Origin: Candidatus Palauibacter scopulicola
GTDB taxonomy: Bacteria > Gemmatimonadota > Gemmatimonadetes > Palauibacterales > Palauibacteraceae
Assembly (NCBI RefSeq): GCF_947581915.1
Contig: NZ_CANPWG010000009.1
Span: 1-64,000 of the forward strand
Length of the DNA: 64,000 nucleotides
Direction of reading: 5' to 3'
The notes below the pieces were generated by a model. The model had not been told where the DNA came from. It searched no databases and saw nothing but the letters and a program-made list of their open reading frames with translations. The position numbers and the translations under genes are program-made. Each line of letters starts with the position of its first letter. The stretch's first letter is position 1. This document shows, in pieces, positions 1 through 64,000 of the stretch.

Positions 1-1079
1 TCGACCTCACGGGTCCGACGGCCGACGTGGGGCTCGACTACGCCGAGGGGGTGCAGGGGCACGTCGAGTGGCTCAACGCGCGGGGCGGCGTCGGGGGGCG
101 GCCGGTCCGGCTCATCTACCAGGACTACGGCTACCAGGTCGACAGGGCCGAGCAGCTCTACACGCAGTTCGTGCAGGAGGGCGCGCTCATCTTCATGGGC
201 TGGGGGACGGGCGACACGGAGGCGCTCCGGCTGAGGATCGCCGAGGACCGGATCCCGTTCTCCTCGGCCTCGCTCTCGCACGTGCTCGGAGACGCGCACG
301 AATCGCCCTACAACTTTCTCGTGGCGACGAGCTACAGCGACCAGTTCCGGATCGTGCTGCGCTGGATCGCGGAGGACCACCGGGCGAACGGCGGGGCGGG
401 GAACGCGCGGGTCGCGTTCATGCACAACGCGAGTCCGTTCGGCCTGTCGCCCTGGGTGCAGGGGGGCGAGGACTACGCGCGGGAGATCGGCGTCGACGTC
501 ACGGCGTACGAAATGCCGCGCGGGGCGACGGACTACACGGCGGAGTTCTCCCGCATCGGCCAGTCGGGCGCGACGTACGTCGTGTTCCAGAACACCTCCG
601 CGCCGGCGGCCGTGGCCCTGCGGAACGCGCGGGGGCTGGGGATCGACGCCACGTTCGTGTGCCTGAACTGGTGCGCCAACGCGCTCCTGTGGCGGCTGGC
701 GGAGGACGCGGCGGAAGGGGTGGTCGGGGCGATCCCGTGGGCGCCGCTCACCGCCGATGTGCCGGGGGTCCGGGACATCCGCGACTACCTCGCGTCCCGG
801 GGCGATGACTACGGCGACAAGACGAACGCGTACACGCAGGGGTGGTGGACGATGGCGGTGTTCGTCGAGGGGATCCGGCGGGTGCTCGACGCGGGGCAGG
901 AACTGACCGGAGAGAACATCAAGCGGGCGCTGGAGACGATCGATGGGCTCGACACGGGCGGGGCCGGGCCGCCGCTCACCTTCACGCCGAGCGACCACCG
1001 GGGGTCGAAGGGGCTCCGGCTCTTCCGCGCCGAAGACGGGCGGTGGACCCCGCTGACGGAAGTCCTCACAGCCCCTTGA
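1..1079 (+). CDS. Liv-type ABC transporter substrate-binding protein (5' truncated)
   Basis: This is a periplasmic binding protein of the branched-chain amino acid type (type I periplasmic fold), which captures a small organic ligand for an inner-membrane ABC importer. The frame is open from base 3 and begins in the conserved first strand (DLTGPTADVG), followed by an NARGGVGGRPV segment typical of LivJ/LivK-like proteins, so the signal peptide and first residues lie outside the window. The GTG at 27 is inside the fold and is not the true start. About 359 residues are visible. The stop overlaps the start of the LivF-like ATPase gene (TTGA), showing one operon. The ligand cannot be read from sequence; the PaaK-like neighbour hints at an aromatic or other organic acid (inference). 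Confidence 0.88.
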   Translation, partial: DLTGPTADVGLDYAEGVQGHVEWLNARGGVGGRPVRLIYQDYGYQVDRAEQLYTQFVQEGALIFMGWGTGDTEALRLRIAEDRIPFSSASLSHVLGDAHESPYNFLVATSYSDQFRIVLRWIAEDHRANGGAGNARVAFMHNASPFGLSPWVQGGEDYAREIGVDVTAYEMPRGATDYTAEFSRIGQSGATYVVFQNTSAPAAVALRNARGLGIDATFVCLNWCANALLWRLAEDAAEGVVGAIPWAPLTADVPGVRDIRDYLASRGDDYGDKTNAYTQGWWTMAVFVEGIRRVLDAGQELTGENIKRALETIDGLDTGGAGPPLTFTPSDHRGSKGLRLFRAEDGRWTPLTEVLTAP

Positions 1080-1891
1080 GTTCGGTGAGCGCCAACGCCC
1101 TGCTCGAACTCAACAGCGTCGAGGTCCTCTACGACGACGTGATCCTCGTCCTGCGCGGACTGTCGCTCGAGGTGCCGGAAGGGCACATCGTCGCCCTCCT
1201 CGGCTCCAACGGGGCCGGAAAGACGACGACGCTCAAGGCGATTTCGGGCCTGCTCAAGGTCGAGGACGGCGAGGTCACGGACGGATCGATCCGGTTCGAC
1301 GGGCACGAGATTCACGGCCTGCCGGCGGATCGCATCGTGCGCCGGGGGATCTTCCAGGTCGTCGAGGGGCGGCACGTGTTCGAGCACCTCACGGTGCACG
1401 AGAACCTGCTCGCGGGGGCGCACACGCGCCGCGACCGCGGCGGGGTGCCGGCGGACCTCGAGTGCGTCTACGGGTACTTCCCGCGGCTGGCGGAGCGGAA
1501 GCGGCAGTGGGCGGGCTACCTGTCGGGCGGCGAGCAGCAGATGCTCGCGCTCGGGCGCGCGCTCATGGCCCGCCCCCGCCTCATGCTCCTCGATGAGCCG
1601 TCGCTGGGGCTCGCGCCGATACTCGTGCAGGAGATCTTCGAGATCATCCGGCGGATCAACGAGGAGGAGGGGACGACCATCCTTCTCGTCGAGCAGAACG
1701 CGCGCCTCGCCCTCTCCGTCGCGGACTACGGATACGTCATGGAGTCGGGCCGCGTGGTGCTGGAGGGTTCCGCGGAGGAACTGGGGAAGAACGAGGACGT
1801 GCGCGAGTTCTACCTGGGCCTGAGCGAGATCGGGCGGCGCTCGTATCGCGACGTGAAGCACTACCGCCGCCGCAAGCGGTGGCTGTCGTGA
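1076..1891 (+). CDS. livF: LivF-like ABC transporter ATP-binding protein
   Basis: This is the cytoplasmic ATPase of a branched-chain amino acid type importer. It shows Walker A (GSNGAGKTTTLKA), the signature LSGGEQQMLALGRAL and Walker B (LMLLDEPSLGLAP), followed by the switch region ILLVEQNARLAL that is characteristic of LivF. The TTG at 1076 overlaps the preceding stop as TTGA; a GTG at 1085 is an alternative start. At about 271 residues it is longer than typical LivF (about 235) because of a basic C-terminal tail (RRRKRW). It sits between the binding protein and a PaaK-like gene, with overlaps on both sides. LivG and the LivH/LivM permeases are not in the window and are presumably upstream. 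Confidence 0.9.
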   Translation: MSSVSANALLELNSVEVLYDDVILVLRGLSLEVPEGHIVALLGSNGAGKTTTLKAISGLLKVEDGEVTDGSIRFDGHEIHGLPADRIVRRGIFQVVEGRHVFEHLTVHENLLAGAHTRRDRGGVPADLECVYGYFPRLAERKRQWAGYLSGGEQQMLALGRALMARPRLMLLDEPSLGLAPILVQEIFEIIRRINEEEGTTILLVEQNARLALSVADYGYVMESGRVVLEGSAEELGKNEDVREFYLGLSEIGRRSYRDVKHYRRRKRWLS

Positions 1892-3141
1892 GCACGGTGG
1901 GGCGTCGTCCCCTGGACGCCGCGGAAGCCCCGCCCGACTGGGACGCGGCGCAGGATGCGCTGGCGGACCGGGCCGTCCGCCTCGCGCTCGAGCGCAGCGG
2001 GGAAGCCGGGGTCCGCCTCCGGGAGGCCGGGATTGCCCACCCCGAGCCGCGCGGCGTGGCGGGGCTGCGGGAGGTGGCGGTCCTGGCCAAGGACGACCTG
2101 CCGGAGCTGCAGGCGGCCCAGCCGCCCTTCGGTGGGATGCTGGGCGTGGATCTCGGCGTCCTCCGGCGCATCCACCGGTCCCCCGGCCCGATCAACGATC
2201 CGGAGGGCCAGCGGGCGGACTACTGGCGCATGGCCCCTGCGTTTCGCGCGGCGGGGTTCGAGCGCGGCGACGTGGTGCTCAACACGTTCTCGTATCACCT
2301 GACCCCCGGCGGTCACATGATGGACGCGGGGTTGCGCGCCGTGGGGTGCGTGGTCGTGGCGGGCGGGGTGGGGAACACGTCGGCCCAGGCCGCCTTCGCG
2401 TCACAGATCGGCGCCGCCGGCTACGTGGGGACGCCGCAGTTCCTCCTGACTCTGCTGGAGCGGGGGAGGGAGGACGGGATCCCCGCCACGTTCCGCCGGG
2501 CGCTCGTCAGCGGCGCGCCCCTGCCTCCCGATCTCCGCAGGCTGCTGCAGGAGGGCCACGGGGTCTCGGTCTTCCAGGCGTACGGGACCGCCGACGCCGG
2601 GGCCATCGGCTACGAGTGCCAAGCGAAGGACGGCTGGCACGTCGCGCCGGGCATCGTCGTCGAAGTGCTGGACCCCGGCACGCGCGAGTCGTGCGAGCCC
2701 GGCAAGCCCGGCGAGGTCGTCGTCACGAGCGCCAACCCGGTCTACCCGCTCGTCCGCTTCGGGACGGGCGACCTGTCGGCGTTCCGGCCCGACGGGTGCG
2801 ACTGCGGACGGACCTCGCCCCGGCTGGCGGGCTTCCTGGGCCGGACCGGCGAGGGCGTGAAGGTGCGCGGCATGTTCGTCCATCCACGCCAGTTGGCGGA
2901 AGCCCTCGTCGGCGCTCCGGGCGTCCGGCGCTACCAGGGGGCCGTCACCGAGGAGGACCATCGCGACATCCTCGTCATCTCGGTCGAGCCCGCCCCCGGC
3001 CGACAGCCCGACATCGACGAACTCGCCGCCCGCCTCCGGGAGACGACCCGGCTCCGCGTGGACGTCCGCCCCGTCGAGTCCGGCACGTTCGCCGAGGACG
3101 CCCCCCCCATCGTCGACCTCCGCGAACGGGGCCGGAGTTAG
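1888..3141 (+). CDS. PaaK-like AMP-binding (phenylacetate-CoA ligase family) protein
   Basis: This 417-residue protein is related to phenylacetate-CoA ligase, which activates aryl or acyl acids to CoA thioesters through an acyl-AMP. The acceptor motif is seen as FQAYGTADAG, the ribose-binding region as GTGDLSAF, and the C-terminal hinge as FLGRTGEGVKVRG before a PaaK-type ACT-like C-terminal domain. The usual Ser/Thr-Gly-rich phosphate loop (SSGTTGKP type) is absent: the equivalent place reads RSPGPINDPEG. Catalysis may therefore differ or be lost. The GTG at 1888 overlaps the livF stop (GTGA); an in-frame GTG at 1879 is less likely. Linkage to a Liv transporter suggests activation or sensing of the imported acid (inference). 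Confidence 0.8.
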   Translation: MSTVGRRPLDAAEAPPDWDAAQDALADRAVRLALERSGEAGVRLREAGIAHPEPRGVAGLREVAVLAKDDLPELQAAQPPFGGMLGVDLGVLRRIHRSPGPINDPEGQRADYWRMAPAFRAAGFERGDVVLNTFSYHLTPGGHMMDAGLRAVGCVVVAGGVGNTSAQAAFASQIGAAGYVGTPQFLLTLLERGREDGIPATFRRALVSGAPLPPDLRRLLQEGHGVSVFQAYGTADAGAIGYECQAKDGWHVAPGIVVEVLDPGTRESCEPGKPGEVVVTSANPVYPLVRFGTGDLSAFRPDGCDCGRTSPRLAGFLGRTGEGVKVRGMFVHPRQLAEALVGAPGVRRYQGAVTEEDHRDILVISVEPAPGRQPDIDELAARLRETTRLRVDVRPVESGTFAEDAPPIVDLRERGRS

Positions 3142-3154
3142 AACGTCGCCGGAG

Positions 3155-4474
3155 TTAGCCGGAGACGGAAGGCACCTTGTTGCCGGCGATCCAGACGGAT
3201 TCGATCGTGCGGAGGTTCTCGACCCCATCCAGCGGGTCGGCGCCGAGGAGGACGAGATCGGCCCAGTTGCCGGCCTCGATCGTACCGACGCCCTCGAGTC
3301 CCGCGCAGCGCGCCGCGTCGCCCGTGGAGGCGACGAGGATTTCCATCGGCGACATGCCGGACTCGGCCATGAGCGCGAGTTCCATGTGCTCGAAGTAGCC
3401 CTGGAAGCGCGCGGGCGGACCGGTGTCGGTGCCCATGGCGATGGTCACGCCGGCGTCGGACAGCGCGCCCAGGTTTTCCTGGGCCTGCGCGAGCGCCTCC
3501 TTGTAGCGCTGGGCCGACTCGCTCTCGCGGTAGCGCGCCATGCTCTCCGGCACCCGTAGTGCGTCCAGCACGGTCGGCTCCGCGGAGGCGAGGAAGAAGG
3601 GATCCGAGAAGAACTCGGGCTCGCTCTCGTACACGAAGGTCGAGACTTCGCGCGTGAGCGTCGGCGAGTAGCAGACACCGGCTTCGATGAGTCGACCCGC
3701 GAGCACGTCGTCCACGGCCCGGTCGCGGACGCTGTGCACGATGAAGTCCACGCCGGCGTCGAGCAGCCCGTGGGCGTCATCGAGGTAGAACAGGTGCGCC
3801 GCGACCGGAAGCCCGAGTTCGTGCGCCCCCTCGATCACCGCCCCGTACACGTCCGGCGTCATCTTGTACGTGCTGCCGAGGTTGTCGTCCACCCGGATCT
3901 TGATGAAGTCGACCCCCATCGCCGCGTTCCCGTGCACCATCTCGAGCGCGGCCCCCGGCGTGATCCCCGCCACCACGGCACCCGCCACGTAGAGCCGGGC
4001 CCGGTCGAGCGATGGCACGTCCTGTTCGTCGCGCACCTCGACGCCGGCGGCTTCGTCGCCGCCGAGGCTCACGACGGTGGTGACGCCATAGCTCGCGTAC
4101 AGCCGCAGGTCGCGCAGGACGTTCTCTCGCGAGTAGTGCCCGCCCTCGAGGCCCAGGGTCGAGCCCACATGGCCGTGCGCGTTGATGAGACCGGGGACGA
4201 GGTGTTTTCCGGCCGCGTCCAGGACCTCGGCGTCCGCCGGAACCTCGACTTCAGCCAACGGTCCCACCGACTCGATCCGCCCGTCGCGGACCACGACCGT
4301 CGCGTCGGGCACGGGTTCGGCGCCCGAGCCATCGATGACGGTCGCCCCGACGATCGCGAGCGCCGCAGCCTGCATCGCCTCTGCAGGTGAGGATTCGGGG
4401 CCGGCGCCGCCGCAGGCCCCGAGGGTCGCCGCCATCACGAACACGATGAGCGAAATCGGAGTGCGCTTCAGCAT
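3155..4474 (-). CDS. amidohydrolase family lipoprotein
   Basis: This is a metal-dependent hydrolase of the amidohydrolase superfamily (imidazolonepropionase/prolidase-like branch), 439 residues and probably envelope-located. The N-terminus MLKRTPISLIVFVMAATLGAC is a lipoprotein signal with a lipobox ending at Cys. The first metal motif is HGH in LINAHGHVG, a His follows in AAHLFYLDD, and the late Asp lies in MGTDTGPP. The C-terminus returns to the small beta-domain (GNWADLVLLGADPL). The ATG at 4474 is preceded by TTAGGAG at good spacing; an upstream in-frame start would bury the signal peptide. The substrate is unknown. Its 5' region carries the 23-bp repeat array. Confidence 0.88.
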   Translation of the reverse strand: MLKRTPISLIVFVMAATLGACGGAGPESSPAEAMQAAALAIVGATVIDGSGAEPVPDATVVVRDGRIESVGPLAEVEVPADAEVLDAAGKHLVPGLINAHGHVGSTLGLEGGHYSRENVLRDLRLYASYGVTTVVSLGGDEAAGVEVRDEQDVPSLDRARLYVAGAVVAGITPGAALEMVHGNAAMGVDFIKIRVDDNLGSTYKMTPDVYGAVIEGAHELGLPVAAHLFYLDDAHGLLDAGVDFIVHSVRDRAVDDVLAGRLIEAGVCYSPTLTREVSTFVYESEPEFFSDPFFLASAEPTVLDALRVPESMARYRESESAQRYKEALAQAQENLGALSDAGVTIAMGTDTGPPARFQGYFEHMELALMAESGMSPMEILVASTGDAARCAGLEGVGTIEAGNWADLVLLGADPLDGVENLRTIESVWIAGNKVPSVSG

Positions 4475-4486
4475 GGTCCGGACTCC

Positions 4487-4550
4487 TAACCAGCGATTGG
4501 ACGGCGCTCTAACCAACAATTGGACGGTAGCCTGACCGACAATCGGCCGC
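4487..4550. repeat. three tandem repeats with 23-bp spacing and covarying dyads
   Basis: Three related 18-bp units begin at 4487, 4510 and 4533, exactly 23 bp apart. Each contains a small dyad: CCAG-CGA-TTGG, CCAA-CAA-TTGG and CCGA-CAA-TCGG. The arms change together between copies, which preserves pairing. The array directly precedes the amidohydrolase start, and the copy nearest the gene contributes its AGGAG ribosome-binding site. It could be an operator array or a set of small RNA hairpins in the 5' leader. No cognate regulator is visible nearby. Confidence 0.7.
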
Positions 4551-4556
4551 TATCCG

Positions 4557-4568
4557 AGACGGCCGTCT
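4557..4568. promoter_or_regulatory. 12-bp perfect palindrome
   Basis: AGACGGCCGTCT is a perfect 12-bp palindrome overlapping the stop codon of the TauD-like gene, seven bases beyond the 23-bp repeat array. It may be a protein-binding site for the downstream amidohydrolase promoter region or part of a terminator; with no loop it is a poor RNA hairpin. Function is inferred only. Confidence 0.35.
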
Positions 4569-5388
4569 AGGCGGGGCGTTCGCCGCGGATGGTGACGCGG
4601 TAGCCGGAGCGTACGGCGGGGAAGTAGTCCCAGATCGCGTGGTGCTGCGTGCAGCGGTTGTCCCAGAAGGCGACGGAATGCGGGCGCCAATGGAAGCGGC
4701 AGTGGAAATCCGGCCGCTGCACGTGCCGGAAGAGGAAGTCGAGCAGCCCGATGCTCTCGCCCCGCGGGAGATCCGCGATGCGGACCGTGAACATCTCGTT
4801 CACGAACAGCGCCTTCCGTCCCGTCACCGGGTGCGTGCGGACGACGGGGTGCTCCGCCGACGGGTATGAGCGGCCCCCGTCGTCGCGCCCGATGAGCCGG
4901 TTCACCTCGCGGTAGAACGGGCCGCCGTCGTGGACCGCCGTGAGGCCGTCGAGCAGCGCCTTCATGCGGTCCGACAGCGCTTCGTAGGCGGCGTACATGT
5001 TCGCGAACAGCGTGTCGCCGCCGCTCTCGGGCACCGTGTGCAGGCGCAGGATCGAACCCATCGGCGGCATGGGGTCGCACGACACGTCCGAGTGCCAGCG
5101 CTCCCCGGTCGCCCGCACCGAGTTCTCGTCCGCATGGATCCGGAACACCTCCGGATGTCCCGCGATGCCCGGCTCGTTGGGGTGCTCGACGAGTTCGCCG
5201 AACCGGGCGCCCAGCGCCTTCTGGCTCTCGATGGAGATGTCCTGGTCCCGGAAGAAGAGGACGCAGTGCGCCATCAACGCATCGCGGATGGTCTCGAAAC
5301 TGTCATCATCAAGGGCGGCGAGATCCACGCCGTCGACCTCGGCGCCGATGACGGGCGTCACCGGGCGGATATGGGGTGAGGTTCGCAT
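4567..5388 (-). CDS. TauD/TfdA family Fe(II)/2-oxoglutarate dioxygenase
   Basis: This 273-residue cytoplasmic enzyme belongs to the taurine/2,4-D dioxygenase family, which hydroxylates a substrate while decarboxylating 2-oxoglutarate. The iron triad is visible as HSD in RWHSDVSC and the distal His in CTQHHAIWDY, followed by the 2-oxoglutarate-binding Arg region (SGYRVTIRGERPA). The N-terminal VIGAEVDGVDL and VLFFRDQDI segments are typical. The ATG at 5388 is chosen because the family fold begins there and a promoter-like -10 lies seven bases upstream, implying a leaderless start. The substrate (sulfonate, aryloxyacid or other) cannot be assigned. Confidence 0.9.
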   Translation of the reverse strand: MRTSPHIRPVTPVIGAEVDGVDLAALDDDSFETIRDALMAHCVLFFRDQDISIESQKALGARFGELVEHPNEPGIAGHPEVFRIHADENSVRATGERWHSDVSCDPMPPMGSILRLHTVPESGGDTLFANMYAAYEALSDRMKALLDGLTAVHDGGPFYREVNRLIGRDDGGRSYPSAEHPVVRTHPVTGRKALFVNEMFTVRIADLPRGESIGLLDFLFRHVQRPDFHCRFHWRPHSVAFWDNRCTQHHAIWDYFPAVRSGYRVTIRGERPA

Positions 5389-5395
5389 GCCGGCG

Positions 5396-5424
5396 AATCT
5401 TGAACGGATCGGGTCCCGCGGCAA
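5396..5424 (-). promoter_or_regulatory. predicted promoter of TauD-like gene (leaderless)
   Basis: On the minus strand TTGCCG (5424-5419), a 17-base spacer and AAGATT (5401-5396) precede the ATG at 5388 by 7 bases. The expected transcription start coincides with the start codon and no Shine-Dalgarno sequence is present. Confidence 0.55.
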
Positions 5425-5452
5425 CGCCGGCCCGAGGGCGAGCCGGTGGAGC

Positions 5453-5482
5453 TTGCCTCAGGCGCGCGGGCCGTTTCATTTT
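5453..5482 (+). promoter_or_regulatory. predicted promoter of cupredoxin gene
   Basis: TTGCCT (5453-5458), an 18-base spacer and CATTTT (5477-5482) form a sigma70-like pair. About 45 bases of leader follow, holding two direct GCGGTACCC units (5502-5519) and the AGGAGG ribosome-binding site. Weaker than consensus. Confidence 0.4.
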
Positions 5483-5533
5483 TTCAGGTCGGATCGTGGG
5501 CGCGGTACCCGCGGTACCCCAGGAGGGTCTTGA

Positions 5534-6037
5534 ATGAAGGGTCGTTGGCCAGCCCTGCTGTTTGCGGTGGGCATTGCCCTCAATTGCGGAGGCGGAGGTT
5601 CGGGCGCGGGCCCGGTCGGCACGCCCGTCGAGCCTCCTCCGCCTGCGCCGCCGCCGCCCCCGCCCGTCGGGCCGCCGCCGCCCCCGCCGCCTCCACCGCC
5701 GCCGCCGCCGCCTCCGCCCAAAGTGGAGGTGCCCTTCGGGTCGGACGCGAACTTCGACATCCAGGACGACACGTTTGTCGATCCCGACGGCAATCACGAT
5801 CAGGAAGCCCAGGTGACGGTGAAGCGGCACGCGACCATCACGTGGACGCAGAACGGCACGAACATCCACCGGGTGGAGTTCAGCAAGGTCCCCGACGGCG
5901 CGACAGCGGTGGACAGCGACGATCTGCGGCCGGGAACGGTCTGGGATTACCGTCCCAGGGTCGAGGGCGAGTACGTATTCTTCTGCCGCTACCACGAGTA
6001 CATGATGGACGTGCGAATCATCGTGGAAAGCCCCTGA
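5534..6037 (+). CDS. cupredoxin-domain lipoprotein with proline-rich linker
   Basis: This is a small blue-copper-type protein (167 residues), probably a periplasmic or outer-membrane-anchored electron carrier. It starts with a lipoprotein signal (lipobox IALNC), then a long Pro-rich linker (about residues 34-66), then one cupredoxin domain. Predicted copper ligands are H112 (NIHRV), C151 and H154 (FFCRYH) and M157 or M158. The Cys-x2-His-x2-Met spacing fits amicyanin-like type 1 sites. The ATG at 5534 has AGGAGGGT upstream. The neighbouring gene is a di-haem peroxidase-like lipoprotein with the same kind of Pro-rich linker, a plausible redox partner. Confidence 0.85.
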   Translation: MKGRWPALLFAVGIALNCGGGGSGAGPVGTPVEPPPPAPPPPPPVGPPPPPPPPPPPPPPPPKVEVPFGSDANFDIQDDTFVDPDGNHDQEAQVTVKRHATITWTQNGTNIHRVEFSKVPDGATAVDSDDLRPGTVWDYRPRVEGEYVFFCRYHEYMMDVRIIVESP

Positions 6038-6074
6038 CGCGAGCTTCCGCGACCCCGGTGCATATGTCTCCCGC

Positions 6075-7499
6075 ATGTTGAATCGCACTCGGAAGGCGCT
6101 CGCCTTCACGGCCACGGGACTTCTGCTCGGCCTCGCGGCCTGCGGGGACGGTTCCGTCACGCCCCCGGTCCCGCCGGCGGTGCCGCCCGCGCCTCCGCCG
6201 GAACCGCCGCCCCCGCCCCCGCTGCCTCCCGAGGTCGTGCGGGCCATGCTCATCGACACGGTGCGCCTGCTCGCGGACCACCGGAACCTCGACCCGCTCG
6301 AGCCGCCGCCCTCCGTGCGGCCGGAACTCGTGGAGTTGGGGCGCGCGCTGGCCTTCGACCGGATTCTGGGCGGGAACCGGGACCTCTCCTGCATGACGTG
6401 CCACCTCCCCAGCTTCGCGATGGGGGACGGCCGGTCGCTCTCGATCGGCGTCGGGGGACGCGGGTTGGGTCCGAACCGGACGCACCCCGAGGGCGAGTTC
6501 ATCCCGCGCAACTCGCCCGCGCTCTTCAACCTCCATCTCTCGACGCAGTTCTTCTGGGATGGATTCGTGGAGGAGCTGGAGGACGGCTTCATCTCGACGG
6601 AGGCCGGGGATCAACTGACGTCCGACATGCAGGCCGTGTTCGAGTTCGGCGCGCTCTCGGCGCAGCCCATGATTCCCGTGCTGCGGCGCAAGGAGATGCG
6701 CGGCTTCGGCGACGACAACGAACTGGCGGCGCTGGAGGATGACGACTTCGCCGGCGTGTGGGCGGCGCTCATGGCGCGGCTGGGGGAGATCGAGGAATAC
6801 CGGATGCTGTTCGAGGCCGCGTATCCGGGTACGGGGTTCGACGACATGTCCTTCGCGCACGCGGCGAACGCGATCGCCGGCTTCTACGTGTCCGAACTCG
6901 CCTTCATCGACACGCCGTGGGACCGGTTCCTGAAGGGGGACAACGACCAGCTCAGCGATTCGGCGCTCCGCGGCGCGAAGAGCTTCATGACGATCCGCTG
7001 CATGCTGTGCCACGAGACCGATCAGTTCGACGACCGCAACAACGAGCACCACAACGCCGCCCTCCCGCAGATCGGCCCCGGGCTGGGCGACGGTCCGGGC
7101 GGAAACGACGACTTCGGCCGCGAGCGCGTGACGGGAGACCCGGCGCACCGGCGGCTGTTCAAGACGCCGCCGATGCGGAACGTCGAACTCACGGGGCCGT
7201 ACGGCCACGCGGGCCAGTTCGCCACGCTGAAGGCGATCGTCGTGCACTACGACAGCATCGACAACCGTCTCCGGGACTACGACGTGTCGCAGGTGGATCC
7301 CGAGCTGCGGGGCACGCTGCTCAACAACTTCGACGAGATCCTCGTCACGCGGGACACCATCCTCATCCCGGTCACCTTCGACGACGCGGAAGCGGACGAC
7401 CTCGTCGCCTTCCTCGAGTCGCTGACGGATGACGCGGCGCGCGACCTGTCGCACCTCGCGCCGGCGACCGTGCCCAGCGGGCTGCCGATCGACAAGTAG
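6075..7499 (+). CDS. di-haem cytochrome c peroxidase/MauG family lipoprotein
   Basis: This 474-residue protein belongs to the bacterial di-haem peroxidase (CcpA/MauG-like) family and carries two c-type haem sites, CMTCH at residues 106-110 and CMLCH at 309-313. It acts outside the cytoplasm: the N-terminus is a lipoprotein signal (GLAAC) followed by a proline-rich spacer. Segments such as LGRALAFDRILGGNRDLSCMTCH and FKTPPMRNVELTGPYGHAG are typical of the family. Biochemically it may reduce peroxide or oxidise another protein; which of the two cannot be decided. It follows the cupredoxin gene by 37 bases, so co-expression is likely. No clear ribosome-binding site is seen before the ATG. Confidence 0.9.
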   Translation: MLNRTRKALAFTATGLLLGLAACGDGSVTPPVPPAVPPAPPPEPPPPPPLPPEVVRAMLIDTVRLLADHRNLDPLEPPPSVRPELVELGRALAFDRILGGNRDLSCMTCHLPSFAMGDGRSLSIGVGGRGLGPNRTHPEGEFIPRNSPALFNLHLSTQFFWDGFVEELEDGFISTEAGDQLTSDMQAVFEFGALSAQPMIPVLRRKEMRGFGDDNELAALEDDDFAGVWAALMARLGEIEEYRMLFEAAYPGTGFDDMSFAHAANAIAGFYVSELAFIDTPWDRFLKGDNDQLSDSALRGAKSFMTIRCMLCHETDQFDDRNNEHHNAALPQIGPGLGDGPGGNDDFGRERVTGDPAHRRLFKTPPMRNVELTGPYGHAGQFATLKAIVVHYDSIDNRLRDYDVSQVDPELRGTLLNNFDEILVTRDTILIPVTFDDAEADDLVAFLESLTDDAARDLSHLAPATVPSGLPIDK

Positions 7500-7505
7500 G
7501 GGCGG

Positions 7506-8768
7506 TCAGGGGTTCAGGTCGAGGAGCGTTCGCAGGGTCCGCTCGAGTTCTGCGGCCTGAGCTTCGGGATCCGCGAGCGTCGGGTGCCGCACGAGCGCGA
7601 GGTCTCCCGCGGCGTCCACCACGAAGAGCGCCGGAACCGAGGCGAGCTTGTAGTCGGAGGCGATGCGCTCCGCATGCAGGAGGAGAGGCGCGTCGAGCCC
7701 CCATTCGCGCACGATCGGGCCGGGGTCGACCTCGGGACTTTCCCACGCGTTGAGGTTGAGGAAGCGGACGCGCTCGGACGCGGTCTGATCCGGGAGGGCG
7801 GCGTACGCGGCCGCGAGGTCCCGGCAGAGGGCGCACCAACTCGCCCCGACACTCAGCACGACGACGTCCCCGCGCAGGTCCGAGAGGCGGAGGGACGACC
7901 CCGATGCCGTTTCGAGCGTCCAGTCGGGCGCCGGCACGCCGGGTTCGATCCGCCGCGCGTCCTCGTCGATGACCTCGCCGCCCTCGGGACCGTCGAGGTC
8001 CACGCGGATCGCGAGTTGCTCGGCCGAGATCGCCGGATCGACGAGCATGCTCCGGATCTCGAACGCGAGGGCCCCGCTTCCGTCATCGGCCTCCCAGCGG
8101 AAGGCGCGCGGCAGGTCGTCCTCGACCCCGATGTGCCACCACACCTGCGCGGGTCCGAACTCGTCGGTCCTTCCGCGCAGCACGTCGCACAGCACGCCGC
8201 CAATCGTCTCCCGGCTCACGAGTTCCATGTCGCTCGCCAGTTCCGCCCGGAACGGCTGCGGATCCGTGAACGCCGACAGGACCGCGAAGGGGGCGTTGGC
8301 CACGAGATGGCCGGAGCCCCCCGAGATCGTCCCGTGACGAAACCTGCCCGACGCCTCGTCGAGGGCTGCGACGTAGTCGCCGCCCCCCGAAACGATGAGC
8401 GCGGGCGCCTCGGCGGGCGTGCCGGCGGGCGCATCGACCGGCGCATCGGTGGGCGGGTCGCCCGGGGGCGGTTCGCCCGGCGGCGGCGCGGGGGTCCATG
8501 ACGGCGACGGCCGCAGCTCGGCCCAGTAGATCCGGGGTTCGTCCGCGGCGCTGAGCAGCCGCACCCTCCCGGCGTAGGACCCTGCGGCGCTGCCGGTCCC
8601 CTCGTACACGTACTCGTACGCGAGGCTCGACAGCCGCTGGATGGCCGCCGCCGCGTCGAGGAGCCGGTTCCGGCCGGTCGACGCCGACTCGCACGACAGG
8701 CACAGGGCCGCCGCGACGCCAGCCACCATCGCCGCGCGCACCGTTCGATGCGTCCTGTATGGCCTCAT
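7506..8768 (-). CDS. TlpA-like thioredoxin-fold lipoprotein with N-terminal lipoprotein-sorting-like domain
   Basis: This 420-residue envelope protein has three parts. A lipoprotein signal (ALCLSC) is followed by a domain resembling DUF2092/LolA-like proteins (LAYEYVYEGTGSAAGSY onward), interrupted by a Pro/Ala-rich stretch around residues 92-120. A C-terminal redoxin domain begins at GVPAPDWTLETASG and carries the redox motif WCALC. TlpA-type proteins reduce disulphides in periplasmic or exported proteins. The combination of a lipid-binding-like sensor domain and a thioredoxin domain is seen in several secreted proteins of this kind. The ATG at 8768 has GGAGCGG upstream. It ends six bases from the convergent peroxidase gene. 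Confidence 0.82.
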   Translation of the reverse strand: MRPYRTHRTVRAAMVAGVAAALCLSCESASTGRNRLLDAAAAIQRLSSLAYEYVYEGTGSAAGSYAGRVRLLSAADEPRIYWAELRPSPSWTPAPPPGEPPPGDPPTDAPVDAPAGTPAEAPALIVSGGGDYVAALDEASGRFRHGTISGGSGHLVANAPFAVLSAFTDPQPFRAELASDMELVSRETIGGVLCDVLRGRTDEFGPAQVWWHIGVEDDLPRAFRWEADDGSGALAFEIRSMLVDPAISAEQLAIRVDLDGPEGGEVIDEDARRIEPGVPAPDWTLETASGSSLRLSDLRGDVVVLSVGASWCALCRDLAAAYAALPDQTASERVRFLNLNAWESPEVDPGPIVREWGLDAPLLLHAERIASDYKLASVPALFVVDAAGDLALVRHPTLADPEAQAAELERTLRTLLDLNP

Positions 8769-8843
8769 GTGTTTGCCATCCGCTCCCCGCCGCTCCGAAG
8801 TTGGACTCCATATGTCATGTCTCGCACGCGGAGGCAAACCCGA

Positions 8844-10274
8844 ATGGAACCGACGAAGCGCGAATCGAACGAAACCGGCGAGATGATACCCGCGGGCGTC
8901 GACCGGCGAACGCTGCTCAAGCTGGGCGCGATGGGGGCGGGAGCCGCGGCCCTTGGCGCCTGCCGCGGGCCCGAGGCGGGCAGCGCATCGCCGCGGCCCA
9001 CGAGCGGCTCGACGCAGTCCGGGAGCGGCGCCCCGGCGCCCGAGGCGCTCTTCTCGGCCCCGCCGCTGGAGACGGTCCGGATCGGCTTCGTGGGGATCGG
9101 CGGCATGGGATCGGTCCACGTCCGTAATCTCCTCGACATGGAGGGCGTGGAGCTCACCGCGCTCTGCGACATCCGGCCCGCGCACGCGGAGCGAGCCCGC
9201 GACTGGGTGCTCGAAGCCGGGGGGCCGGAGCCGGCCCTCTACACGCGCGGGGAGACGGACTTCGTCCGCATGTGCGAGACGGAGGATATCGACCTCGTCT
9301 ACACGGCTACGCCGTGGCGCTGGCACGTGCCCGTCTGCGTCGCCGCCATGGAGCGCGGGAAGCACGCGGCGACGGAGGTTCCGGCGGCCTATACGATGGA
9401 GGACTGCTGGCGCCTCGTGGAGACGGCCGAGGCAACGCGGCGGCACTGCGTGATGATGGAGAACGTGAACTACGGCCGCTGGGAGATGCTCGTCTTCCAC
9501 ATGGCGCGGCTCGGGCTGTTCGGCGAGATCCTGCACGGCGAAGGCGGCTACCTCCACGACCTGCGCGCGATCAAGTTCGCCGACACCGGCGAGGGGCTGT
9601 GGCGGCGGGAGCATTCGAAGACGCGGAACGGCAACCTCTATCCCACGCACGGGCTGGGCCCGATCGCCAACTGCATGGATATCAACCGCGGGGACCGCTT
9701 CGACTACGCGGTCTCGATGAGCGGTCCGTCGCGCGGGCTGCAGGACTTTGCGCGCGAGCACTTCCCCGAGGACGCGCCGGAGCGCCGGGAGACGTTCGCG
9801 CTCGGCGACGTGAACGTCACGCTCATCAAGACCGTCCTCGGCCGCACGATCTACGTCTCGCACGACACGAACCTTCCCCGCCCGTACTCGCGGATCCACC
9901 TCGTCCAGGGCACGCGGGGCCTCTTCCAGGGCTATCCCGACCGGGTGTACGTCGAGGGCCGCAGCGAGGGGCACCGGTGGGACGAGGCGGCGGACTACCT
10001 CGACGAGTTCGAGCACCCGCTGTGGCGCGAGATGGCCGGAGCCGGGGCGGGCCGCGGACACGGCAGCATGGACTACCTCGAGGACTACCGGCTCATCAAG
10101 TGCCTGCGCGAGGGACTGCCTACGGACATGAACGTGTACGACGCGGCGGCGCTGTCAGCCGTGTGCGCCGTGAGCGAGGCGTCCGTGGCGGAGCGCAGCC
10201 GGCCGGTCGACTTTCCCGACTTCACCCGCGGCCGGTGGGAGACGTGGCCGCAGCTCGGCGTCGTCCGGGCTTGA
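8844..10274 (+). CDS. Gfo/Idh/MocA family oxidoreductase with Tat signal
   Basis: This 476-residue NAD(P)-dependent oxidoreductase resembles glucose-fructose oxidoreductase and inositol dehydrogenase. A twin-arginine signal (DRRTLLKLGAMGAG, ending GAC) points to folded export and possibly lipidation. The Rossmann start is IGFVGIGGMGSVHVRN, followed by the conserved EVPAAYTMEDCW region (EKP/EVP motif), then the C-terminal beta-sheet domain. The ATG at 8844 has GGAGG nine bases upstream; in-frame ATGs further up lack such a site. The downstream membrane-anchored gene overlaps its stop as TTGA. The sugar substrate is unknown. A second Tat-type member lies at 12969-14318. Confidence 0.88.
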   Translation: MEPTKRESNETGEMIPAGVDRRTLLKLGAMGAGAAALGACRGPEAGSASPRPTSGSTQSGSGAPAPEALFSAPPLETVRIGFVGIGGMGSVHVRNLLDMEGVELTALCDIRPAHAERARDWVLEAGGPEPALYTRGETDFVRMCETEDIDLVYTATPWRWHVPVCVAAMERGKHAATEVPAAYTMEDCWRLVETAEATRRHCVMMENVNYGRWEMLVFHMARLGLFGEILHGEGGYLHDLRAIKFADTGEGLWRREHSKTRNGNLYPTHGLGPIANCMDINRGDRFDYAVSMSGPSRGLQDFAREHFPEDAPERRETFALGDVNVTLIKTVLGRTIYVSHDTNLPRPYSRIHLVQGTRGLFQGYPDRVYVEGRSEGHRWDEAADYLDEFEHPLWREMAGAGAGRGHGSMDYLEDYRLIKCLREGLPTDMNVYDAAALSAVCAVSEASVAERSRPVDFPDFTRGRWETWPQLGVVRA

Positions 10275-11104
10275 CGAAGGCGCGGACCCGCCGTCCGCCC
10301 TTCGCCCTGCGGGCGCTCCGCGGCCTGGCCGCCCTCACCGTGGCCGGACTCGCGGGCGTGGCCGCCTGGACGGGGCTGCGCTCGGCCGGCTTCCGTTTCC
10401 GGTGGGACCTCGATTCAACGCCCCCACCCCCGGCCGAGGCGCCGGCCCTCCGCGAGGCTCCGCCGGCTTCGGCGCCGCCCGCGGCCGCGCCGGGAGACGG
10501 CGAGGAGGCCGACACTCCGCTCGACGCGCACGATCCCCTGGCGGGCGGGCGGCATGAGCGGATCGAGTTCGAGGCCTACCCCGATGGCCGACCCGTCGTC
10601 TCCAACTCCGCGGTGGCGGAGGAATGGCGGGAGCAGGGCCTCGTGGTGTCGTTCGAATCGTACACGGCGGACGCCACCCGGCCTCATGTGCTCGATGCGC
10701 GCGGTTACCTGCCCGCGAACGCGTCGGTGCACGCGCTGAGCTTCCCCCTCGCTGGCGAGCAGGGTCTGGAGGTCGGCGTCCTCCACCTCGATTTCCCCGG
10801 ACGCCCCCGGAGCGTGACGTTCACGCTCTTCGGCCCCGACCTCATCGAAGACTTCGAGGTGATCGCCTGGAGCGCCGGCGAACGCATGTCCGCCTCGACC
10901 CGGACCCACGCTCCGGACATGCGCTACGCCTCCGGGGGAGATTCAGGGTCCGGGACGGCGACCTACAGCCCCGGAGGGCGTTCGCTCTTCCGAGCCGAAC
11001 GCGTCCGCATCGAGGCTCCGCTCGGCGTCGATCGCATCTCGCTCGACGGCTGGGGTCCGCCGGGCCACGTGCTCCTCGTGGACCACCTCGAAATCGACCC
11101 CTGA
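10271..11104 (+). CDS. unknown membrane-anchored protein
   Basis: I do not recognise this 277-residue protein. It begins with basic residues and one hydrophobic segment (ALTVAGLAGVAAWTG, about residues 17-32), consistent with an uncleaved anchor or signal, then an Ala/Pro-rich linker (about 46-78), then a roughly 200-residue beta-rich domain (IEFEAYPDGRPVVSN to VLLVDHLEIDP). The pattern resembles a jelly-roll/PEP-CTERM-type extracellular domain, but this is only a guess. The start is TTG at 10271, overlapping the upstream stop as TTGA, so translation is probably coupled to the Gfo/Idh/MocA gene. There is no good internal ATG. Confidence 0.7.
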   Translation: MTKARTRRPPFALRALRGLAALTVAGLAGVAAWTGLRSAGFRFRWDLDSTPPPPAEAPALREAPPASAPPAAAPGDGEEADTPLDAHDPLAGGRHERIEFEAYPDGRPVVSNSAVAEEWREQGLVVSFESYTADATRPHVLDARGYLPANASVHALSFPLAGEQGLEVGVLHLDFPGRPRSVTFTLFGPDLIEDFEVIAWSAGERMSASTRTHAPDMRYASGGDSGSGTATYSPGGRSLFRAERVRIEAPLGVDRISLDGWGPPGHVLLVDHLEIDP

Positions 11105-11149
11105 CGGCGCACGGCCTCCAAGCGCGGGTGGGGTGTCAGCCGGGTTCGG

Positions 11150-12913
11150 TCAGTCGAAGCCCACCCGGGGGAGCGCCCGGAACAACCCGATGGCGGCGGC
11201 GACGGCCACGAGTCCGAATCCGGTCGCGGCGGCCGGTCTCCCGTACAGCGCCATCCCCGTGCCGAAGAGCACGGCGTACACGGTCACGCAGCCCAGACCC
11301 CATGCGGCGAGACCCGCGGCCAGGCTCCCGGGCGCGTCCGGCTGCGTGTTCACGGCCCTCCGCCACCCGCGGGCGAAGGGGCGGATGCGGTCGCAGAAGC
11401 CCTGCAGCGTCGCCGTGTCCACGGGCCGGGTGAGGAAGGTGACGGCGAGCCACACGGCCGTGGTCAGCCCGACGCCGAGCAGCAGGCTGACCGCCGGATC
11501 GAGCGCCGGCAGCCCCACGCGTTCGTGGAAGAGCGGGAACCAGAGCGCCACCGTCGCGGAAGCCGCCATGCCCGAGATCTCCGACCACGCGTTCACCCGC
11601 CACCAGAACCAGCGCAGGAGGAAGATCAGACCGCTCCCCGCGTGCAGCAGCAGGATGAGTTCGAACGCCTGCTTCGCGCTGTCCAGGAAGAGCGCGAGGG
11701 CGGCGGAGAGGACGATCAGCACTCCGGTGGAGATCCGCGCCACGCGCACGTAGTGGGCCTCGTCCCGGTCCCGGGCCACGAACCGGCGATAGAAGTCGTC
11801 GACGACGTAGGACGACCCCCAGTTCAGGTGCGTGGAGATGGTCGACATGTAGGCCGCCGCGAGCGAAGCGACGACGAGTCCCAGCAGTCCGTGCGGCAGG
11901 AAGACGAGCATCGCCGGGTAGGCGAGGTCGTGCCCCAGAATGCTGGGGTCGAGGTCGGGGAAGGCCGCTCCGATCGAGTCGAGCGTGGGATAGACGGCGA
12001 TCGAGGCGAGGGCGACGAGGATCCAGGGCCACGGCCTCAACGAGTAGTGCGCGATGTTGAACCACAGGGTGGCGCGCATGGAGTCGCGCTCGTTCCGCGC
12101 CGCGAGCATCCGCTGCGCCGCGTACCCGCCGCCGCCCGGCTCCGCGCCGGGATACCAGCTCGCCCACCACTGCACGGCAATCGGGATCACGAACACCATG
12201 GCTGCCGTGCGCCAGTCGGAGAAGTCGGGCAGCAGCGACAGGTTTCGCGAGATCTCCGGGTGGGTGACGAGCCCCGCCAGACCCCCGACCTCGGGCTGCG
12301 AGAGCGCGTACGAAGCCGCCGCGACGGACCCGATCATGGCGATCGCGAACAGGAGGAGATCGGTGACGACCACGCCCCAGAGCCCGGAAGTCGCGGAGTA
12401 CAGCGCCGCCACCGTGCCCGCGACGAGCACCGTCGTGTACTTGTCCGCCCCGAGCAGGACCCCCGAGATCTTGATCGCGGCGAGCGTGACGGTGGCCATG
12501 ATGACGACGTTGAAGAAGACGCCCAGATAGAGGGCCCGGAAGCCCCGCAGGAAGGTCGCCGCGCGCCCGGAATAGCGGAGTTCGTAGAAGCCGATGTCGG
12601 TGAACACGCCGGAACGCCGCCACAGCTTCGCGTAGAAGAATGTCGTGCACATCGCCGTGATGAGGAACGCCCACCAACCCCAGTTCCGGCTCACGCCCCC
12701 GTTGCGGACGAGGTCGGTGACGAGGTTCGGGGTGTCGGTGGAGAAGGTCGTGGCGACCATCGACGTCCCCAGCAGCCACCAGGGGAGCTTCCGGCCCGCG
12801 AGGAAGAACTCGTTCGTGCCGGAGCCGGCGCGCCGGGCGAACCAGAGCCCGACGCCGAGGGCCACGATCCCGTACGCGGCCAGGACGATCCAGTCGAGGC
12901 CGTTCAGTTGCAC
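11150..12913 (-). CDS. sodium:solute symporter (SSS family)
   Basis: This is a 587-residue polytopic inner-membrane transporter of the SSS family, coupling sodium import to uptake of a sugar, polyol or other solute. The opening DWIVLAAYGIVALGVGLWFA, then FFLAGRKLPWWLLGTSMVAT and the STDTPNLVTD segment, are family signatures. About 13 to 15 hydrophobic segments are evident. The start is GTG at 12913. It follows the Tat-exported Gfo/Idh/MocA gene on the same strand by 55 bases, suggesting joint uptake and oxidation of a carbohydrate (inference). The exact substrate cannot be read. Confidence 0.9.
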   Translation of the reverse strand: MQLNGLDWIVLAAYGIVALGVGLWFARRAGSGTNEFFLAGRKLPWWLLGTSMVATTFSTDTPNLVTDLVRNGGVSRNWGWWAFLITAMCTTFFYAKLWRRSGVFTDIGFYELRYSGRAATFLRGFRALYLGVFFNVVIMATVTLAAIKISGVLLGADKYTTVLVAGTVAALYSATSGLWGVVVTDLLLFAIAMIGSVAAASYALSQPEVGGLAGLVTHPEISRNLSLLPDFSDWRTAAMVFVIPIAVQWWASWYPGAEPGGGGYAAQRMLAARNERDSMRATLWFNIAHYSLRPWPWILVALASIAVYPTLDSIGAAFPDLDPSILGHDLAYPAMLVFLPHGLLGLVVASLAAAYMSTISTHLNWGSSYVVDDFYRRFVARDRDEAHYVRVARISTGVLIVLSAALALFLDSAKQAFELILLLHAGSGLIFLLRWFWWRVNAWSEISGMAASATVALWFPLFHERVGLPALDPAVSLLLGVGLTTAVWLAVTFLTRPVDTATLQGFCDRIRPFARGWRRAVNTQPDAPGSLAAGLAAWGLGCVTVYAVLFGTGMALYGRPAAATGFGLVAVAAAIGLFRALPRVGFD

Positions 12914-12968
12914 GGGATCACCCGTCCCCGGCGTACATCCGCGGTCGCCGCGGCCGGAAAGGAGGCCG

Positions 12969-14318
12969 CTACCACCCCCAGCCCGAACGGTAGTCGGGCG
13001 TTACATAGCGTTCGGGGATCGAGACGCCGTTCAGGATCTCGCCCGTCGCCGGATCGAGCCGCACTTCCCGGCCGCTTCTCACGGAGAGGTTGCCGAGGAG
13101 CACCATCTCCGTCAGCGGTCCCGCGTGTTCGACGAAGTTGGAACCGGCGGGGGGGCCGTCCTTGCAGGCGGCGGCGAACTCCGCGTACACGCCGTCCGTG
13201 CGCGGATACCTCTCTGGCGGCGGATCGGCCCGGATCGCCGCGTCCCGCTCGGCGTCGAGGAGCCGCGGGTTCTCGCCGTAGATTCCCGCGAACATCTTGC
13301 CGTCGGTCCCGATCCACAGCTGCCCGCTCGACTCGAAGGGCCAGCGCGCGTCGTCCGGCACTTCCGCGGGCCTGGGCGGGGAGAGGTTGCCGTCTCGCCA
13401 CACCACCTTCACGGCCGGCCGGTCTCCGCGTGCCGGGAAGTCGTACTCGATGCGCGACGCCGCGGGCGCCGTCTCCGGGAACAGCGTCGTCGATTCGGCC
13501 GAAATCCGCTCCGGCGTGCCGAGGTCGAAGGTCCAGAAGGCCGCGTCCATCGCGTGGCACCCGATGTCGCCCAGCGCGCCGGTACCGAAGTCCCACCAGC
13601 CGCGCCAGTTGAAGGGGGCGTAGGCCGGGTGGTAGGGGCGGTCGGCCGCGGGCCCCAGCCACAGGTCCCACTCCAGCCAGGGCGGGGCGTGGTGCGCCTC
13701 GGTCGGCCGCAGGATCGCCTGCGGCCAGATGGGTCGGTTCGTCCAGTACTCCACGCGCCGGATCTCGCCGATCGCGCCGGCCTCGTACCACTCGCGAATC
13801 TCCCGCGTACCGTCCTGGGCGTGACCCTGGTTCCCCATCTGCGTGGCGACCCCCGCCCTCTCCGCGGCGGCGACGAGTTGGCGCACCTCCCAGATCGTGG
13901 TCGCGAGCGGCTTCTGGATGCGGGTGGGCTTGCCCAGCGAAAGGGCCATCATGCCGGCCGCGGTGTGCGTGTGGTCCGGCGTGGAGATCAACACCGCGTC
14001 GATGTTGTCGGCCTCTTCCGAGAGCATGGTGCGGAAGTCGCGGTAGCGCTTGGCTCGCGGGAAGGCGCTCCACGAGCCGGCCGCCTGACGCTCGTCCACG
14101 TCGCACAGGGCGTAGATGTTCTCGCCGACGCCCGCCATCCCGCGCACGTCGCCGCCACCCATGCCACCGGCCCCGATGTGCGCCACGTTCAGCGTGTCGC
14201 TGGGCGCGCGGCGCCGGGGCCCGCCGAGCACATGCGCGGGCACGATGCTCAGGCCGAGGCCGGCCGCGCCCGAGGCCCGAACGAAGTCGCGCCGTGAGAA
14301 GTCGTTCTTCAGCGTCAT
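12969..14318 (-). CDS. Tat-exported Gfo/Idh/MocA family oxidoreductase
   Basis: This 449-residue protein has a twin-arginine signal (SRRDFVRASGAAGLG) and a Rossmann domain starting LNVAHIGAGGMGGGDVRG. The EKP-type motif is present as QKPLATTIWEV, and family segments AILFSTPDHTH-like (ISTPDHTHTA) and GDIGCHAMDAAFW follow. Such Tat-exported homologues oxidise sugars or act on glycosides outside the cytoplasm. The ATG at 14318 has GAGG upstream. It lies between the symporter and the gluconate dehydrogenase-like pair on the same strand, so a shared carbohydrate pathway is likely. The precise reaction is unassigned. Confidence 0.9.
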   Translation of the reverse strand: MTLKNDFSRRDFVRASGAAGLGLSIVPAHVLGGPRRRAPSDTLNVAHIGAGGMGGGDVRGMAGVGENIYALCDVDERQAAGSWSAFPRAKRYRDFRTMLSEEADNIDAVLISTPDHTHTAAGMMALSLGKPTRIQKPLATTIWEVRQLVAAAERAGVATQMGNQGHAQDGTREIREWYEAGAIGEIRRVEYWTNRPIWPQAILRPTEAHHAPPWLEWDLWLGPAADRPYHPAYAPFNWRGWWDFGTGALGDIGCHAMDAAFWTFDLGTPERISAESTTLFPETAPAASRIEYDFPARGDRPAVKVVWRDGNLSPPRPAEVPDDARWPFESSGQLWIGTDGKMFAGIYGENPRLLDAERDAAIRADPPPERYPRTDGVYAEFAAACKDGPPAGSNFVEHAGPLTEMVLLGNLSVRSGREVRLDPATGEILNGVSIPERYVTPDYRSGWGW

Positions 14319-14394
14319 CTGCGCCTCATTCCGGGACAGGTCTGCGAAAGAAAGTCCGCCTGCATGCGCTCGCGCCGACGGCCACTCGTGTACA

Positions 14395-15138
14395 CTAAGC
14401 CAGACCCAGGCGTTCGAGAACCTCCGGGGGCGGGCCGTCGAAGCGGGGCATGGGGCGGTTCCCGACGAAGCCGAGGTCGGCCATCCCCTCGGCGGTCGTC
14501 CAGAACGCGGTCGATGTGAGATCCCGCACGCGATCGAAGAAACGGGCCGCGACCCGGTATTCCGGTGCGGCGTTCTCCGCCCAGCAGATGTCGTCGCAGA
14601 TCGCGTGCTTCTGCTCGAGCCTGAGTCCGGTGAAGCGGCCCCCGAAACGTTCCGTCGATTCTATGTCCAGCCACACGAGCCCGCCGCGCACGAGCGTCAG
14701 ATCGTCCCGGTTTCCGTCGTAGGGCGCGCTCACCCACTCGTCGATGAAGGCGTGCGCCCCGAGCGCCGCCGCGCCGGGGGAGTGTTCGTCCTCGGGGATG
14801 ATGACGTCGCACAGGGCGGCGAGGGTGGCGAGTTCGTCCTCCGTAAGGACCAGGTCCCACCACACGACGGGCGAGACGAGGTCCGGGTCCGTCGGCGTGC
14901 CGGCGGCCCGGGGGTTGCCGCCGCTCGTGGCGCCCTCGAAGTCGGTCGCAGCCTCGGTGCCGGGGACGCCGGATTCTCCGCCGTCGGCGCACGCCCCCGC
15001 GGAGATGGCGGCCGCGCCCGCCGCCCCGGCGGCGAGCACCTGCAGCGCCCGGCGGCGCGTCAGTCCCTCGGCCGCCTCCGGTTCCGGCGCGCGGTCCGGC
15101 GCGCCGTCTCCTGCGCGTTCGCGTTCCTGGTCCGCCAT
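14395..15138 (-). CDS. gluconate 2-dehydrogenase subunit 3 family protein
   Basis: This 247-residue protein matches the small Tat-exported subunit of membrane-bound GMC-type dehydrogenases (gluconate, sorbosone or cellobiose type), which helps export and maturation of the FAD subunit that lacks its own signal. The twin-arginine stretch LTRRRALQVLAAGAAG is followed by a Cys (GACADG) and then the typical DELATLAALCDVIIPED segment and WLDIESTERFG. Its ATG overlaps the stop of the GMC gene as ATGA, a strong sign of a two-subunit enzyme. No haem-binding third subunit is seen. Confidence 0.9.
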   Translation of the reverse strand: MADQERERAGDGAPDRAPEPEAAEGLTRRRALQVLAAGAAGAAAISAGACADGGESGVPGTEAATDFEGATSGGNPRAAGTPTDPDLVSPVVWWDLVLTEDELATLAALCDVIIPEDEHSPGAAALGAHAFIDEWVSAPYDGNRDDLTLVRGGLVWLDIESTERFGGRFTGLRLEQKHAICDDICWAENAAPEYRVAARFFDRVRDLTSTAFWTTAEGMADLGFVGNRPMPRFDGPPPEVLERLGLA

Positions 15139-16967
15139 CAGAGCGCTCCCTGCCGAAGTTGATCCACGAGGTACTCGGAGGACCGCCAGGCGATCGCCAT
15201 GATGGAGAGCGTGGGGTTCTTGTCCGCGTTGGAGACGAAGGGCCCGCCGTCCATCACGAACAGATTCGGGACCTCCCACGACTGGCAGTACTGGTTGAGC
15301 ACCGAGTTCTCCGGCCGGTCTCCCATCCGCACGCCGCCCACCTCGTGGATGATCTGGCCGGGCGCCAGGATCGCGCGGGCGCCGTCCGTCTGCACCGTCG
15401 AGAGCACTTGCCCGCCCATCTCCTCGATGATCCCGGCAAACGTCTGCTGCATGTGCCGAGCCTGGTTGAGTTCGTGGTCGGACCACTTCCAGTGGAACCG
15501 GAGCACGGGGATGCCCCACTGATCGACGACGCCGGGATCGATCTCGCAGTAGCAGTCTTCGTTGGGGATCATCTCGCCGCGCCCGTCGAAGTAGGTGAAC
15601 GAACCGTAGTAGCGGCGGCACTCCTCCTTGAAGCGCTGCCCGTAGGCGCCCTCCGTGAGCGGCTCGATGCCGCTGAAGGCGCCGTAGCCGGGCATCCGCT
15701 GCCCGCCGCCGAACTCGATATGGTAGCCGCGCGCGAAATCGAGGCGTCCCGCCGCCTGCTCGCCGTACAGCCACCACGGCATGTACATGTGCATCGCCGA
15801 GGCCCCCTCCTCGGCGTGCCGCGGCAGGTACTCGAGCGCCGGGATCTGGCCGGACACGCCGGCGCCCACGGTGTCCATGATGTACTTGCCGACGAGGCCG
15901 CTCCCATTCGCCAGGCCATCGGGGAACGGCGAACTGCGGGAGTTGAGGAGGATGCGGGCGGACTCGAGGGCGCTGGCCGCGAGGATGACGACCGGGGCCG
16001 CGGCATGGCGGTCCGCGCGCGCCTTCTTGTCGACGTAGTGGACCCCGCTCGCCCGTCCCCGCGCATCGAGCGTCACCTCGCGCACCATGGCGTCGGTGAT
16101 CGTGGTGAGGTTGCCGGTCGCCTGCGCCGGCGGCAGGCAGACGGTCGGCGACTGGAAGTTGGCCTTGATCGAGCAGCCGCGCCCGCACGGCGTCGCCCAG
16201 TAGCAGGGCGCGCGGCCGCGCATGGCGTCGCGCGTCACCCGCTGGGCCAGCGCGTTGCCCGGCCACAGCATCCGCGACAGCCCCTCGGCGTCCTGCGCTT
16301 CCGTGAGGATCGCGATGTGCGCGGGGACGACCGGGATCCCGAGGTCTCCGCAGGCCTTTTTCGCGAGCAGTTCGTAGGCGCGCGGGGCGGGCGGCGGCTG
16401 GAGGATCCCGTCGGAGGAGTCGGGCGTGTTCTCGAGCCCCTCGCTCGAACCGTAGACGCCGATGAAGGCCTCGGTGCGGTCGTACCACGGCGCGAGGTCG
16501 TCGTACGTCATCGGCCAGTCGAACCCGAGCCCATCCCGGCTGTAGGGTTTGAAGTCGTAGGGGCCCATGCGGAGCGAGATCCGGCCCCAGTGGTTCGTCC
16601 GCCCGCCGAGCATGCGCGCCCGCCACCACATGAAGTTGACCCCTTCGGCGCTCGTGTAGGGTTCGCCTGGGACGCGCCAGCCCCCGTCCACGGTCGCGTC
16701 GTAGAAGCCGAACGGCTTGTCCGCGGTCCCCGCGGCCCGGAGCGGCGCGTCGGCCGGGAGCTGGAACATCGGGGTCTCCGACACGGGGTCGTAGTCCCGA
16801 CCCGCTTCGAGGAGCAGGACCCGGACGCCGTGGCAGGCGAGCACGTAGGCGGCCATCCCGCCCCCCGCCCCGGAGCCGACGATGATGACGTCGTGGGTGT
16901 CCTGGCTGCGCCGCCGTAACGCGGGCGCCGAACCGGCTGTTTTCAGACGCGGGTGCGATGAAGGCAT
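15138..16967 (-). CDS. GMC family FAD-dependent oxidoreductase (large subunit)
   Basis: This 609-residue flavoprotein belongs to the glucose-methanol-choline oxidoreductases, in the branch that pairs with subunit 3. The FAD-binding GSGAGGGMAAYVLA motif is at about residues 32-45, and the C-terminal GMC domain has HEVGGVRMGDRP and NPTLSIMAIAWRSSEYL. It has no signal peptide of its own, fitting piggyback Tat export with the adjacent subunit. The ATG at 16967 is preceded by a promoter with its -10 six bases upstream and no ribosome-binding site, so a leaderless mRNA is predicted. Likely role: oxidation of a sugar, sugar acid or alcohol in the periplasm. Confidence 0.9.
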   Translation of the reverse strand: MPSSHPRLKTAGSAPALRRRSQDTHDVIIVGSGAGGGMAAYVLACHGVRVLLLEAGRDYDPVSETPMFQLPADAPLRAAGTADKPFGFYDATVDGGWRVPGEPYTSAEGVNFMWWRARMLGGRTNHWGRISLRMGPYDFKPYSRDGLGFDWPMTYDDLAPWYDRTEAFIGVYGSSEGLENTPDSSDGILQPPPAPRAYELLAKKACGDLGIPVVPAHIAILTEAQDAEGLSRMLWPGNALAQRVTRDAMRGRAPCYWATPCGRGCSIKANFQSPTVCLPPAQATGNLTTITDAMVREVTLDARGRASGVHYVDKKARADRHAAAPVVILAASALESARILLNSRSSPFPDGLANGSGLVGKYIMDTVGAGVSGQIPALEYLPRHAEEGASAMHMYMPWWLYGEQAAGRLDFARGYHIEFGGGQRMPGYGAFSGIEPLTEGAYGQRFKEECRRYYGSFTYFDGRGEMIPNEDCYCEIDPGVVDQWGIPVLRFHWKWSDHELNQARHMQQTFAGIIEEMGGQVLSTVQTDGARAILAPGQIIHEVGGVRMGDRPENSVLNQYCQSWEVPNLFVMDGGPFVSNADKNPTLSIMAIAWRSSEYLVDQLRQGAL

Positions 16968-16973
16968 GGCCCG

Positions 16974-17003
16974 AGGATGAGCGCGGAGGGCGCCGGAGGT
17001 CAA
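16974..17003 (-). promoter_or_regulatory. predicted promoter of GMC operon (leaderless)
   Basis: TTGACC (17003-16998), an 18-base spacer and CATCCT (16979-16974) on the minus strand end six bases before the ATG at 16967. The -35 is five-sixths consensus. It would drive the GMC and subunit 3 genes and perhaps the Gfo/Idh/MocA and symporter genes. Confidence 0.5.
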
Positions 17004-17012
17004 CGGGTCATC

Positions 17013-17041
17013 TTGCCGCGTCCGACCGGCGCGCGAACCTT
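17013..17041 (+). promoter_or_regulatory. predicted promoter of beta-barrel gene
   Basis: TTGCCG (17013-17018), a 17-base spacer and AACCTT (17036-17041) lie 24 bases before the ATG at 17066, back to back with the GMC promoter. GGAGCGGAA lies between the -10 and the start. Confidence 0.4.
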
Positions 17042-17065
17042 CAGCGCCACCGGAGCGGAAACTCG

Positions 17066-18427
17066 ATGGGAGGCGAGATGCACGGACGAGCCGTCGCGGG
17101 GCTCATGGTCACGGTGGCGCTGACGGCGGCGACTGGCCGGCCGGCCGCGGCGCAGTCGCTCACGGACCTCGTGTCGGAACTGTTCGTGTTCGGGCAGTGC
17201 GGGGTGCCTCTGTGCCTCGACCCGGACTTCGAGGAGACGGGGCATTTCGATACGGAGCACGGCCGGCACTACCTGCGCGAACGGGTCCCGCGAAACGACG
17301 CGCTCATCCTCGCCTTCCAGGGGGGGATCGCCGGCGTCGTGGGCAGCCTTCCTCCGACCGCGATGTCCGGCGGCCGGATCTGGTCGGACGAAGAGCGGAG
17401 CGCGTCGCTCGGGCCGATTTTCGCGGAACGGGCGGAGACCCTCGGGATGGGGCGGTTCTTCCTCGGCCTCGAAGCCACGGCGTTCCAGGTCACGAACTTC
17501 AGCGGCGTGCCCACGGACAACCTCGTCCTGAACTTCTTCCACGAGGATTCGGACGTGGCCCTCGGTCCGGACCCCGGCCTCGGCCTGCCCTTCTTCGAGC
17601 GCGATGTGCTCCGGGTGCGGACGAACCTTGACCTCGACTACACGGTGGCCACGGCGGTCCTGAGCGCCGGCCTGGCGTCCTTCCTCGACGTGGGATTCGC
17701 CGTGCCGGTCGTGCGGGCCAATCTGAGGGGGACGGCACACGCCCAGATCCTGCCGCTCGGCAACGCGCTCGCGCACCGTTTCGGCGGCACGCCCCCCGCG
17801 CCGGTCCTCGAGGCGAGCAACGCCGTGAGAGGGTCGGCGACGGGAATCGGCGATGTCTCCGCCCGCGTGAAGATCAACCTCACCGGGGGGACGACCGTGG
17901 GCCGCGCGCCGCCGCCCGTGGGCATGGCACTGCTGGCGGACGTCACCTTCCCCACGGGCCAGGAGGAAGATCTGCTCGGCCTGGGCGAGGGGCGTGGCCG
18001 CGCCGTGGCGATTCTCTCCCTCAACCGGGGACGGTTCTCGCCCCATCTGAACGCCGGATATCTCCTGCGCGAAGGCAACCTGCGCGACAGGAACTTCGAC
18101 CGGGACGCGTTGCTCGCGACCGTGGGCTTCGATGCCCAGGCGTCCGATGTCGTCACGGTGGCCGCCGACCTCATCACGCGCTGGGAACTGGCGGATCCCG
18201 AGCATCCCATGCCGGGGCCCGTCACCTTCGTCGGCAACCCGGCGCTCACGGTCGAGTCGTCATCCCTCCCGGACGTCGGTCGCCACTTCATCGACCTCGC
18301 GGTCGGGCTCAAGTACATGCTCGGCCGAGACATGATCCTCGCCACGAACGCCCTGCTCCCGATCCAGGCCGCCGGCCTGCGACCGGATGTCCTGTGGACC
18401 CTGGGGATACAGGGTACGTTCAGGTAG
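17066..18427 (+). CDS. predicted outer-membrane beta-barrel protein
   Basis: This protein of about 453 residues has a signal peptide (ending near RPAAAQS) and alternating hydrophobic/polar strands through its C-terminal two thirds, for example VTAVLSAGLASFLDVGFAVPV, GMALLADVTFPTGQ and FIDLAVGLKYMLG. The arrangement resembles the MetA-pathway phenol-degradation/transporter family of outer-membrane proteins, but that match is from memory and unproven. Two Cys sit near the mature N-terminus (GQCGVPLC). The starts at 17066 and 17078 are both possible; 17066 has GGAGCGGAA at normal spacing, 17078 has GGAGG only four or five bases away. It is followed by the P1 peptidase gene after 45 bases. Confidence 0.75.
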   Translation: MGGEMHGRAVAGLMVTVALTAATGRPAAAQSLTDLVSELFVFGQCGVPLCLDPDFEETGHFDTEHGRHYLRERVPRNDALILAFQGGIAGVVGSLPPTAMSGGRIWSDEERSASLGPIFAERAETLGMGRFFLGLEATAFQVTNFSGVPTDNLVLNFFHEDSDVALGPDPGLGLPFFERDVLRVRTNLDLDYTVATAVLSAGLASFLDVGFAVPVVRANLRGTAHAQILPLGNALAHRFGGTPPAPVLEASNAVRGSATGIGDVSARVKINLTGGTTVGRAPPPVGMALLADVTFPTGQEEDLLGLGEGRGRAVAILSLNRGRFSPHLNAGYLLREGNLRDRNFDRDALLATVGFDAQASDVVTVAADLITRWELADPEHPMPGPVTFVGNPALTVESSSLPDVGRHFIDLAVGLKYMLGRDMILATNALLPIQAAGLRPDVLWTLGIQGTFR

Positions 18428-18472
18428 CGGTCGAATAGACCGAATCGCACAATCCCTCGCGTGGAGGTGTCG

Positions 18473-19714
18473 ATGTTCTTCTTGCCGCGAACGGGATCGG
18501 CCCGCCGGCGCCCCGTCGCGCCGATGCCGGCCGCCGCCGGAGCGCTCACCGCCGCGGTCCTCGCCGCCGGAGCGCTGGCCGCCGCCCCCCTCGGCGCCCA
18601 GACGCCGCCGCGGGCGCGGGATCTCGGGATCCCGTTCCCGGGGGAGCCCGGGGCCTTGAACGCGATTACCGATGTGGCCGGCGTCCGGGTCGGGCACGCG
18701 ACGATCATCGAAGGGGAGGGGGCGCTCGTCGTCGGGGAGGGCCCCGTGCGCACGGGCGTGACCGCCGTGCTCCCGCGCACGGCGAGCTACGAACCCGTCT
18801 TCGCCGGCTGGTACTCGCTGAACGGGAACGGCGAAATGACGGGGACGACCTGGGTCGAGGAATCGGGCTTCCTCGAGGGTCCCGTGATGATCACCAATAC
18901 CCACAGCGTGGGGGATGTCCACCAGGCGGTCATCGAGTGGTCGCGGGACGCGGAGGCGAACCACCCCATCGCGCCGGGCATCTGGTGGAGCCTGCCGCTG
19001 GTAGCGGAGACCTGGGACGGGCGGCTCAACGACATCAACGGGTTCCACGTTGGCAAAGAGCACGTGTTCGCGGCGATCGAGAGCGCCGCCTCGGGCGCCG
19101 TCACGGAGGGGGCGGTCGGCGGCGGGACCGGCATGGTGTGCAATTCGTTCAAGGGCGGCATCGGGACCTCGTCCCGGCTCGTCGGGGACTACACCGTCGG
19201 CGTGCTCGTGCAGTGCAACTACGGGCGACGGCCGGAATTGCTGATCGCGGGCGTGCCGGTGGGGCGGGAACTCCTCGACTGGACGCCGCCCGGCGGCGCC
19301 GACGGATCGGCGGACGCGGGCGCCTTCGACGGTCTCGGTTCGATCATCGTCGTCGTCGCGACGGATGCTCCGCTGCTGCCGCACCAGTTGAAACGGCTCG
19401 CGCGCCGGGCGCCGATCGGGATCGGGCGCATGGGGGGCTACGGGGCGAACAGCTCCGGAGACATCTTCATCGCCTTCTCGACGGCGAACGGCGGGGCGTG
19501 GAGCCGGGGCGAGAACACGACCGTCGAGATGATGTCGAACGACGCCATCTCGCCGCTGCTGCTCGCCACGGCCCAGGCCACGGAGGAGGCGATCACGAAC
19601 GCGATGGTGGCGGGACGGACGATGGTGGGGCGGGACGGAAACATGGTACCGGGACTCCCGCACGACGAGGTGCGGCGTATCCTCGCCGCGCACAATCGAT
19701 TGGAGAGGCCCTAG
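18473..19714 (+). CDS. P1 (S58, DmpA-like) family peptidase
   Basis: This 413-residue protein belongs to the N-terminal-nucleophile DmpA/P1 aminopeptidases, which self-cleave and then release N-terminal residues, often D-amino or beta-amino acids. The family run TGVTAVLPR, the GGTGMVCNSFKGGIGTSSR region around the processing site, and the C-terminal GRDGNMVPGLPHDEV are evident. A long Ala-rich N-terminus ending LGAQT indicates export. The ATG at 18473 is preceded by GGAGG (18463-18467) at five bases; the GTG at 18461 overlaps that site and is rejected. Its stop overlaps the GTG of the VTT gene by one base, implying coupling. Confidence 0.9.
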   Translation: MFFLPRTGSARRRPVAPMPAAAGALTAAVLAAGALAAAPLGAQTPPRARDLGIPFPGEPGALNAITDVAGVRVGHATIIEGEGALVVGEGPVRTGVTAVLPRTASYEPVFAGWYSLNGNGEMTGTTWVEESGFLEGPVMITNTHSVGDVHQAVIEWSRDAEANHPIAPGIWWSLPLVAETWDGRLNDINGFHVGKEHVFAAIESAASGAVTEGAVGGGTGMVCNSFKGGIGTSSRLVGDYTVGVLVQCNYGRRPELLIAGVPVGRELLDWTPPGGADGSADAGAFDGLGSIIVVVATDAPLLPHQLKRLARRAPIGIGRMGGYGANSSGDIFIAFSTANGGAWSRGENTTVEMMSNDAISPLLLATAQATEEAITNAMVAGRTMVGRDGNMVPGLPHDEVRRILAAHNRLERP

Positions 19715-20577
19715 TGGTTCCCGGGCTGGGGCGAAACAAGCGAAGGGCTTCGGCGGCCGCCTGGATCGCGCTCCTTCTCGCGGTGCTCGCGCCGGGGGCG
19801 GCCGAGTGCGCAGTCGATGCCCGGTCGGCCCGCGCGGGTCCGGAGTTCGGCGCCCCCGCCACCCTCGTGGCCGCCGCGCCGATCCCCGCACAGACGGCCC
19901 AGGCTTCGGAGCCCGCGGCTTCGGAGTCCGCGTCGGAGCAGGAACTGGGCTTTCTGGCGCGACTCGTCACCTGGCTGCGCGAGACCACCGCGGGGCTAGG
20001 GTGGCTGGGACCCTTCTTCTTCGGACTCTTCTACGCGCTCGCCGTGGTGCTCTTCGTGCCGGGTTCGGCGCTGACCATCGCCGGCGGCGTCACCTTCGGC
20101 CTCGCGCTCGGCACGCTCACCGTGTTCGTGGGCGCGAACATCGGGGCCGCGCTCGCCTTCCTCATCGCCCGCTACGTGCTGCGCGACCGCGTCGAGAAGC
20201 TCCTCGCCAACCGCCCGGCGCTGCGGGCGATCGACCGCGCGGTCGAGACGCAGGGTTGGCGCATCGTTTTCCTCACCCGGCTCTCGCCGGTCTTTCCGTT
20301 CAGCGCGCAGAACTACTTCTACGGCCTCACCGGCGTGACATTCCCCCAATACGTCGCAGCCTCGCTCGTGGGAATGTTCCCGGGGACGCTCCTCTACGTG
20401 TACATCGGCGCGGCCGGAGCGGAGGTGGCCGAGGCGTCCGGCGGCGCGGCGAGTTGGGGGCAGACCGCCCTGCTCGTGGCCGGCCTCGCCGCCACGGCGG
20501 CCGTCGTCGTCCTCGTCACGCGCGTGGCCCGGCGCGAACTCCAGAAGGCGCTGGCCGAGGTCGAAGACACGGCCTGA
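19714..20577 (+). CDS. VTT-domain (TVP38/DedA-related) membrane protein
   Basis: This 287-residue integral membrane protein carries a VTT (SNARE-associated) domain. After an N-terminal signal-like segment and an Ala-rich spacer come GSALTIAGGVTFGLALG, then GANIGAALAFLIARYVL and FLTRLSPVFPFSAQNYFYG, all conserved in the TVP38/TMEM64 group. Members are linked to lipid scrambling or membrane homeostasis. The GTG at 19714 overlaps the peptidase stop codon (TAGTG) and has GGAG eight bases upstream. The C-terminus ends in a charged cytoplasmic helix (RVARRELQKALAEV). Confidence 0.88.
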   Translation: MVPGLGRNKRRASAAAWIALLLAVLAPGAAECAVDARSARAGPEFGAPATLVAAAPIPAQTAQASEPAASESASEQELGFLARLVTWLRETTAGLGWLGPFFFGLFYALAVVLFVPGSALTIAGGVTFGLALGTLTVFVGANIGAALAFLIARYVLRDRVEKLLANRPALRAIDRAVETQGWRIVFLTRLSPVFPFSAQNYFYGLTGVTFPQYVAASLVGMFPGTLLYVYIGAAGAEVAEASGGAASWGQTALLVAGLAATAAVVVLVTRVARRELQKALAEVEDTA

Positions 20578-20601
20578 TCGTCGACGGGCGGCCGCGGCGG
20601 G

Positions 20602-21813
20602 TCAGGACAGTTCTTCCACCCGGTGGCCGAGTTCGCGGAGCCTGGCCACGATCGTCGCGATATGGTCGCGGCCGCGCGTCTCGATCGTGAGTTCGATCCC
20701 CACCTTCCCGACGGAGATGTCCCCGAAGGCGCGCGTGTGTTCGATGTGGAGGACGTTGGCGCCCTCGATCGCGACGAGCGCCGTCACTTCGTTGAGGTAG
20801 CCGGGGCGGTCTCGAACGACGACCGCGAGACGCGCGAGCCGGCCATCGGCCCAGAGCGCGCGGTCGATGACCCGGGACACCAGGTTCATGTCGATGTTGC
20901 CGCCGGAGAGGATGCAGACGGTGACGTCGGACGGCTCGAGTTCGACCTTTTCCTCGAGGACGGCGGCCACGGACACCGCTCCGCCGCCCTCCACGACGAA
21001 CTTCTCGGATTCGAGAAGGAAGAAGATCGCGCGGGTGATCTGTTCCTCGCCGATGAGGACGATGTCGTCCACGAGCGTCGCCAGGTGAGGGAAGGCAAGG
21101 TCGCCGATCCGCTTCACGGCGATGCCGTCCGCGAGCGTGTCGGAGTTCTCCAGGTGCACGGGTTTCCCGGCGGCGAGCGACTCCCGGGCCCCCGGCGAGG
21201 CCGCGGCCTCCACGCCGATCACGCGCACATTCGGGCGCTGTGCCTTCACCACGGTCGCGATGCCCGAGATCATCCCGCCGCCTCCGACCGGAACGATGAC
21301 CGTCGTGAGGTCGGGCACCTGTTCGAGGATCTCCAGCCCGATCGTCCCCTGGCCCGCCATCACATCGAGGTCATCGAAGGCGTGGACGGGCGTGAGCCCC
21401 TCCTCGCGGGCCAGGCGGTCGACGAGCGCCATCCCGTCGGAGAGGGTCTCCCCGGTCTGAATCACGCGGGCGCCGTAGCCGCGCGTGTGGGCGACCTTGA
21501 TGAGGGGCGCGTGCGTGGGCATCACGATTGTACACGCGATCTCCAGCCGGGAGGCGTGATAGGCGAGAGCCTGGGCGTGATTCCCGGCGCTGGCCGCGAC
21601 GACACCGCCCTCGCGGGCGGCCGGGCCCAGGCGGAGGAGCTTGTGGAGCGATCCCCGGTCCTTGAACGATCCGGTGCGCTGCCGGAACTCGGTCTTGAGA
21701 TGGAAGCGGCCCTCGGCGCGTGCCTCGAGGGCGAAGGACTGCGGGCAAGTGGTTCGCGCCACGCCCGACCGGATCCGTTCGCGCGCCGCGACGACATCTG
21801 AGTTCCTCAGCAT
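20602..21813 (-). CDS. ilvA: threonine ammonia-lyase with ACT domain
   Basis: This 403-residue PLP enzyme deaminates threonine (and often serine) to 2-oxobutyrate, feeding isoleucine synthesis or threonine breakdown. The PLP lysine is in TGSFKDRGS, the phosphate-binding glycines in [10 protein letters not shown], and a C-terminal ACT domain begins at [16 protein letters not shown]. The architecture is that of the shorter form common outside enterics rather than the two-ACT long IlvA, so the symbol could also be tdcB-like. The ATG at 21813 matches the family start ([14 protein letters not shown]). It follows the UvrC-like gene on the same strand after 45 bases. Confidence 0.9.
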
Positions 21814-21858
21814 GGGGAGCAAGACCCCGTTCAAGGTGACCGGGTTCCGCGGGGGGCG

Positions 21859-22911
21859 TCAGGACACGAGGCGCCGAAGCCGGTCGATCGCGCCGGCGGC
21901 GTCGAAGCGGGTCAGGTCGATCGCGTGTCCACCGTCGCCGCCCTCCTCAAGCCAGCGGCCCACCATCGCGCTGGACACGGATTCCCGGGGCGAAAGCACG
22001 GTGGGCGCCCGCAACTCCGCCACTCGCACCGCGTAGCAGGCGTTTTCCACGGCCTCCTCCCAGGCGCCGTCGACCCAGTCTACGCGGCGCCGCCGGAGCA
22101 CCTGCCCGCGCGCCACGGGCTGGAGCATCCGGTGCGCCTCGTCGAGCCCGGGGAGCACAATGAGCCACGAATGCGGCTCGGCTTCCGGCTCCAGCAGGAA
22201 CCGAAGCTCCTCGAGTTCCTCGATCCAGTCGAGACGAAGTTGCGCCGCTGCGGCCCGCTCGAACTCCAGCCTCTCGGAGGCGGCGTCGCGCGCCTCGGCG
22301 AAACGGTCCAGGAGTTCCCACGCGTAGCCCGGCTCGGCGAGCAGGCGCCCGGCCGCTTCCGCCTGCCGCCGATAGGCGTTGAGTCCCACGCGGCGCGCGC
22401 AGGGCGCGGTGCAGAGGCCCATGTCGAACTGCATGCAGGGGCTCCGCGCCGGGTCCGGGCGCACCGCTTCGGCGCAACTCCGCAGCCGGACGATCTTCTC
22501 CACAAGGCGACGGATGCGCTCGGGCAACCGGCGACTCCGGAAGGGGCCGACGTAGCGGGCCTCGGCCCGGCGCGGCCGGCGCACGACGCGCAGCCGCGGG
22601 AAGGGTTCGTTCCGGGGCAGCTCCAGGTACCAGCCGGCATCGCGCCGCTTGAGCGCCCGGTTGTAGGGAGGACGCTGGCCGAGGATGCGCTCCGCTTCCA
22701 CGAGCCGCGCCTCCAGGTCGCTCCCGGTCGGGTGCGCCTCGACGTCCCGGGCGATCCGCAGCATCTCGGCCAGACGCTCGTTCGTTGGCCCGCCCGAGTA
22801 GAAGTACCCCCGCACGCGCCGCCGCAGGTTCACGCTCTTCCCCACGTAGAGGGGATGCCCGTGCGCATCCACGAAGACGTAGACGCCCGGGCTCGCGGGA
22901 AGATCGGGCAC
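21859..22911 (-). CDS. UvrC-like GIY-YIG nuclease lacking the RNase H half
   Basis: This protein matches only the N-terminal half of excinuclease subunit UvrC. It has the GIY-YIG domain ([20 protein letters not shown], then LRRRVRGYF), the Cys cluster of the UvrC iron-sulphur site (CAEAV...PCMQF...LCTAPC), and a UVR-like helix hairpin ([18 protein letters not shown]). The C-terminal RNase H endonuclease and helix-hairpin-helix domains are absent: the gene stops at about 350 residues where UvrC has about 600. It may nick only on the 3' side, as Cho does. The start is unclear: GTG at 22911 has no good ribosome-binding site, while an in-frame ATC at 22941 has GGAGG seven bases upstream. Probably expressed with the ilvA-like gene. 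Confidence 0.8.
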
Positions 22912-23072
22912 CCATTCCGGAACCGGCGTCGCGCGCGGGATCGCGGGACCTCCTCTGTCTTCGGCCTTCGGTTTCCCGCGGCCCGGCCGGCGGCGGGACC
23001 GGGGAATGTCGGATTCGGGTTGTCTTCGGTCAAGCGCCGGGACGACGCCGGCCTCCGGGGGACCGCCCTCGT

Positions 23073-23101
23073 TTGGCCGCGGCGCGGCGGCCGCGCATAT
23101 T
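23073..23101 (+). promoter_or_regulatory. predicted promoter of gmd (leaderless)
   Basis: TTGGCC (23073-23078), a 17-base spacer and CATATT (23096-23101) precede the ATG at 23110 by eight bases. No Shine-Dalgarno sequence is present. This 198-base intergenic region separates the divergent UvrC-like gene and gmd. Confidence 0.5.
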
Positions 23102-23109
23102 CGGCCGCC

Positions 23110-24075
<966 letters not shown>

Positions 24076-24080
24076 CCGGG

Positions 24081-24100
24081 GCCGGCGGCCCACCGCCGGC
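24081..24100. terminator. bidirectional GC hairpin between gmd and lptG
   Basis: GCCGGCGG (24081-24088) pairs perfectly with CCGCCGGC (24093-24100) across a CCCA loop, five bases after the gmd stop and touching the lptG stop. There is no U-tract, so release would be weak without help; it is placed to serve both convergent genes. Confidence 0.6.
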
Positions 24101-25176
24101 TAGGTCCGCAGTTTCGCGAAGAGCAGGAGGCCGGCGCCGAAGAAGATGGTGTTGGGCAGCCAGGCCGCCGCCGCCGGTGACAGCGCTCCCCCCGCCCCCA
24201 TCGCCTCGGCGATGCGGATCAGGGTCAGGAAGAGGATCGTCGTCCCGAGCGCGATCCCGATCGAGGTCGGCGCGCCGCCCCGCTTGTTGCTCTGCGCGAG
24301 CGGTATCCCGAACACGGCGATCACGAGGCACGCGAAGGGGAAGGCGATGCGCTGCGCGCGGGAGGTTCTGAGTCCGTTCGTCGTGCCGCCCGAGCGTTCG
24401 ACGGACTCGATGAGGCGCCCCAGTTCCGCGTAACGCATCTCGTCCGGTTCCTTGGGTCTGGCCTGCAGTTCCTCGGGCGTTTCGTCCAGTTGGCGCACGA
24501 ACAGTTCGGCGAACTCGAAGGCGGTCTCCTCCTCCGGGCCGCGGAACTCCCGCATCCACCCCTGCTGGAGCACCCAGCGAGCGGACGCCGAGTCGTACCG
24601 CGCGACGTTGGCCGTGATGTGGATGGTGGGGAAGTCGGGTTCCGATCCCCTCCGCTCGATCTGCACGTCGTCCATCCGGCCCTCAAGCGCGTCGAGCAGC
24701 CGCGCCTTGTACACGAGGCCGTCGTCCCCCCGGTAGACGAACGAGTTCCGGATCGTCTGGCTGCGGGCCTCCTCCCGCTCCAGGACCTCGGCCGATTTCC
24801 GCGTCGTCACGGCGACGAGCTCCGTGAGACCCAGCGCGACGAAACTGAGCAGCGTGGCGCCGCAGAGGATCGGGAAGGCGAGCCGGTAGAAGGAAACGCC
24901 GCCCGCCTTGACGGCCGCGACCTCGAAGTTCCGGGACATGGAGGCCACCGTGAACACGGATCCGAGCAGGACGGCGATCGGGAATCCGAGCAGCGAATGG
25001 TACGGGAACTCGTACACGTAGTGGAGGATGATCTGGGACCAGGTCGATCCCTGGTCGAGGAACCTGTCGAGGTTGTCGGCGATGTCGATGACCACGAAGA
25101 GGAAGGGCACGCCGAGCGCACAGGCCGCGAAAATCCTCAGGAACTGGGAAAGGACGTACCGGTCGAGCAGCTTCAC
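24100..25176 (-). CDS. lptG: LptG/YjgQ-like LPS export permease
   Basis: This 358-residue membrane protein is one of the two half-permeases that, with LptB, lift lipopolysaccharide from the inner membrane toward the LptC-A-D bridge. It has the YjgP/YjgQ layout: three N-terminal helices with SVFTVASMSRNFEVAAVKAGG (coupling region), a periplasmic beta-jellyroll of about residues 125-260, and three C-terminal helices (AFPFACLVIAVFGIPLAQ). It starts four bases after the lptF stop on the same strand, so both are in one operon. The distinction from LptF rests on gene order and length. Confidence 0.88.
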   Translation of the reverse strand: MKLLDRYVLSQFLRIFAACALGVPFLFVVIDIADNLDRFLDQGSTWSQIILHYVYEFPYHSLLGFPIAVLLGSVFTVASMSRNFEVAAVKAGGVSFYRLAFPILCGATLLSFVALGLTELVAVTTRKSAEVLEREEARSQTIRNSFVYRGDDGLVYKARLLDALEGRMDDVQIERRGSEPDFPTIHITANVARYDSASARWVLQQGWMREFRGPEEETAFEFAELFVRQLDETPEELQARPKEPDEMRYAELGRLIESVERSGGTTNGLRTSRAQRIAFPFACLVIAVFGIPLAQSNKRGGAPTSIGIALGTTILFLTLIRIAEAMGAGGALSPAAAAWLPNTIFFGAGLLLFAKLRT

Positions 25177-25180
25177 GGCG

Positions 25181-26734
25181 TCAGCGCATCACCTTGGTGG
25201 AGCGCGCCAGGGCCACGAGTCCGGCGGCGCCGAAGATGACGTTCGGGGCCCACATGGCCCAGAGCGGCGAGATCCAGAGGCGGTCGGCGAGCCGCTCGCC
25301 CCCGATGAGCGAGACGTAGTACGCCCCGAAGATGCCCAGGCTGACCCCGACCACGAGCGCGACCCCGCCGCGCGGAAACCGGACGGCGATCGGGGCGCCG
25401 AGGAGGACGAAGACGATGCACGCGGCCGGGATCGTCCCCTTCTTGTGAATCTCGACCCAGTACTGGTTGATGCGGCGAAGGCCCGTGACCTCGCGCTCGG
25501 CGTACGACTGGAACTGGTTCGCCGCATCGGAGGCGGAGTAGAAGCGGCGGGCCGCGCTCTCGGCGACCTGCGTCGTGGAATCCGGCGCGGCGCGCTCCTG
25601 CGCGGGTTCCGGCCCCATCTCGCCTCGCGCTAGCGCGCCCGGTGTCGCGGAGAGGTCGTCGCCCCGGTCGGGGAGATCGGCTTCCCAGTCGGGAACGTCG
25701 CTTTCAAGGTCGGGGATGCCATCCTTCCGGTCGGCGATGTCATCCAACCGGCCGGCCATGTAGTCGTCCAGGTCGGGGATCTCGCTCACCCCGGTACGGG
25801 TCCCGCCTGCGGGCCTGACCACGGGACCCGGCGCGTCCGCGAGGGGCTGCTCGAAGTCCAGCAGCATGGCGGTGATCGCCTGCGCGTACACGAGGCTCTC
25901 CGAACGAGCTGCGTCCGCCATCTGCGCGCCGCGATCGGCCTCCACGCGCATGTCGGCGATGTTCATCTCGCGGTCGCCGCGTATGGCTGCGGTATCGCGC
26001 TCGAGCCCGTTCGCCACGTCCGGAATCTTGAGCAGCATCCGCTCGAAGGCGATCCGCCGGAAGGCGTGCGGACGCTCGTTCATGCGTACCTGGACGACGC
26101 CGTCCTCGAGGTCGAAGTAGAGGTCCTCTCCCTGCTCCGAGAAGCCCATCTTCCCACGGGTCGCATAGATGGAGCGGCTCTCCTGGCCGTTCCGCTCATC
26201 GTAGATCGCGACATCGTGGACCACGCTCTCCTCCCGGTCGATCATGCCGGGGTGTACGTAGACATAGGACGGGAGCACCTCGTTGATCGTATGTTCCCGA
26301 AGGTTGAAGGTCGGCTTCTTCCGGCCGATCCCCGTGAGCAGGACCTGCAGGTGATGATTCGACTGCGGCAGGACCGTGTTGTTGAACCAGGTCATTCCGC
26401 CGGCGAGGATGACGGCACAGACGAGGAGCGGGGCCATCACGCGCGACAGCGGGATGCCGCTCGCCTTGACGGCGGTGATCTCGAAGTCGCCCTCCATCCG
26501 GCTGAAGACGTACAGGACCGCGACGAGCACGGCCATCGGCAGCGTCTGGGCGAGGATGAAGGGGATCGAGTAGACGAAGACCTCGGCGATCACCGCCGAT
26601 TCGAGGTCCTTGCCGATGAGCCGCTCGAAGCGCTTGCTCACCTGGTCGAGGAGGAGCAGCACCGTGGTGCCGATGACGGCGAAGATGAACGGTCCGGCGT
26701 GACGGCGCAGGATATAGCGGGTGAGAGTTCGCAT
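25181..26734 (-). CDS. lptF: LptF/YjgP-like LPS export permease with acidic repeat insertion
   Basis: This 517-residue permease partners LptG in lipopolysaccharide export. The N-terminus MRTLTRYILRRHAGPFIFA and the coupling region SRMEGDFEITAVKASGIPL are typical. It is about 150 residues longer than usual: the excess lies around residues 290-415, at the end of the periplasmic jellyroll and before the last helices, and includes tandem acidic heptads (PDLESDV, PDWEADL, PDRGDDL). The ATG at 26734 is only seven bases from a good -10 element, so translation probably starts without a leader. It is divergent from the GT9 gene. Confidence 0.88.
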   Translation of the reverse strand: MRTLTRYILRRHAGPFIFAVIGTTVLLLLDQVSKRFERLIGKDLESAVIAEVFVYSIPFILAQTLPMAVLVAVLYVFSRMEGDFEITAVKASGIPLSRVMAPLLVCAVILAGGMTWFNNTVLPQSNHHLQVLLTGIGRKKPTFNLREHTINEVLPSYVYVHPGMIDREESVVHDVAIYDERNGQESRSIYATRGKMGFSEQGEDLYFDLEDGVVQVRMNERPHAFRRIAFERMLLKIPDVANGLERDTAAIRGDREMNIADMRVEADRGAQMADAARSESLVYAQAITAMLLDFEQPLADAPGPVVRPAGGTRTGVSEIPDLDDYMAGRLDDIADRKDGIPDLESDVPDWEADLPDRGDDLSATPGALARGEMGPEPAQERAAPDSTTQVAESAARRFYSASDAANQFQSYAEREVTGLRRINQYWVEIHKKGTIPAACIVFVLLGAPIAVRFPRGGVALVVGVSLGIFGAYYVSLIGGERLADRLWISPLWAMWAPNVIFGAAGLVALARSTKVMR

Positions 26735-26741
26735 CGCCCCG

Positions 26742-26770
26742 AGATTACTGTGTTTTCGGGCCGTTGTCAG
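26742..26770 (-). promoter_or_regulatory. predicted promoter of lptF-lptG (leaderless)
   Basis: CTGACA (26770-26765), a 17-base spacer and TAATCT (26747-26742) on the minus strand end seven bases before the ATG at 26734. Both elements are close to consensus and no Shine-Dalgarno sequence exists, making this the clearest leaderless promoter in the window. Confidence 0.65.
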
Positions 26771-26840
26771 CCCGGGCGGGTCTTCCCGGGGCCGATTCCG
26801 GCCCGCGGGTTCGTCACGGTCCGCCAACTTCTGTACCAGG

Positions 26841-27902
26841 ATGCAGCCGGATAGATCCCTGCGGGGCGCGGGCGCTCCGCCGCGCCGGGTCGCCATCGTG
26901 CTCATGAGCGCGGTGGGAAGCACCGTCCAGGGGATGCCCATCGTCGCGTCCCTCCGGCGGGCGTGGCCTCGCGCACACATCACCTGGGTCCTGCAGCCGG
27001 GCCCGGCGACCCTGATGGCCGGCCGGCCCGACGTGGACCGGATCCTGCTCTTTCACCGCAGGCTCGGCGCCCGCGGCTATGCCCGCTTTCGGCGCGAGGT
27101 GGCGGGAGAGACGTTCGATCTCGTCATCTGTCTGCAGCCGAACTTCAAGGGGGGGATGGTCACGCGTCTCCTGCGCGCCCCGGCGCGCCTCGGCCACGAT
27201 CGGGCGCGCGCCCGCGACCTGAGTTGGGTGGCCACGAACCGCCGCATCCCGCCCGCGCCGGTGGCCCACATCCAGGACGAACTGTTCGAGTTCCTCGATC
27301 ACCTCGGCGTTCCGCGATGCCTGGAGTGGCGGTTTCATTTCACGGAGGAGGAACGGAGGGTTGCGACGCGGTGGCGGGAGGGATTCTCGCGCCCGGTGCT
27401 TGCCGTCGTGCCGCGGAGTTCCAACGCCCGGAGAAACTGGACCCTCGAGGGGACGGCGCGGGTAATCGACGTGGCGGCCGGCGATCTGGGTCTTGAGCCC
27501 GTCCTCCTGGGAGGCGACTCCGAAGAGGAACTGCGGGACGCCCGCCGCCTCGGGGAACTGTGCGGGGCTCCGCCGCGCGTCGCGCTGGGCGGGACGCTGA
27601 GGGAGTTGGCGGGCCGGCTCACCGCGAGCGACCTCGTGCTGGCGCCGGACACGGGTCCGCTGCACATGGCGGTGGCGCTGGGGACGCCGACGATCGGACT
27701 GTACGGGTACACGGACCCCGAACGCAGCGGTCCCTACGGCCGGTTCACGGATCTCACGGTGGACCGGTTCGGCGCCTCGACCGGCTCCGACGGCGGGCGA
27801 CCGCCGTCGCGGGCCACCCGGCGCCGCCGCATGTCGAGGATCCGCGCGGAGGATGTCTTGCTTAAGCTGGAGCGGGCCATCCGCTCCTATCTGAAGACTT
27901 GA
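26841..27902 (+). CDS. glycosyltransferase family 9 (heptosyltransferase-like)
   Basis: This 353-residue GT-B enzyme resembles ADP-heptose:LPS heptosyltransferases, which add core sugars to lipid A on the cytoplasmic face. The opening RVAIVLMSAVGSTVQGMPIV, the middle AVVPRSSNARRNW and the C-terminal donor site LVLAPDTGPLHMAVALGTP with GLYGYTDPERSGPY are family hallmarks. The start ATG at 26841 (MQPDRSLRG) is favoured because the conserved fold begins soon after; its ribosome-binding site is weak. The next gene, the PorX-like regulator, follows after 10 bases. Donor and acceptor cannot be fixed. Confidence 0.88.
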   Translation: MQPDRSLRGAGAPPRRVAIVLMSAVGSTVQGMPIVASLRRAWPRAHITWVLQPGPATLMAGRPDVDRILLFHRRLGARGYARFRREVAGETFDLVICLQPNFKGGMVTRLLRAPARLGHDRARARDLSWVATNRRIPPAPVAHIQDELFEFLDHLGVPRCLEWRFHFTEEERRVATRWREGFSRPVLAVVPRSSNARRNWTLEGTARVIDVAAGDLGLEPVLLGGDSEEELRDARRLGELCGAPPRVALGGTLRELAGRLTASDLVLAPDTGPLHMAVALGTPTIGLYGYTDPERSGPYGRFTDLTVDRFGASTGSDGGRPPSRATRRRRMSRIRAEDVLLKLERAIRSYLKT

Positions 27903-27912
27903 AGGGCGGCAC

Positions 27913-29487
27913 ATGACCGAAGGGATGAAGACCGTGATGGGCCGGATCCTGTGGGTCGACGACGAAGTCGACCTGCTGCGTCCGCATCTCATGCTGCTGC
28001 GGTCCTCGGGATACCACGTCGACGCGGTGATGAACGGCCAGGACGCGATGGAACTCCTGACGGCGGCTTCCTACGATCTCGTGCTCCTGGATGAGCGGAT
28101 GCCGGGGCTGCGCGGGATCGAGGTGCTCGACCGCATCCGGAGTTCCGCCCCGCGCCTCCCCGTCGTGATGGTCACGAAGAGCGAAGAAGAATCGACCATG
28201 CACGAGGCGATCGGCCGGCGGGCGGACGACTACATCGTCAAACCGACGAGCCCCCGGCAGGTGCTGTCGGTCGTGACGCGGCTCCTCGCCGGCCCGGCCC
28301 TGCGCCACGAGCACATCACGCGCGATTTCTCGCGCCGCTTCGGCGAGTTGCGGGAGCGGGTCTCCACGGCCACTTCGTGGCGGGACTGGGCCGACCTGTA
28401 CTCGGAACTCGTCGACTGGGACCTGAAGCTGGAAGAGGCCGGCGAGTCGGGGCTGCGCGAGATCCTCAACGGGCTGCACACCGACCTGAGCCGCGGCTTC
28501 TGCGATCTCGTAGCGGATCGCTACGGAGAGTGGGTGCACGAGGGAGGCGAGCCGGGGCCGACCCTCTCGGTCGACGTGCTGTCCCGCTTCTTCCGGCCGA
28601 TCCTGGACGAGGATCCGGCCGCGCTGCTCGTCGTGATGGACTGCATGCGGCTGGACCAGTGGCGGGCCGTCCTCCCCATCGTGAGCGAATTCTTCGAGAT
28701 CGAGGAGGCGCTCTACGCAGGCCTGCTGCCCACCGCGACCCCGTTCGCGCGCAACGCGATCTTCGGAGGCACCTTCGCGGACGAACTCGCCGAGAGTTAT
28801 CCCGAGTGGTGGGAGAGGGGGAGCGAAATCGGCTACAACTCGTTCGAGGATGAACTCTTCGAGCGGCATATCCACGACCTGACCGCGTCGCGGATCCCCG
28901 TACACTACGAGAAGATCTTCTCGGCCCAGGAGAGCGAGCCCATGCTTGCGCGGCTCGGCGGTTACCTGTCGTCCCCTTCGGCCACCGCGCTCGTGTTCGG
29001 ATTCGTGGACATGCTCACACACGGGAGGGCGCGGTCGCGTCTGATCTGGGAGATGGCGCAGGACAGCAGTGCGCTGCGCTCTCTCACGGTGACCTGGTTC
29101 GAGCGTTCGCCGGCGCTGAAGGCGCTGCAGCTGGCCGCGCAGCGGGGCGTCCGGGTCCTCCTGACGACGGACCACGGCTCGATTCACTGCCGGCGGCCCG
29201 CGACGATCTACGCCGGGCGCGACGCGTCGACGAGCCTGCGCTACAAGATCGGCGACGACATGAAGGTCGAGAACCCGGCCGCGGTCATGTCGACGTCGGA
29301 TGCGGACGAATGGCGGCTGCCTCCCGGCGGGATGAACAAGACCTTCGCCCTCTGTCGCGAGGACTACTTCTTCGTCTATCCGACGAGGCTGCGGGAATAC
29401 CAGAACCGATATCGGGACAGCTTCCTGCACGGTGGGGTGAGCCCCGACGAGATGGTGCTTCCGGCCGCGCTCCTCACGCCGCGGTGA
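27913..29487 (+). CDS. PorX-like response regulator with PglZ phosphatase domain
   Basis: This 524-residue protein joins an N-terminal receiver domain to a PglZ (alkaline phosphatase superfamily) domain, as in PorX of Bacteroidota. The receiver has the acidic pair WVDDE, the phospho-acceptor Asp in LLDERMPG, Thr in MVTKSEE and Lys in IVKPTSP. The PglZ part shows VVMDCMRLDQW, the nucleophile Thr in PTATPFARN, FVDMLTHGR, TTDHGSIHC and FLHGGVSPDEM, so the zinc-site residues look intact. PorX controls type IX secretion and can cleave oligonucleotides; no secretion genes are seen here. Instead the gene is embedded between lipid A and core glycosylation genes, four bases before the exporter gene. 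No histidine kinase is nearby. Confidence 0.92.
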   Translation: MTEGMKTVMGRILWVDDEVDLLRPHLMLLRSSGYHVDAVMNGQDAMELLTAASYDLVLLDERMPGLRGIEVLDRIRSSAPRLPVVMVTKSEEESTMHEAIGRRADDYIVKPTSPRQVLSVVTRLLAGPALRHEHITRDFSRRFGELRERVSTATSWRDWADLYSELVDWDLKLEEAGESGLREILNGLHTDLSRGFCDLVADRYGEWVHEGGEPGPTLSVDVLSRFFRPILDEDPAALLVVMDCMRLDQWRAVLPIVSEFFEIEEALYAGLLPTATPFARNAIFGGTFADELAESYPEWWERGSEIGYNSFEDELFERHIHDLTASRIPVHYEKIFSAQESEPMLARLGGYLSSPSATALVFGFVDMLTHGRARSRLIWEMAQDSSALRSLTVTWFERSPALKALQLAAQRGVRVLLTTDHGSIHCRRPATIYAGRDASTSLRYKIGDDMKVENPAAVMSTSDADEWRLPPGGMNKTFALCREDYFFVYPTRLREYQNRYRDSFLHGGVSPDEMVLPAALLTPR

Positions 29488-29491
29488 CGCG

Positions 29492-31327
29492 ATGAACCCG
29501 GGCCGGGACGGGAGGGGCGCCTCGTCGTATCGGCGGCTGCTCCGGTTCCTGCGCCCCTATCGCTGGACCTTCCTCGCGAGCCTGGCGCTCGGCGTGCTCG
29601 CGGCCGGACTCGAGGCGTTCAGCCTCCTCCTGCTCATCCCGTTCCTCCGCTCGCTGTTCGGCATGGGGCCGCCGCTGCCCGGCGGCGGACGGAACGCGGC
29701 GGAGCGCTTCATCGATGGGATCGCGGGGGGGTGGCTCGGCCCGGAGGCGGGACTCGACGGGTTGCGGGCCGTGTGCGTGCTGGTGCTCGCCGCGCTCCTC
29801 CTCAAGAACCTCTGCGTCGTCGGGGGGCGGGCGCTCTCGATCCGCACGCAGGAGTTCCTCGTCCGCGACGTGCGCAACGCCGTGCACGCGCACCTGCAGC
29901 GCCTGCCGCTCACCTTCTTCGAGCGCGGCAAGGCGGGACAGTTGATCGCGCGCGTGATCGCGGATGCGGGGGAGGCGAAGCCCGTCGTGACGGACGCCCT
30001 CGCGCAGGCCGTGCGCCAGGCGGCGACCCTCGCGGCCTACGCCGTGGCGCTGTTCGCTCTCTCGTGGAGGCTGGCGCTGATCGCCGTCATCCTGGTGCCG
30101 CTCGTGTGGCTCGGCCTGCGGCCGCTGCTCGGCCGGCTGCGCGAGAGATTCCGCCGCACCTGGGATGACCACGGCGAACTCGTCGCGGCGCTGCAGGAAT
30201 CGCTGGGCGCGGTGCGGCTCGTGAAGTCGAGGGTCGCCGAGGACTTCGAGGAGAAGCGCTTTCGGCACCGTTCCGACGCCTTCAGCCGCAGGCGGATCAC
30301 GGCGGCCACGACCCGGCACCTCGCCTCGCCCCTCTCCGAAACCCTCGCGTCCATCGTGGCGCTCGGACTCGTCTGGATCGGCGCGTCGTTCGTCGGGAGC
30401 GGCGGGTCGATCGCGCCCGAACAGTTCGTCGCCTTCGTGACCATCGCGCTGCGCGCCATCTCGCCGGTGAAGGGGTTCGCGCAGTATCCGGCCATCGCCG
30501 CGCAGGGGCTCGCCGCGGCCGACCGGTTCTTCGAGATCCTCGACCGGGACCCGGAGCCGGCCGGAGGGTCGCGGATCGCGACGGGGCCCGAACGGGAGAT
30601 CCGCTACGAGAACGTCAGCTTCGCCTACGAGCGGGGCCGGCCGGCGCTGAGCGGCGTCGACCTCGCCATCCCGCGCGGATCCGTCGTCGCGATCGTCGGG
30701 GCGTCCGGGAGCGGGAAATCCACGCTGGTCGACCTGCTGCCCCGGTTTGCGGACCCGCAGGCGGGGCGGGTCACCATCGATGGGACGGACATCCGGGAGT
30801 TCTCGCTGGACTCGCTCCGGCGGCTCACCGGTCTGGTGGGGCAGGAGGCGGTGCTCTTCCACGACACGGTGGCGGCGAACATCGCCTACGGAGAAGACGC
30901 GCCGGACCCGGCGGCGGTCGAGGCGGCGGCGCGGACGGCCGGGGCGCACGGCTTCATCGCAGGACTGCCCGACGGCTACGGCACCGTGCTCGGCGATCGC
31001 GGGGTCCGCCTGTCGACGGGCCAGCGCCAGCGCATCGGCATCGCGCGGGCCCTCTTCCGCGACCCTCCGATCCTCATCCTGGACGAGGCCACTTCGGCCG
31101 TGGATGCCGAAACGGAGACGGCGCTGAGGGCAGCGGCGGAGGGCTTTCGCGGCCGCACGGTGATCGTGGTGGCCCACCGGCTCTCCACGGTGCGCGAAGC
31201 CGACCGGATCTTCGTCCTCGAGCGGGGGCGGCTCGTGGACGCCGGCCGCCATGACGCGCTCGTCTCTCGCGGCGGACCATACCGCCGGCTGTTCGGCCGG
31301 CAGCTCGAACGCGTCTCGCAACCGTGA
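29492..31327 (+). CDS. MsbA-like ABC exporter (fused permease-ATPase)
   Basis: This 611-residue half-transporter has an N-terminal six-helix export domain and a C-terminal ATPase, like the lipid A flippase MsbA. Walker A is GASGSGKSTLVDLLPR, the signature LSTGQRQRIGIARALF, Walker B ILILDEATSAVD, and the H-loop VAHRLST. Residues 1-300 hold hydrophobic segments with the coupling stretch LPLTFFERGKAGQLIARV. The context (LptF/G, GT9, acyltransferase) supports lipid A-core flipping rather than drug export, but this is inference. It starts four bases after the regulator stop and overlaps the acyltransferase start by GTGA. Confidence 0.9.
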   Translation: MNPGRDGRGASSYRRLLRFLRPYRWTFLASLALGVLAAGLEAFSLLLLIPFLRSLFGMGPPLPGGGRNAAERFIDGIAGGWLGPEAGLDGLRAVCVLVLAALLLKNLCVVGGRALSIRTQEFLVRDVRNAVHAHLQRLPLTFFERGKAGQLIARVIADAGEAKPVVTDALAQAVRQAATLAAYAVALFALSWRLALIAVILVPLVWLGLRPLLGRLRERFRRTWDDHGELVAALQESLGAVRLVKSRVAEDFEEKRFRHRSDAFSRRRITAATTRHLASPLSETLASIVALGLVWIGASFVGSGGSIAPEQFVAFVTIALRAISPVKGFAQYPAIAAQGLAAADRFFEILDRDPEPAGGSRIATGPEREIRYENVSFAYERGRPALSGVDLAIPRGSVVAIVGASGSGKSTLVDLLPRFADPQAGRVTIDGTDIREFSLDSLRRLTGLVGQEAVLFHDTVAANIAYGEDAPDPAAVEAAARTAGAHGFIAGLPDGYGTVLGDRGVRLSTGQRQRIGIARALFRDPPILILDEATSAVDAETETALRAAAEGFRGRTVIVVAHRLSTVREADRIFVLERGRLVDAGRHDALVSRGGPYRRLFGRQLERVSQP

Positions 31328-32271
31328 GGGACCGGGAGGGCCGGGCCGGGCGGCGTGGCGGGGACGGCGGCCGGGGTGCCGGCCGACGGCTCGCGGACGC
31401 GCTCGTGGACGGCGGAGTGACCGGCCTGCATCTCGGACTCCGCGCCGCGCCGGAACCGGTGGCGCTCGCGGCCGGCCGGGCGCTCGGGACGCTGTGTCGC
31501 GACCCTCTCCGCGTGCGGCGCCGCGTGGTCGACGCCCAGATCGCCGCGAGCTTCCCGGCCGCGACGCCGCACTGGGTGCGCGGCACGGCCCGCGCCTGCT
31601 ACCGCCACTTCGGCCGGGAGGCCGCGCTCCTCATGGGCGGCCCGCCCCGGGTCGAGCGGACGCTGGCTCGCGTCGCCGACGAGGCCGGGCTGGGTCCGCG
31701 TCTGCGCGCCGCGGTCGCGGAGCGGGACGGCGCCGTGGTCGTCGCCGGGCACCTCGGCAACTGGGAGCTCGGCGGCGCCGCCGTGCGGGCACTCGGAGTG
31801 CGCGTGACGGCGGTCGTGCAGCGGCAGCGAGGCGCCTTCGGCCGTCGGCTTCGCGACCTGCGCGCGCGGATGGGACTGGACGTGCTCGACCGCGACGCGG
31901 CAGCGCGGCCGGCGCTCGACGCGCTGCGCTCCGGTCGCATCCTGGCCCTCGTGGCCGATCAGCACACCCGGCGCGGCAGCGCCCCGATCGACTTCCTGGG
32001 CCGCCCCGCCTGGACTTCGCTCGCCCCGGCGCGTTTGTGTCTCGCGGCCGATGTCCCTCTCTTCTTCGCGGCCCTCGTTCGAGACCCATCGGGGTACAGG
32101 ATCGTCCATGAAGAGATCGGCGGCGTTCGGTCCGGCGCCGGCGGCGACCCGGTCGAGGTCACGAAGGGATGGGTTCGGGCGCTGGAAAGGGAGATCGAAC
32201 GGCGGCCCGAGCAGTACTTCTGGTTCCACCGGCGCTGGAAGCGGGTGGCGCAAAGCGGAGGCGGCGCGTGA
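31324..32271 (+). CDS. LpxL/HtrB-like lipid A acyltransferase
   Basis: This 315-residue membrane-associated enzyme belongs to the late lipid A acyltransferases. The catalytic HxxxxE-type motif appears as HLGNWELGG, followed by the conserved LVADQHTRRGSAPIDFLG segment and FFAALVRDPSGYRI; the C-terminus YFWFHRRWK is also typical (WxHRRW). It would add a secondary acyl chain to lipid A at the inner face of the membrane. The GTG at 31324 overlaps the exporter stop. Arg-rich N-terminal residues before the first hydrophobic region mean the true start could be slightly later. Its stop overlaps the GT2 start. Confidence 0.88.
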   Translation: MRDREGRAGRRGGDGGRGAGRRLADALVDGGVTGLHLGLRAAPEPVALAAGRALGTLCRDPLRVRRRVVDAQIAASFPAATPHWVRGTARACYRHFGREAALLMGGPPRVERTLARVADEAGLGPRLRAAVAERDGAVVVAGHLGNWELGGAAVRALGVRVTAVVQRQRGAFGRRLRDLRARMGLDVLDRDAAARPALDALRSGRILALVADQHTRRGSAPIDFLGRPAWTSLAPARLCLAADVPLFFAALVRDPSGYRIVHEEIGGVRSGAGGDPVEVTKGWVRALEREIERRPEQYFWFHRRWKRVAQSGGGA

Positions 32272-33017
32272 TTCACATCGGGATTCCGGTGCGCAACGAG
32301 CGCGAGACCATCGGTCCGCTGCTCTGGCGCATCCGCGAGTTGCTCTACGGCGAGCGGCGGCAGTTTCACGTGCTCGTCTGCGACGATGCCTCGAACGACG
32401 GGACGGACGAAGCCCTCGAGCGGTATCCGCGGGTGCTCCCGCTGACCGTGCTCCGCAACGAAGAGCGCCGGGGCTACGCCGCGAGCCTCGACCGGCTGAT
32501 CCGGGCGACGCTCCGCCGCTCGGGGTATCCCCGGCGCGATGCGTTCGTCTCCATGCAGGGAGATTTCTCCGATCCCCCCGAGCGCTTGCCGGAGATGCTC
32601 CGCCGCTTCGAGGGCGGCGCCGACCTCGTCACGGTCGCGCGCGGCGAACCCGAACCCCTGCCCCGGCGCCTGACCCGGGCCGGCGGCCGGCTCTGCGGCC
32701 GTCATCTGCTCGCGGCTCCGGCCGTGACGGACCCTTATGCTTCTCTCCGGTTATATAGGTTGTTCGCTCTGGAACGCGCCGTCGCCGCCGGCGATGGGCC
32801 GCTGTTGCAGTACGAGGGCTGGGCCGCCAACGCCGCGCTGCTCCTGCAGGTGTGGCCGTTTGTACGAAGATTCGAGGAGATTCCGCATGATCCGCACCCC
32901 CCCCGCCGATACCGCGACGCCCGCTTCCGGGCCGGAGAGCAGCTCCGGCAGCTGTTCGCGGCCGGCCGGGACCGCGACCTGCGCGAGATCGGCCGGCAGG
33001 TCGTGGAAGTCGCCTGA
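32268..33017 (+). CDS. glycosyltransferase family 2
   Basis: This 249-residue GT-A enzyme starts directly at its nucleotide-sugar domain (VIHIGIPVRNERETIGPLLW), with the metal-binding region VLVCDDASNDGTDEAL and a substrate loop SMQGDFSDPPERLP that recalls dolichol-phosphate mannosyltransferase-like members. There is no obvious C-terminal membrane segment. The GTG at 32268 overlaps the acyltransferase stop as GTGA and has GGAGG six to ten bases upstream. Within this operon it most likely decorates lipid A or core oligosaccharide, but donor and acceptor are not known. Confidence 0.87.
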   Translation: MIHIGIPVRNERETIGPLLWRIRELLYGERRQFHVLVCDDASNDGTDEALERYPRVLPLTVLRNEERRGYAASLDRLIRATLRRSGYPRRDAFVSMQGDFSDPPERLPEMLRRFEGGADLVTVARGEPEPLPRRLTRAGGRLCGRHLLAAPAVTDPYASLRLYRLFALERAVAAGDGPLLQYEGWAANAALLLQVWPFVRRFEEIPHDPHPPRRYRDARFRAGEQLRQLFAAGRDRDLREIGRQVVEVA

Positions 33018-33018
33018 C

Positions 33019-33855
33019 ATGCCGAAGCGTCTCCCCGGGCTCGCCCCCGCCCTCGCCGCGGTCGTCGTCGCCTCCCTTGCCGGCATCGCTCCGCTCGCGG
33101 GCCAGGCCGGATCGGAAGCGATGGTGGCCGATCCGTTCCCCCGGGCGTGGCCCTTCGCGATCGGCCAGGAGGCCGAATACGCGGTCACGTTCGGACCCGT
33201 GCGGTTCGGGCAGATGCACCTGCGCGTGGAAGCCCGGGACACGATCCGCAGCACGCCCGCGTACCGGATCGCGATGGAGATGAAGGGGAGCATACCCTTC
33301 TACAGGATGGACGACCGCTCGGTGAGCTGGCTCGCCACGGAGCCGTACCGAACGCTCCGGTTCGAGGAGATCCTGCATCAGGGCGCCTACCGGAGACACC
33401 AGCGCTGGGAGTTGGATCACGAGGTGCTGACGGCCACGCGAGAAGACTGGGATGAGGAGATTCAGGCCTACCGTCCGCACCGCCGGCAACGGGACCTCCC
33501 CATACCGGCGGGCGCGCTGGACGAGATCTCGTATCTCTTCCTGATCCGGAGCCTCCCCTTCGAAGTCGGACAGACCTACGAATTCGACCGCTACTTCGAG
33601 GAGGACGGCAATCCCGTCATCGTCGAGGTCCTCCGTCGGGAGCGCGTGCGGGTCCCCGCGGGGACGTTCGAGACGTTCGTCGTGCGTCCCACCATCCAGA
33701 CCGATGGCCTGTTCGGGGAAGAGGGGCAGGCCGAGGTCTTCATCTCGGACGACGACCGTCGCCTCATCGTGCAGATCAAGAGCCGCATGAGGCGAGGCAG
33801 CGTGAACATGTATCTTCGCGACTTCGAGCAGAATGAGGCGGAGACCGGCCGCTGA
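33019..33855 (+). CDS. DUF3108 family exported protein
   Basis: This 278-residue protein has a signal peptide (cleavage near PLAGQAGS) and then a beta-rich DUF3108-type domain, recognised by EAEYAVTFGPVRFGQMHLRV and by AGTFETFVVRPTIQTDG near the C-terminus. Such proteins are periplasmic and of unproved function; some resemble lipid-carrying half-barrels. The ATG at 33019 follows the GT2 stop by one base, so it closes the envelope operon that begins at 26841. Its lack of catalytic motifs suggests a binding or structural role in the envelope (inference). Confidence 0.8.
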   Translation: MPKRLPGLAPALAAVVVASLAGIAPLAGQAGSEAMVADPFPRAWPFAIGQEAEYAVTFGPVRFGQMHLRVEARDTIRSTPAYRIAMEMKGSIPFYRMDDRSVSWLATEPYRTLRFEEILHQGAYRRHQRWELDHEVLTATREDWDEEIQAYRPHRRQRDLPIPAGALDEISYLFLIRSLPFEVGQTYEFDRYFEEDGNPVIVEVLRRERVRVPAGTFETFVVRPTIQTDGLFGEEGQAEVFISDDDRRLIVQIKSRMRRGSVNMYLRDFEQNEAETGR

Positions 33856-33950
33856 CGATCGAACCGGCTGTGGGCACTCCCTTTTTGCCGTGGCGCACCC
33901 TACGTTAGTCTTGAAGCCTGTACGGCGACGACGACGAGCAAGGAGGTGCC

Positions 33951-34217
33951 TTGAGCAAAGGAAATCATGTGCCGAATTCAAGTGACCGGGCCCGCGATGA
34001 GCTGTTCAGCCACATTCGCCGCTGTGGCGTGCTCGACGCGGAAGAAGAGCAGCGGCAAGAGTGGTTCGACGATACGATCCAGTACCTCGGAGAGCGATAT
34101 CCGGAATTGACGCCGGCTGAGCTGTCTGTCCTGCGCACCATCGGCGAGCGGTACTGTGCCCCGGCGATTCCGCACGGAGGCGCGGCCCGGCAGCCAAAGC
34201 AGGAAGCCCAGGTTTAG
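33951..34217 (+). CDS. small unknown soluble protein
   Basis: I do not recognise this 88-residue protein. It is charged and mainly helical (residues 10-65), with FSHIRRCGVLDAEEEQRQEW and YLGERYPELTPAELSVLRTI, and a disordered tail. No signal peptide or membrane segment is seen. The start is TTG, but it sits behind a near-perfect AGGAGGTG (33941-33948), making translation convincing. It is flanked by intergenic gaps of about 95 bases on each side, so it is probably monocistronic. A small regulator or adaptor is possible, without evidence. Confidence 0.7.
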   Translation: MSKGNHVPNSSDRARDELFSHIRRCGVLDAEEEQRQEWFDDTIQYLGERYPELTPAELSVLRTIGERYCAPAIPHGGAARQPKQEAQV

Positions 34218-34310
34218 CATCACCGGCGAGGTAACGAGGTAACGTAGCCTGAACGAACCCCCGCCCCCGGACAGACCGGGAGCCACACCATCCGCCAGAC
34301 GGACCGCTGA

Positions 34311-35666
34311 ATGGACCTCGGACTCGCTCTGAGGCTCGGCGCGGTCCTCGCGCTCGTAGCGGCAAACGCCTTTTTCGTTGCCGCGGAGTTCGCGCTCGTC
34401 AGCGCGCGACGCACCCGCATCGACGAACTGGCCGAAGCCGGCGATCGTCTGGCCGGCGTCGTCCGCCGGGCGCAGGACAATCTCGACCGCGCCATCTCGG
34501 GTACGCAGCTCGGGATCACGATCGCGTCGCTCGGCCTGGGCTGGATCGGCGAGCCGGCGCTCGCGCGGTCGATCGAGCCCATGTTCGGCGCGCTGGGCTT
34601 CGCGGCGGGGCCGGCGGCCCTCCACACGACGGCCGTCGTCGTCGCCTTCATCCTCATCACCTACCTTCACATCGTACTCGGCGAACTCGCGCCGAAGACC
34701 GTCGCGCTCCTGCGTCCCGAGACGGTGAGCCGCTACCTCGCCGGTCCCCTCCTCGCCTTCAACCGCGTCGCGACGCCGGCGATCTGGCTGCTCGACGGTT
34801 CGGCCCGGCTGTTCCTGCGGGCGATCCGCGCCCCCGCGGGCGACGCGCACGGCGTCGAACATGCCCACAGCCCGGACGAAATCGAGGTGCTCATCCGGCA
34901 GAGTCGGCGGCGGGGAATGGTCGAGAAGGACGAACAGGCGATGATCGAAGGGGTGTTCGATCTCACGCATACGGTGGTCCGGGAGGTGATGACGCCCCGG
35001 CCGGACATCGTCGCCGTCGGGGCCGGGGATCCGGCCAAGGTGATCCTGGAGGTGGCGGCGGAGTCGGGACATTCGCGTCTCCCCGTTACGGACGATTCGC
35101 TGGACGACATCGTCGGCATCATCGTCGTGAAGGACCTGCTCGCGGAACTCCTCGCGGCGCGCCCGACGGGACTCGTGGCGCGGGACGTGATGCGCGAGGC
35201 GCTCTTCGTCCCCGAGTCGAAGGCGATCGACGACCTGCTGGCGGAAATGCGGGCCCGCAAGACGCATATGGCGGTCGTCGTCGACGAGTTCGGCGGCACG
35301 GACGGCATCGCCACGCTGGAAGATCTTCTCGAGGAGATCGTCGGCGAGATCTACGACGAGCATGACGAGGCGGAGGCGGGACTGGAGGTCGGTTCCGACG
35401 GGTCGGTCGGACTCAATGGAGGCGTCTCGTTCACGGACCTGCTCGCCGGTCTGGGCCTCGATGATCTCCAGGAGGAGGAGTACGACACCGTGGCCGGATA
35501 TGTGATCGGCACGCTGGGCCGCATCCCGGAGCCAGGAGACCGGGTCCCGCTCGGAGACGCGCGGCTGGAGGTTGCGGAACTGGTCGAGCGGCGGATCACG
35601 CGGCTCACGCTCCTCGGCGTGGACGAGGAGACGGTGGGGAGATTGTACGAAGCCCTCGAATCGTGA
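34311..35666 (+). CDS. CNNM/CorC (hemolysin C) family membrane protein
   Basis: This 451-residue protein has the four-part layout of the CNNM/CorC family. The DUF21 membrane domain (residues 1-190; ANAFFVAAEFALVSARRTRI and GTQLGITIASLGLGW) is followed by two CBS motifs (VREVMTPRPDIV and VARDVMREALFVPE) with MAVVVDEFGGTDGIATLEDL, then the C-terminal CorC/HlyC domain (YDTVAGYVIGTLGRIPEPGD). Members transport magnesium or help cobalt/magnesium resistance; the haemolysin name is historical. It stands alone between two gaps of 93 and 129 bases. Confidence 0.93.
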   Translation: MDLGLALRLGAVLALVAANAFFVAAEFALVSARRTRIDELAEAGDRLAGVVRRAQDNLDRAISGTQLGITIASLGLGWIGEPALARSIEPMFGALGFAAGPAALHTTAVVVAFILITYLHIVLGELAPKTVALLRPETVSRYLAGPLLAFNRVATPAIWLLDGSARLFLRAIRAPAGDAHGVEHAHSPDEIEVLIRQSRRRGMVEKDEQAMIEGVFDLTHTVVREVMTPRPDIVAVGAGDPAKVILEVAAESGHSRLPVTDDSLDDIVGIIVVKDLLAELLAARPTGLVARDVMREALFVPESKAIDDLLAEMRARKTHMAVVVDEFGGTDGIATLEDLLEEIVGEIYDEHDEAEAGLEVGSDGSVGLNGGVSFTDLLAGLGLDDLQEEEYDTVAGYVIGTLGRIPEPGDRVPLGDARLEVAELVERRITRLTLLGVDEETVGRLYEALES

Positions 35667-35719
35667 GTGCGTTCGAGCCCCGAACTTGCTGCCGCGGGCA
35701 TCGCGCCCGAAGTTGGGAA

Positions 35720-35742
35720 GAGCCTCCTTCAACGAAAGGCTC
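35720..35742. repeat. short inverted repeat in the CNNM-TPR gap
   Basis: GAGCCT (35720-35725) and AGGCTC (35737-35742) flank an 11-base loop in the 129-base gap (35667-35795). It may be a weak terminator for the CNNM gene. The rest of the gap shows no promoter I would defend. Confidence 0.25.
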
Positions 35743-35795
35743 CGCTCTGCGTCGCCGAACACGGTCGGAAGGGTTCCTGACTTGAGGTTCCGGGT

Positions 35796-36893
35796 TTGAA
35801 CCTCTCCGACTCCTGGAACTACGAGCAGTTCGACGCCGAAGCGCAACGGCTGTACGAAGCCGGCGACTTCGATCAGGCGCTTGGCCTCCTCAAGGAGGCC
35901 CTCACCCGTTATCCCGACTCGGTCGAACTCCTCGTCTCGCTCGGGTATACGCGTCTGGCCCGGGAGGAATACGCCTGGGCGCGAGCGGCCTTCGACGGGG
36001 TGCTCCGGATCGATCCCGAGCACGAGGAAGCGCTGGCCGGCCTCGGAGATGTCCTGCTGAAGCTGGGGGAACGCGCGGCGGCCTTCCAGATCTTCGAAGG
36101 CCTGATCGCGCTGGGGTACGATCGGGACGTGGAGCTCATGCTCTGCGTGGGGCGCAGCCTGCTCCGCGAGGGTCTCCTGCGCCGTGCGGAGCGGTTCTTC
36201 CGCCTCGCCCTCGCGGCCGATCGCGACAGCCCCGATGCGGCGCTGGATCTCGCCTTCACCTTCTATCGGGACGGCGACACCGAGGCGGCGCTGTTCTGGA
36301 GCCGCGAGGCGGTGCGCCTGGATCCCCGCTTCGCGGAGGCCCGCGCGCTCTACGGCAACGTGCTCTACGAACGCGGCGATTTTCGGGGGGCGCTCGCGCA
36401 ACTTGCGACGATCCCGGTGACGGACCTGGCCGATCCGATCGTCGCGTGGCGTGTGGTCGACCTCAAGCGGCGACTCGAAGACCTCCCGGCGGACGCCGAG
36501 GAGTTGCGGCCGTACCTGCTGGCGCTGGAGGAACTGGCGCCGGAACCGAGTGCGGAGGAACGCCTGCTGGCCGAGGTCGAAGCCCGGGCGAACGGGTTGA
36601 CGGCGGGGCCGGGAACGGGCCAGCTCGATCTGTTCGGTCGTCCGCCCGAGGCGTCCGCGGTGGAGGTGCACCGCGTGCGGGCCCCGAACGGCGTGGTGTA
36701 CGAGGGAGATTGGGATGGGATCGTGCGGGCCATGCGCAACGGGTCCGAGGAGCCGGGCGTTTCGCTGGCCGACTTCATGCGGAACGAGGCCATGCGGCTC
36801 CAGGCGCTGACGGGCATCGCCGTCTCCTGGCAGACGGCGCGCGCCTTCCTCGAAGACTCGGCCCGGGTCGGCGCGCTCGAAATCGAACGCTAG
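35796..36893 (+). CDS. TPR-repeat protein
   Basis: This 365-residue soluble protein is built from tetratricopeptide repeats over about residues 8-220 (for example YEAGDFDQALGLLKEALTRY and YAWARAAFDGVLRIDPEHEE), followed by a linker and a conserved-looking C-terminal part with NGVVYEGDWDGIVRAMRNG. No signal peptide is present, so it is cytoplasmic and probably a scaffold. The start TTG at 35796 has GAGG at about eight bases. It precedes the LeuB-like gene by four bases, so the two are co-transcribed; why they are linked is unclear. Confidence 0.82.
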   Translation: MNLSDSWNYEQFDAEAQRLYEAGDFDQALGLLKEALTRYPDSVELLVSLGYTRLAREEYAWARAAFDGVLRIDPEHEEALAGLGDVLLKLGERAAAFQIFEGLIALGYDRDVELMLCVGRSLLREGLLRRAERFFRLALAADRDSPDAALDLAFTFYRDGDTEAALFWSREAVRLDPRFAEARALYGNVLYERGDFRGALAQLATIPVTDLADPIVAWRVVDLKRRLEDLPADAEELRPYLLALEELAPEPSAEERLLAEVEARANGLTAGPGTGQLDLFGRPPEASAVEVHRVRAPNGVVYEGDWDGIVRAMRNGSEEPGVSLADFMRNEAMRLQALTGIAVSWQTARAFLEDSARVGALEIER

Positions 36894-36897
36894 TCCC

Positions 36898-37968
36898 GTG
36901 TCGCAGGTTCCGCTGCGCATCGCGGTCATCGGCGGCGATGGGATCGGCCCCGAAGTCACCCGCGAGGCGTGCCGCGTGCTGCGGGCCGTGGCCGCGAGGG
37001 GCCTGGCCGAACTCGAGCTCACGCGCTTCCCGCACGGCGCCGACCACTATCTCGCCACCGGGGAGACGCTGTCGCAGCGGACCTTCGAGTCTCTGAGGGA
37101 CGACTTCGACGCGATCCTCTTCGGCGCCGTGGGCGATCCGCGCGTGCCCGACGGCCGTCACGCGCGCGACCTCCTCCTCGGTCTGCGGGTGCGGCTGGAC
37201 CTGTTCCTGAACCGCCGGCCGCTGCGGCTGCGCGCGCCGGAGCTGTCGCCGCTGAGGTCCGCGGACTCGGCGCCCATCGACTTCGAGGTCTTCCGGGAGA
37301 ATACGGAGGGCCTCTACGTGGGGGTCGGGCGGGTCGAGCACGAGGGCACGCCCGATGAGGTCGCGGTGTCGGAGTCGGTCGCGACGCGGTTCGGGGTGGA
37401 GCGGATCGTGCGGCGCGCGTTCGACTACGCCGCTCCCCGGGGACTGCGCGTGACGCTCGCGGACAAGGCGAACGCGGTGCCGCACATGTTCGGGCTCTGG
37501 CGCCGCGTGTTCGGGGAGGTCGCCGCCGGATATCCGGGGGTGGCGTCGGAGATGCGCTACGTGGATGCCCTCGCCATGGAGATGATCCGGGCGCCGGAGC
37601 GGTTCGGGGTCATCGTCACCTCGAACCTGCTCGGCGACATTCTCTCCGATCTGGGCGCCGAGATCGTGGGGGGGCCGGGGCTCGCGCCCTCGGCCAACGT
37701 GAACCCCGGCGTTCATGGCCTGTACGAACCCGTGCACGGCAGCGCGCCGGACATCGTCGGGACGGGTCGGGCGAATCCGATGGCCGCGGTGCTCAGCGCC
37801 GCGCTCCTCCTGCGGGATCACGGTGCGGACGAAGCGGCCGAGGCGATCGAAGCGGCGGTGGATGCGGCGCTCGCCGCCGGAGTGCGGACGCCGGACCTCG
37901 GGGGAGGCGCGACGACGTCGGAGGTGGGAAGCTGGCTCGCGGAACGGGTGGCCTCGGGCGCAGCCTGA
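36898..37968 (+). CDS. isopropylmalate/isocitrate dehydrogenase family protein (LeuB-like)
   Basis: This 356-residue beta-decarboxylating dehydrogenase has the family opening IAVIGGDGIGPEVTREACRV, the RENTEGLYVGVGR segment, the catalytic Lys in LADKANAVPHM, and the Asp-rich metal site in VTSNLLGDILSDLGAEIVGG with EPVHGSAPDI. The substrate helix (LLLGLRVRLDLFLNRRP) resembles the LeuB form of actinobacteria more than isocitrate dehydrogenase, so 3-isopropylmalate (leucine synthesis) is the best guess; tartrate or homoisocitrate remain possible. GTG start, four bases after the TPR gene. No other leu gene is in the window. Confidence 0.85.
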   Translation: MSQVPLRIAVIGGDGIGPEVTREACRVLRAVAARGLAELELTRFPHGADHYLATGETLSQRTFESLRDDFDAILFGAVGDPRVPDGRHARDLLLGLRVRLDLFLNRRPLRLRAPELSPLRSADSAPIDFEVFRENTEGLYVGVGRVEHEGTPDEVAVSESVATRFGVERIVRRAFDYAAPRGLRVTLADKANAVPHMFGLWRRVFGEVAAGYPGVASEMRYVDALAMEMIRAPERFGVIVTSNLLGDILSDLGAEIVGGPGLAPSANVNPGVHGLYEPVHGSAPDIVGTGRANPMAAVLSAALLLRDHGADEAAEAIEAAVDAALAAGVRTPDLGGGATTSEVGSWLAERVASGAA

Positions 37969-38062
37969 TCCGTCGCGCTACGTTCCCGGTGCGGCTCCGC
38001 AGTCTGATCCGCGCGCCGCCGCCCGGACGGTACCGGCGAAATCACCTCCGAATCACACGATA

Positions 38063-38078
38063 CCGGTCGCACGACCGG
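38063..38078. promoter_or_regulatory. 16-bp inverted repeat upstream of thiolase
   Basis: CCGGTCG (38063-38069) and CGACCGG (38072-38078) form a dyad separated by CA, 25 bases before the likely start at 38104. The size suits a TetR-type or similar dimeric repressor of fatty-acid genes, but no regulator is seen and this is inference. Confidence 0.35.
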
Positions 38079-38103
38079 CAAGGGGATGGAAGGACTCTGC
38101 GAA

Positions 38104-39303
38104 ATGAGCGACAGCAACGGTAACGGGACGGTGTTTCTCTCGGCCGCCCGAACCGCCATGGGCGCGTTCGGCGGCAGCCTGAAGGAGTATTCGGCGGTGG
38201 ACCTGGGCGTCGTCGCCTCGGAAGCGGCGATCGAGCGCTCGGGCGCCGAGCCCGGCGATTTCGGGCACGTGGTGATGGGGAACGTGATGCAGACGTCGGC
38301 CGACGCGATCTATCTCGCGCGGCATGTGGGGCTGCGGGCAGGGCTGCCGATCGAGACCCCGGCCGTCACCGTGAACCGCCTGTGCGGCTCGGGCTTTCAG
38401 GCCGTGATCGATGGCTCACAGGAGATCGAACTCGGGGAGAGCGACATCTGTCTCGTCGGCGGAGCCGAGTCCATGAGTCAGGCGCCGCATATCGTGCGCG
38501 GAGCCCGCTGGGGTCTGCGGCTGGGCCCGGCGCCGAAGTTCGAGGATTCGCTGTGGGAGGCCCTCACCGACCCTTACTGCGGCTTCTCGATGGCCCAGAC
38601 GGCGGAGAATCTCGCGGAGGAGTACGGGATCTCGCGCTCGGAAGCCGACGAGGTGGCGGTGCGCAGCCAGCAGTTGGCGGCGGAGGCCTGGGAGGGCGGC
38701 CGCTACGAGGACGAGGTTGTGCCGATGATGGTGGGGAGGAAGGGGAGGGAAACGTCCTTCGAGCGGGACGAACACCTCCGTCCCGATACGACGGTCGACG
38801 GGCTCGCAAAGCTCCGGCCGTATTTCAAGCAGGATGGCCTCGTCACCGCCGGTAACGCGAGCGGGATCGGGGATGGGGCGGCGGCGCTCGTGCTGGCGGG
38901 CCGGGACTACGCGGCGGCGCACGGCCTGGAGCCGGTCGGCCGCCTCGTGTCCTACGCCGTGGCGGGCGTGCCGCCCCACATCATGGGCATCGGGCCCGCG
39001 CCGGCCTCGCGCGCCGCCCTCGACAAAGCGGGCCTCACGCTCGACGACATCGACCTCGTTGAGGTGAACGAGGCCTTCGCTCCGCAGTACCTGGCCGTCG
39101 AGCGCGAACTAGGCCTCGACCGCGACAAGGTGAACGTGGACGGCGGGGCGATCGCGCTGAGCCACCCGCTCGGCATGACGGGGGCGCGGATCACGGGTCA
39201 TCTTCTGCACGAACTGCGGCGCCGGGGCGGCGGCCTGGGGCTGGGCGCCGCGTGCATCGGCGGTGGACAGGGCGCGGCCGTCATCGTGGAGGTCGACGCC
39301 TAG
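38104..39303 (+). CDS. acetyl-CoA acetyltransferase (thiolase)
   Basis: This 399-residue thiolase joins or cleaves acyl-CoA units. The nucleophile Cys is in VNRLCGSGFQ, the catalytic His in AIALSHPLGMTGARI, and the second Cys in GAACIGGGQGAA. The overall pattern fits biosynthetic or degradative acetoacetyl-CoA thiolases; chain-length preference cannot be told. The ATG at 38104 is preceded by GGAAGGA at nine bases and matches the family start; the in-frame ATG at 38086 is less well placed. A hydroxyacyl-CoA dehydrogenase gene lies 1.9 kb downstream, so both may serve butyryl-CoA, polyhydroxybutyrate or beta-oxidation chemistry. Confidence 0.93.
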   Translation: MSDSNGNGTVFLSAARTAMGAFGGSLKEYSAVDLGVVASEAAIERSGAEPGDFGHVVMGNVMQTSADAIYLARHVGLRAGLPIETPAVTVNRLCGSGFQAVIDGSQEIELGESDICLVGGAESMSQAPHIVRGARWGLRLGPAPKFEDSLWEALTDPYCGFSMAQTAENLAEEYGISRSEADEVAVRSQQLAAEAWEGGRYEDEVVPMMVGRKGRETSFERDEHLRPDTTVDGLAKLRPYFKQDGLVTAGNASGIGDGAAALVLAGRDYAAAHGLEPVGRLVSYAVAGVPPHIMGIGPAPASRAALDKAGLTLDDIDLVEVNEAFAPQYLAVERELGLDRDKVNVDGGAIALSHPLGMTGARITGHLLHELRRRGGGLGLGAACIGGGQGAAVIVEVDA

Positions 39304-39310
39304 CGGACGG

Positions 39311-39352
39311 CCGGGCCGGGCGCCGCGAACCACCGGGCCGGACGCCGCGAAC
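39311..39352 (+). repeat. two tandem units with 22-bp spacing upstream of slipin gene
   Basis: Two 20-bp units at 39311-39330 and 39333-39352 match at 19 of 20 positions (core CGCCGCGAAC) and sit between the thiolase stop and the slipin ribosome-binding site (GGAGGGAG). This could be an operator pair or a recent slippage duplication. Confidence 0.5.
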
Positions 39353-39369
39353 AGTCGGAGGGAGCGAAC

Positions 39370-40287
39370 ATGGATCCGCTATTCTTCATCCTCGCCGGGG
39401 CGGGCGCGCTGGCGCTGGCCACGAGTCTCCGCATCCTGAAGGAATACGAGCGGGCCGTCGTCTTCCGGCTCGGCCGCGCGCGTCCGACCCGCGGGCCCGG
39501 GCTCATCTTCCTCGTCCCGTTCGGGGTCGAGCGCATGGAACGGGTGAGTCTGCGGATCATCGCCATGGACATCCCGCCGCAGGACGTCATCACGCGCGAC
39601 AACGTGTCGGTGAAGGTCAACGCTGTCCTCTATTTCCGCGTCGCGAACCCCAGACGAGCCATCCTGGAGATCGAGGACTTTCTTTTTGCCACCTCGCAGC
39701 TCGCCCAAACGACGCTGCGCTCGGTCATCGGGCAGGCGGAACTGGACGAGGTTCTGGCGGAGCGCGAGAAGTTCAACCAGATCCTGCGCGACATCATCGA
39801 CCAGGGGACGGACGCGTGGGGGATCGACGTCACGGGCGTCGAGGTGAAGGACGTGGACCTGCCGAACGAGATGAAGCGGGCGATCGCGCGGCAGGCGGAG
39901 GCGGAGCGCGAGCGGCGCGCCAAGGTGATCAACGCGCAGGGCGAACTGCAGGCGGCGTCGAACCTGCGGGACGCGGCGCGGCAGTTGAGCCAATACCCGG
40001 CCTCGCTGCAACTGCGTTTCCTGCAGACGGCGACGGAGATCGCGGCGGAGAACAACTCGACGACGCTCTTCCCGCTGCCGGTGGAACTCGGGCCCATGAT
40101 GGGCCTGTTCAAGGGGCTTGCGACGGCGGCCGACGAAGAGTCCGCGGCTCCGGCTCCGGTCGACGAGCGCGTGCTCGAAGGCTCGGAAGGCGCGCCTCAG
40201 CTGCCCGGCGCGGAGGTGGCCGCGGACATGTCGGAGGCCGCGGACGAGCCGGAAGCGGTGGCGAGGGAGCGCGATGCCGCCGGCTGA
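39370..40287 (+). CDS. slipin (stomatin/SPFH family) membrane protein
   Basis: This 305-residue protein has one N-terminal hydrophobic hairpin (residues 3-20) and an SPFH/band 7 domain ([20 protein letters not shown], then [17 protein letters not shown]), followed by a coiled-coil (about 165-200, [19 protein letters not shown]) and an acidic tail. Stomatin-like slipins form large membrane rings and usually pair with a NfeD protein or a protease. Here the next gene instead encodes an unrelated membrane protein that overlaps the end of this one by 14 bases. A role in membrane organisation is inferred. Confidence 0.92.
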
Positions 40288-41143
40288 CGACAATCGCGAC
40301 GGTTCGGGCGGGGCCGGTCCCCCGGCCCGCCGTTCGTCGCTCCCCCGGACGGTCACGCAGGAGCAACTCGAACGTGTGATCCGGCGGGCGTCAGATCTCC
40401 AGTTCCGCAGTTCCACCTCGGTCGGCGGGGAGCTCGCGGCGGGCGAAGTCGTGCAGATCGGAGCGGAAGTCGGGATCGAGGAGCGGTACGTCCGGCAGGC
40501 GCTGGCCGAGGTGGAAGCGGCCTCCCTCATTCCCGACGCGCCGCCGGACGAGGGGCTCGCGCGCCGGATCGTCGGTTCCGCGATCGTAAGCACGAGCCGC
40601 GTGGTGCCCGGGAGTCCGGCGGACGTGGAAGCGAATCTCGAATCGTACCTGCGCGAAGAGGAGCTTCTCCGGCAGGTGCGCTCGCGGTCCGGCGGATCGC
40701 TCTGGGAGCCGGGCACCGGCCTCGTCAGCCAGATGCGCCGCGCGATGGACGTCGGCGGGCGGCGGTATACCCTGGCGAAGGCTCGAAATCTCCAGGTCAG
40801 CGTGGAGGCCCTGGAGAGCGGGTGGTCGCTGGCCACGCTGACCGCCGACATCGGCAACATGAGGGCGGAACGGATCGGCGGCTGGTTCGCGGGAATGGGA
40901 CTGGGTGGAGCGGCCGGCGGCTTCGGCCTGTTCATGGCGACGGGAGGCGGCGTCCTGCCGCTCCTGGGAGGACTGGCGATCTTCTCCGGTTTCACGGCCA
41001 TCGCGACAGTTTCCGCGCGGGCCGACATGCGGAAGGTCAGGCAGCGGATGGAACTCGCGCTGCAGGGTCTTCTCGACCGACTCGAACGCGGCGAGAATCT
41101 CCGTAGCGCGGAGGAACCCTGGCACCGGAAACTCCTCCGCTGA
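40274..41143 (+). CDS. unknown membrane protein encoded with slipin
   Basis: I do not recognise this 289-residue protein. Residues 20-75 look like a winged-helix or DUF1707-type domain ([17 protein letters not shown], then [16 protein letters not shown]), the centre is a mixed alpha/beta region, and two adjacent hydrophobic segments (about 203-245, [20 protein letters not shown] and [17 protein letters not shown]) are followed by a basic C-terminal helix. The ATG at 40274 lies inside the slipin gene with GGAG just upstream, so it is translated with it. Its position suggests it replaces NfeD as slipin partner, which is untested. Confidence 0.75.
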
Positions 41144-41211
41144 GCGGCGCCGGTTTCCGTGCGCCATTGCACCAAAAACAATCACACCAACGAACATAGA
41201 AGGAGTGGACA

Positions 41212-42099
41212 TTGACTGAGATCCGGAAGGTCGGGGTGGTCGGAGCGGGACTGATGGGGAGCGGGATCGCGCAGGTCAGCGCGGCGGCCGGCTATGAGAC
41301 GCTCGTGCGGGAGGTGGAGCAGGGGTTCCTGGATCGGGGGATGGCCGGGATCGGGAAGAACCTCGACCGTGCCGTTCAGAAGGAGAAGCTCGGTGCGACG
41401 GACCGGGACGCGACGATGGCCCGTCTTCACCCGACGCTTGAACTGGCGGACCTGGCGGCGTGCGACCTCGTCATCGAGGCGATCACCGAGAACCTCGGCG
41501 CGAAACACGCGCTTTTCGACGAACTCGGCGGACTGTGCGCGGCGGAGACGATCTTCGCCTCCAACACGTCGAGCCTGTCCATCACCGAACTCGCCGCGGA
41601 GACGGATCGCCCGGAACGCTTCGTCGGTCTCCATTTCTTCAGCCCCGTGCCGGTCATGCCGCTGGTGGAGGTCGTCCGCTGCGGGCAGACGGCGGAAGCG
41701 ACGTTCGAGGCCGCCTTCGCGTTCGCCGGATCGCTCGGGAAGAGCCCGATCGCCTGCGGCGACAACACCGGTTTCGTGGTGAACCGGCTCCTCGTTCCCT
41801 ACATGCTCGACGCGATCCGCGCGTACGAGGCCGGGGTCGCGTCGATCCCCGACATCGACAAGGGACTGCGTCTGGGCTGCGGATACCCGATGGGTCCCTT
41901 CACGCTGGGCGATTTCGTGGGACTCGACACGTTGTACCACATCACGGGGATCATGTACGACGAGTACAAGGAGGCGCGCTTCGCCTCTCCCCCCCTCCTG
42001 CGCCGCATGTACCTGGCCGGCTACCACGGCCGGAAGACGGGGAAGGGCTTCTACGACTACAGCGGCGACGAACCCGTCGTGTCCAGCTTCGTGCTGTAG
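41212..42099 (+). CDS. hbd: 3-hydroxyacyl-CoA (3-hydroxybutyryl-CoA) dehydrogenase
   Basis: This 295-residue NAD(P)-dependent enzyme oxidises or forms 3-hydroxyacyl-CoA. The nucleotide motif is VGVVGAGLMGSGIAQVSAA, the catalytic region FASNTSSLSITELA and GLHFFSPVPVMPLVEVV contains the active His, and DNTGFVVNRLL opens the dimerisation domain. The length fits stand-alone Hbd/PaaH rather than a FadB fusion. The start is TTG at 41212 behind AAGGAG. A strong hairpin follows the stop. With the thiolase upstream it could run the first steps of polyhydroxybutyrate or butyrate metabolism. Confidence 0.92.
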   Translation: MTEIRKVGVVGAGLMGSGIAQVSAAAGYETLVREVEQGFLDRGMAGIGKNLDRAVQKEKLGATDRDATMARLHPTLELADLAACDLVIEAITENLGAKHALFDELGGLCAAETIFASNTSSLSITELAAETDRPERFVGLHFFSPVPVMPLVEVVRCGQTAEATFEAAFAFAGSLGKSPIACGDNTGFVVNRLLVPYMLDAIRAYEAGVASIPDIDKGLRLGCGYPMGPFTLGDFVGLDTLYHITGIMYDEYKEARFASPPLLRRMYLAGYHGRKTGKGFYDYSGDEPVVSSFVL

Positions 42100-42113
42100 C
42101 GCGTGCCCCAAAC

Positions 42114-42146
42114 GGACCGGGAGACGGCGCGACGTCTCCCGGGTCC
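42114..42146 (+). terminator. hairpin after hydroxyacyl-CoA dehydrogenase
   Basis: GGACCGGGAGACG (42114-42126) pairs with 42133-42146 across a six-base loop, giving a 13-bp stem with one bulged G. It lies 14 bases after the stop. There is no U-tract; it also insulates the XRE module from read-through. Confidence 0.65.
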
Positions 42147-42172
42147 ACCTACGGTCTCCATAGCGTGCGTTA

Positions 42173-42201
42173 TTGCAAATCGTGTAATGCAAGATTAGCT
42201 T
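42173..42201 (+). promoter_or_regulatory. predicted promoter of XRE-ImmA/PIN operon (leaderless)
   Basis: TTGCAA (42173-42178), a 17-base spacer and TAGCTT (42196-42201) precede the ATG at 42208 by six bases. No ribosome-binding site is present. The -10 overlaps a perfect dyad, so repression by the encoded XRE protein is likely. Confidence 0.5.
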
Positions 42202-42205
42202 GCAT
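42187..42205. promoter_or_regulatory. predicted operator (7-5-7 palindrome)
   Basis: ATGCAAG (42187-42193) and CTTGCAT (42199-42205) are perfect inverted arms around ATTAG, two bases before the XRE start codon. A related TTGCAA lies at 42173-42178. Position and symmetry fit an autoregulatory XRE operator. Confidence 0.6.
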
Positions 42206-42207
42206 CG

Positions 42208-43332
42208 ATGACGATGACATCCGATTCTCGCGTTGGACGCCGCCTTAAGGCGGCCCGAGAACGAGCTTGCCTGACGCAAGAGGAACTGGCCGGTGCTCTG
42301 GGCCTCCGGCATCGCCAGACCATCGCCAGCATCGAATCCGGGAAACGATCTCTGAGCGCCAGGGAATTGGTCAGCGCCATGGACGTGCTGGGCGTCGATC
42401 TCGACTACTTCACCGACCCGTTCCGACTCGTGGGCGAGGGTCAGTTCTCGTTCAGGACGAGCACCGACGTTGGCGGCCCGGTGCTCGACGACTTCGAAGA
42501 TCGCGCGGGACGCTGGATTGCCATGTACCGTGAGCTCTCCCTGGAGCAGGGTATAGAGCCGCGGTGGCTGGAGTCCAAGCTGGCCTTGACGGCCCGATCA
42601 TCCTTCGAGGACGCCCAGGCCGCCGGGGAGTCGGTAGCCGACCGCTGGCAACTGGGTTCGTGCCCCGCGGCGAAGCTGCGGTCGGCCATGGAGAGCCGCG
42701 CCTCAATCCTGGTGCTCGATGTCGATATGCCTCCCGGCATTTCCGGCGCCGCATCAAGGACACCTGGGCTGAATTGCGTGTTCGCTAATCGCAGGGATCC
42801 CGAGCGACGTCGGAACTTCGACTTGGCGCACGAGCTTTTTCATCTGCTCACGTGGGACGCCATGCCACCCGAGCGGGCCGAAGACGTGGAGGTGCCAAGA
42901 ACCGGGAAGGGATGGCGCGTCGAGCGGCTTGCGGAGAACTTCGCCGCCGCAGTCCTCATGCCTGGACAGATTCTGTGCCAGAAGTGGGAGCGGCAGTCGG
43001 AGGCAACCGACATTCACCAGCGGATCAAGGAGATCGCTGCCGATTTCCGCGTCTCCGGAACGGCCTGCAAGTGGCGTCTCCGCAACCTCGAAGTGCTCAC
43101 AAGGTCCGATCTCGCGGAGATCGACGACCGGCGCCTCGCGGCCAACGGACACTCAACCGACCCCCCTCCCGAAGTGCCGGCATTCAGCAAACCGTTCATC
43201 GATCGGGTTGCCTTAGCCCTCGATACCGGTCGCCTTTCCGTTAAGCGGGCGGCTTCCCTGCTCGATCTCTCGTTACCGGATCTCGTTTCCCTTATCCGAG
43301 GTCATGGTCACGAGACGTACTTCGAGGCGTGA
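42208..43332 (+). CDS. XRE HTH - ImmA/IrrE metallopeptidase fusion protein
   Basis: This 374-residue protein fuses an N-terminal XRE helix-turn-helix (residues 8-62; GRRLKAARERACLTQEELAG and RQTIASIESGKRSLSA) to an ImmA/IrrE-type zinc peptidase with HELFH at residues 208-212 and the third ligand E243 in LAENFAAAVLMP. A C-terminal extension (about 315-374, KPFIDRVALALDTGRLSVKRAASLL) looks like a second small helical DNA-binding or dimer domain. Related fusions cleave a repressor or act as antitoxins. The gene overlaps the PIN-like gene by 29 bases. Codon use is less GC-biased than its neighbours, suggesting horizontal acquisition. Leaderless start predicted. Confidence 0.9.
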   Translation: MTMTSDSRVGRRLKAARERACLTQEELAGALGLRHRQTIASIESGKRSLSARELVSAMDVLGVDLDYFTDPFRLVGEGQFSFRTSTDVGGPVLDDFEDRAGRWIAMYRELSLEQGIEPRWLESKLALTARSSFEDAQAAGESVADRWQLGSCPAAKLRSAMESRASILVLDVDMPPGISGAASRTPGLNCVFANRRDPERRRNFDLAHELFHLLTWDAMPPERAEDVEVPRTGKGWRVERLAENFAAAVLMPGQILCQKWERQSEATDIHQRIKEIAADFRVSGTACKWRLRNLEVLTRSDLAEIDDRRLAANGHSTDPPPEVPAFSKPFIDRVALALDTGRLSVKRAASLLDLSLPDLVSLIRGHGHETYFEA

Positions 43333-43843
43333 AGCGATAGGTCTCGCGCCGAACGTCATCGTACTTGTGGACACCATGATCGTCATCGAGGCGGTCGACA
43401 CCGCGTGCTGGAACGCCATCACTGGGAGCCGGGAGATCGTCACGGTTGAAGAGTGTGGGGAAGAGCTGCAGCGCGGTGATCCCTCCATGCACGGATACGT
43501 CCAAGTACGGGAAAGGGATATCGCACGCGCCATCGTGAGGCCGCTTCCGGTTGCAGCTGACATCACGTTTCGTCTGCAGTACCCCGATGCGTATCGCCTG
43601 GACCCCGGTGAGCGAGACCTGTTGGCGTTGGCCTGTACGCTCAGCGACGACTTCGCCCTATGTAGCTGTGACAGGGCGGCTGTAGGTGCCGCTCACGCAT
43701 TGGGCTGGCTCGATAGGGTCGTATCGCTCCAAGCTCTCGCGACGAGCCTCGGAGTACGGCCGTGCCGTCCGTTCAAGCGCCAATACACCGAGAGGCAATT
43801 GGAGATCTGGAGGACGTCGCTGCTCCTGGAGGCTGGCCCCTAA
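43304..43843 (+). CDS. PIN-like domain protein (putative toxin nuclease)
   Basis: This 179-residue protein looks like a PIN-type ribonuclease. Candidate catalytic acids are D23 (VLVDTMIVIEA), E49 or E50 (IVTVEECGEEL), D105 (LDPGERDLLALA) and D123 (LCSCDRAAV), in the order and spacing expected of the fold. It starts inside the end of the XRE-ImmA gene and is followed by a GC hairpin. The pairing of a PIN nuclease with an XRE-ImmA/IrrE protein fits a toxin-antitoxin or defence unit, though direct evidence is lacking. A start later than 43304 is possible, because the first 17 residues precede the fold. Confidence 0.75.
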   Translation: MVTRRTSRREAIGLAPNVIVLVDTMIVIEAVDTACWNAITGSREIVTVEECGEELQRGDPSMHGYVQVRERDIARAIVRPLPVAADITFRLQYPDAYRLDPGERDLLALACTLSDDFALCSCDRAAVGAAHALGWLDRVVSLQALATSLGVRPCRPFKRQYTERQLEIWRTSLLLEAGP

Positions 43844-43868
43844 GGCGGTTTCAAGGACGGTTCAGAAC

Positions 43869-43895
43869 GGCGCCCTCGGCCAGCCCGAAGGCGCC
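43869..43895. terminator. hairpin between PIN-like and PAP2 genes
   Basis: GGCGCC (43869-43874) pairs with GGCGCC (43890-43895); after one mismatch TCGG pairs with CCGA around a CCAGC loop. It lies between two convergent genes and can act in both directions. There is no U-tract. Confidence 0.55.
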
Positions 43896-43901
43896 TTGCG
43901 G

Positions 43902-44765
43902 CTACTGCTGGAACTGGACCTGAAGGCCTAGTGCGTTCCCGGCAAGCAGGGGCCGGATCCGGACGGGGGCGGGTGGAGACGGTCCGAGGGAGGCCGACGA
44001 GGGTTCGACGCCGAGCCAGTTCTCGGCGGCGGCCGTCGCCAGGCCGCCCACCCACCAGCCGATGAAGCCGCCGACGACCACGTCGGACAGCCAGTGGCGG
44101 TCTCCGTAGATTCGGGCGAGTCCCGTCCCCGCCGCGGCCACGTAGAAGGGGATGGCCCACCCGCCGTCGGTCACCTCGTCGACCGCGGCGGCGATGGCGA
44201 AGGCGTAGGCCGTGTGGCCGGACCCCAGGGAGGCGTTGCCGCGGAAGGGATCGAAGTGGAGGACGCCCCGCTCATCTCTCGGGCGGCTTCGTCCCAGCGT
44301 CCAGTTGAGGACGGTGTTCGACATCGAGCCGGCGAAGACCCCGAAGAAGGCCGAAGTCGCCCGCCGGAGGCCCCGTTCCCCGTCCAACGCGACCCCGAGC
44401 AGAACTCCGCCCCCGGCCAGCAGGGGCGCGGTCCGCTCCCAGTCGCCGTACGTGTGGCCGGCCTCGGCCAAGTCGCGTCCCAACGGTCCCTGGTGGTCCA
44501 GCGCCAGGCCGCGGACGTGCTCGTCGAGGAGGAAGGCGCCGCCGAGCACGCCAGCCGCGAGGGCGACGCGCCTCCAGGTCTGGCCCGCCTCCCCATCCGC
44601 CGGCTCCGGGACTGCGAGGTTCGGGTTTCGTGCCGATGCGGGGTCCTGCGCAGCCAGTGGCAGGGTTAGCAAGAGCCACGCAACCCCGAGGATGGCGAGG
44701 CCCGCTCGGGGACCTCCCGTGCGCGTGATCCGGCGGCTGGCGCCGCAACGTCCGATGGATGTCAT
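43902..44765 (-). CDS. PAP2 family phosphatase
   Basis: This 287-residue membrane protein is a PAP2 (type 2 phosphatidic acid phosphatase) homologue, acting on lipid phosphates or undecaprenyl pyrophosphate at the outer face of the inner membrane. The three motifs are seen as TLGRSRPRDE, GSGHTAYAFA (PSGH-type) and ARIYGDRHWLSDVVVGG. A signal-like segment (LAILGVAWLLLTLPLAAQ) leads the protein. The ATG at 44765 is the first start with a plausible AAGGCG site. It diverges from recF across 124 bases. Confidence 0.87.
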   Translation of the reverse strand: MTSIGRCGASRRITRTGGPRAGLAILGVAWLLLTLPLAAQDPASARNPNLAVPEPADGEAGQTWRRVALAAGVLGGAFLLDEHVRGLALDHQGPLGRDLAEAGHTYGDWERTAPLLAGGGVLLGVALDGERGLRRATSAFFGVFAGSMSNTVLNWTLGRSRPRDERGVLHFDPFRGNASLGSGHTAYAFAIAAAVDEVTDGGWAIPFYVAAAGTGLARIYGDRHWLSDVVVGGFIGWWVGGLATAAAENWLGVEPSSASLGPSPPAPVRIRPLLAGNALGLQVQFQQ

Positions 44766-44852
44766 GAACGCCTTCGAAGCTGCCGCCCCCGCAGGCGTCG
44801 GGCAACCGCTCGCGGAGGTGTTCCCGACGAGGCCTCCAACGGGCAAATTTCC

Positions 44853-44881
44853 TTGCGGCATAAGGCTTTTCGCCGTATTTT
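44853..44881 (+). promoter_or_regulatory. predicted promoter of recF-dciA-gyrB (leaderless)
   Basis: TTGCGG (44853-44858), a 17-base spacer and TATTTT (44876-44881) end eight bases before the GTG at 44890. The surrounding A/T-rich patch is unusual for the window. No DnaA box is recognisable here. Confidence 0.6.
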
Positions 44882-44889
44882 TCGAGCCT

Positions 44890-46058
44890 GTGACGAAGAC
44901 ACCGGAGGCACCGTCTATCCGCCAGCCCGAGGCGTCCTCCGCGCCTTTCCTCAGGCGCTTGATCCTTCGCGACTACCGCAACTTCGAACGACTCGAATGC
45001 GAGTTCCCGGAGGCCGGCGTCGCGATCATCGGGCCCAACGGATCGGGCAAGACGAACCTCCTCGAGGCGATCTGCTACCTCGAGGTTTTTCGGTCCTTTC
45101 GAGGCGTGAAGGACCGCGAGCTGGTGCGGTTCGGACAGACGGTGTTCCGGGTGGAGGGTGAGGTCGAGGGGGGGATGTCCGTGGCGGCCGCCTACGACCG
45201 GTCGCAACGGATCAAGAAGGTCGAGGTCGACGCGCTCGAGGTGGAGCGGGTTTCGGCCGGGATCGGTTCGGTGGGGGTCGCGGCGTTTCGCCTCGACGAC
45301 GCCGAGATCGTGCGCGGGGGGCCAACGCTGCGGCGTCGCTTCCTCGACGTTGCGCTCTCGGTGGGCGTACCGGGCTATCTTCCGGCGCTGCAGCGCTACC
45401 GGAGTCTGCTGTCGCAACGGAACGAGGCGCTTCGGCGCGGCGGCTCGAACGACGAGATCGAAGCGTGGACGGAAGGGTTGATCGAGGCGGGTGGAGTCCT
45501 CACGGAAAGGCGGGCGACGTGGGTGTCGGAGGGGGCGGAGCGATACGCCGGTTTCTACGCGCGGATCTCGGGAGGAGACAGGGCGGGGCTTCGGTATTCG
45601 GCTTCGATCGCTTCGGACGGCGGAACGGAGGATGCGAAGGGCGCGGTCTCGTGGGAGGACCGCTTTCGACACGCGCTGGAGAGGACCGGGGAACGTGAGC
45701 GTCGCCAGGGCATGACGGTGGTGGGCCCGCACCGCGACGAGATCCGGTTCGAGGTCGAGGCGCCGGAGGGCCCCCGCGACCTCCGGAGCTACGGGTCGAG
45801 CGGACAGCAGCGTACGGCCGCGCTCGCCCTGCGCCTGCTCGAAGCGGACCGGCTCAGGGAGCGGCTCGGCCGCGAGCCCCTGTACCTGCTCGACGACGTG
45901 TTTGCGGAACTCGACGAGGGACGTTCCGACCGGCTGTTTCGCCTCTTCGAGTCCGAGCGGGACGGACAGGTGATTCTCACCGCGCCCAAGTCTGGTGACG
46001 TGGGGCTGATGGGTGGGAGGCTGGCGCGCTGGCGCCTGCGCAACGGCCGGCTCATCGC

Positions 46059-46062
<4 letters not shown>
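44890..46062 (+). CDS. recF: DNA replication and repair protein RecF
   Basis: This 390-residue SMC-like ATPase loads RecA at gaps with RecO/RecR. Walker A is GPNGSGKTNLLEA, preceded by the RecF opening RRLILRDYRNFERLECEF; the later signature is SYGSSGQQRTAALALRLL and Walker B LLDDVFAELDEGRS. The length is slightly above average because of a 20-residue N-terminal extension. The GTG at 44890 is chosen because a -10 lies eight bases upstream (leaderless) and the frame continues into the fold; no Shine-Dalgarno site exists. Its stop overlaps the dciA start (ATGA). Confidence 0.93.
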
Positions 46063-48430
<2,368 letters not shown>

Positions 48431-48481
48431 ACCTCCTCCCGAACCACCGTTCGTCGCCGGGGCACGCGGGTTGATAGCCCG

Positions 48482-48509
48482 TTGATGCCCGCCTCGATCC
48501 TTGTATCAG
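48482..48509 (+). promoter_or_regulatory. predicted promoter of small secreted protein gene
   Basis: TTGATG (48482-48487), a 16-base spacer and TATCAG (48504-48509) lie about 50 bases upstream of the ATG at 48559. A 7-bp hairpin, GAGGGCG/CGCCCTC (48511-48533), falls at the start of the predicted leader, followed by GGGGAGGTGG. Confidence 0.4.
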
Positions 48510-48558
48510 AGAGGGCGGCAGGGCGTCGCCCTCCGGGATCATTCAGGGGAGGTGGAAG

Positions 48559-48879
48559 ATGATGAGGATGAGGAGAGGCAGGAGAACGGCGTGGCCGCTC
48601 GCGGTGGCGTGGGCTTTCGCGGGCGCGCTGGCGATCTCGCTGGCGCAGCCGGCCGAGGTCGCGGCGCAGAGCGAGTGCGCCGAGTACATCTCGGGCGGCC
48701 CGAACAATCCGGCGAGCGGAACGCTGATCGGCTCTCAGAGCGTGACGATCTCTCTCGGCGCCGCCTTCGGCCTTAGCGTCGGGATCACCGCGACGTTCAA
48801 CGTGGGCGCGTACAACATGGATGACCGCTCAACGACCTACGTCCGGTGCGACGACTACACGGAGTGGTCCTTCCAGTGA
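48559..48879 (+). CDS. small secreted protein of unknown function
   Basis: I do not recognise this 106-residue protein. It has a clear signal peptide (MMRMRRGRRTAWPLAVAWAF, cleavage near EVAAQS) and a mature part of about 70 residues rich in Ser/Gly with two Cys (SECAEY and VRCDDY) that could form a disulphide. The hydrophobic SVTISLGAAFGLSVGITATF stretch may be a beta-hairpin. The ribosome-binding site GGGGAGGTGG is strong, so high expression is plausible. The downstream lipoprotein gene overlaps it by GTGA. Confidence 0.7.
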   Translation: MMRMRRGRRTAWPLAVAWAFAGALAISLAQPAEVAAQSECAEYISGGPNNPASGTLIGSQSVTISLGAAFGLSVGITATFNVGAYNMDDRSTTYVRCDDYTEWSFQ

Positions 48880-50042
48880 GCCGCATCCGGGGAATCGGCG
48901 GTTCGAGGTCGCGTCCCGCACAGGCTGACGTTTCGACTGCAAACCGTTCCCGGCCACCGAGTTCCGCTCGGTGGCCGGGAATCTTCTCGCGCACCGTCGC
49001 GCTGGGCCTTGCGGGCGCGCTCGGTGCTTTGGGCTGCGGAGGCGCCGCGGAGGCCGGCGACGATGGACGGTTGTATTTCAGCGAGGGCGTCAGCCAGGCC
49101 TACGAGATCGGGCCATCCGACGCCCGCCTCGATCAACTGGACGAACGGGTGAGCTTCGGTTCGATCGTTGACGTACTTGCCACACCGGCGGGCTACTTCG
49201 TCGCCGACGGCCTCGATCCGCGTATCGTGGTCCTCGACCGGAACCTCGATCCGGTGCGGATCCTGGGTGCGGAGGGGGAGGGGCCGGGAGAATACAGATT
49301 TCCAAGGCGCCTGATCCGGGCGGATGATCAGGTCCTGGTCCTCGACGGGGGAAACGCGCGGGTCGCGTACCTGACCCTGGAGGGTGATTTCGTCGCCAGC
49401 CAGCGGACCACCGGCAACGCCAACGACATCGCCGCCCATCCGGAACTCGGGCTGCTCGTCGCCGGCGATGCGTTCCCCGACCATTACCTGGCGCGGGTTG
49501 CGGAGCAGGGGTATACGGCTTTCGGACCGATTCCACCCGAGTTGGTCGTCGACTACGAAGGCGCATTCCAGTTGCCCGTGGACCTGGTCGCGGTGACGCC
49601 CGATGGCCTCATTCATGTCCTCGACGGGGACCAGCTTGCGCTCGTGAGCTATCGCCCCGACGGCGGCCTCGTGAGCGTCGTCTTCGTGCCCAGGGAAATG
49701 CGGGCCCGTGAACTGAAACGAAATGAGGAAACGGTCGAAGCACTCGGCGGACGTGATCGGGTTCTCGGTTCACCGATGGTGTCGGCACTTTCGCCCCTCG
49801 ACGATGGTCGCCTGGTTGCCCGAACGTCATGGGTGAACGCAAACGGTCTGATTACGAAGGGTCTCGTTCTGGACCGGGAGCGTCTCGAGGCGATCCCCCT
49901 GGTCTTCCCCGCCGACCGCGATTGGGAATGGGCGCGCGGGGCCGGCGTCTATCTCGACGGACTGGACCGGGCGGTGCTGAACCCCCTGCGGACTGTGAGC
50001 CTTGAAGCCGCGCCGGTCCAGCTTGTTGCCCAGGACCCATGA
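48876..50042 (+). CDS. beta-propeller-like lipoprotein
   Basis: This protein of about 388 residues has a hydrophobic segment with a lipobox ([10 protein letters not shown]) and repeating units such as [41 protein letters not shown] and [20 protein letters not shown] that match six-bladed beta-propeller proteins of Bacteroidota-like bacteria. The only usual start before the signal is GTG at 48876 (GTGA overlap), which leaves a long N-terminal region of over 35 residues and puts a perfect 15-bp hairpin inside the coding sequence; a non-canonical start after the hairpin is possible. The stop overlaps glpK (ATGA). Confidence 0.75.
48947..48981. terminator. perfect 15-bp hairpin between secreted protein and lipoprotein genes
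   Basis: TTCCCGGCCACCGAG (48947-48961) pairs base for base with CTCGGTGGCCGGGAA (48967-48981) across a five-base loop. It may end or attenuate transcription from the small secreted gene, or mask the lipoprotein start region. A pyrimidine-rich TCTTCTC follows. Confidence 0.6.
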
Positions 50043-51526
50043 CGGCCCCCGTTGTCGTCGCGATCGATCAGGGGACGACCTCCACGCGTGCCATCGCGTT
50101 CGATCTCGAGGGGACCGCGGTGGCTGGCGCTCAGCGTGAGTTGCCCCAGAGCTATCCGCTGCCCGGCCGGGTCGAACATGATCCGGAGCGCATTCGAGAC
50201 GACGCGGTCGAGGTGACGCGGGAGGTCATCGAGGCCGCCGAGACGCTCGGGCACCGCGTGGCGGCGATCGGCATCACGAACCAGCGCGAGACGACCGTGG
50301 TCTGGGAACGCGCGAGCGGCAGGCCGATTTACCCGGCGATCGTGTGGCAGGACCGGCGGACGGCCAGAGAGTGTGCCGAGCTCCGCGCGGCAGGGCACGA
50401 GGGTCTGATCGAGCGCCGCACCGGTCTGCGGCTCGACCCGTACTTCTCCGGCACGAAGCTGGCGTGGATCCTCGACAACGTGTCCGGCGCGCGGGAAGCT
50501 GCCGAGACCGGGGATCTCGCCTTCGGGACGATCGACGCCTGGCTGCTCTGGTGTCTGACCGATGGGCGCGTGCACGCGACGGATGCGTCGAACGCGTCCC
50601 GGACCCTGCTCTACGACATCGACGAGGGTCGGTGGCACCCGGCACTGCTCGAACTGCTGCGCGTGCCCGCCTCCGTGTTGCCCGAGGTGCGCGATTCGGC
50701 CGGCGATTTCGGGGAAACAGCCGCCGATCTCTTCGGCCGCGCGATCCCGTTGCGGGGCGTGGCCGGCGACCAGCAGGCGGCGACGTTCGGGCAGGCGGCG
50801 TTCGACCCGGGCGGGATGAAGTTCACCTACGGGACGGGCGCGTTTGCGCTGCAGAACACGGGCGCCGACCGACTCGCCTCGCAGCACGGCCTGCTCACGA
50901 CGGTGGCCTGGCAGCTCGACGGGGAGCGCACGTACGCGCTCGAGGGCAGCATCTTCGCCGCCGGCGCCTCGGTTCAGTGGTTGCGAGATGGGTTGGGGAT
51001 CATCTCCGACGCCGCCGAGACGGAGGCCCTCGCCCGTGCCGTGGATTCGACCGGAGGGGTCGTACTGGTCCCCGCCTTCGTCGGGCTGGGCGGCATCCAT
51101 TGGGATCCGGACGCCCGCGCGGCACTGCTGGGAATGACGCGGGACACGGGGCGGGCCGAGATCGCCCGGGCGGCGCTGGAGGCTGTCGCCTACCAGTCAC
51201 GCGAACTGATCGACGCGATGCAGGCCGATGGGGCGCCGCGCCCCGCGACGTTGCGCGTGGACGGCGGGTTCACGCGCAACGACTGGGCGATGCAGTTTCT
51301 CGCCGACATCCTCGACCTCGAGATCGGGCGTCCGGTCGTGACCGAGACCACCGCGCTGGGGGCGGCGATGCTGGGTGGCCTCGGTGCCGGCGTGTTCGCG
51401 GATCTGCGGGAAGCCGCGGCACTGTGGCGCCACGACCGCGCGTGGCAGCCCACCATGGACGCCGAGAAGCGCGAAACGCTCTATTCCGGGTGGCGGCGCG
51501 CGGTCGCCCGCGTGCTCACGAACTGA
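50039..51526 (+). CDS. glpK: glycerol kinase
   Basis: This 495-residue FGGY-family kinase phosphorylates glycerol to glycerol 3-phosphate for lipid synthesis or catabolism. The opening [18 protein letters not shown], the substrate region [12 protein letters not shown] and [10 protein letters not shown], the nucleotide site [15 protein letters not shown] and the C-terminal ALRVDGG-type [20 protein letters not shown] are diagnostic. No glpF or glpD is next to it; the gene is translationally coupled (ATGA) to the propeller lipoprotein upstream, an unusual neighbour. The thyX gene follows after 43 bases. Confidence 0.94.
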
Positions 51527-51569
51527 TATTCTGCCCGAGAACACCCCCCTGTAGCGGCACGGGTAGCTC

Positions 51570-52553
51570 ATGGAGACGACCAGGAGGCCGACGGTCCCCG
51601 CGGCCGAGGAGATTCTCGGCGGGTATTTCCCCGTCCTCGACCACGGGTTCGTCGCGCTCGTCGACTACATGGGCTCGGATGCCGACGTGGAGGCGGCGGC
51701 CCGCGTCAGCTACGGGGCCGGCACGCGCCGCGTCAGCCAGACGCGCGGTCTCGTGCGGTATCTGCGGCGCCACGCGCACACGACGCCGAGCGAGATGGTC
51801 GAGCTCAAGTTCCACTGTTCCATGCCGATGTTCGTGGCGCGACAGTGGATCCGACACCGCACGGCTTCCGTCAACGAACTCAGCGCCCGCTACAGCCTCC
51901 TGCCGCTGCTGTTCTACAAGCCGGACCACGAGCAGTTCGCCTATCAGAGCCGCCTCAACAATCAGGGCCGGGAGGCGGATCCCGCCCCGGGCGACCTCTA
52001 CCGCAGCGCGATCGACCAGTGGGAGAGACTGCGGAACAACGCGGCCCATGCCTACGACTGGCTGCTGTCCGAAGATGTCGCCCGGGAACTCGCGCGGATC
52101 GACCTCCCTCTCTCCACTTATACGCAGTGGTACTGGAAGATCGACCTGCACAACCTCCTCCACTTCCTCCGGCTGCGCGTGGACTCGCATGCCCAGTGGG
52201 AAATCCAGGAGTACGGGCGGGTGATGGCTGGCATGCTACAGCGGGTCGCGCCGCTCAGCTACGAGGCCTGGGTCGACTACGAGGTGCTGGGGGCGCGGCT
52301 CAGTGCCGGGGAACTCGGGGTGCTCCGTAGCCTGCTGCGGCCGGACGCCGAGTCGGAATCGATTCACGCCGACGGCGTCGCGACGAAGGAGAATCTCCGG
52401 GAGGCCGGTCTGGCGCCCCGGGAGATCCGCGAGCTGCTGGACAAGCTGTCTCCCGTGGAACGCCCCGACTTCACGCTCGACCTCTCGCAGATGAAGAGCG
52501 CGGAGGAGATGTCCGGCAAGATGGCGGAGGCGGTGCCGGAGCCCACCGCCTGA
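51570..52553 (+). CDS. thyX: flavin-dependent thymidylate synthase ThyX
   Basis: This 327-residue enzyme makes dTMP from dUMP using FAD and methylenetetrahydrofolate, replacing ThyA. The ThyX motif RHRxxSxNExSxRY is seen as RHRTASVNELSARY, and the substrate-binding ends HTTPSEMVELKFHCSMPMFV and WYWKIDLHNLLHFLRLR are clear. The C-terminal 70 residues (after LGVLRSLL) extend beyond the compact family form and look helical. The ribosome-binding site is weak. It is the last gene before the minus-strand block. Confidence 0.95.
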   Translation: METTRRPTVPAAEEILGGYFPVLDHGFVALVDYMGSDADVEAAARVSYGAGTRRVSQTRGLVRYLRRHAHTTPSEMVELKFHCSMPMFVARQWIRHRTASVNELSARYSLLPLLFYKPDHEQFAYQSRLNNQGREADPAPGDLYRSAIDQWERLRNNAAHAYDWLLSEDVARELARIDLPLSTYTQWYWKIDLHNLLHFLRLRVDSHAQWEIQEYGRVMAGMLQRVAPLSYEAWVDYEVLGARLSAGELGVLRSLLRPDAESESIHADGVATKENLREAGLAPREIRELLDKLSPVERPDFTLDLSQMKSAEEMSGKMAEAVPEPTA

Positions 52554-52584
52554 CGGACAGGCGGCGGCGTTCCGTCCTCCCCGG

Positions 52585-54318
52585 TCACGCCGCGCGCGTA
52601 GCCTTTCCCGGAAGAGTGCGTGCGGCGAACCACACCAGCGACCCCAGCCACAGCGCGTAGAACACGATCCGGATCGGGTGGAGCGCCAGCGATTCCTGGA
52701 ACTGCGGCGCTACCCCGGCGACCAGCATCGTCGTTCGCGACAGCTGTTCGGCCGTGAACCATCCCCACAGGATCGCGGCCCACAGCAGACTCCACCGCTT
52801 CCAGGTCGGAGGCCCCAACTCGGCCGGCAACCGGCGCACGTTCATGTAGCCGATGACGAGTGTGAACAGGAACATGCTGGACATCGTGAACGGGCCGGCG
52901 ATGAGGAGGAGGAAATCGGGCTGCAGCACATCCAGCGCCTCCCCGCCGATCCACGACGCGGCAATGATCCCCATCGCCGCCAGAACGAAGATCGTCAGAA
53001 ACACGAGAAACGTGCGCTTCTGGGTGAAGAAGCGGGTCCTGTACCCGAAGCGCTCGAAGAAGATGCAGCCCGTGATGCGTGTGACGGTGTCGAGGATCGC
53101 AAGCTGGGTCGAAAAGATGACGAACGATCCCCCGAGCAGGAACGCGACCCGGAGCCATAGCCCGCCGACCCGTTCGATCGCCTCGCCCTGCAGCGTCACC
53201 ATGGTGGTCAGATCGCCCGCGATCTCCGGGCTGTCCGTCCCCAGCGTCGCCGCGACGAGCATGCAGGTGATGACGACGCTCAGGAGTGTCAGGGCAACGA
53301 AGGTGACGAGCAGTTCCTGGTGGACGACCCGCATCCAGCCTCGGAAACGCCCGAGTTGGGTCGGGTCGTTCGTGTCGAAGACGAAACCCGTCGTGCTGAT
53401 GTCCTCATTGCGTCCCCGGATGCCGGCGATCCGTCCCTGGAAGCGCGCCATCCCGAAGCCCTTGTCGCGCAGCCAGAGCGATTGTGCGAGGAGCAGGGTA
53501 CCCCCGGTGCCGGCATACGCGACCGCGAGGATCAGCGTCGGAAACTGATCCCCGGTGAACAGTTCGGCGGGGGCGCTTCCGAAGGAGACGGCGCCGACCG
53601 CGAGTTCGAGGAAGTGGGAGGGAACGAAACCGACCACGAGGAGCGTGATCGCAAGGAGGGGGAAGAACCCCGCCACCAGGGCGATCTCACAGCGCTCCAG
53701 GACGTTGTATACGATTCGGGAAACCGCGAGCCCGAACCAGATGCAGGCGAGCATGAGCAGCGCCATCGGTTGCCACTGGATCTGCGGCCCCCCGGCGAGG
53801 ACGACGATCTGACCCACGAATTCGGCGGACTGCGACGCCCACCCGGGCCAGAAGAAGCTGGCCAGCGTCGCCACCAGGAAGAGCCAGGGCCAGAACCCGA
53901 GCCGGTCGAGCCGCGCCATGCCGGCGAACGTCGACTCGCCGGTGGCGATGGTCCAGCGTTCGATCTCGCCGATGACGACGAACTGGGTCACGACGCCGAT
54001 CCAGAACAGCCACCAGATCGAGAACCCGTTGGCCGCCACGAGGTTGGGCCAGAGGAGAAACTCGCCGCTTCCCAGACCCATGCCGAGCGCGATGACGGAT
54101 GGGCCGATGATGTGCCTGAGGCGGGGCACGCGGGACATGCGGCGGACGAACTTGAACGGCGGTCCGTGACCGCGGTCGGGAAAGGCCTCGGTGTCCGGCG
54201 CGTCGGGCAGCGTGCTCTCGTCGAGCGGCTGGTACACGCCGCCGCGGTATTGCTGTCCCTCCTCGGTGCTCGCGGAGATCGAGTCCGGCGCCGTCGAGCC
54301 GGGTCCTTGCTCGCTCAA
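52585..54318 (-). CDS. Nramp-like transporter lacking canonical metal motifs
   Basis: This 577-residue polytopic protein has the layout of Nramp/APC-fold transporters, with about 11 hydrophobic segments after a 50-residue soluble N-terminus. The first helix reads IIGPSVIALGMGLGSGEFLL: where metal-carrying Nramps have DPGN there is GSGE. The sixth-helix MPH motif is also not seen (LILAVAYAGTGGTLLLAQSL). A long insert with DTNDPTQLGRFRGW follows. It may therefore move something other than divalent metal. The TTG at 54318 overlaps the upstream lipoprotein stop (TTGA) and has no Shine-Dalgarno site, so coupling is assumed. Confidence 0.78.
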   Translation of the reverse strand: MSEQGPGSTAPDSISASTEEGQQYRGGVYQPLDESTLPDAPDTEAFPDRGHGPPFKFVRRMSRVPRLRHIIGPSVIALGMGLGSGEFLLWPNLVAANGFSIWWLFWIGVVTQFVVIGEIERWTIATGESTFAGMARLDRLGFWPWLFLVATLASFFWPGWASQSAEFVGQIVVLAGGPQIQWQPMALLMLACIWFGLAVSRIVYNVLERCEIALVAGFFPLLAITLLVVGFVPSHFLELAVGAVSFGSAPAELFTGDQFPTLILAVAYAGTGGTLLLAQSLWLRDKGFGMARFQGRIAGIRGRNEDISTTGFVFDTNDPTQLGRFRGWMRVVHQELLVTFVALTLLSVVITCMLVAATLGTDSPEIAGDLTTMVTLQGEAIERVGGLWLRVAFLLGGSFVIFSTQLAILDTVTRITGCIFFERFGYRTRFFTQKRTFLVFLTIFVLAAMGIIAASWIGGEALDVLQPDFLLLIAGPFTMSSMFLFTLVIGYMNVRRLPAELGPPTWKRWSLLWAAILWGWFTAEQLSRTTMLVAGVAPQFQESLALHPIRIVFYALWLGSLVWFAARTLPGKATRAA

Positions 54319-55130
54319 GGCGTCGGAGGATCGAAGCGTCCGTCGGGCACCGTCTCACCCGCGGCCACATCCTCGAAGTAGATGAAACGGCCGCCCCCAT
54401 CGAGGAGCCGCGTCATGGCGAACCGGATGTCGCCGACCGGCTGCCAGTCGGACCACCAGATGACCTCTCCGGGAGCTTCCGCCCGCCCCAGGTGGTATTG
54501 CCACGCCATCATGCGCCCCGACTCGTCGAGGAAACCCCAGTACTGGTCTTCGGTGGTACCCAGGCCCTGGTCGAAGCTGAGGTGGACCACCTCGTACGCT
54601 TCGCCGTCGGAGAGCGTACGCGTCCCCTCGTAGGCGAGATGAACGCCCGGGTCGTCCCACTTGAACGGCATGATCGCCCAGTACGTGTCGTTGATGAAGG
54701 CGCCATAGCCGCGCCGGAGCGCGGAGTCCCGCGCCGCGCCGGCCAGTTCCTCCCCCCCGACCCATGCGCGTCCGGCCGGGACCTTGTCGAGCTCGGGGTG
54801 CGGCTCGACCTCGTTCACGTTGAAGAGCAGCAGATGGGGCGTCCCGTCCACCGCATAGGCGACGCGATACCGTCCGTCGTACCGGTCCCACGAATGCTCA
54901 CGGTTCGCCACGATCTCGCCGTCGCGTTCCACGATCCAGCGGAACGACAGGTATCGCGTTCGATCCCACGCCTCCCGTCCACCGAGACTCTCGGCCAGCC
55001 GCGCGGCGTGCACGGCCGCGGTCTCGTCCGGCGCCGCGGCGGCCGTCGCGGCCCCGCCACCGTCGTCCGGCGCCCCGCCGCCGCACGCGACGAGCGCGGA
55101 CGCCGCCAACATCGTACAGAGTCTCAGCAT
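54315..55130 (-). CDS. unknown lipoprotein
   Basis: This 271-residue protein has a lipoprotein signal (MLRLCTMLAASALVAC), an Ala/Gly-rich linker, then a beta-rich domain (YLSFRWIVERDGEIVANREH, then YEVVHLSFDQGLGTTEDQYW and GDIRFAMTRLLDGGG). It recalls outer-membrane lipoprotein-sorting-like half-barrels, but I cannot name the family. The ATG at 55130 has AAGGAGGGT at ideal spacing. It lies nine bases after the gyrase A homologue on the same strand and overlaps the Nramp-like gene, so the three form one operon. Confidence 0.8.
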   Translation of the reverse strand: MLRLCTMLAASALVACGGGAPDDGGGAATAAAAPDETAAVHAARLAESLGGREAWDRTRYLSFRWIVERDGEIVANREHSWDRYDGRYRVAYAVDGTPHLLLFNVNEVEPHPELDKVPAGRAWVGGEELAGAARDSALRRGYGAFINDTYWAIMPFKWDDPGVHLAYEGTRTLSDGEAYEVVHLSFDQGLGTTEDQYWGFLDESGRMMAWQYHLGRAEAPGEVIWWSDWQPVGDIRFAMTRLLDGGGRFIYFEDVAAGETVPDGRFDPPTP

Positions 55131-55139
55131 GGACCCTCC

Positions 55140-57668
55140 TTATGCTTCGAACTCCAACTCGGCCTGCGAATCCTCATCCGCCGAGGGCGTTTCCCGGAAG
55201 GCCTGGTCGCCGGTTTCGCCGCGGGAACGAGATCCGGAGCGCGCGCGGCGTCCCGAGTGCATCGGGTGCACCGCCTCCACCGCAACGCCGGCGGGCAGCC
55301 GCACGGCCGGGCGCCCAGCCTCCCGGGGCGAGCGGCGGATCACGCTGGCCGCCAAGGTCGCCTCTACGGACCCATCGGACAATTCCCAGGCCACCTCGTC
55401 CGCGTCGTGCGCCTCGATGAATCCGACGAGACCGCCGGTGCGCGCCCGCTCGGGGAGGATCGCGAAGCCCTTGCCCGCTCGACCCTGGACCTTGAATTCG
55501 GTGAACGGGATGCGCTTCCCGTAGCCGGCGGCGGTCGCCACGAGCAGGTCGGAGTCGGCGCGCGGAGCCGCCGCGGCGACCACCACGTCGCCCGCCGCGA
55601 GGTCGATGGCTTTCACCCCGCGGGCCGTACGGCCCATCGCGCGGATTGCGGACTCGGGGAAGCGGATGGCCTGACCGGATCGCGTCGCGAACAGGAGGTC
55701 ACTGCCCCCTTCGGTGACGAACGCGGCCGCGACCTCGTCGCCGCGCGCGATCCCGGCTCCGATGATGCCCGCGCTGCGGGCGTTCGCGTACTCCGACAGC
55801 GCCGAGCGCTTCACGTGACCCCGTCTCGTAGCCACCACGAGGAATCGGTCATCGGCGAACGTCTCGGCCGCGAGCAGCGCGACGATCTCGTCTCCCAAGT
55901 CCAGCTCGATGAACTCTTCGAGGTGGCGGCCCCGGGAGCTCCGCGTGCCCCTCGGCAGCGCCGACACGGGTAGCGCATGGGCGTTGCCGCGGGCCGTGAC
56001 CGCGAGGAGCGTGTGCGTCCCCCGCGCCAGGAACGCGTGGCGCGCGAAATCGCCTTCGCGGGCGGACAGCGCTTCGGCGCCCGCCATCCCCCCGCCGGTC
56101 GCGGCGGGCTGCGCCTTCACATAGCCGCCGCGGCTCACGAGCACCAGCTGCGCCTCGCCGCCGCCACCCTTGGAAAGCCGGATCTCCGCGTCGTCTTCGA
56201 GGATCTCCGTTCGCCTGGGGTCGTCGTAGCGTCGCGCGAGTTCCCGGATCTCCTCCCGCAGGAATGCCCGCCGAGCCGCCTCATCCTCCACCAGGGCGGT
56301 GAGGCGCGCGATCTCCTCCCGCAGCGCGCTCAGTTCCTCCGCCAGCTTGTCCCGCTCCAGGCCCGTGAGCCGCACGAGCCGCATGGCGAGGATCGCGTCC
56401 GCCTGGCGCTCCGTGAGGTCGAACGCCGCGAGGAGTCCCGTCCGCGCGGCCGCCGGAGTCTCCGAGCCGCGGATGATGTCGATGACGCGATCGATCTCGT
56501 CGAGCGCCGTCCGCAATCCCTCGACGACGTGTGCGCGGTCCCCGGCCCGGGCGAGGTCGTGCGCGGCGCCGCGGCGGATCACGGAGAGGCGATGGTCGAT
56601 CCACGTGCCGAGGACTCTCCTCAGATCCAGCTCCTCCGGTTTGCCATCGACGAGAGCGAGCATGATCACGCCGAACGTGTACCGGAGCTGCGTCTTCTTG
56701 AACAGGGTCGCGAGCACCTTCTTCGGCTTCGCGTCGCGCTTGAGTTCGATCACGAGCCGGATCCCGTCGCGGTCGGACTCGTCGCGCAGGTCGGTGATCG
56801 CATCGGTCCGCCCGGCGCGCACGAGCTTCGTGATCTGCCCGATGACGCGCGTCTTGTTCACCTGGTAAGGGAGTTCCGTGACGATCAGCGAACTCTTCCC
56901 GAACCTGCCCTCCTCGAGGTGGACCCTGGCGCGCATGTCGAGTCGTCCGCGCCCGGTCCGGTAGGCGGACTCGATGCCGGCCCGGCCCTGGATGTAACCG
57001 CCCGTCGGGAAATCCGGCCCGGGCAGGCGGGCGAGCAGCTCTTCACTGTCGCAATGCGGGTTCGCGACGAGGTGGTCGACCGCGGCGAGGAGTTCCCCGG
57101 CGTTGTGCGGCGGGATCTTCGTCGCCATGCCGACCGCGATCCCGTCGCTGCCGTTCAGCAGGAGGTGCGGCAGCCGGCAGGGCAGCACCACCGGCTCGCT
57201 GAGGCGCCCGTCGAAGTTGGGCCGCATGTCGACGGTGTCGCGCTCGATGTCCGCGAGGAGATCCATCGCGACCGGCGTCATCCGCACTTCCGTGTAGCGG
57301 TAGGCGGCGGCGGAATCTCCGTCGATCGACCCGAAGTTGCCTTGGCCGTCGATGAGCGGATAGCGCAGGGAGAAGTCCTGGACCATGCGGACGATGGTGT
57401 CGTACACCGCGCCATCCCCGTGCGGGTGATACCGGCCCAGCACGTCGCCCACGACGGTCGCGCTCTTCTTGTGCGGCCGCGAGGGGCGCATCCCCTCCTC
57501 CAGCATTGCGTACAGGATTCGGCGATGCACCGGCTTCAGGCCGTCGCGGGCATCGGGAAGCGCGCGCTGCACGATGACGCTCATCGAGTAGTCGATGAAC
57601 GACTCGCGCATTTCCTGTTCGAGCGCGCGGGGTTCGATGCGTTCGTGCTGCAGGGTGCCTTGCGTCAC
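55140..57668 (-). CDS. gyrA: DNA gyrase/topoisomerase IV subunit A
   Basis: This 842-residue type IIA topoisomerase subunit cuts and rejoins DNA with GyrB. The catalytic Tyr is Y125 ([10 protein letters not shown]). The quinolone pocket reads [13 protein letters not shown], with Gly86 where E. coli GyrA has Ser83. The C-terminal six-blade domain (from about residue 500) is complete, yet the first-blade GyrA box (QRRGGKG type) is degenerate: [20 protein letters not shown]. So this may be a second or ParC-like copy rather than the main gyrase. A short acidic tail ends it. GTG start with AGGAGG seven bases upstream. Confidence 0.88.
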
Positions 57669-57738
57669 TGCCGTGCCTCCTCTTCCACCTCAACCATCCG
57701 CCTCATCGTCATCCCGCGTCGGTTCCGGCCGGCGGGAC

Positions 57739-58134
57739 CTACTCACACAGCAGGTCGGCCGTCGCGCGCTGCGCTTCGGACGGGGCCGCGGGCATGGCGA
57801 TCACGAAGCCCCTGCGGTTCGCCGCCTCGGGCAGATGGATCAGCATGGGGCCCGTCGGGAACGGGTCCGGCGCGCGCGCCGCGAGTCCTTCCTCGGAAAT
57901 CGTGAAGAGTCCCCCGGGCTCCAGGCTGGACGCCAGCCACGCCCCGTAGGAAAGCCACGCCGCCAGCGCCTCTTGTCCCTCCGTCACGCCTTCCACGTCC
58001 GCCCGGTAGCGCGCGACGGCGCGCTCGTAGGCTCCGCCATCGCGCGACTTCAACCGCAGGAGGAGTCGTCGGTAGAGGGGCTGTACGTCCTCGATCCCGT
58101 GCTCGGCCAGCGCCTGCGCGTAGGTTTCCGTCAT
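57739..58134 (-). CDS. unknown small soluble protein
   Basis: I do not recognise this 131-residue protein. It is helical in its first two thirds (YAQALAEHGIEDVQPLYRRL and AYERAVARYRADVEGV), then has a Pro-rich beta segment (FPTGPMLIHLPEAANRRGF). No signal, metal motif or membrane segment is seen. The ATG at 58134 has GGAG upstream. It precedes the gyrA-like gene by 70 bases on the same strand. A nucleic-acid or protein-binding role is conceivable but unsupported. Confidence 0.7.
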   Translation of the reverse strand: MTETYAQALAEHGIEDVQPLYRRLLLRLKSRDGGAYERAVARYRADVEGVTEGQEALAAWLSYGAWLASSLEPGGLFTISEEGLAARAPDPFPTGPMLIHLPEAANRRGFVIAMPAAPSEAQRATADLLCE

Positions 58135-58217
58135 CCCGTCATCTCCATCCGCCTCGCCCGCCCGTCCGTCTCACGGATCACCGCATTCGCAGGTCCCGGC
58201 GCGTCCCCCCGCAGGGA

Positions 58218-58463
58218 TCAGTCGTTGTGGCTCAGCTCGTACTCCCGCTGCGCCCGCGTGCGTTCGCTCCCGAGCTTCGCGTCGCGTTTCTTCGCCGCGG
58301 CGAGCGACCGTTCCCTGCGCGCATCGGAGTGGACGCGTGGAAGGGAGATGAGTCGGTCCAGCTCCGCACTCCCGCACGGAGGGCACGCGGGCGTCATGGA
58401 ACCCCGCACCAGGAGTTCGAACTCGTGTGAACACTCGCGGCACCGGTACTCGTATATCGGCAT
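58218..58463 (-). CDS. FmdB-type zinc-ribbon protein
   Basis: This 81-residue protein carries an FmdB regulatory zinc ribbon: MPIYEYRCRECSHEFELLV gives the first Cys pair (CREC), and ACPPCGS the second. The remainder is a basic, helical tail (AAAKKRDAKLGSERTRAQRE). The family is widespread and poorly defined; regulation or metal/nucleic-acid binding is assumed. GGAGGATCC precedes the ATG at 58463. It heads the minus-strand group. Confidence 0.88.
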   Translation of the reverse strand: MPIYEYRCRECSHEFELLVRGSMTPACPPCGSAELDRLISLPRVHSDARRERSLAAAKKRDAKLGSERTRAQREYELSHND

Positions 58464-58560
58464 GGATCCTCCAGTCGCGCGGCCCTCCGCAGCATGCTTT
58501 TCAGCGGTCGCGCGGGCAAGTCGCCGTCCGTTTCGCAGCGCCCCCCGAGCGGTTTCGGCT

Positions 58561-58590
58561 TTGACAGACTCCGACTGCCGGTCGGATAAT
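58561..58590 (+). promoter_or_regulatory. strong predicted promoter of VPS10-like gene
   Basis: TTGACA (58561-58566, perfect consensus), an 18-base spacer and GATAAT (58585-58590, five of six). An in-frame GTG lies five bases after the -10 (58596) and the preferred ATG at 58632, so transcripts could be leaderless or have a 35-base leader. Confidence 0.65.
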
Positions 58591-58631
58591 GCCGGGTGGC
58601 CACCCCCGTCCGTACCGAAAGAAAGAACTCC

Positions 58632-61457
58632 ATGCCATACGCATCGCGCACATGCGCCCCCTCGACGATCGTGCTCGCGCTGTTCGCGGCCGCACTCACG
58701 CTGCCGCCGCCGACCGTCCATGCCCAGGACGGAGCGGCGGATGAAGACACGGAGGCCGTCCTCAACGCCCCCGGACACCCGCTGCTCCTGGGGTTCCGGT
58801 GGCGGTCCATCGGGCCGACGGGGCAGGGCGGCCGCGTCGACGACCTCGCGGTCCACCCCGACGACACGCGGATCTTCTACGTCGGCTTCGCGACCGGCGG
58901 TCTGTGGAAGACGACGAACCGCGGGACGACGTTCGAGTCGATCTTCGACAGCTACGAGACGCACTCCATCGGCGCCCTCGCCCTCGCGCCCTCCGCTCCC
59001 GACGTCCTCTACGTGGGTACGGGCGAGGCGAACAACCGGCAGAGTTCGTCGTTCGGGTACGGCGTCTACAAGAGCACCGACGGCGGCGCCACGTTCGCGC
59101 ACATGGGACTTCGGGAGACGCAGAGCATAGCGCGCGTCCTCGTCCACCCGACGAATCCGGATGTCGTGTGGGTGGCCGCCGTCGGCCATCTCTTCGGCCC
59201 CAACGCGGAGCGCGGCGTGTTCAAGTCCAGCGATGGAGGGGAGAGCTGGCGCCACGTGCTGGCGATCGATGAGGACACCGGCGCGACGGACCTCGTCATG
59301 GACCCCTCCGATCCCGATGTCCTGTTCGCCTCCACCTATCAGCGTCGACGCACCGTGTGCTGTTTCGTGGGCGGCGGGCCGGGAAGCGGAATCTGGCGGT
59401 CGGGGGACGGCGGAGAGAGCTGGTCGCCCGTCGAGGGAGGCGGACTGCCTGCCGGTACCCTGGGCCGGATCGCGCTCGCCATGACGCCCGCTGATCCCGC
59501 TGTCGTCTACGCCCAGATCGAAGTCGCCGCGGACCGCGAGTCGCCGCTCTCCGAAGAGGAGCAGGACGAATGGCGCAGGCTTGCGAGGGTTGACTCGCTC
59601 CCGCCCGACCCGCAGTGGTCCGGGGTGTGGCGTTCGGCGGACCAGGGCCGCACATGGGAGTTCCGGAGCAACGAGAACGGACGCCCCATGTACTTCAGCC
59701 AGATCCGCGTCTCCCCCGAGGATCCGGACCTCGTCTATACCGTGGACCAGCGGGTGTCGAAGTCACGCGACGGCGGCCGCAGCTGGGAGGTGCTGAGCGG
59801 GTACGGTCACGTGGATCAGCACGCGTTCTGGATCGATCCGGCCGACCACGACCACCTCGTGATCGGCAACGATGGAGGGGTCGATGTGAGCTGGGACCAG
59901 GGAGAGACCTGGGAAGCGCTGCGCCCGTCGGCCGTCGGACAGCCCTACCACGCCTCCGTGGACATGCGGCGCCCCTACTACGTGTGCACCGGCCTGCAGG
60001 ACAACGGGACCTGGTGCGGGCCGAGTTCGGTGCGCTCGGGGCCGATCCTCTCCCAGGACTGGTACCGGGTCGGTGGCGGGGACGGCTTCTACACGCAGGT
60101 CGACCCGACGGACCCGGCGATCGTGTTCGTCGAGTCGCAGAACGGGCGTCTCCGGCGCGTGGATCTGCGCGAGGGCGTCTCGCGTCCGATCACGCCGCGG
60201 GTCCCGGATGAAGATGACCCGATGGACACCAACATCGCGCCGGTCCCGTCGGTCGACACCGGGATCCGGTGGAACTGGAACACGCCCTTCCTCCTCTCGC
60301 CCCACAACCCGCGCATCCTGCACGCGGGTGGCAACCGGTTCTTCACATCGCGCGACCGTGGAGAGACGTGGACGATGGGCCCGGACCTCACGAAAGACGT
60401 GGACCGAGACGCGGTGGTCGTGATGGGGGTGGCCAACGGCATCCCGCGATGCTCGCAGTTCGAGCGCGGGACGGAGTGCACCCTGTCGCGAAACGACGGC
60501 GTCTCGATGTGGGGCAGCATGACGTCGATCGCCGAGTCGCCCATCGTCCCGGGCCTCCTCTGGGCGGGGACCGACGACGGCAACATCCAGGTGAGCCGTG
60601 ACGGCGGTGCGACCTGGACCGAGGTCAGCCGCAATCTCCCCGGGGGTACGACGCGCCACTACGTGTCCCGCGTGGAAGCCTCGCATGCGGACGCGGCGAC
60701 CGCGTACGTATCGATCGACGGGCACAAGAACGACGACCTTCGCCCCTACGTGTACGTGACCCGCGACTACGGCGCGACGTGGGAGGACATCTCGTCGAAT
60801 CTGCCCGCGTTCGGAAACGTGAACACGATCCGGCAGGATCCGCGGAACCCCCGTCTGCTCTACGTCGGCACCGAGTTCGGCTTCCACGTCTCGTTCGATG
60901 AGGGCGGCACGTGGCACGATTTCATGCCGGGCCTGCCCGTGGTCCGGATCGACGACGTGCTCGTCCACCCCCGCGAGAACGACCTCGTACTCGCGACGCA
61001 CGGTCGCAGCGTCTACGTCCTCGACGACGTCACGGCCCTTCAGGCGATGACCGACAGCATCCTGGCAAGCGACGCCCACCTCTTCGACCCCCGTCCCGCC
61101 GTCCTCTGGAAAAACGAGTTCCGGCGCAGCCGCTCGGTCACGGGCGACAAGAACTGGACGGGCGAGAGCGCGCCGGCAGGTACGATGATCCAGTACTACC
61201 TGAGCGCTCCGGCCGATGTGTCGATCGAGATTTCGGACCTCGCGACCGGGAGGGTCGTGCGCGGACTCAAGGGGCCCGGCCGGATGGGGCTGAACCGGGT
61301 GGCCTGGAATCTGCGCATGAACCCGGCCCTTCAGGGCCAGGGCGGGGCCGGGTTGCCCGTGACCCCGGGCACGTACCGGGTGACGCTGACGGTGGGGGAT
61401 GCCACGCACTCGGCGCTGCTGGAGGTGCTGGAAGACCGCTGGCTGGAAACACCGTGA
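58632..61457 (+). CDS. VPS10/sortilin-type BNR-repeat exported protein
   Basis: This 941-residue exported protein has a signal peptide (ending TVHAQDG) and many beta-propeller (BNR/Asp-box) repeats resembling VPS10/sortilin or glycosyl hydrolase-like exo-sialidases. Repeat examples are GLWKTTNRGTTFES, VFKSSDGGESWRHV, GVWRSADQGRTWEF and VYVTRDYGATWEDI, reaching to about residue 790. The last part (about 840-930) is a separate beta domain (ISDLATGRVVRGLKGPGRMG). Asp-box repeats often bind glycans or proteins; no catalytic residues can be assigned. It converges on rho. Confidence 0.9.
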   Translation: MPYASRTCAPSTIVLALFAAALTLPPPTVHAQDGAADEDTEAVLNAPGHPLLLGFRWRSIGPTGQGGRVDDLAVHPDDTRIFYVGFATGGLWKTTNRGTTFESIFDSYETHSIGALALAPSAPDVLYVGTGEANNRQSSSFGYGVYKSTDGGATFAHMGLRETQSIARVLVHPTNPDVVWVAAVGHLFGPNAERGVFKSSDGGESWRHVLAIDEDTGATDLVMDPSDPDVLFASTYQRRRTVCCFVGGGPGSGIWRSGDGGESWSPVEGGGLPAGTLGRIALAMTPADPAVVYAQIEVAADRESPLSEEEQDEWRRLARVDSLPPDPQWSGVWRSADQGRTWEFRSNENGRPMYFSQIRVSPEDPDLVYTVDQRVSKSRDGGRSWEVLSGYGHVDQHAFWIDPADHDHLVIGNDGGVDVSWDQGETWEALRPSAVGQPYHASVDMRRPYYVCTGLQDNGTWCGPSSVRSGPILSQDWYRVGGGDGFYTQVDPTDPAIVFVESQNGRLRRVDLREGVSRPITPRVPDEDDPMDTNIAPVPSVDTGIRWNWNTPFLLSPHNPRILHAGGNRFFTSRDRGETWTMGPDLTKDVDRDAVVVMGVANGIPRCSQFERGTECTLSRNDGVSMWGSMTSIAESPIVPGLLWAGTDDGNIQVSRDGGATWTEVSRNLPGGTTRHYVSRVEASHADAATAYVSIDGHKNDDLRPYVYVTRDYGATWEDISSNLPAFGNVNTIRQDPRNPRLLYVGTEFGFHVSFDEGGTWHDFMPGLPVVRIDDVLVHPRENDLVLATHGRSVYVLDDVTALQAMTDSILASDAHLFDPRPAVLWKNEFRRSRSVTGDKNWTGESAPAGTMIQYYLSAPADVSIEISDLATGRVVRGLKGPGRMGLNRVAWNLRMNPALQGQGGAGLPVTPGTYRVTLTVGDATHSALLEVLEDRWLETP

Positions 61458-61460
61458 CCC

Positions 61461-61481
61461 GGCGCCCGCGCAGATGGCGCC
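61461..61481. terminator. weak hairpin between VPS10-like gene and rho
   Basis: GGCGCC at 61461-61466 and 61476-61481 can pair across nine bases in the 42-base gap between two convergent genes. Only six pairs and no U-tract, so confidence is low. Confidence 0.3.
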
Positions 61482-61499
61482 CGCGAGCCGCGAACCCGG

Positions 61500-62750
61500 C
61501 TATCCGCCAGCCATCGAGTCGAGGAACTCCTGGTTCGTGTCCGTTCGCTGCAGCCGCTCGATCATGAACTGAATCGCCTCGGCCGGCGGCATGTCGGAGA
61601 GGAAGTTCCGCAGCAGGTACATCCGGTTGAGTTCGACCTCGTTCAGGAGGAGTTCCTCCTTGCGCGTGCTCGAACGGTTGAGGTCGATCGCGGGGTAGAT
61701 CCGCTTGTCGGAGATCTGGCGGTCCAGCAGGACTTCGCTGTTCCCCGTGCCCTTGAATTCCTCGAAGATGACCTCGTCCATCCGGCTGCCCGTCTCGATC
61801 AGGGCCGTCGCGATGATCGTGAGGCTGCCTCCCTCCTCGATGTTTCGCGCCGCGCCGAAGAAGCGCTTCGGCCGGTGGAGCGCGTTCGCATCCACGCCGC
61901 CGGAGAGGATCTTGCCCGAGTGGGGGACCGTCGTGTTGTAGGCCCGCGCGAGGCGCGTGATCGAATCGAGGAGGATCACGACATCGTGCTGGTATTCGAC
62001 CAGCCGCTTGGCTTTCTCGATCACCATCTCCGCCACCTGCGTGTGGCGATCGGCCGGCTCATCGAACGTGGATGAGATGATCTCGGCCGGAACGTTCTCC
62101 TCCATGTCCGTGACCTCTTCGGGCCGCTCGTCGATGAGGAGTACGATCACCTTCGCGTCCGGCTGGTTCGCGACGATCGCGTTCGCGATCTTCTGCAGGA
62201 GAATCGTCTTCCCGGCCTTGGGCGGGGAGACGATGAGGCTCCGCTGCCCCCTGCCGATCGGCGCGATGAGGTCCAGAATCCGCATCGACACGTCGCCGTC
62301 CTCCTGCTCGAGGACGAGCCGTTCCTCCGGATAGCGCGGCCGGAGGTTGTCGAACGCGATCCGGTGCTTCGCCTTGTCCGGGTCCACGCCGTTGAGCGTC
62401 TCGACCTTCAGCAGGGCGAGGTAACGCTCTCCCTCCTTCGGCGGCCGCACGCGGCCCTGGATGGTGTCCCCCGTCCGCATGTCGAAGCGCTTGATCTGCG
62501 ACGGGGAGACGTAGATGTCGTCCGGGCCGTACAGGTAGTTCCAGTCCTGGCTCCGCAGAAACCCGTAGCCCTCCGGCAGAATCTCGAGGACACCCTCGCC
62601 ACGGAGGACGATGTCGGAATCGAGGAGATTCTGTTCGATCCGAAAGATCAGGTCCTGTTTTCGAAGGCCCGAGAAGTTGTGGATGTCGAGTTCTTCGGCC
62701 ATGTCATGAAGCTCGCCGATCGACTTCGACTTGAGTTCGGCGATGTCCAT
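61500..62750 (-). CDS. rho: transcription termination factor Rho
   Basis: This 416-residue hexameric RNA-dependent ATPase ends transcription and would be needed given the U-tract-free hairpins seen here. The N-terminal helix bundle ([20 protein letters not shown]), the RNA-binding cold-shock-like fold ([19 protein letters not shown]), Walker A ([14 protein letters not shown]), Walker B ([17 protein letters not shown]) and the Q/R-loop regions ([19 protein letters not shown]) are present. There is no actinobacterial-type long insertion. The ATG at 62750 follows GGAGG at eight bases. Confidence 0.96.
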
Positions 62751-62863
62751 CGCCTGCCTCCGGAAGAGAGTGAGCCGGGCTGCAGCCACGCCGCGTGCGG
62801 CATGGTCGGTTCGTGAGGTGTCCTGCTTGCGGCCGGGGGATGTGGTCCGAGGTGGACCCACCG

Positions 62864-62892
62864 ACCATAATGGTGCCGCCGGGCACGGTCAA
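62864..62892 (-). promoter_or_regulatory. predicted promoter of rho with long leader
   Basis: TTGACC (62892-62887), a 17-base spacer and TATGGT (62869-62864) on the minus strand imply transcription starting near 62857, about 107 bases before the rho ATG. The leader holds a small inverted repeat (GGTCC/GGACC, 62845-62859). Rho autoregulation through its leader is known in other bacteria. Confidence 0.5.
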
Positions 62893-62933
62893 GGCGACCG
62901 GGCCGCAACCGTAACTGCGACATCGAGCGCCGG

Positions 62934-63287
62934 ATGGCCAGACACAATCGCGAAGGAAGGGGACTCGACCAGCTCGGCAATCTGTGGCGGATAAGCTATC
63001 AGCCGGACTGGTTCCGTTTGCTGAAGTTGTCGCGGCCGGTGCCCGGGGGGCGCCGCTCCTCCCGCACGCTGTGTCGCAATCCTGCACGTACGGCGGACGC
63101 GGAACCCGGCCGGTCGGTGCGGACGCGGATCACGGCCGCGGATGGGTCCGTCGATGTGGCCGTGTCCATCGAAGACCGCGACCAGGTCGTCGACCACGTC
63201 ATCATCGGGATTCGGAGAAAGCGCGGCAGAAAGACGGAACTGCTCAGATTCGCCGTCCACGGCGGCCTTCCAAAGCGGAGGCTCTAG
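62934..63287 (+). CDS. unknown small soluble protein
   Basis: This 117-residue basic protein has no recognised domain. It starts with LDQLGNLWRISYQPDWFRLL, continues with VPGGRRSSRTLCRNPARTAD and ends in a beta-like segment (RDQVVDHVIIGIRRKRG). The amino acid pattern looks like real coding sequence rather than a shadow, and it lies in the gap between two minus-strand genes (rho and the MCE gene), with a hairpin right after its stop. The ribosome-binding site is weak. Confidence 0.55.
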   Translation: MARHNREGRGLDQLGNLWRISYQPDWFRLLKLSRPVPGGRRSSRTLCRNPARTADAEPGRSVRTRITAADGSVDVAVSIEDRDQVVDHVIIGIRRKRGRKTELLRFAVHGGLPKRRL

Positions 63288-63303
63288 CCGGCGGCCAGCC
63301 GGC
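63287..63303. terminator. GC hairpin after the small unknown gene
   Basis: GCCGGC (63287-63292) and GCCGGC (63298-63303) pair across GGCCA, starting in the stop codon of the small gene and ending 14 bases before the convergent MCE gene stop. No U-tract. Confidence 0.45.
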
Positions 63304-63317
63304 CGTCAGCTCGCGAA

Positions 63318-64000
63318 CTAGAAGACGCGGATGCGCAGCCAGCGTGACGGGTTGTAGCCGAGCTCCTCCGCCAATGCGGCGGCTGCGGTGCGCAGGGCGG
63401 CGATTTGGCGCCGGATCTCCCCATCTACGAGAGCCCGGCCCGCGGTTCCCTCGCCGCGTTCCAGCCGCTCGACCATCGCCGCGACTCGAGACATCACGGC
63501 GTCCAGCGCCTCGACCGTCGATTCAAGATCGCCGACGCCGTTCGCGAGTTGCGGGGACGCCTCCCAGGCCGCGAACCGTTCCTGCGCGCGGCGCGCGGCG
63601 GCGCTCACGAGCGTGTCCGTCGCGAGCCGCACGAGGGACGAGCGCTGAAAGTCTCGCTGAAACAGCTCCTCCAGCGACTCGAGCCTGCTTCGCAGCCCGG
63701 TCAGCGTGCCCGGATTCTCCCGAAAGCGGGCCAGCGAGCCCTGATCCGAACCGAGCGCGTCCTGCGCCTCGGAGGCGTCGACTTCGAGCGCGCGCACCGC
63801 CCGCAGCAGGGAATCCGCCAGCGTTATGACCGTCTCCGGTTCGATCGGCGGACCGGAAGCCCGCAGCGTGTCCGAGTAGTTCCAGGGGGGTGCGGAACCC
63901 GTGCCCGGATCCACGGAGAGGACGACGGGCGCCACGAGGTCCGAGGGCCGGACGTCGGCGGTGGCATCCGCCCGCAGGATGGGTTCGGCGACCCGGTCGA
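63318..64000 (-). CDS. MCE/MlaD-type lipid transport protein (5' truncated)
   Basis: The visible 227 residues are the C-terminal part of an MCE-family protein, the substrate-binding component of Mla-like phospholipid transport. The frame is open to the right edge (DATADVRPSDLVAPVVLSVD), so the membrane anchor and most of the MCE domain are outside. The C-terminal helices (SLLRAVRALEVDASEAQDAL, then VEALDAVMSRVAAMVERL) and the closing GTAGRALVDGEIRRQI with YNPSRWLRIRVF are typical of MlaD-like tails. The GTG at 63935 is internal, not the start. The partner ATPase and permease should lie beyond 64000. Confidence 0.75.
   Translation of the reverse strand, partial: DRVAEPILRADATADVRPSDLVAPVVLSVDPGTGSAPPWNYSDTLRASGPPIEPETVITLADSLLRAVRALEVDASEAQDALGSDQGSLARFRENPGTLTGLRSRLESLEELFQRDFQRSSLVRLATDTLVSAAARRAQERFAAWEASPQLANGVGDLESTVEALDAVMSRVAAMVERLERGEGTAGRALVDGEIRRQIAALRTAAAALAEELGYNPSRWLRIRVF

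Follow-up and report, generated by a model that had tools for sequence, protein, structure and literature searches.

The window, by which we mean the whole analysed stretch of 64,000 nucleotides from Candidatus Palauibacter scopulicola (Gemmatimonadota), carries two overlapping genes on its forward strand. The upstream gene (42208..43332, 374 aa) encodes a fusion of an XRE HTH domain with an ImmA/IrrE zinc protease (P0001, the regulator), and the downstream gene (43304..43843, 179 aa) encodes a PIN-fold nuclease (P0002) that is predicted to be a toxin. Both open reading frames and the 29 bases that they share (43304-43332) are as an earlier note on this DNA had described them, and so are their less GC-biased codons, with GC3 values of 0.741 (P0001) and 0.711 (P0002) against 0.853-0.905 in the neighbours (0.905, 0.884, 0.895, 0.889 and 0.853 for five genes). 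The pair lies in a segment with the approximate bounds 42101..43868, inserted between two convergent host genes. Of the hairpins proposed on both sides, both are present: the left one (42117..42142) has 13-nt arms and a similar sequence in two pair-carrying sister genomes, but the right one (43869..43895) resembles, by eye, sites without the pair, and since a similar hairpin occurs in the intergenic region of pair-less sisters, it is probably part of the host site.

A probe from the right flank found a match in 14 of the 17 genomes of the genus, the genome of origin included. In three of these the pair occupies this site; in the other 11 the flanking genes are there but the pair is not. At nine of the pair-less sites about 20-240 bases lie between the aligned flanks (G003 being weakly similar), and the other two, in G004 and G006, hold another insert, about 0.65 kb long. 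For five loci with flanks from outside the genus, only the pair aligns to the window. Since sister genomes keep the flanking genes without the pair, its presence at the window site is an insertion polymorphism and shows that the pair is mobile. The three genus members with the pair have both reading frames unbroken and no catalytic residue lost, and both genes are under purifying selection, as the dN/dS values among the three carriers show (0.22-0.28 for P0001, 0.16-0.37 for P0002). The gap between the convergent genes takes other cargo as well, as seen in L091 and L098, the loci of G004 and G006 with the 0.65-kb insert.

P0001 consists of an XRE HTH domain, followed by an ImmA/IrrE (M78) zinc protease and a C-terminal helical domain. 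Its Pfam matches are HTH_3 (E=9.7e-11) and Peptidase_M78 (3.4e-11), in agreement with the HTH-zinc peptidase fusion first proposed for it, and the HELFH motif at 208-212 does not vary among the 15 homologues aligned, nor, taken singly, do H208, E209, H212 and E239. E243, which had been named along with HELFH for the zinc peptidase, does not hold up, because position 243 may be E, D or N, whereas E239 never varies. The zinc ligands of IrrE are H82, H86 and E113, with a last spacing of 27 residues, and as H212 and E239 are likewise 27 residues apart, the third ligand of P0001 is probably E239 rather than E243.

Among the PADLOC models, 14 RmrA models matched P0001 at E≤3.2e-7, the best (1.5e-25) over residues 11-366, which covers most of the C-terminal extension; capP followed with 5.9e-15 and capH weakly with 7.4e-4. 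In PHROGs the match was to PHROG 2439 (2.3e-36). The C-terminal stretch (318-374) forms a recognisable motif in all 33 fusions that we aligned and is therefore not specific to the window. From these matches we infer that P0001 is an RmrA-like antitoxin and autorepressor.

For P0002, Pfam, NCBIfam, PADLOC and PHROGs gave no match, even at E-values up to 10, and its search against PDB sequences yielded one chance-level match (E=0.13). The Pfam PIN models, compared with each of the 16 rows of a family alignment (A1), did not match at E up to 1, nor did the A1 profile match a PIN protein among PDB sequences. Since sequence searches gave no PIN match, the PIN identity of P0002 rests on fold and motif. 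An AlphaFold (AF2) model computed from a 28-row alignment (A4) has a pLDDT of 90.0 and a pTM of 0.84. Foldseek found three PDB matches to this model at E<0.001, namely a Pyrococcus horikoshii protein (1ye5, 7.1e-4), VapC4 (5h4g, 7.5e-4) and VapC15 of Mycobacterium tuberculosis (4chg, 8.5e-4), and VIA-align placed it closest to 1y82 (Z 11.6, rmsd 3.3, 125 residues aligned) and VapC4 (Z 11.5). All 50 VIA-align matches listed have Z-scores of at least 9.2, with VapC, Nob1, SMG6 and HARP among them; we take them to be PIN-fold proteins, although several titles do not name the fold. Sequence identity between P0002 and the VapC structures is about 8-20% in these alignments. An earlier model from nine sequences (pLDDT 53.5), which had no Foldseek match at E≤0.001 and whose ten best VIA-align matches (Z 3.2-6.6) were PIN-fold proteins, several of them not so named in their titles, was superseded by the 28-row model. 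The fold had been named beforehand as a test of the PIN assignment, and the predicted structure is indeed that of a PIN domain.

The acidic residues tell a more mixed story. D23, W36, D100, G102, E103, D123, S141, L142 and G150 are invariant in A4, and E54 is found in 27 of the 28 rows; in A1, all 16 rows have D23, D100 and E103, and E54 and D123 each occur in 15. Thus, of the acidic set originally picked out, D23 and D123 are conserved, but E49 (17/28), E50 (8/28) and D105 (9/28) vary, and E54, D100 and E103 are conserved instead. The position of D105 is where VapC toxins usually carry an acid, and the invariant acids near it in the P0002 family are D100 and E103. In its predicted structure P0002 is a PIN nuclease by fold, with an acidic site, and its family represents a PIN subfamily that goes unrecognised in the four libraries searched.

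Upstream of P0001, the forward strand carries TTGCAA (42173..42178), the operator-like palindrome TGCAAGATTAGCTTGCA (42188..42204) and the start codon (ATG, 42208), in this order. TTGCAA is a putative -35 element that would double as an operator half-site, and TAGCTT (42196..42201), 17 nt after it, is a putative -10 element, suggested by the conserved spacing. Several Gemmatimonadota homologues have TTGCA upstream at an equal distance. Since only 6 nt separate the end of the TA..TT hexamer from the ATG, the P0001 transcript is likely to be leaderless, as judged from the sequence. Of the separate operator-promoter that had been attributed to the pair, the operator part is borne out by the palindrome, but a consensus scan of 42050-44000 found no sigma-70-type promoter, and it is conservation that speaks for one.

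The palindrome has one mismatch to the motif TGCAAGATWATCTTGCA, which occurs with at most three mismatches in 11 of 19 upstream regions, a count that is partly circular because the motif was picked by eye in the very sequences that were scored. Eight of the 11 regions belong to Gemmatimonadota, with the same distance to the start in seven and a distance differing by 3 bases in one; the remaining three belong to DISARM-linked alphaproteobacterial plasmids (L031-L033), so that the predicted operator is common to different phyla. In 300 dinucleotide-block shuffles, the match of these 11 regions was never equalled. In the other eight regions, including those of the Burkholderia and Rhizobium plasmids, the match is poor (5-8 mismatches). 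Two loci outside the derivation of the motif have 3 mismatches at the same position (G280) and 6 mismatches (G394), respectively. All three genus members with the pair have a site at 1-3 mismatches, and in the 3.6-Mb genome of origin, next to the one-mismatch site at the locus, the only other site within three mismatches has three.

Homologues of P0002 are sparsely distributed. Of 295 related genomes, 14, the genome of origin included, have one, and an alignment search found the P0002 type in 16 of 395 genomes of the phylum; both searches together yield 17 distinct Gemmatimonadota genomes. The genome_contigs set contained seven P0002 loci, six of them in genomes already counted, and the seventh (L029) has the pair. 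Among 72,556 plasmid records, five contain a homologue; they come from Burkholderia, Acidibrevibacterium, Methylocystis, Sinorhizobium and Rhizobium. The alignment search with the PIN protein found one viral contig (L035) and the regulator alignment found more, 'viral' being the record label of these contigs, while two PIN queries against GenBank phage records gave no match.

Within this distribution the two genes mostly stay together. A P0001 homologue lies directly upstream of the PIN gene in 15 of the 17 Gemmatimonadota genomes, 12 of them with an apparently intact PIN (a more distant one in G390) and three with a PIN remnant. The exceptions are G177, which has a broken PIN and no regulator in the stretch examined, and G345, where of the regulator no more than the final ~83 residues remain next to an intact PIN; this solitary piece, a single case, hints that the C-terminal part of the fusion is the part that binds the toxin. 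All five plasmids with the PIN have the pair, and either protein of one plasmid, used as query, retrieves the same five. In the viral contigs, a scan with the regulator alignment found 23 records, including the one known from the PIN search, and 21 of these have a PIN on the same strand directly downstream of the regulator. Among the 22 other records, 17 have a P0002-like PIN in this arrangement (two with identical PIN proteins, and many of the viral records being mutually close), three have a more distant PIN (20-24% identity), one has a PIN on the opposite strand and one has none. Adjacency, like the PIN fold named in advance as a test, is therefore conserved at the majority of the loci examined in Gemmatimonadota, plasmids and viral contigs, with the exceptions given.

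The divergence of P0001 and that of P0002 are correlated over 33 of 34 pairs, L026 having been left out as its stretch closed with a stop codon (r=0.968; none of 2000 permutations as high), and over the 401 comparisons with more than 40% divergence in P0001 the correlation is 0.843. Shared ancestry or co-inheritance would also produce such a correlation.

With P0001 as query at E up to 1e-10, four further plasmids with distant regulators appeared; a PIN-like gene comes next in two of them (Rhodothermus, Rhizobium gallicum) and none in Thermus and Synechococcus. Among the partners of distant regulators, that in L087 scored above the Pfam PIN cut-off (4.1e-6) and that in L088 weakly (0.039), and both matched PADLOC PDC-S70. 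More distant regulators, at about 30% identity, are also found in L075, L076, L077 and L080, where the next genes are small and have PIN-like acidic motifs by eye (at 2597-3139 in L075 and 2597-3055 in L076); no PIN model matched these four partners.

On viral contig L035, the pair lies downstream of two DNA methyltransferase-like genes, one of which was scanned and matched MTase_II, with a terminase-like gene (by eye) further on. In L113, L117, L125, L128 and L129 a serine recombinase-like gene (by eye) lies near the pair, and the large genes downstream differ among these loci; those of L113, L117 and L125 had no match in PADLOC. These five loci possibly represent a mobile defence carrier.

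The regulator also occurs without its partner. A close P0001 homologue (E<1e-90) is present in 22 genomes among the 295 relatives, 10 of which have an intact PIN, three a PIN remnant and nine no PIN. The remnants are in G073, G195 and G240, and the regulator frame is intact in two of these and damaged in G195. Seven of the nine orphan regulators belong to one genus, g27 (L067-L073), and all seven have lost the catalytic glutamate of the HEXXH motif, reading HGLFH in four cases and HGLFR in three; no PIN was found in the stretch available for each, which in one case extends only 250 bases downstream. The loss of the glutamate, which may go back to one event, fits a protease that matters only in the presence of the toxin. 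The other two orphans, in G083 and G152, keep HELFH.

On three plasmids, from Acidibrevibacterium, Methylocystis and Sinorhizobium, the pair is followed immediately by drmA and a DUF1998 (drmB-type) gene, the PIN gene overlapping the start of drmA by 4, 4 and 1 bases, respectively. PADLOC confirms the assignment for two of them, with DrmA and DrmB matches in the Methylocystis plasmid and a DrmMI match in that of Sinorhizobium. In the stretches compared, DrmA and DrmB queries matched only these three loci (L031-L033) and none at the window or the Gemmatimonadota loci. Since only three of 54 DrmA-matching plasmids belong to the five pair-bearing plasmids, and since in three related plasmid DISARM loci (a further DrmA match being left unscored) the methylase is joined directly to drmA without an insert, the link between the pair and DISARM is real but optional, and DISARM is ruled out as its general context. 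We found no paper in the open-licence literature that describes DISARM together with ImmA and PIN, and the available portion of PMC12458937 does not mention the link. In another DISARM locus, on a Thiodictyon plasmid (L137, 2759-3908), an MqsA-type antitoxin gene and secB lie between the methylase and drmA.

The earlier note could not name the combination of the two genes, but its general kind is already known. In the available part of Makarova et al. 2009 (PMC2701414), XRE-COG2856 fusions in operons with PIN or RelE are predicted to be toxin-antitoxin systems, which occur on plasmids and prophages; COG2856-PIN links are tabulated 42 and 60 times, and the protease is viewed as cleaving the XRE repressor in a three-component system. 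Our pair corresponds to this prediction in having HTH and M78 protease in one protein, a conserved adjacent PIN gene in a predicted operon, and a patchy spread over plasmids, phage-type contigs and chromosomes. It goes beyond it in the operator, the structure and the P0002-type PIN subfamily, which that part of the paper does not contain.

An experimentally tested relative is RosmerTA, whose RmrA is described in the portion available of PMC10440598 as an ImmA-protease antitoxin, often with an HTH domain; the same text lists PIN-like domains among the associations of the ImmA node, and the tested RmrT of the Kita phage, not described there as a PIN protein, depolarises membranes. P0001 is an RmrA-type HTH-protease, and RosmerTA antitoxins are its relatives. 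P0002 has no PADLOC match.

In CapH-CapP and PprI(IrrE)-DdrO an HTH repressor is likewise combined with an ImmA/IrrE-type zinc protease, but there the two are separate proteins, whereas they are fused in P0001. According to the accessible text of PMC10904395, ssDNA stimulates the PprI protease and is said to activate CapP as well. CapH with CapP, as well as CapW/BrxR, regulate adjacent immune operons, DISARM being named for both families jointly in the part of PMC13373217 available to us. The pair in turn precedes an immune operon on three plasmids, whereas the genes flanking it in the window are shared with pair-less sisters and are not an immune operon. In VapKSC, from the same part of that source, a CapK/CapS-like pair controls a VapC-like toxin and the system protects against at least one phage (PMC13373217). 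As proposed for our pair, its PIN toxin is controlled by a DNA-damage sensor that has relatives among the regulators of immune operons, but VapKSC has three genes, and its sensor is a kinase that acts on a STAS-domain antitoxin instead of a protease-HTH fusion.

We consider the pair to be quite probably an XRE-ImmA/IrrE plus PIN toxin-antitoxin module of the RosmerTA-like kind, with a likely role in the response to stress or phage. The candidate toxin-antitoxin or defence module of the earlier note is thereby supported, with both the PIN fold and the conserved adjacency in its favour. Against it stand the missing family-model match of P0002, the orphan regulators that keep HELFH, the loci of G345 and G177, the two viral records and the two distant plasmid regulators that depart from the usual arrangement, and the eight upstream regions with a poor palindrome match. 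By analogy to the systems above, the fusion would bind the palindrome through its HTH domain, repressing its own, probably leaderless, transcript, and would hold the PIN nuclease inactive, perhaps through its C-terminal domain. Single-stranded DNA, arising from damage or phage replication, might then trigger the protease, as in PprI and CapP, so that the fusion cleaves itself; repression would be lifted and the PIN nuclease freed, which would cut RNA and stop growth. DNA binding, toxin binding, cleavage and a role in defence are all proposed on these analogies. If the defence reading is wrong, the pair would still be an ordinary toxin-antitoxin pair, correctly annotated.

An alternative that we regard as possible, if rather doubtful, is that the main task of the fusion is to control transcription in response to DNA damage, as a fused CapH-CapP, and that the PIN protein is not an addictive toxin but an RNase effector under its regulation, to which the supposed antitoxin does not bind. 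The capP match (5.9e-15) and the weak capH match (7.4e-4) are in line with this, as are the position of the pair directly before drmA-drmB on three plasmids and the control of adjacent immune operons, including DISARM, by CapH with CapP and by CapW/BrxR (PMC13373217, in the part available). Toxin binding is nevertheless suggested by the C-terminal stretch, which is present in 33 fusions and in G345 is all that remains of the regulator beside an intact PIN. Moreover, the pair is solitary in the window, and PIN remnants beside regulators that have been kept are typical of toxin loss.

The remaining explanations have less in their favour. That the pair is a domesticated or decaying remnant, with no present function in the genome of origin, would agree with its patchy presence (3 of 17 genus genomes), its lower GC3 and the degraded copies in G073, G195, G240 and G177; yet the reading frames and catalytic residues are intact in three carriers, the operator is kept at 1-3 mismatches and dN/dS is 0.16-0.27 in four comparisons of the window with its sisters, all of which makes this improbable. 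We give still less credence to a VapBC module with an unusual antitoxin. VapBC modules encode the PIN toxin just downstream of its partner, as is the case here, and P0002 shares with VapC the PIN fold with conserved acids, VapC toxins being among its closest solved folds. However, the partner is a 374-aa XRE-zinc-protease (M78) fusion instead of a small protein of the VapB type, identity to VapC is only about 8-20% and no Pfam PIN model matched any of the 16 A1 rows.

A more speculative idea, to which we attach less weight than to the controller alternative, combines both functions in a portable 'controller with a fuse': a CapH-CapP-like sensor in one chain would repress a promoter through TGCAAGATWATCTTGCA and, once triggered by ssDNA, would induce the adjoining defence operon (DISARM on the plasmids) and also free a growth-stopping PIN RNase in case the defence fails or is lost, and in Gemmatimonadota the pair would act as a stand-alone abortive-infection module. 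The pair offers a concrete and testable case of how RNase toxins, and possibly entire defence operons, are gated by protease-repressor fusions.

The genome of origin contains a second XRE-ImmA gene (L001, G000:C28), which encodes 363 aa and is overlapped by a downstream open reading frame. By eye, the latter starts PIN-like and then appears to be out of frame, and the locus may be what is left of a decayed pair whose PIN is of another subtype.
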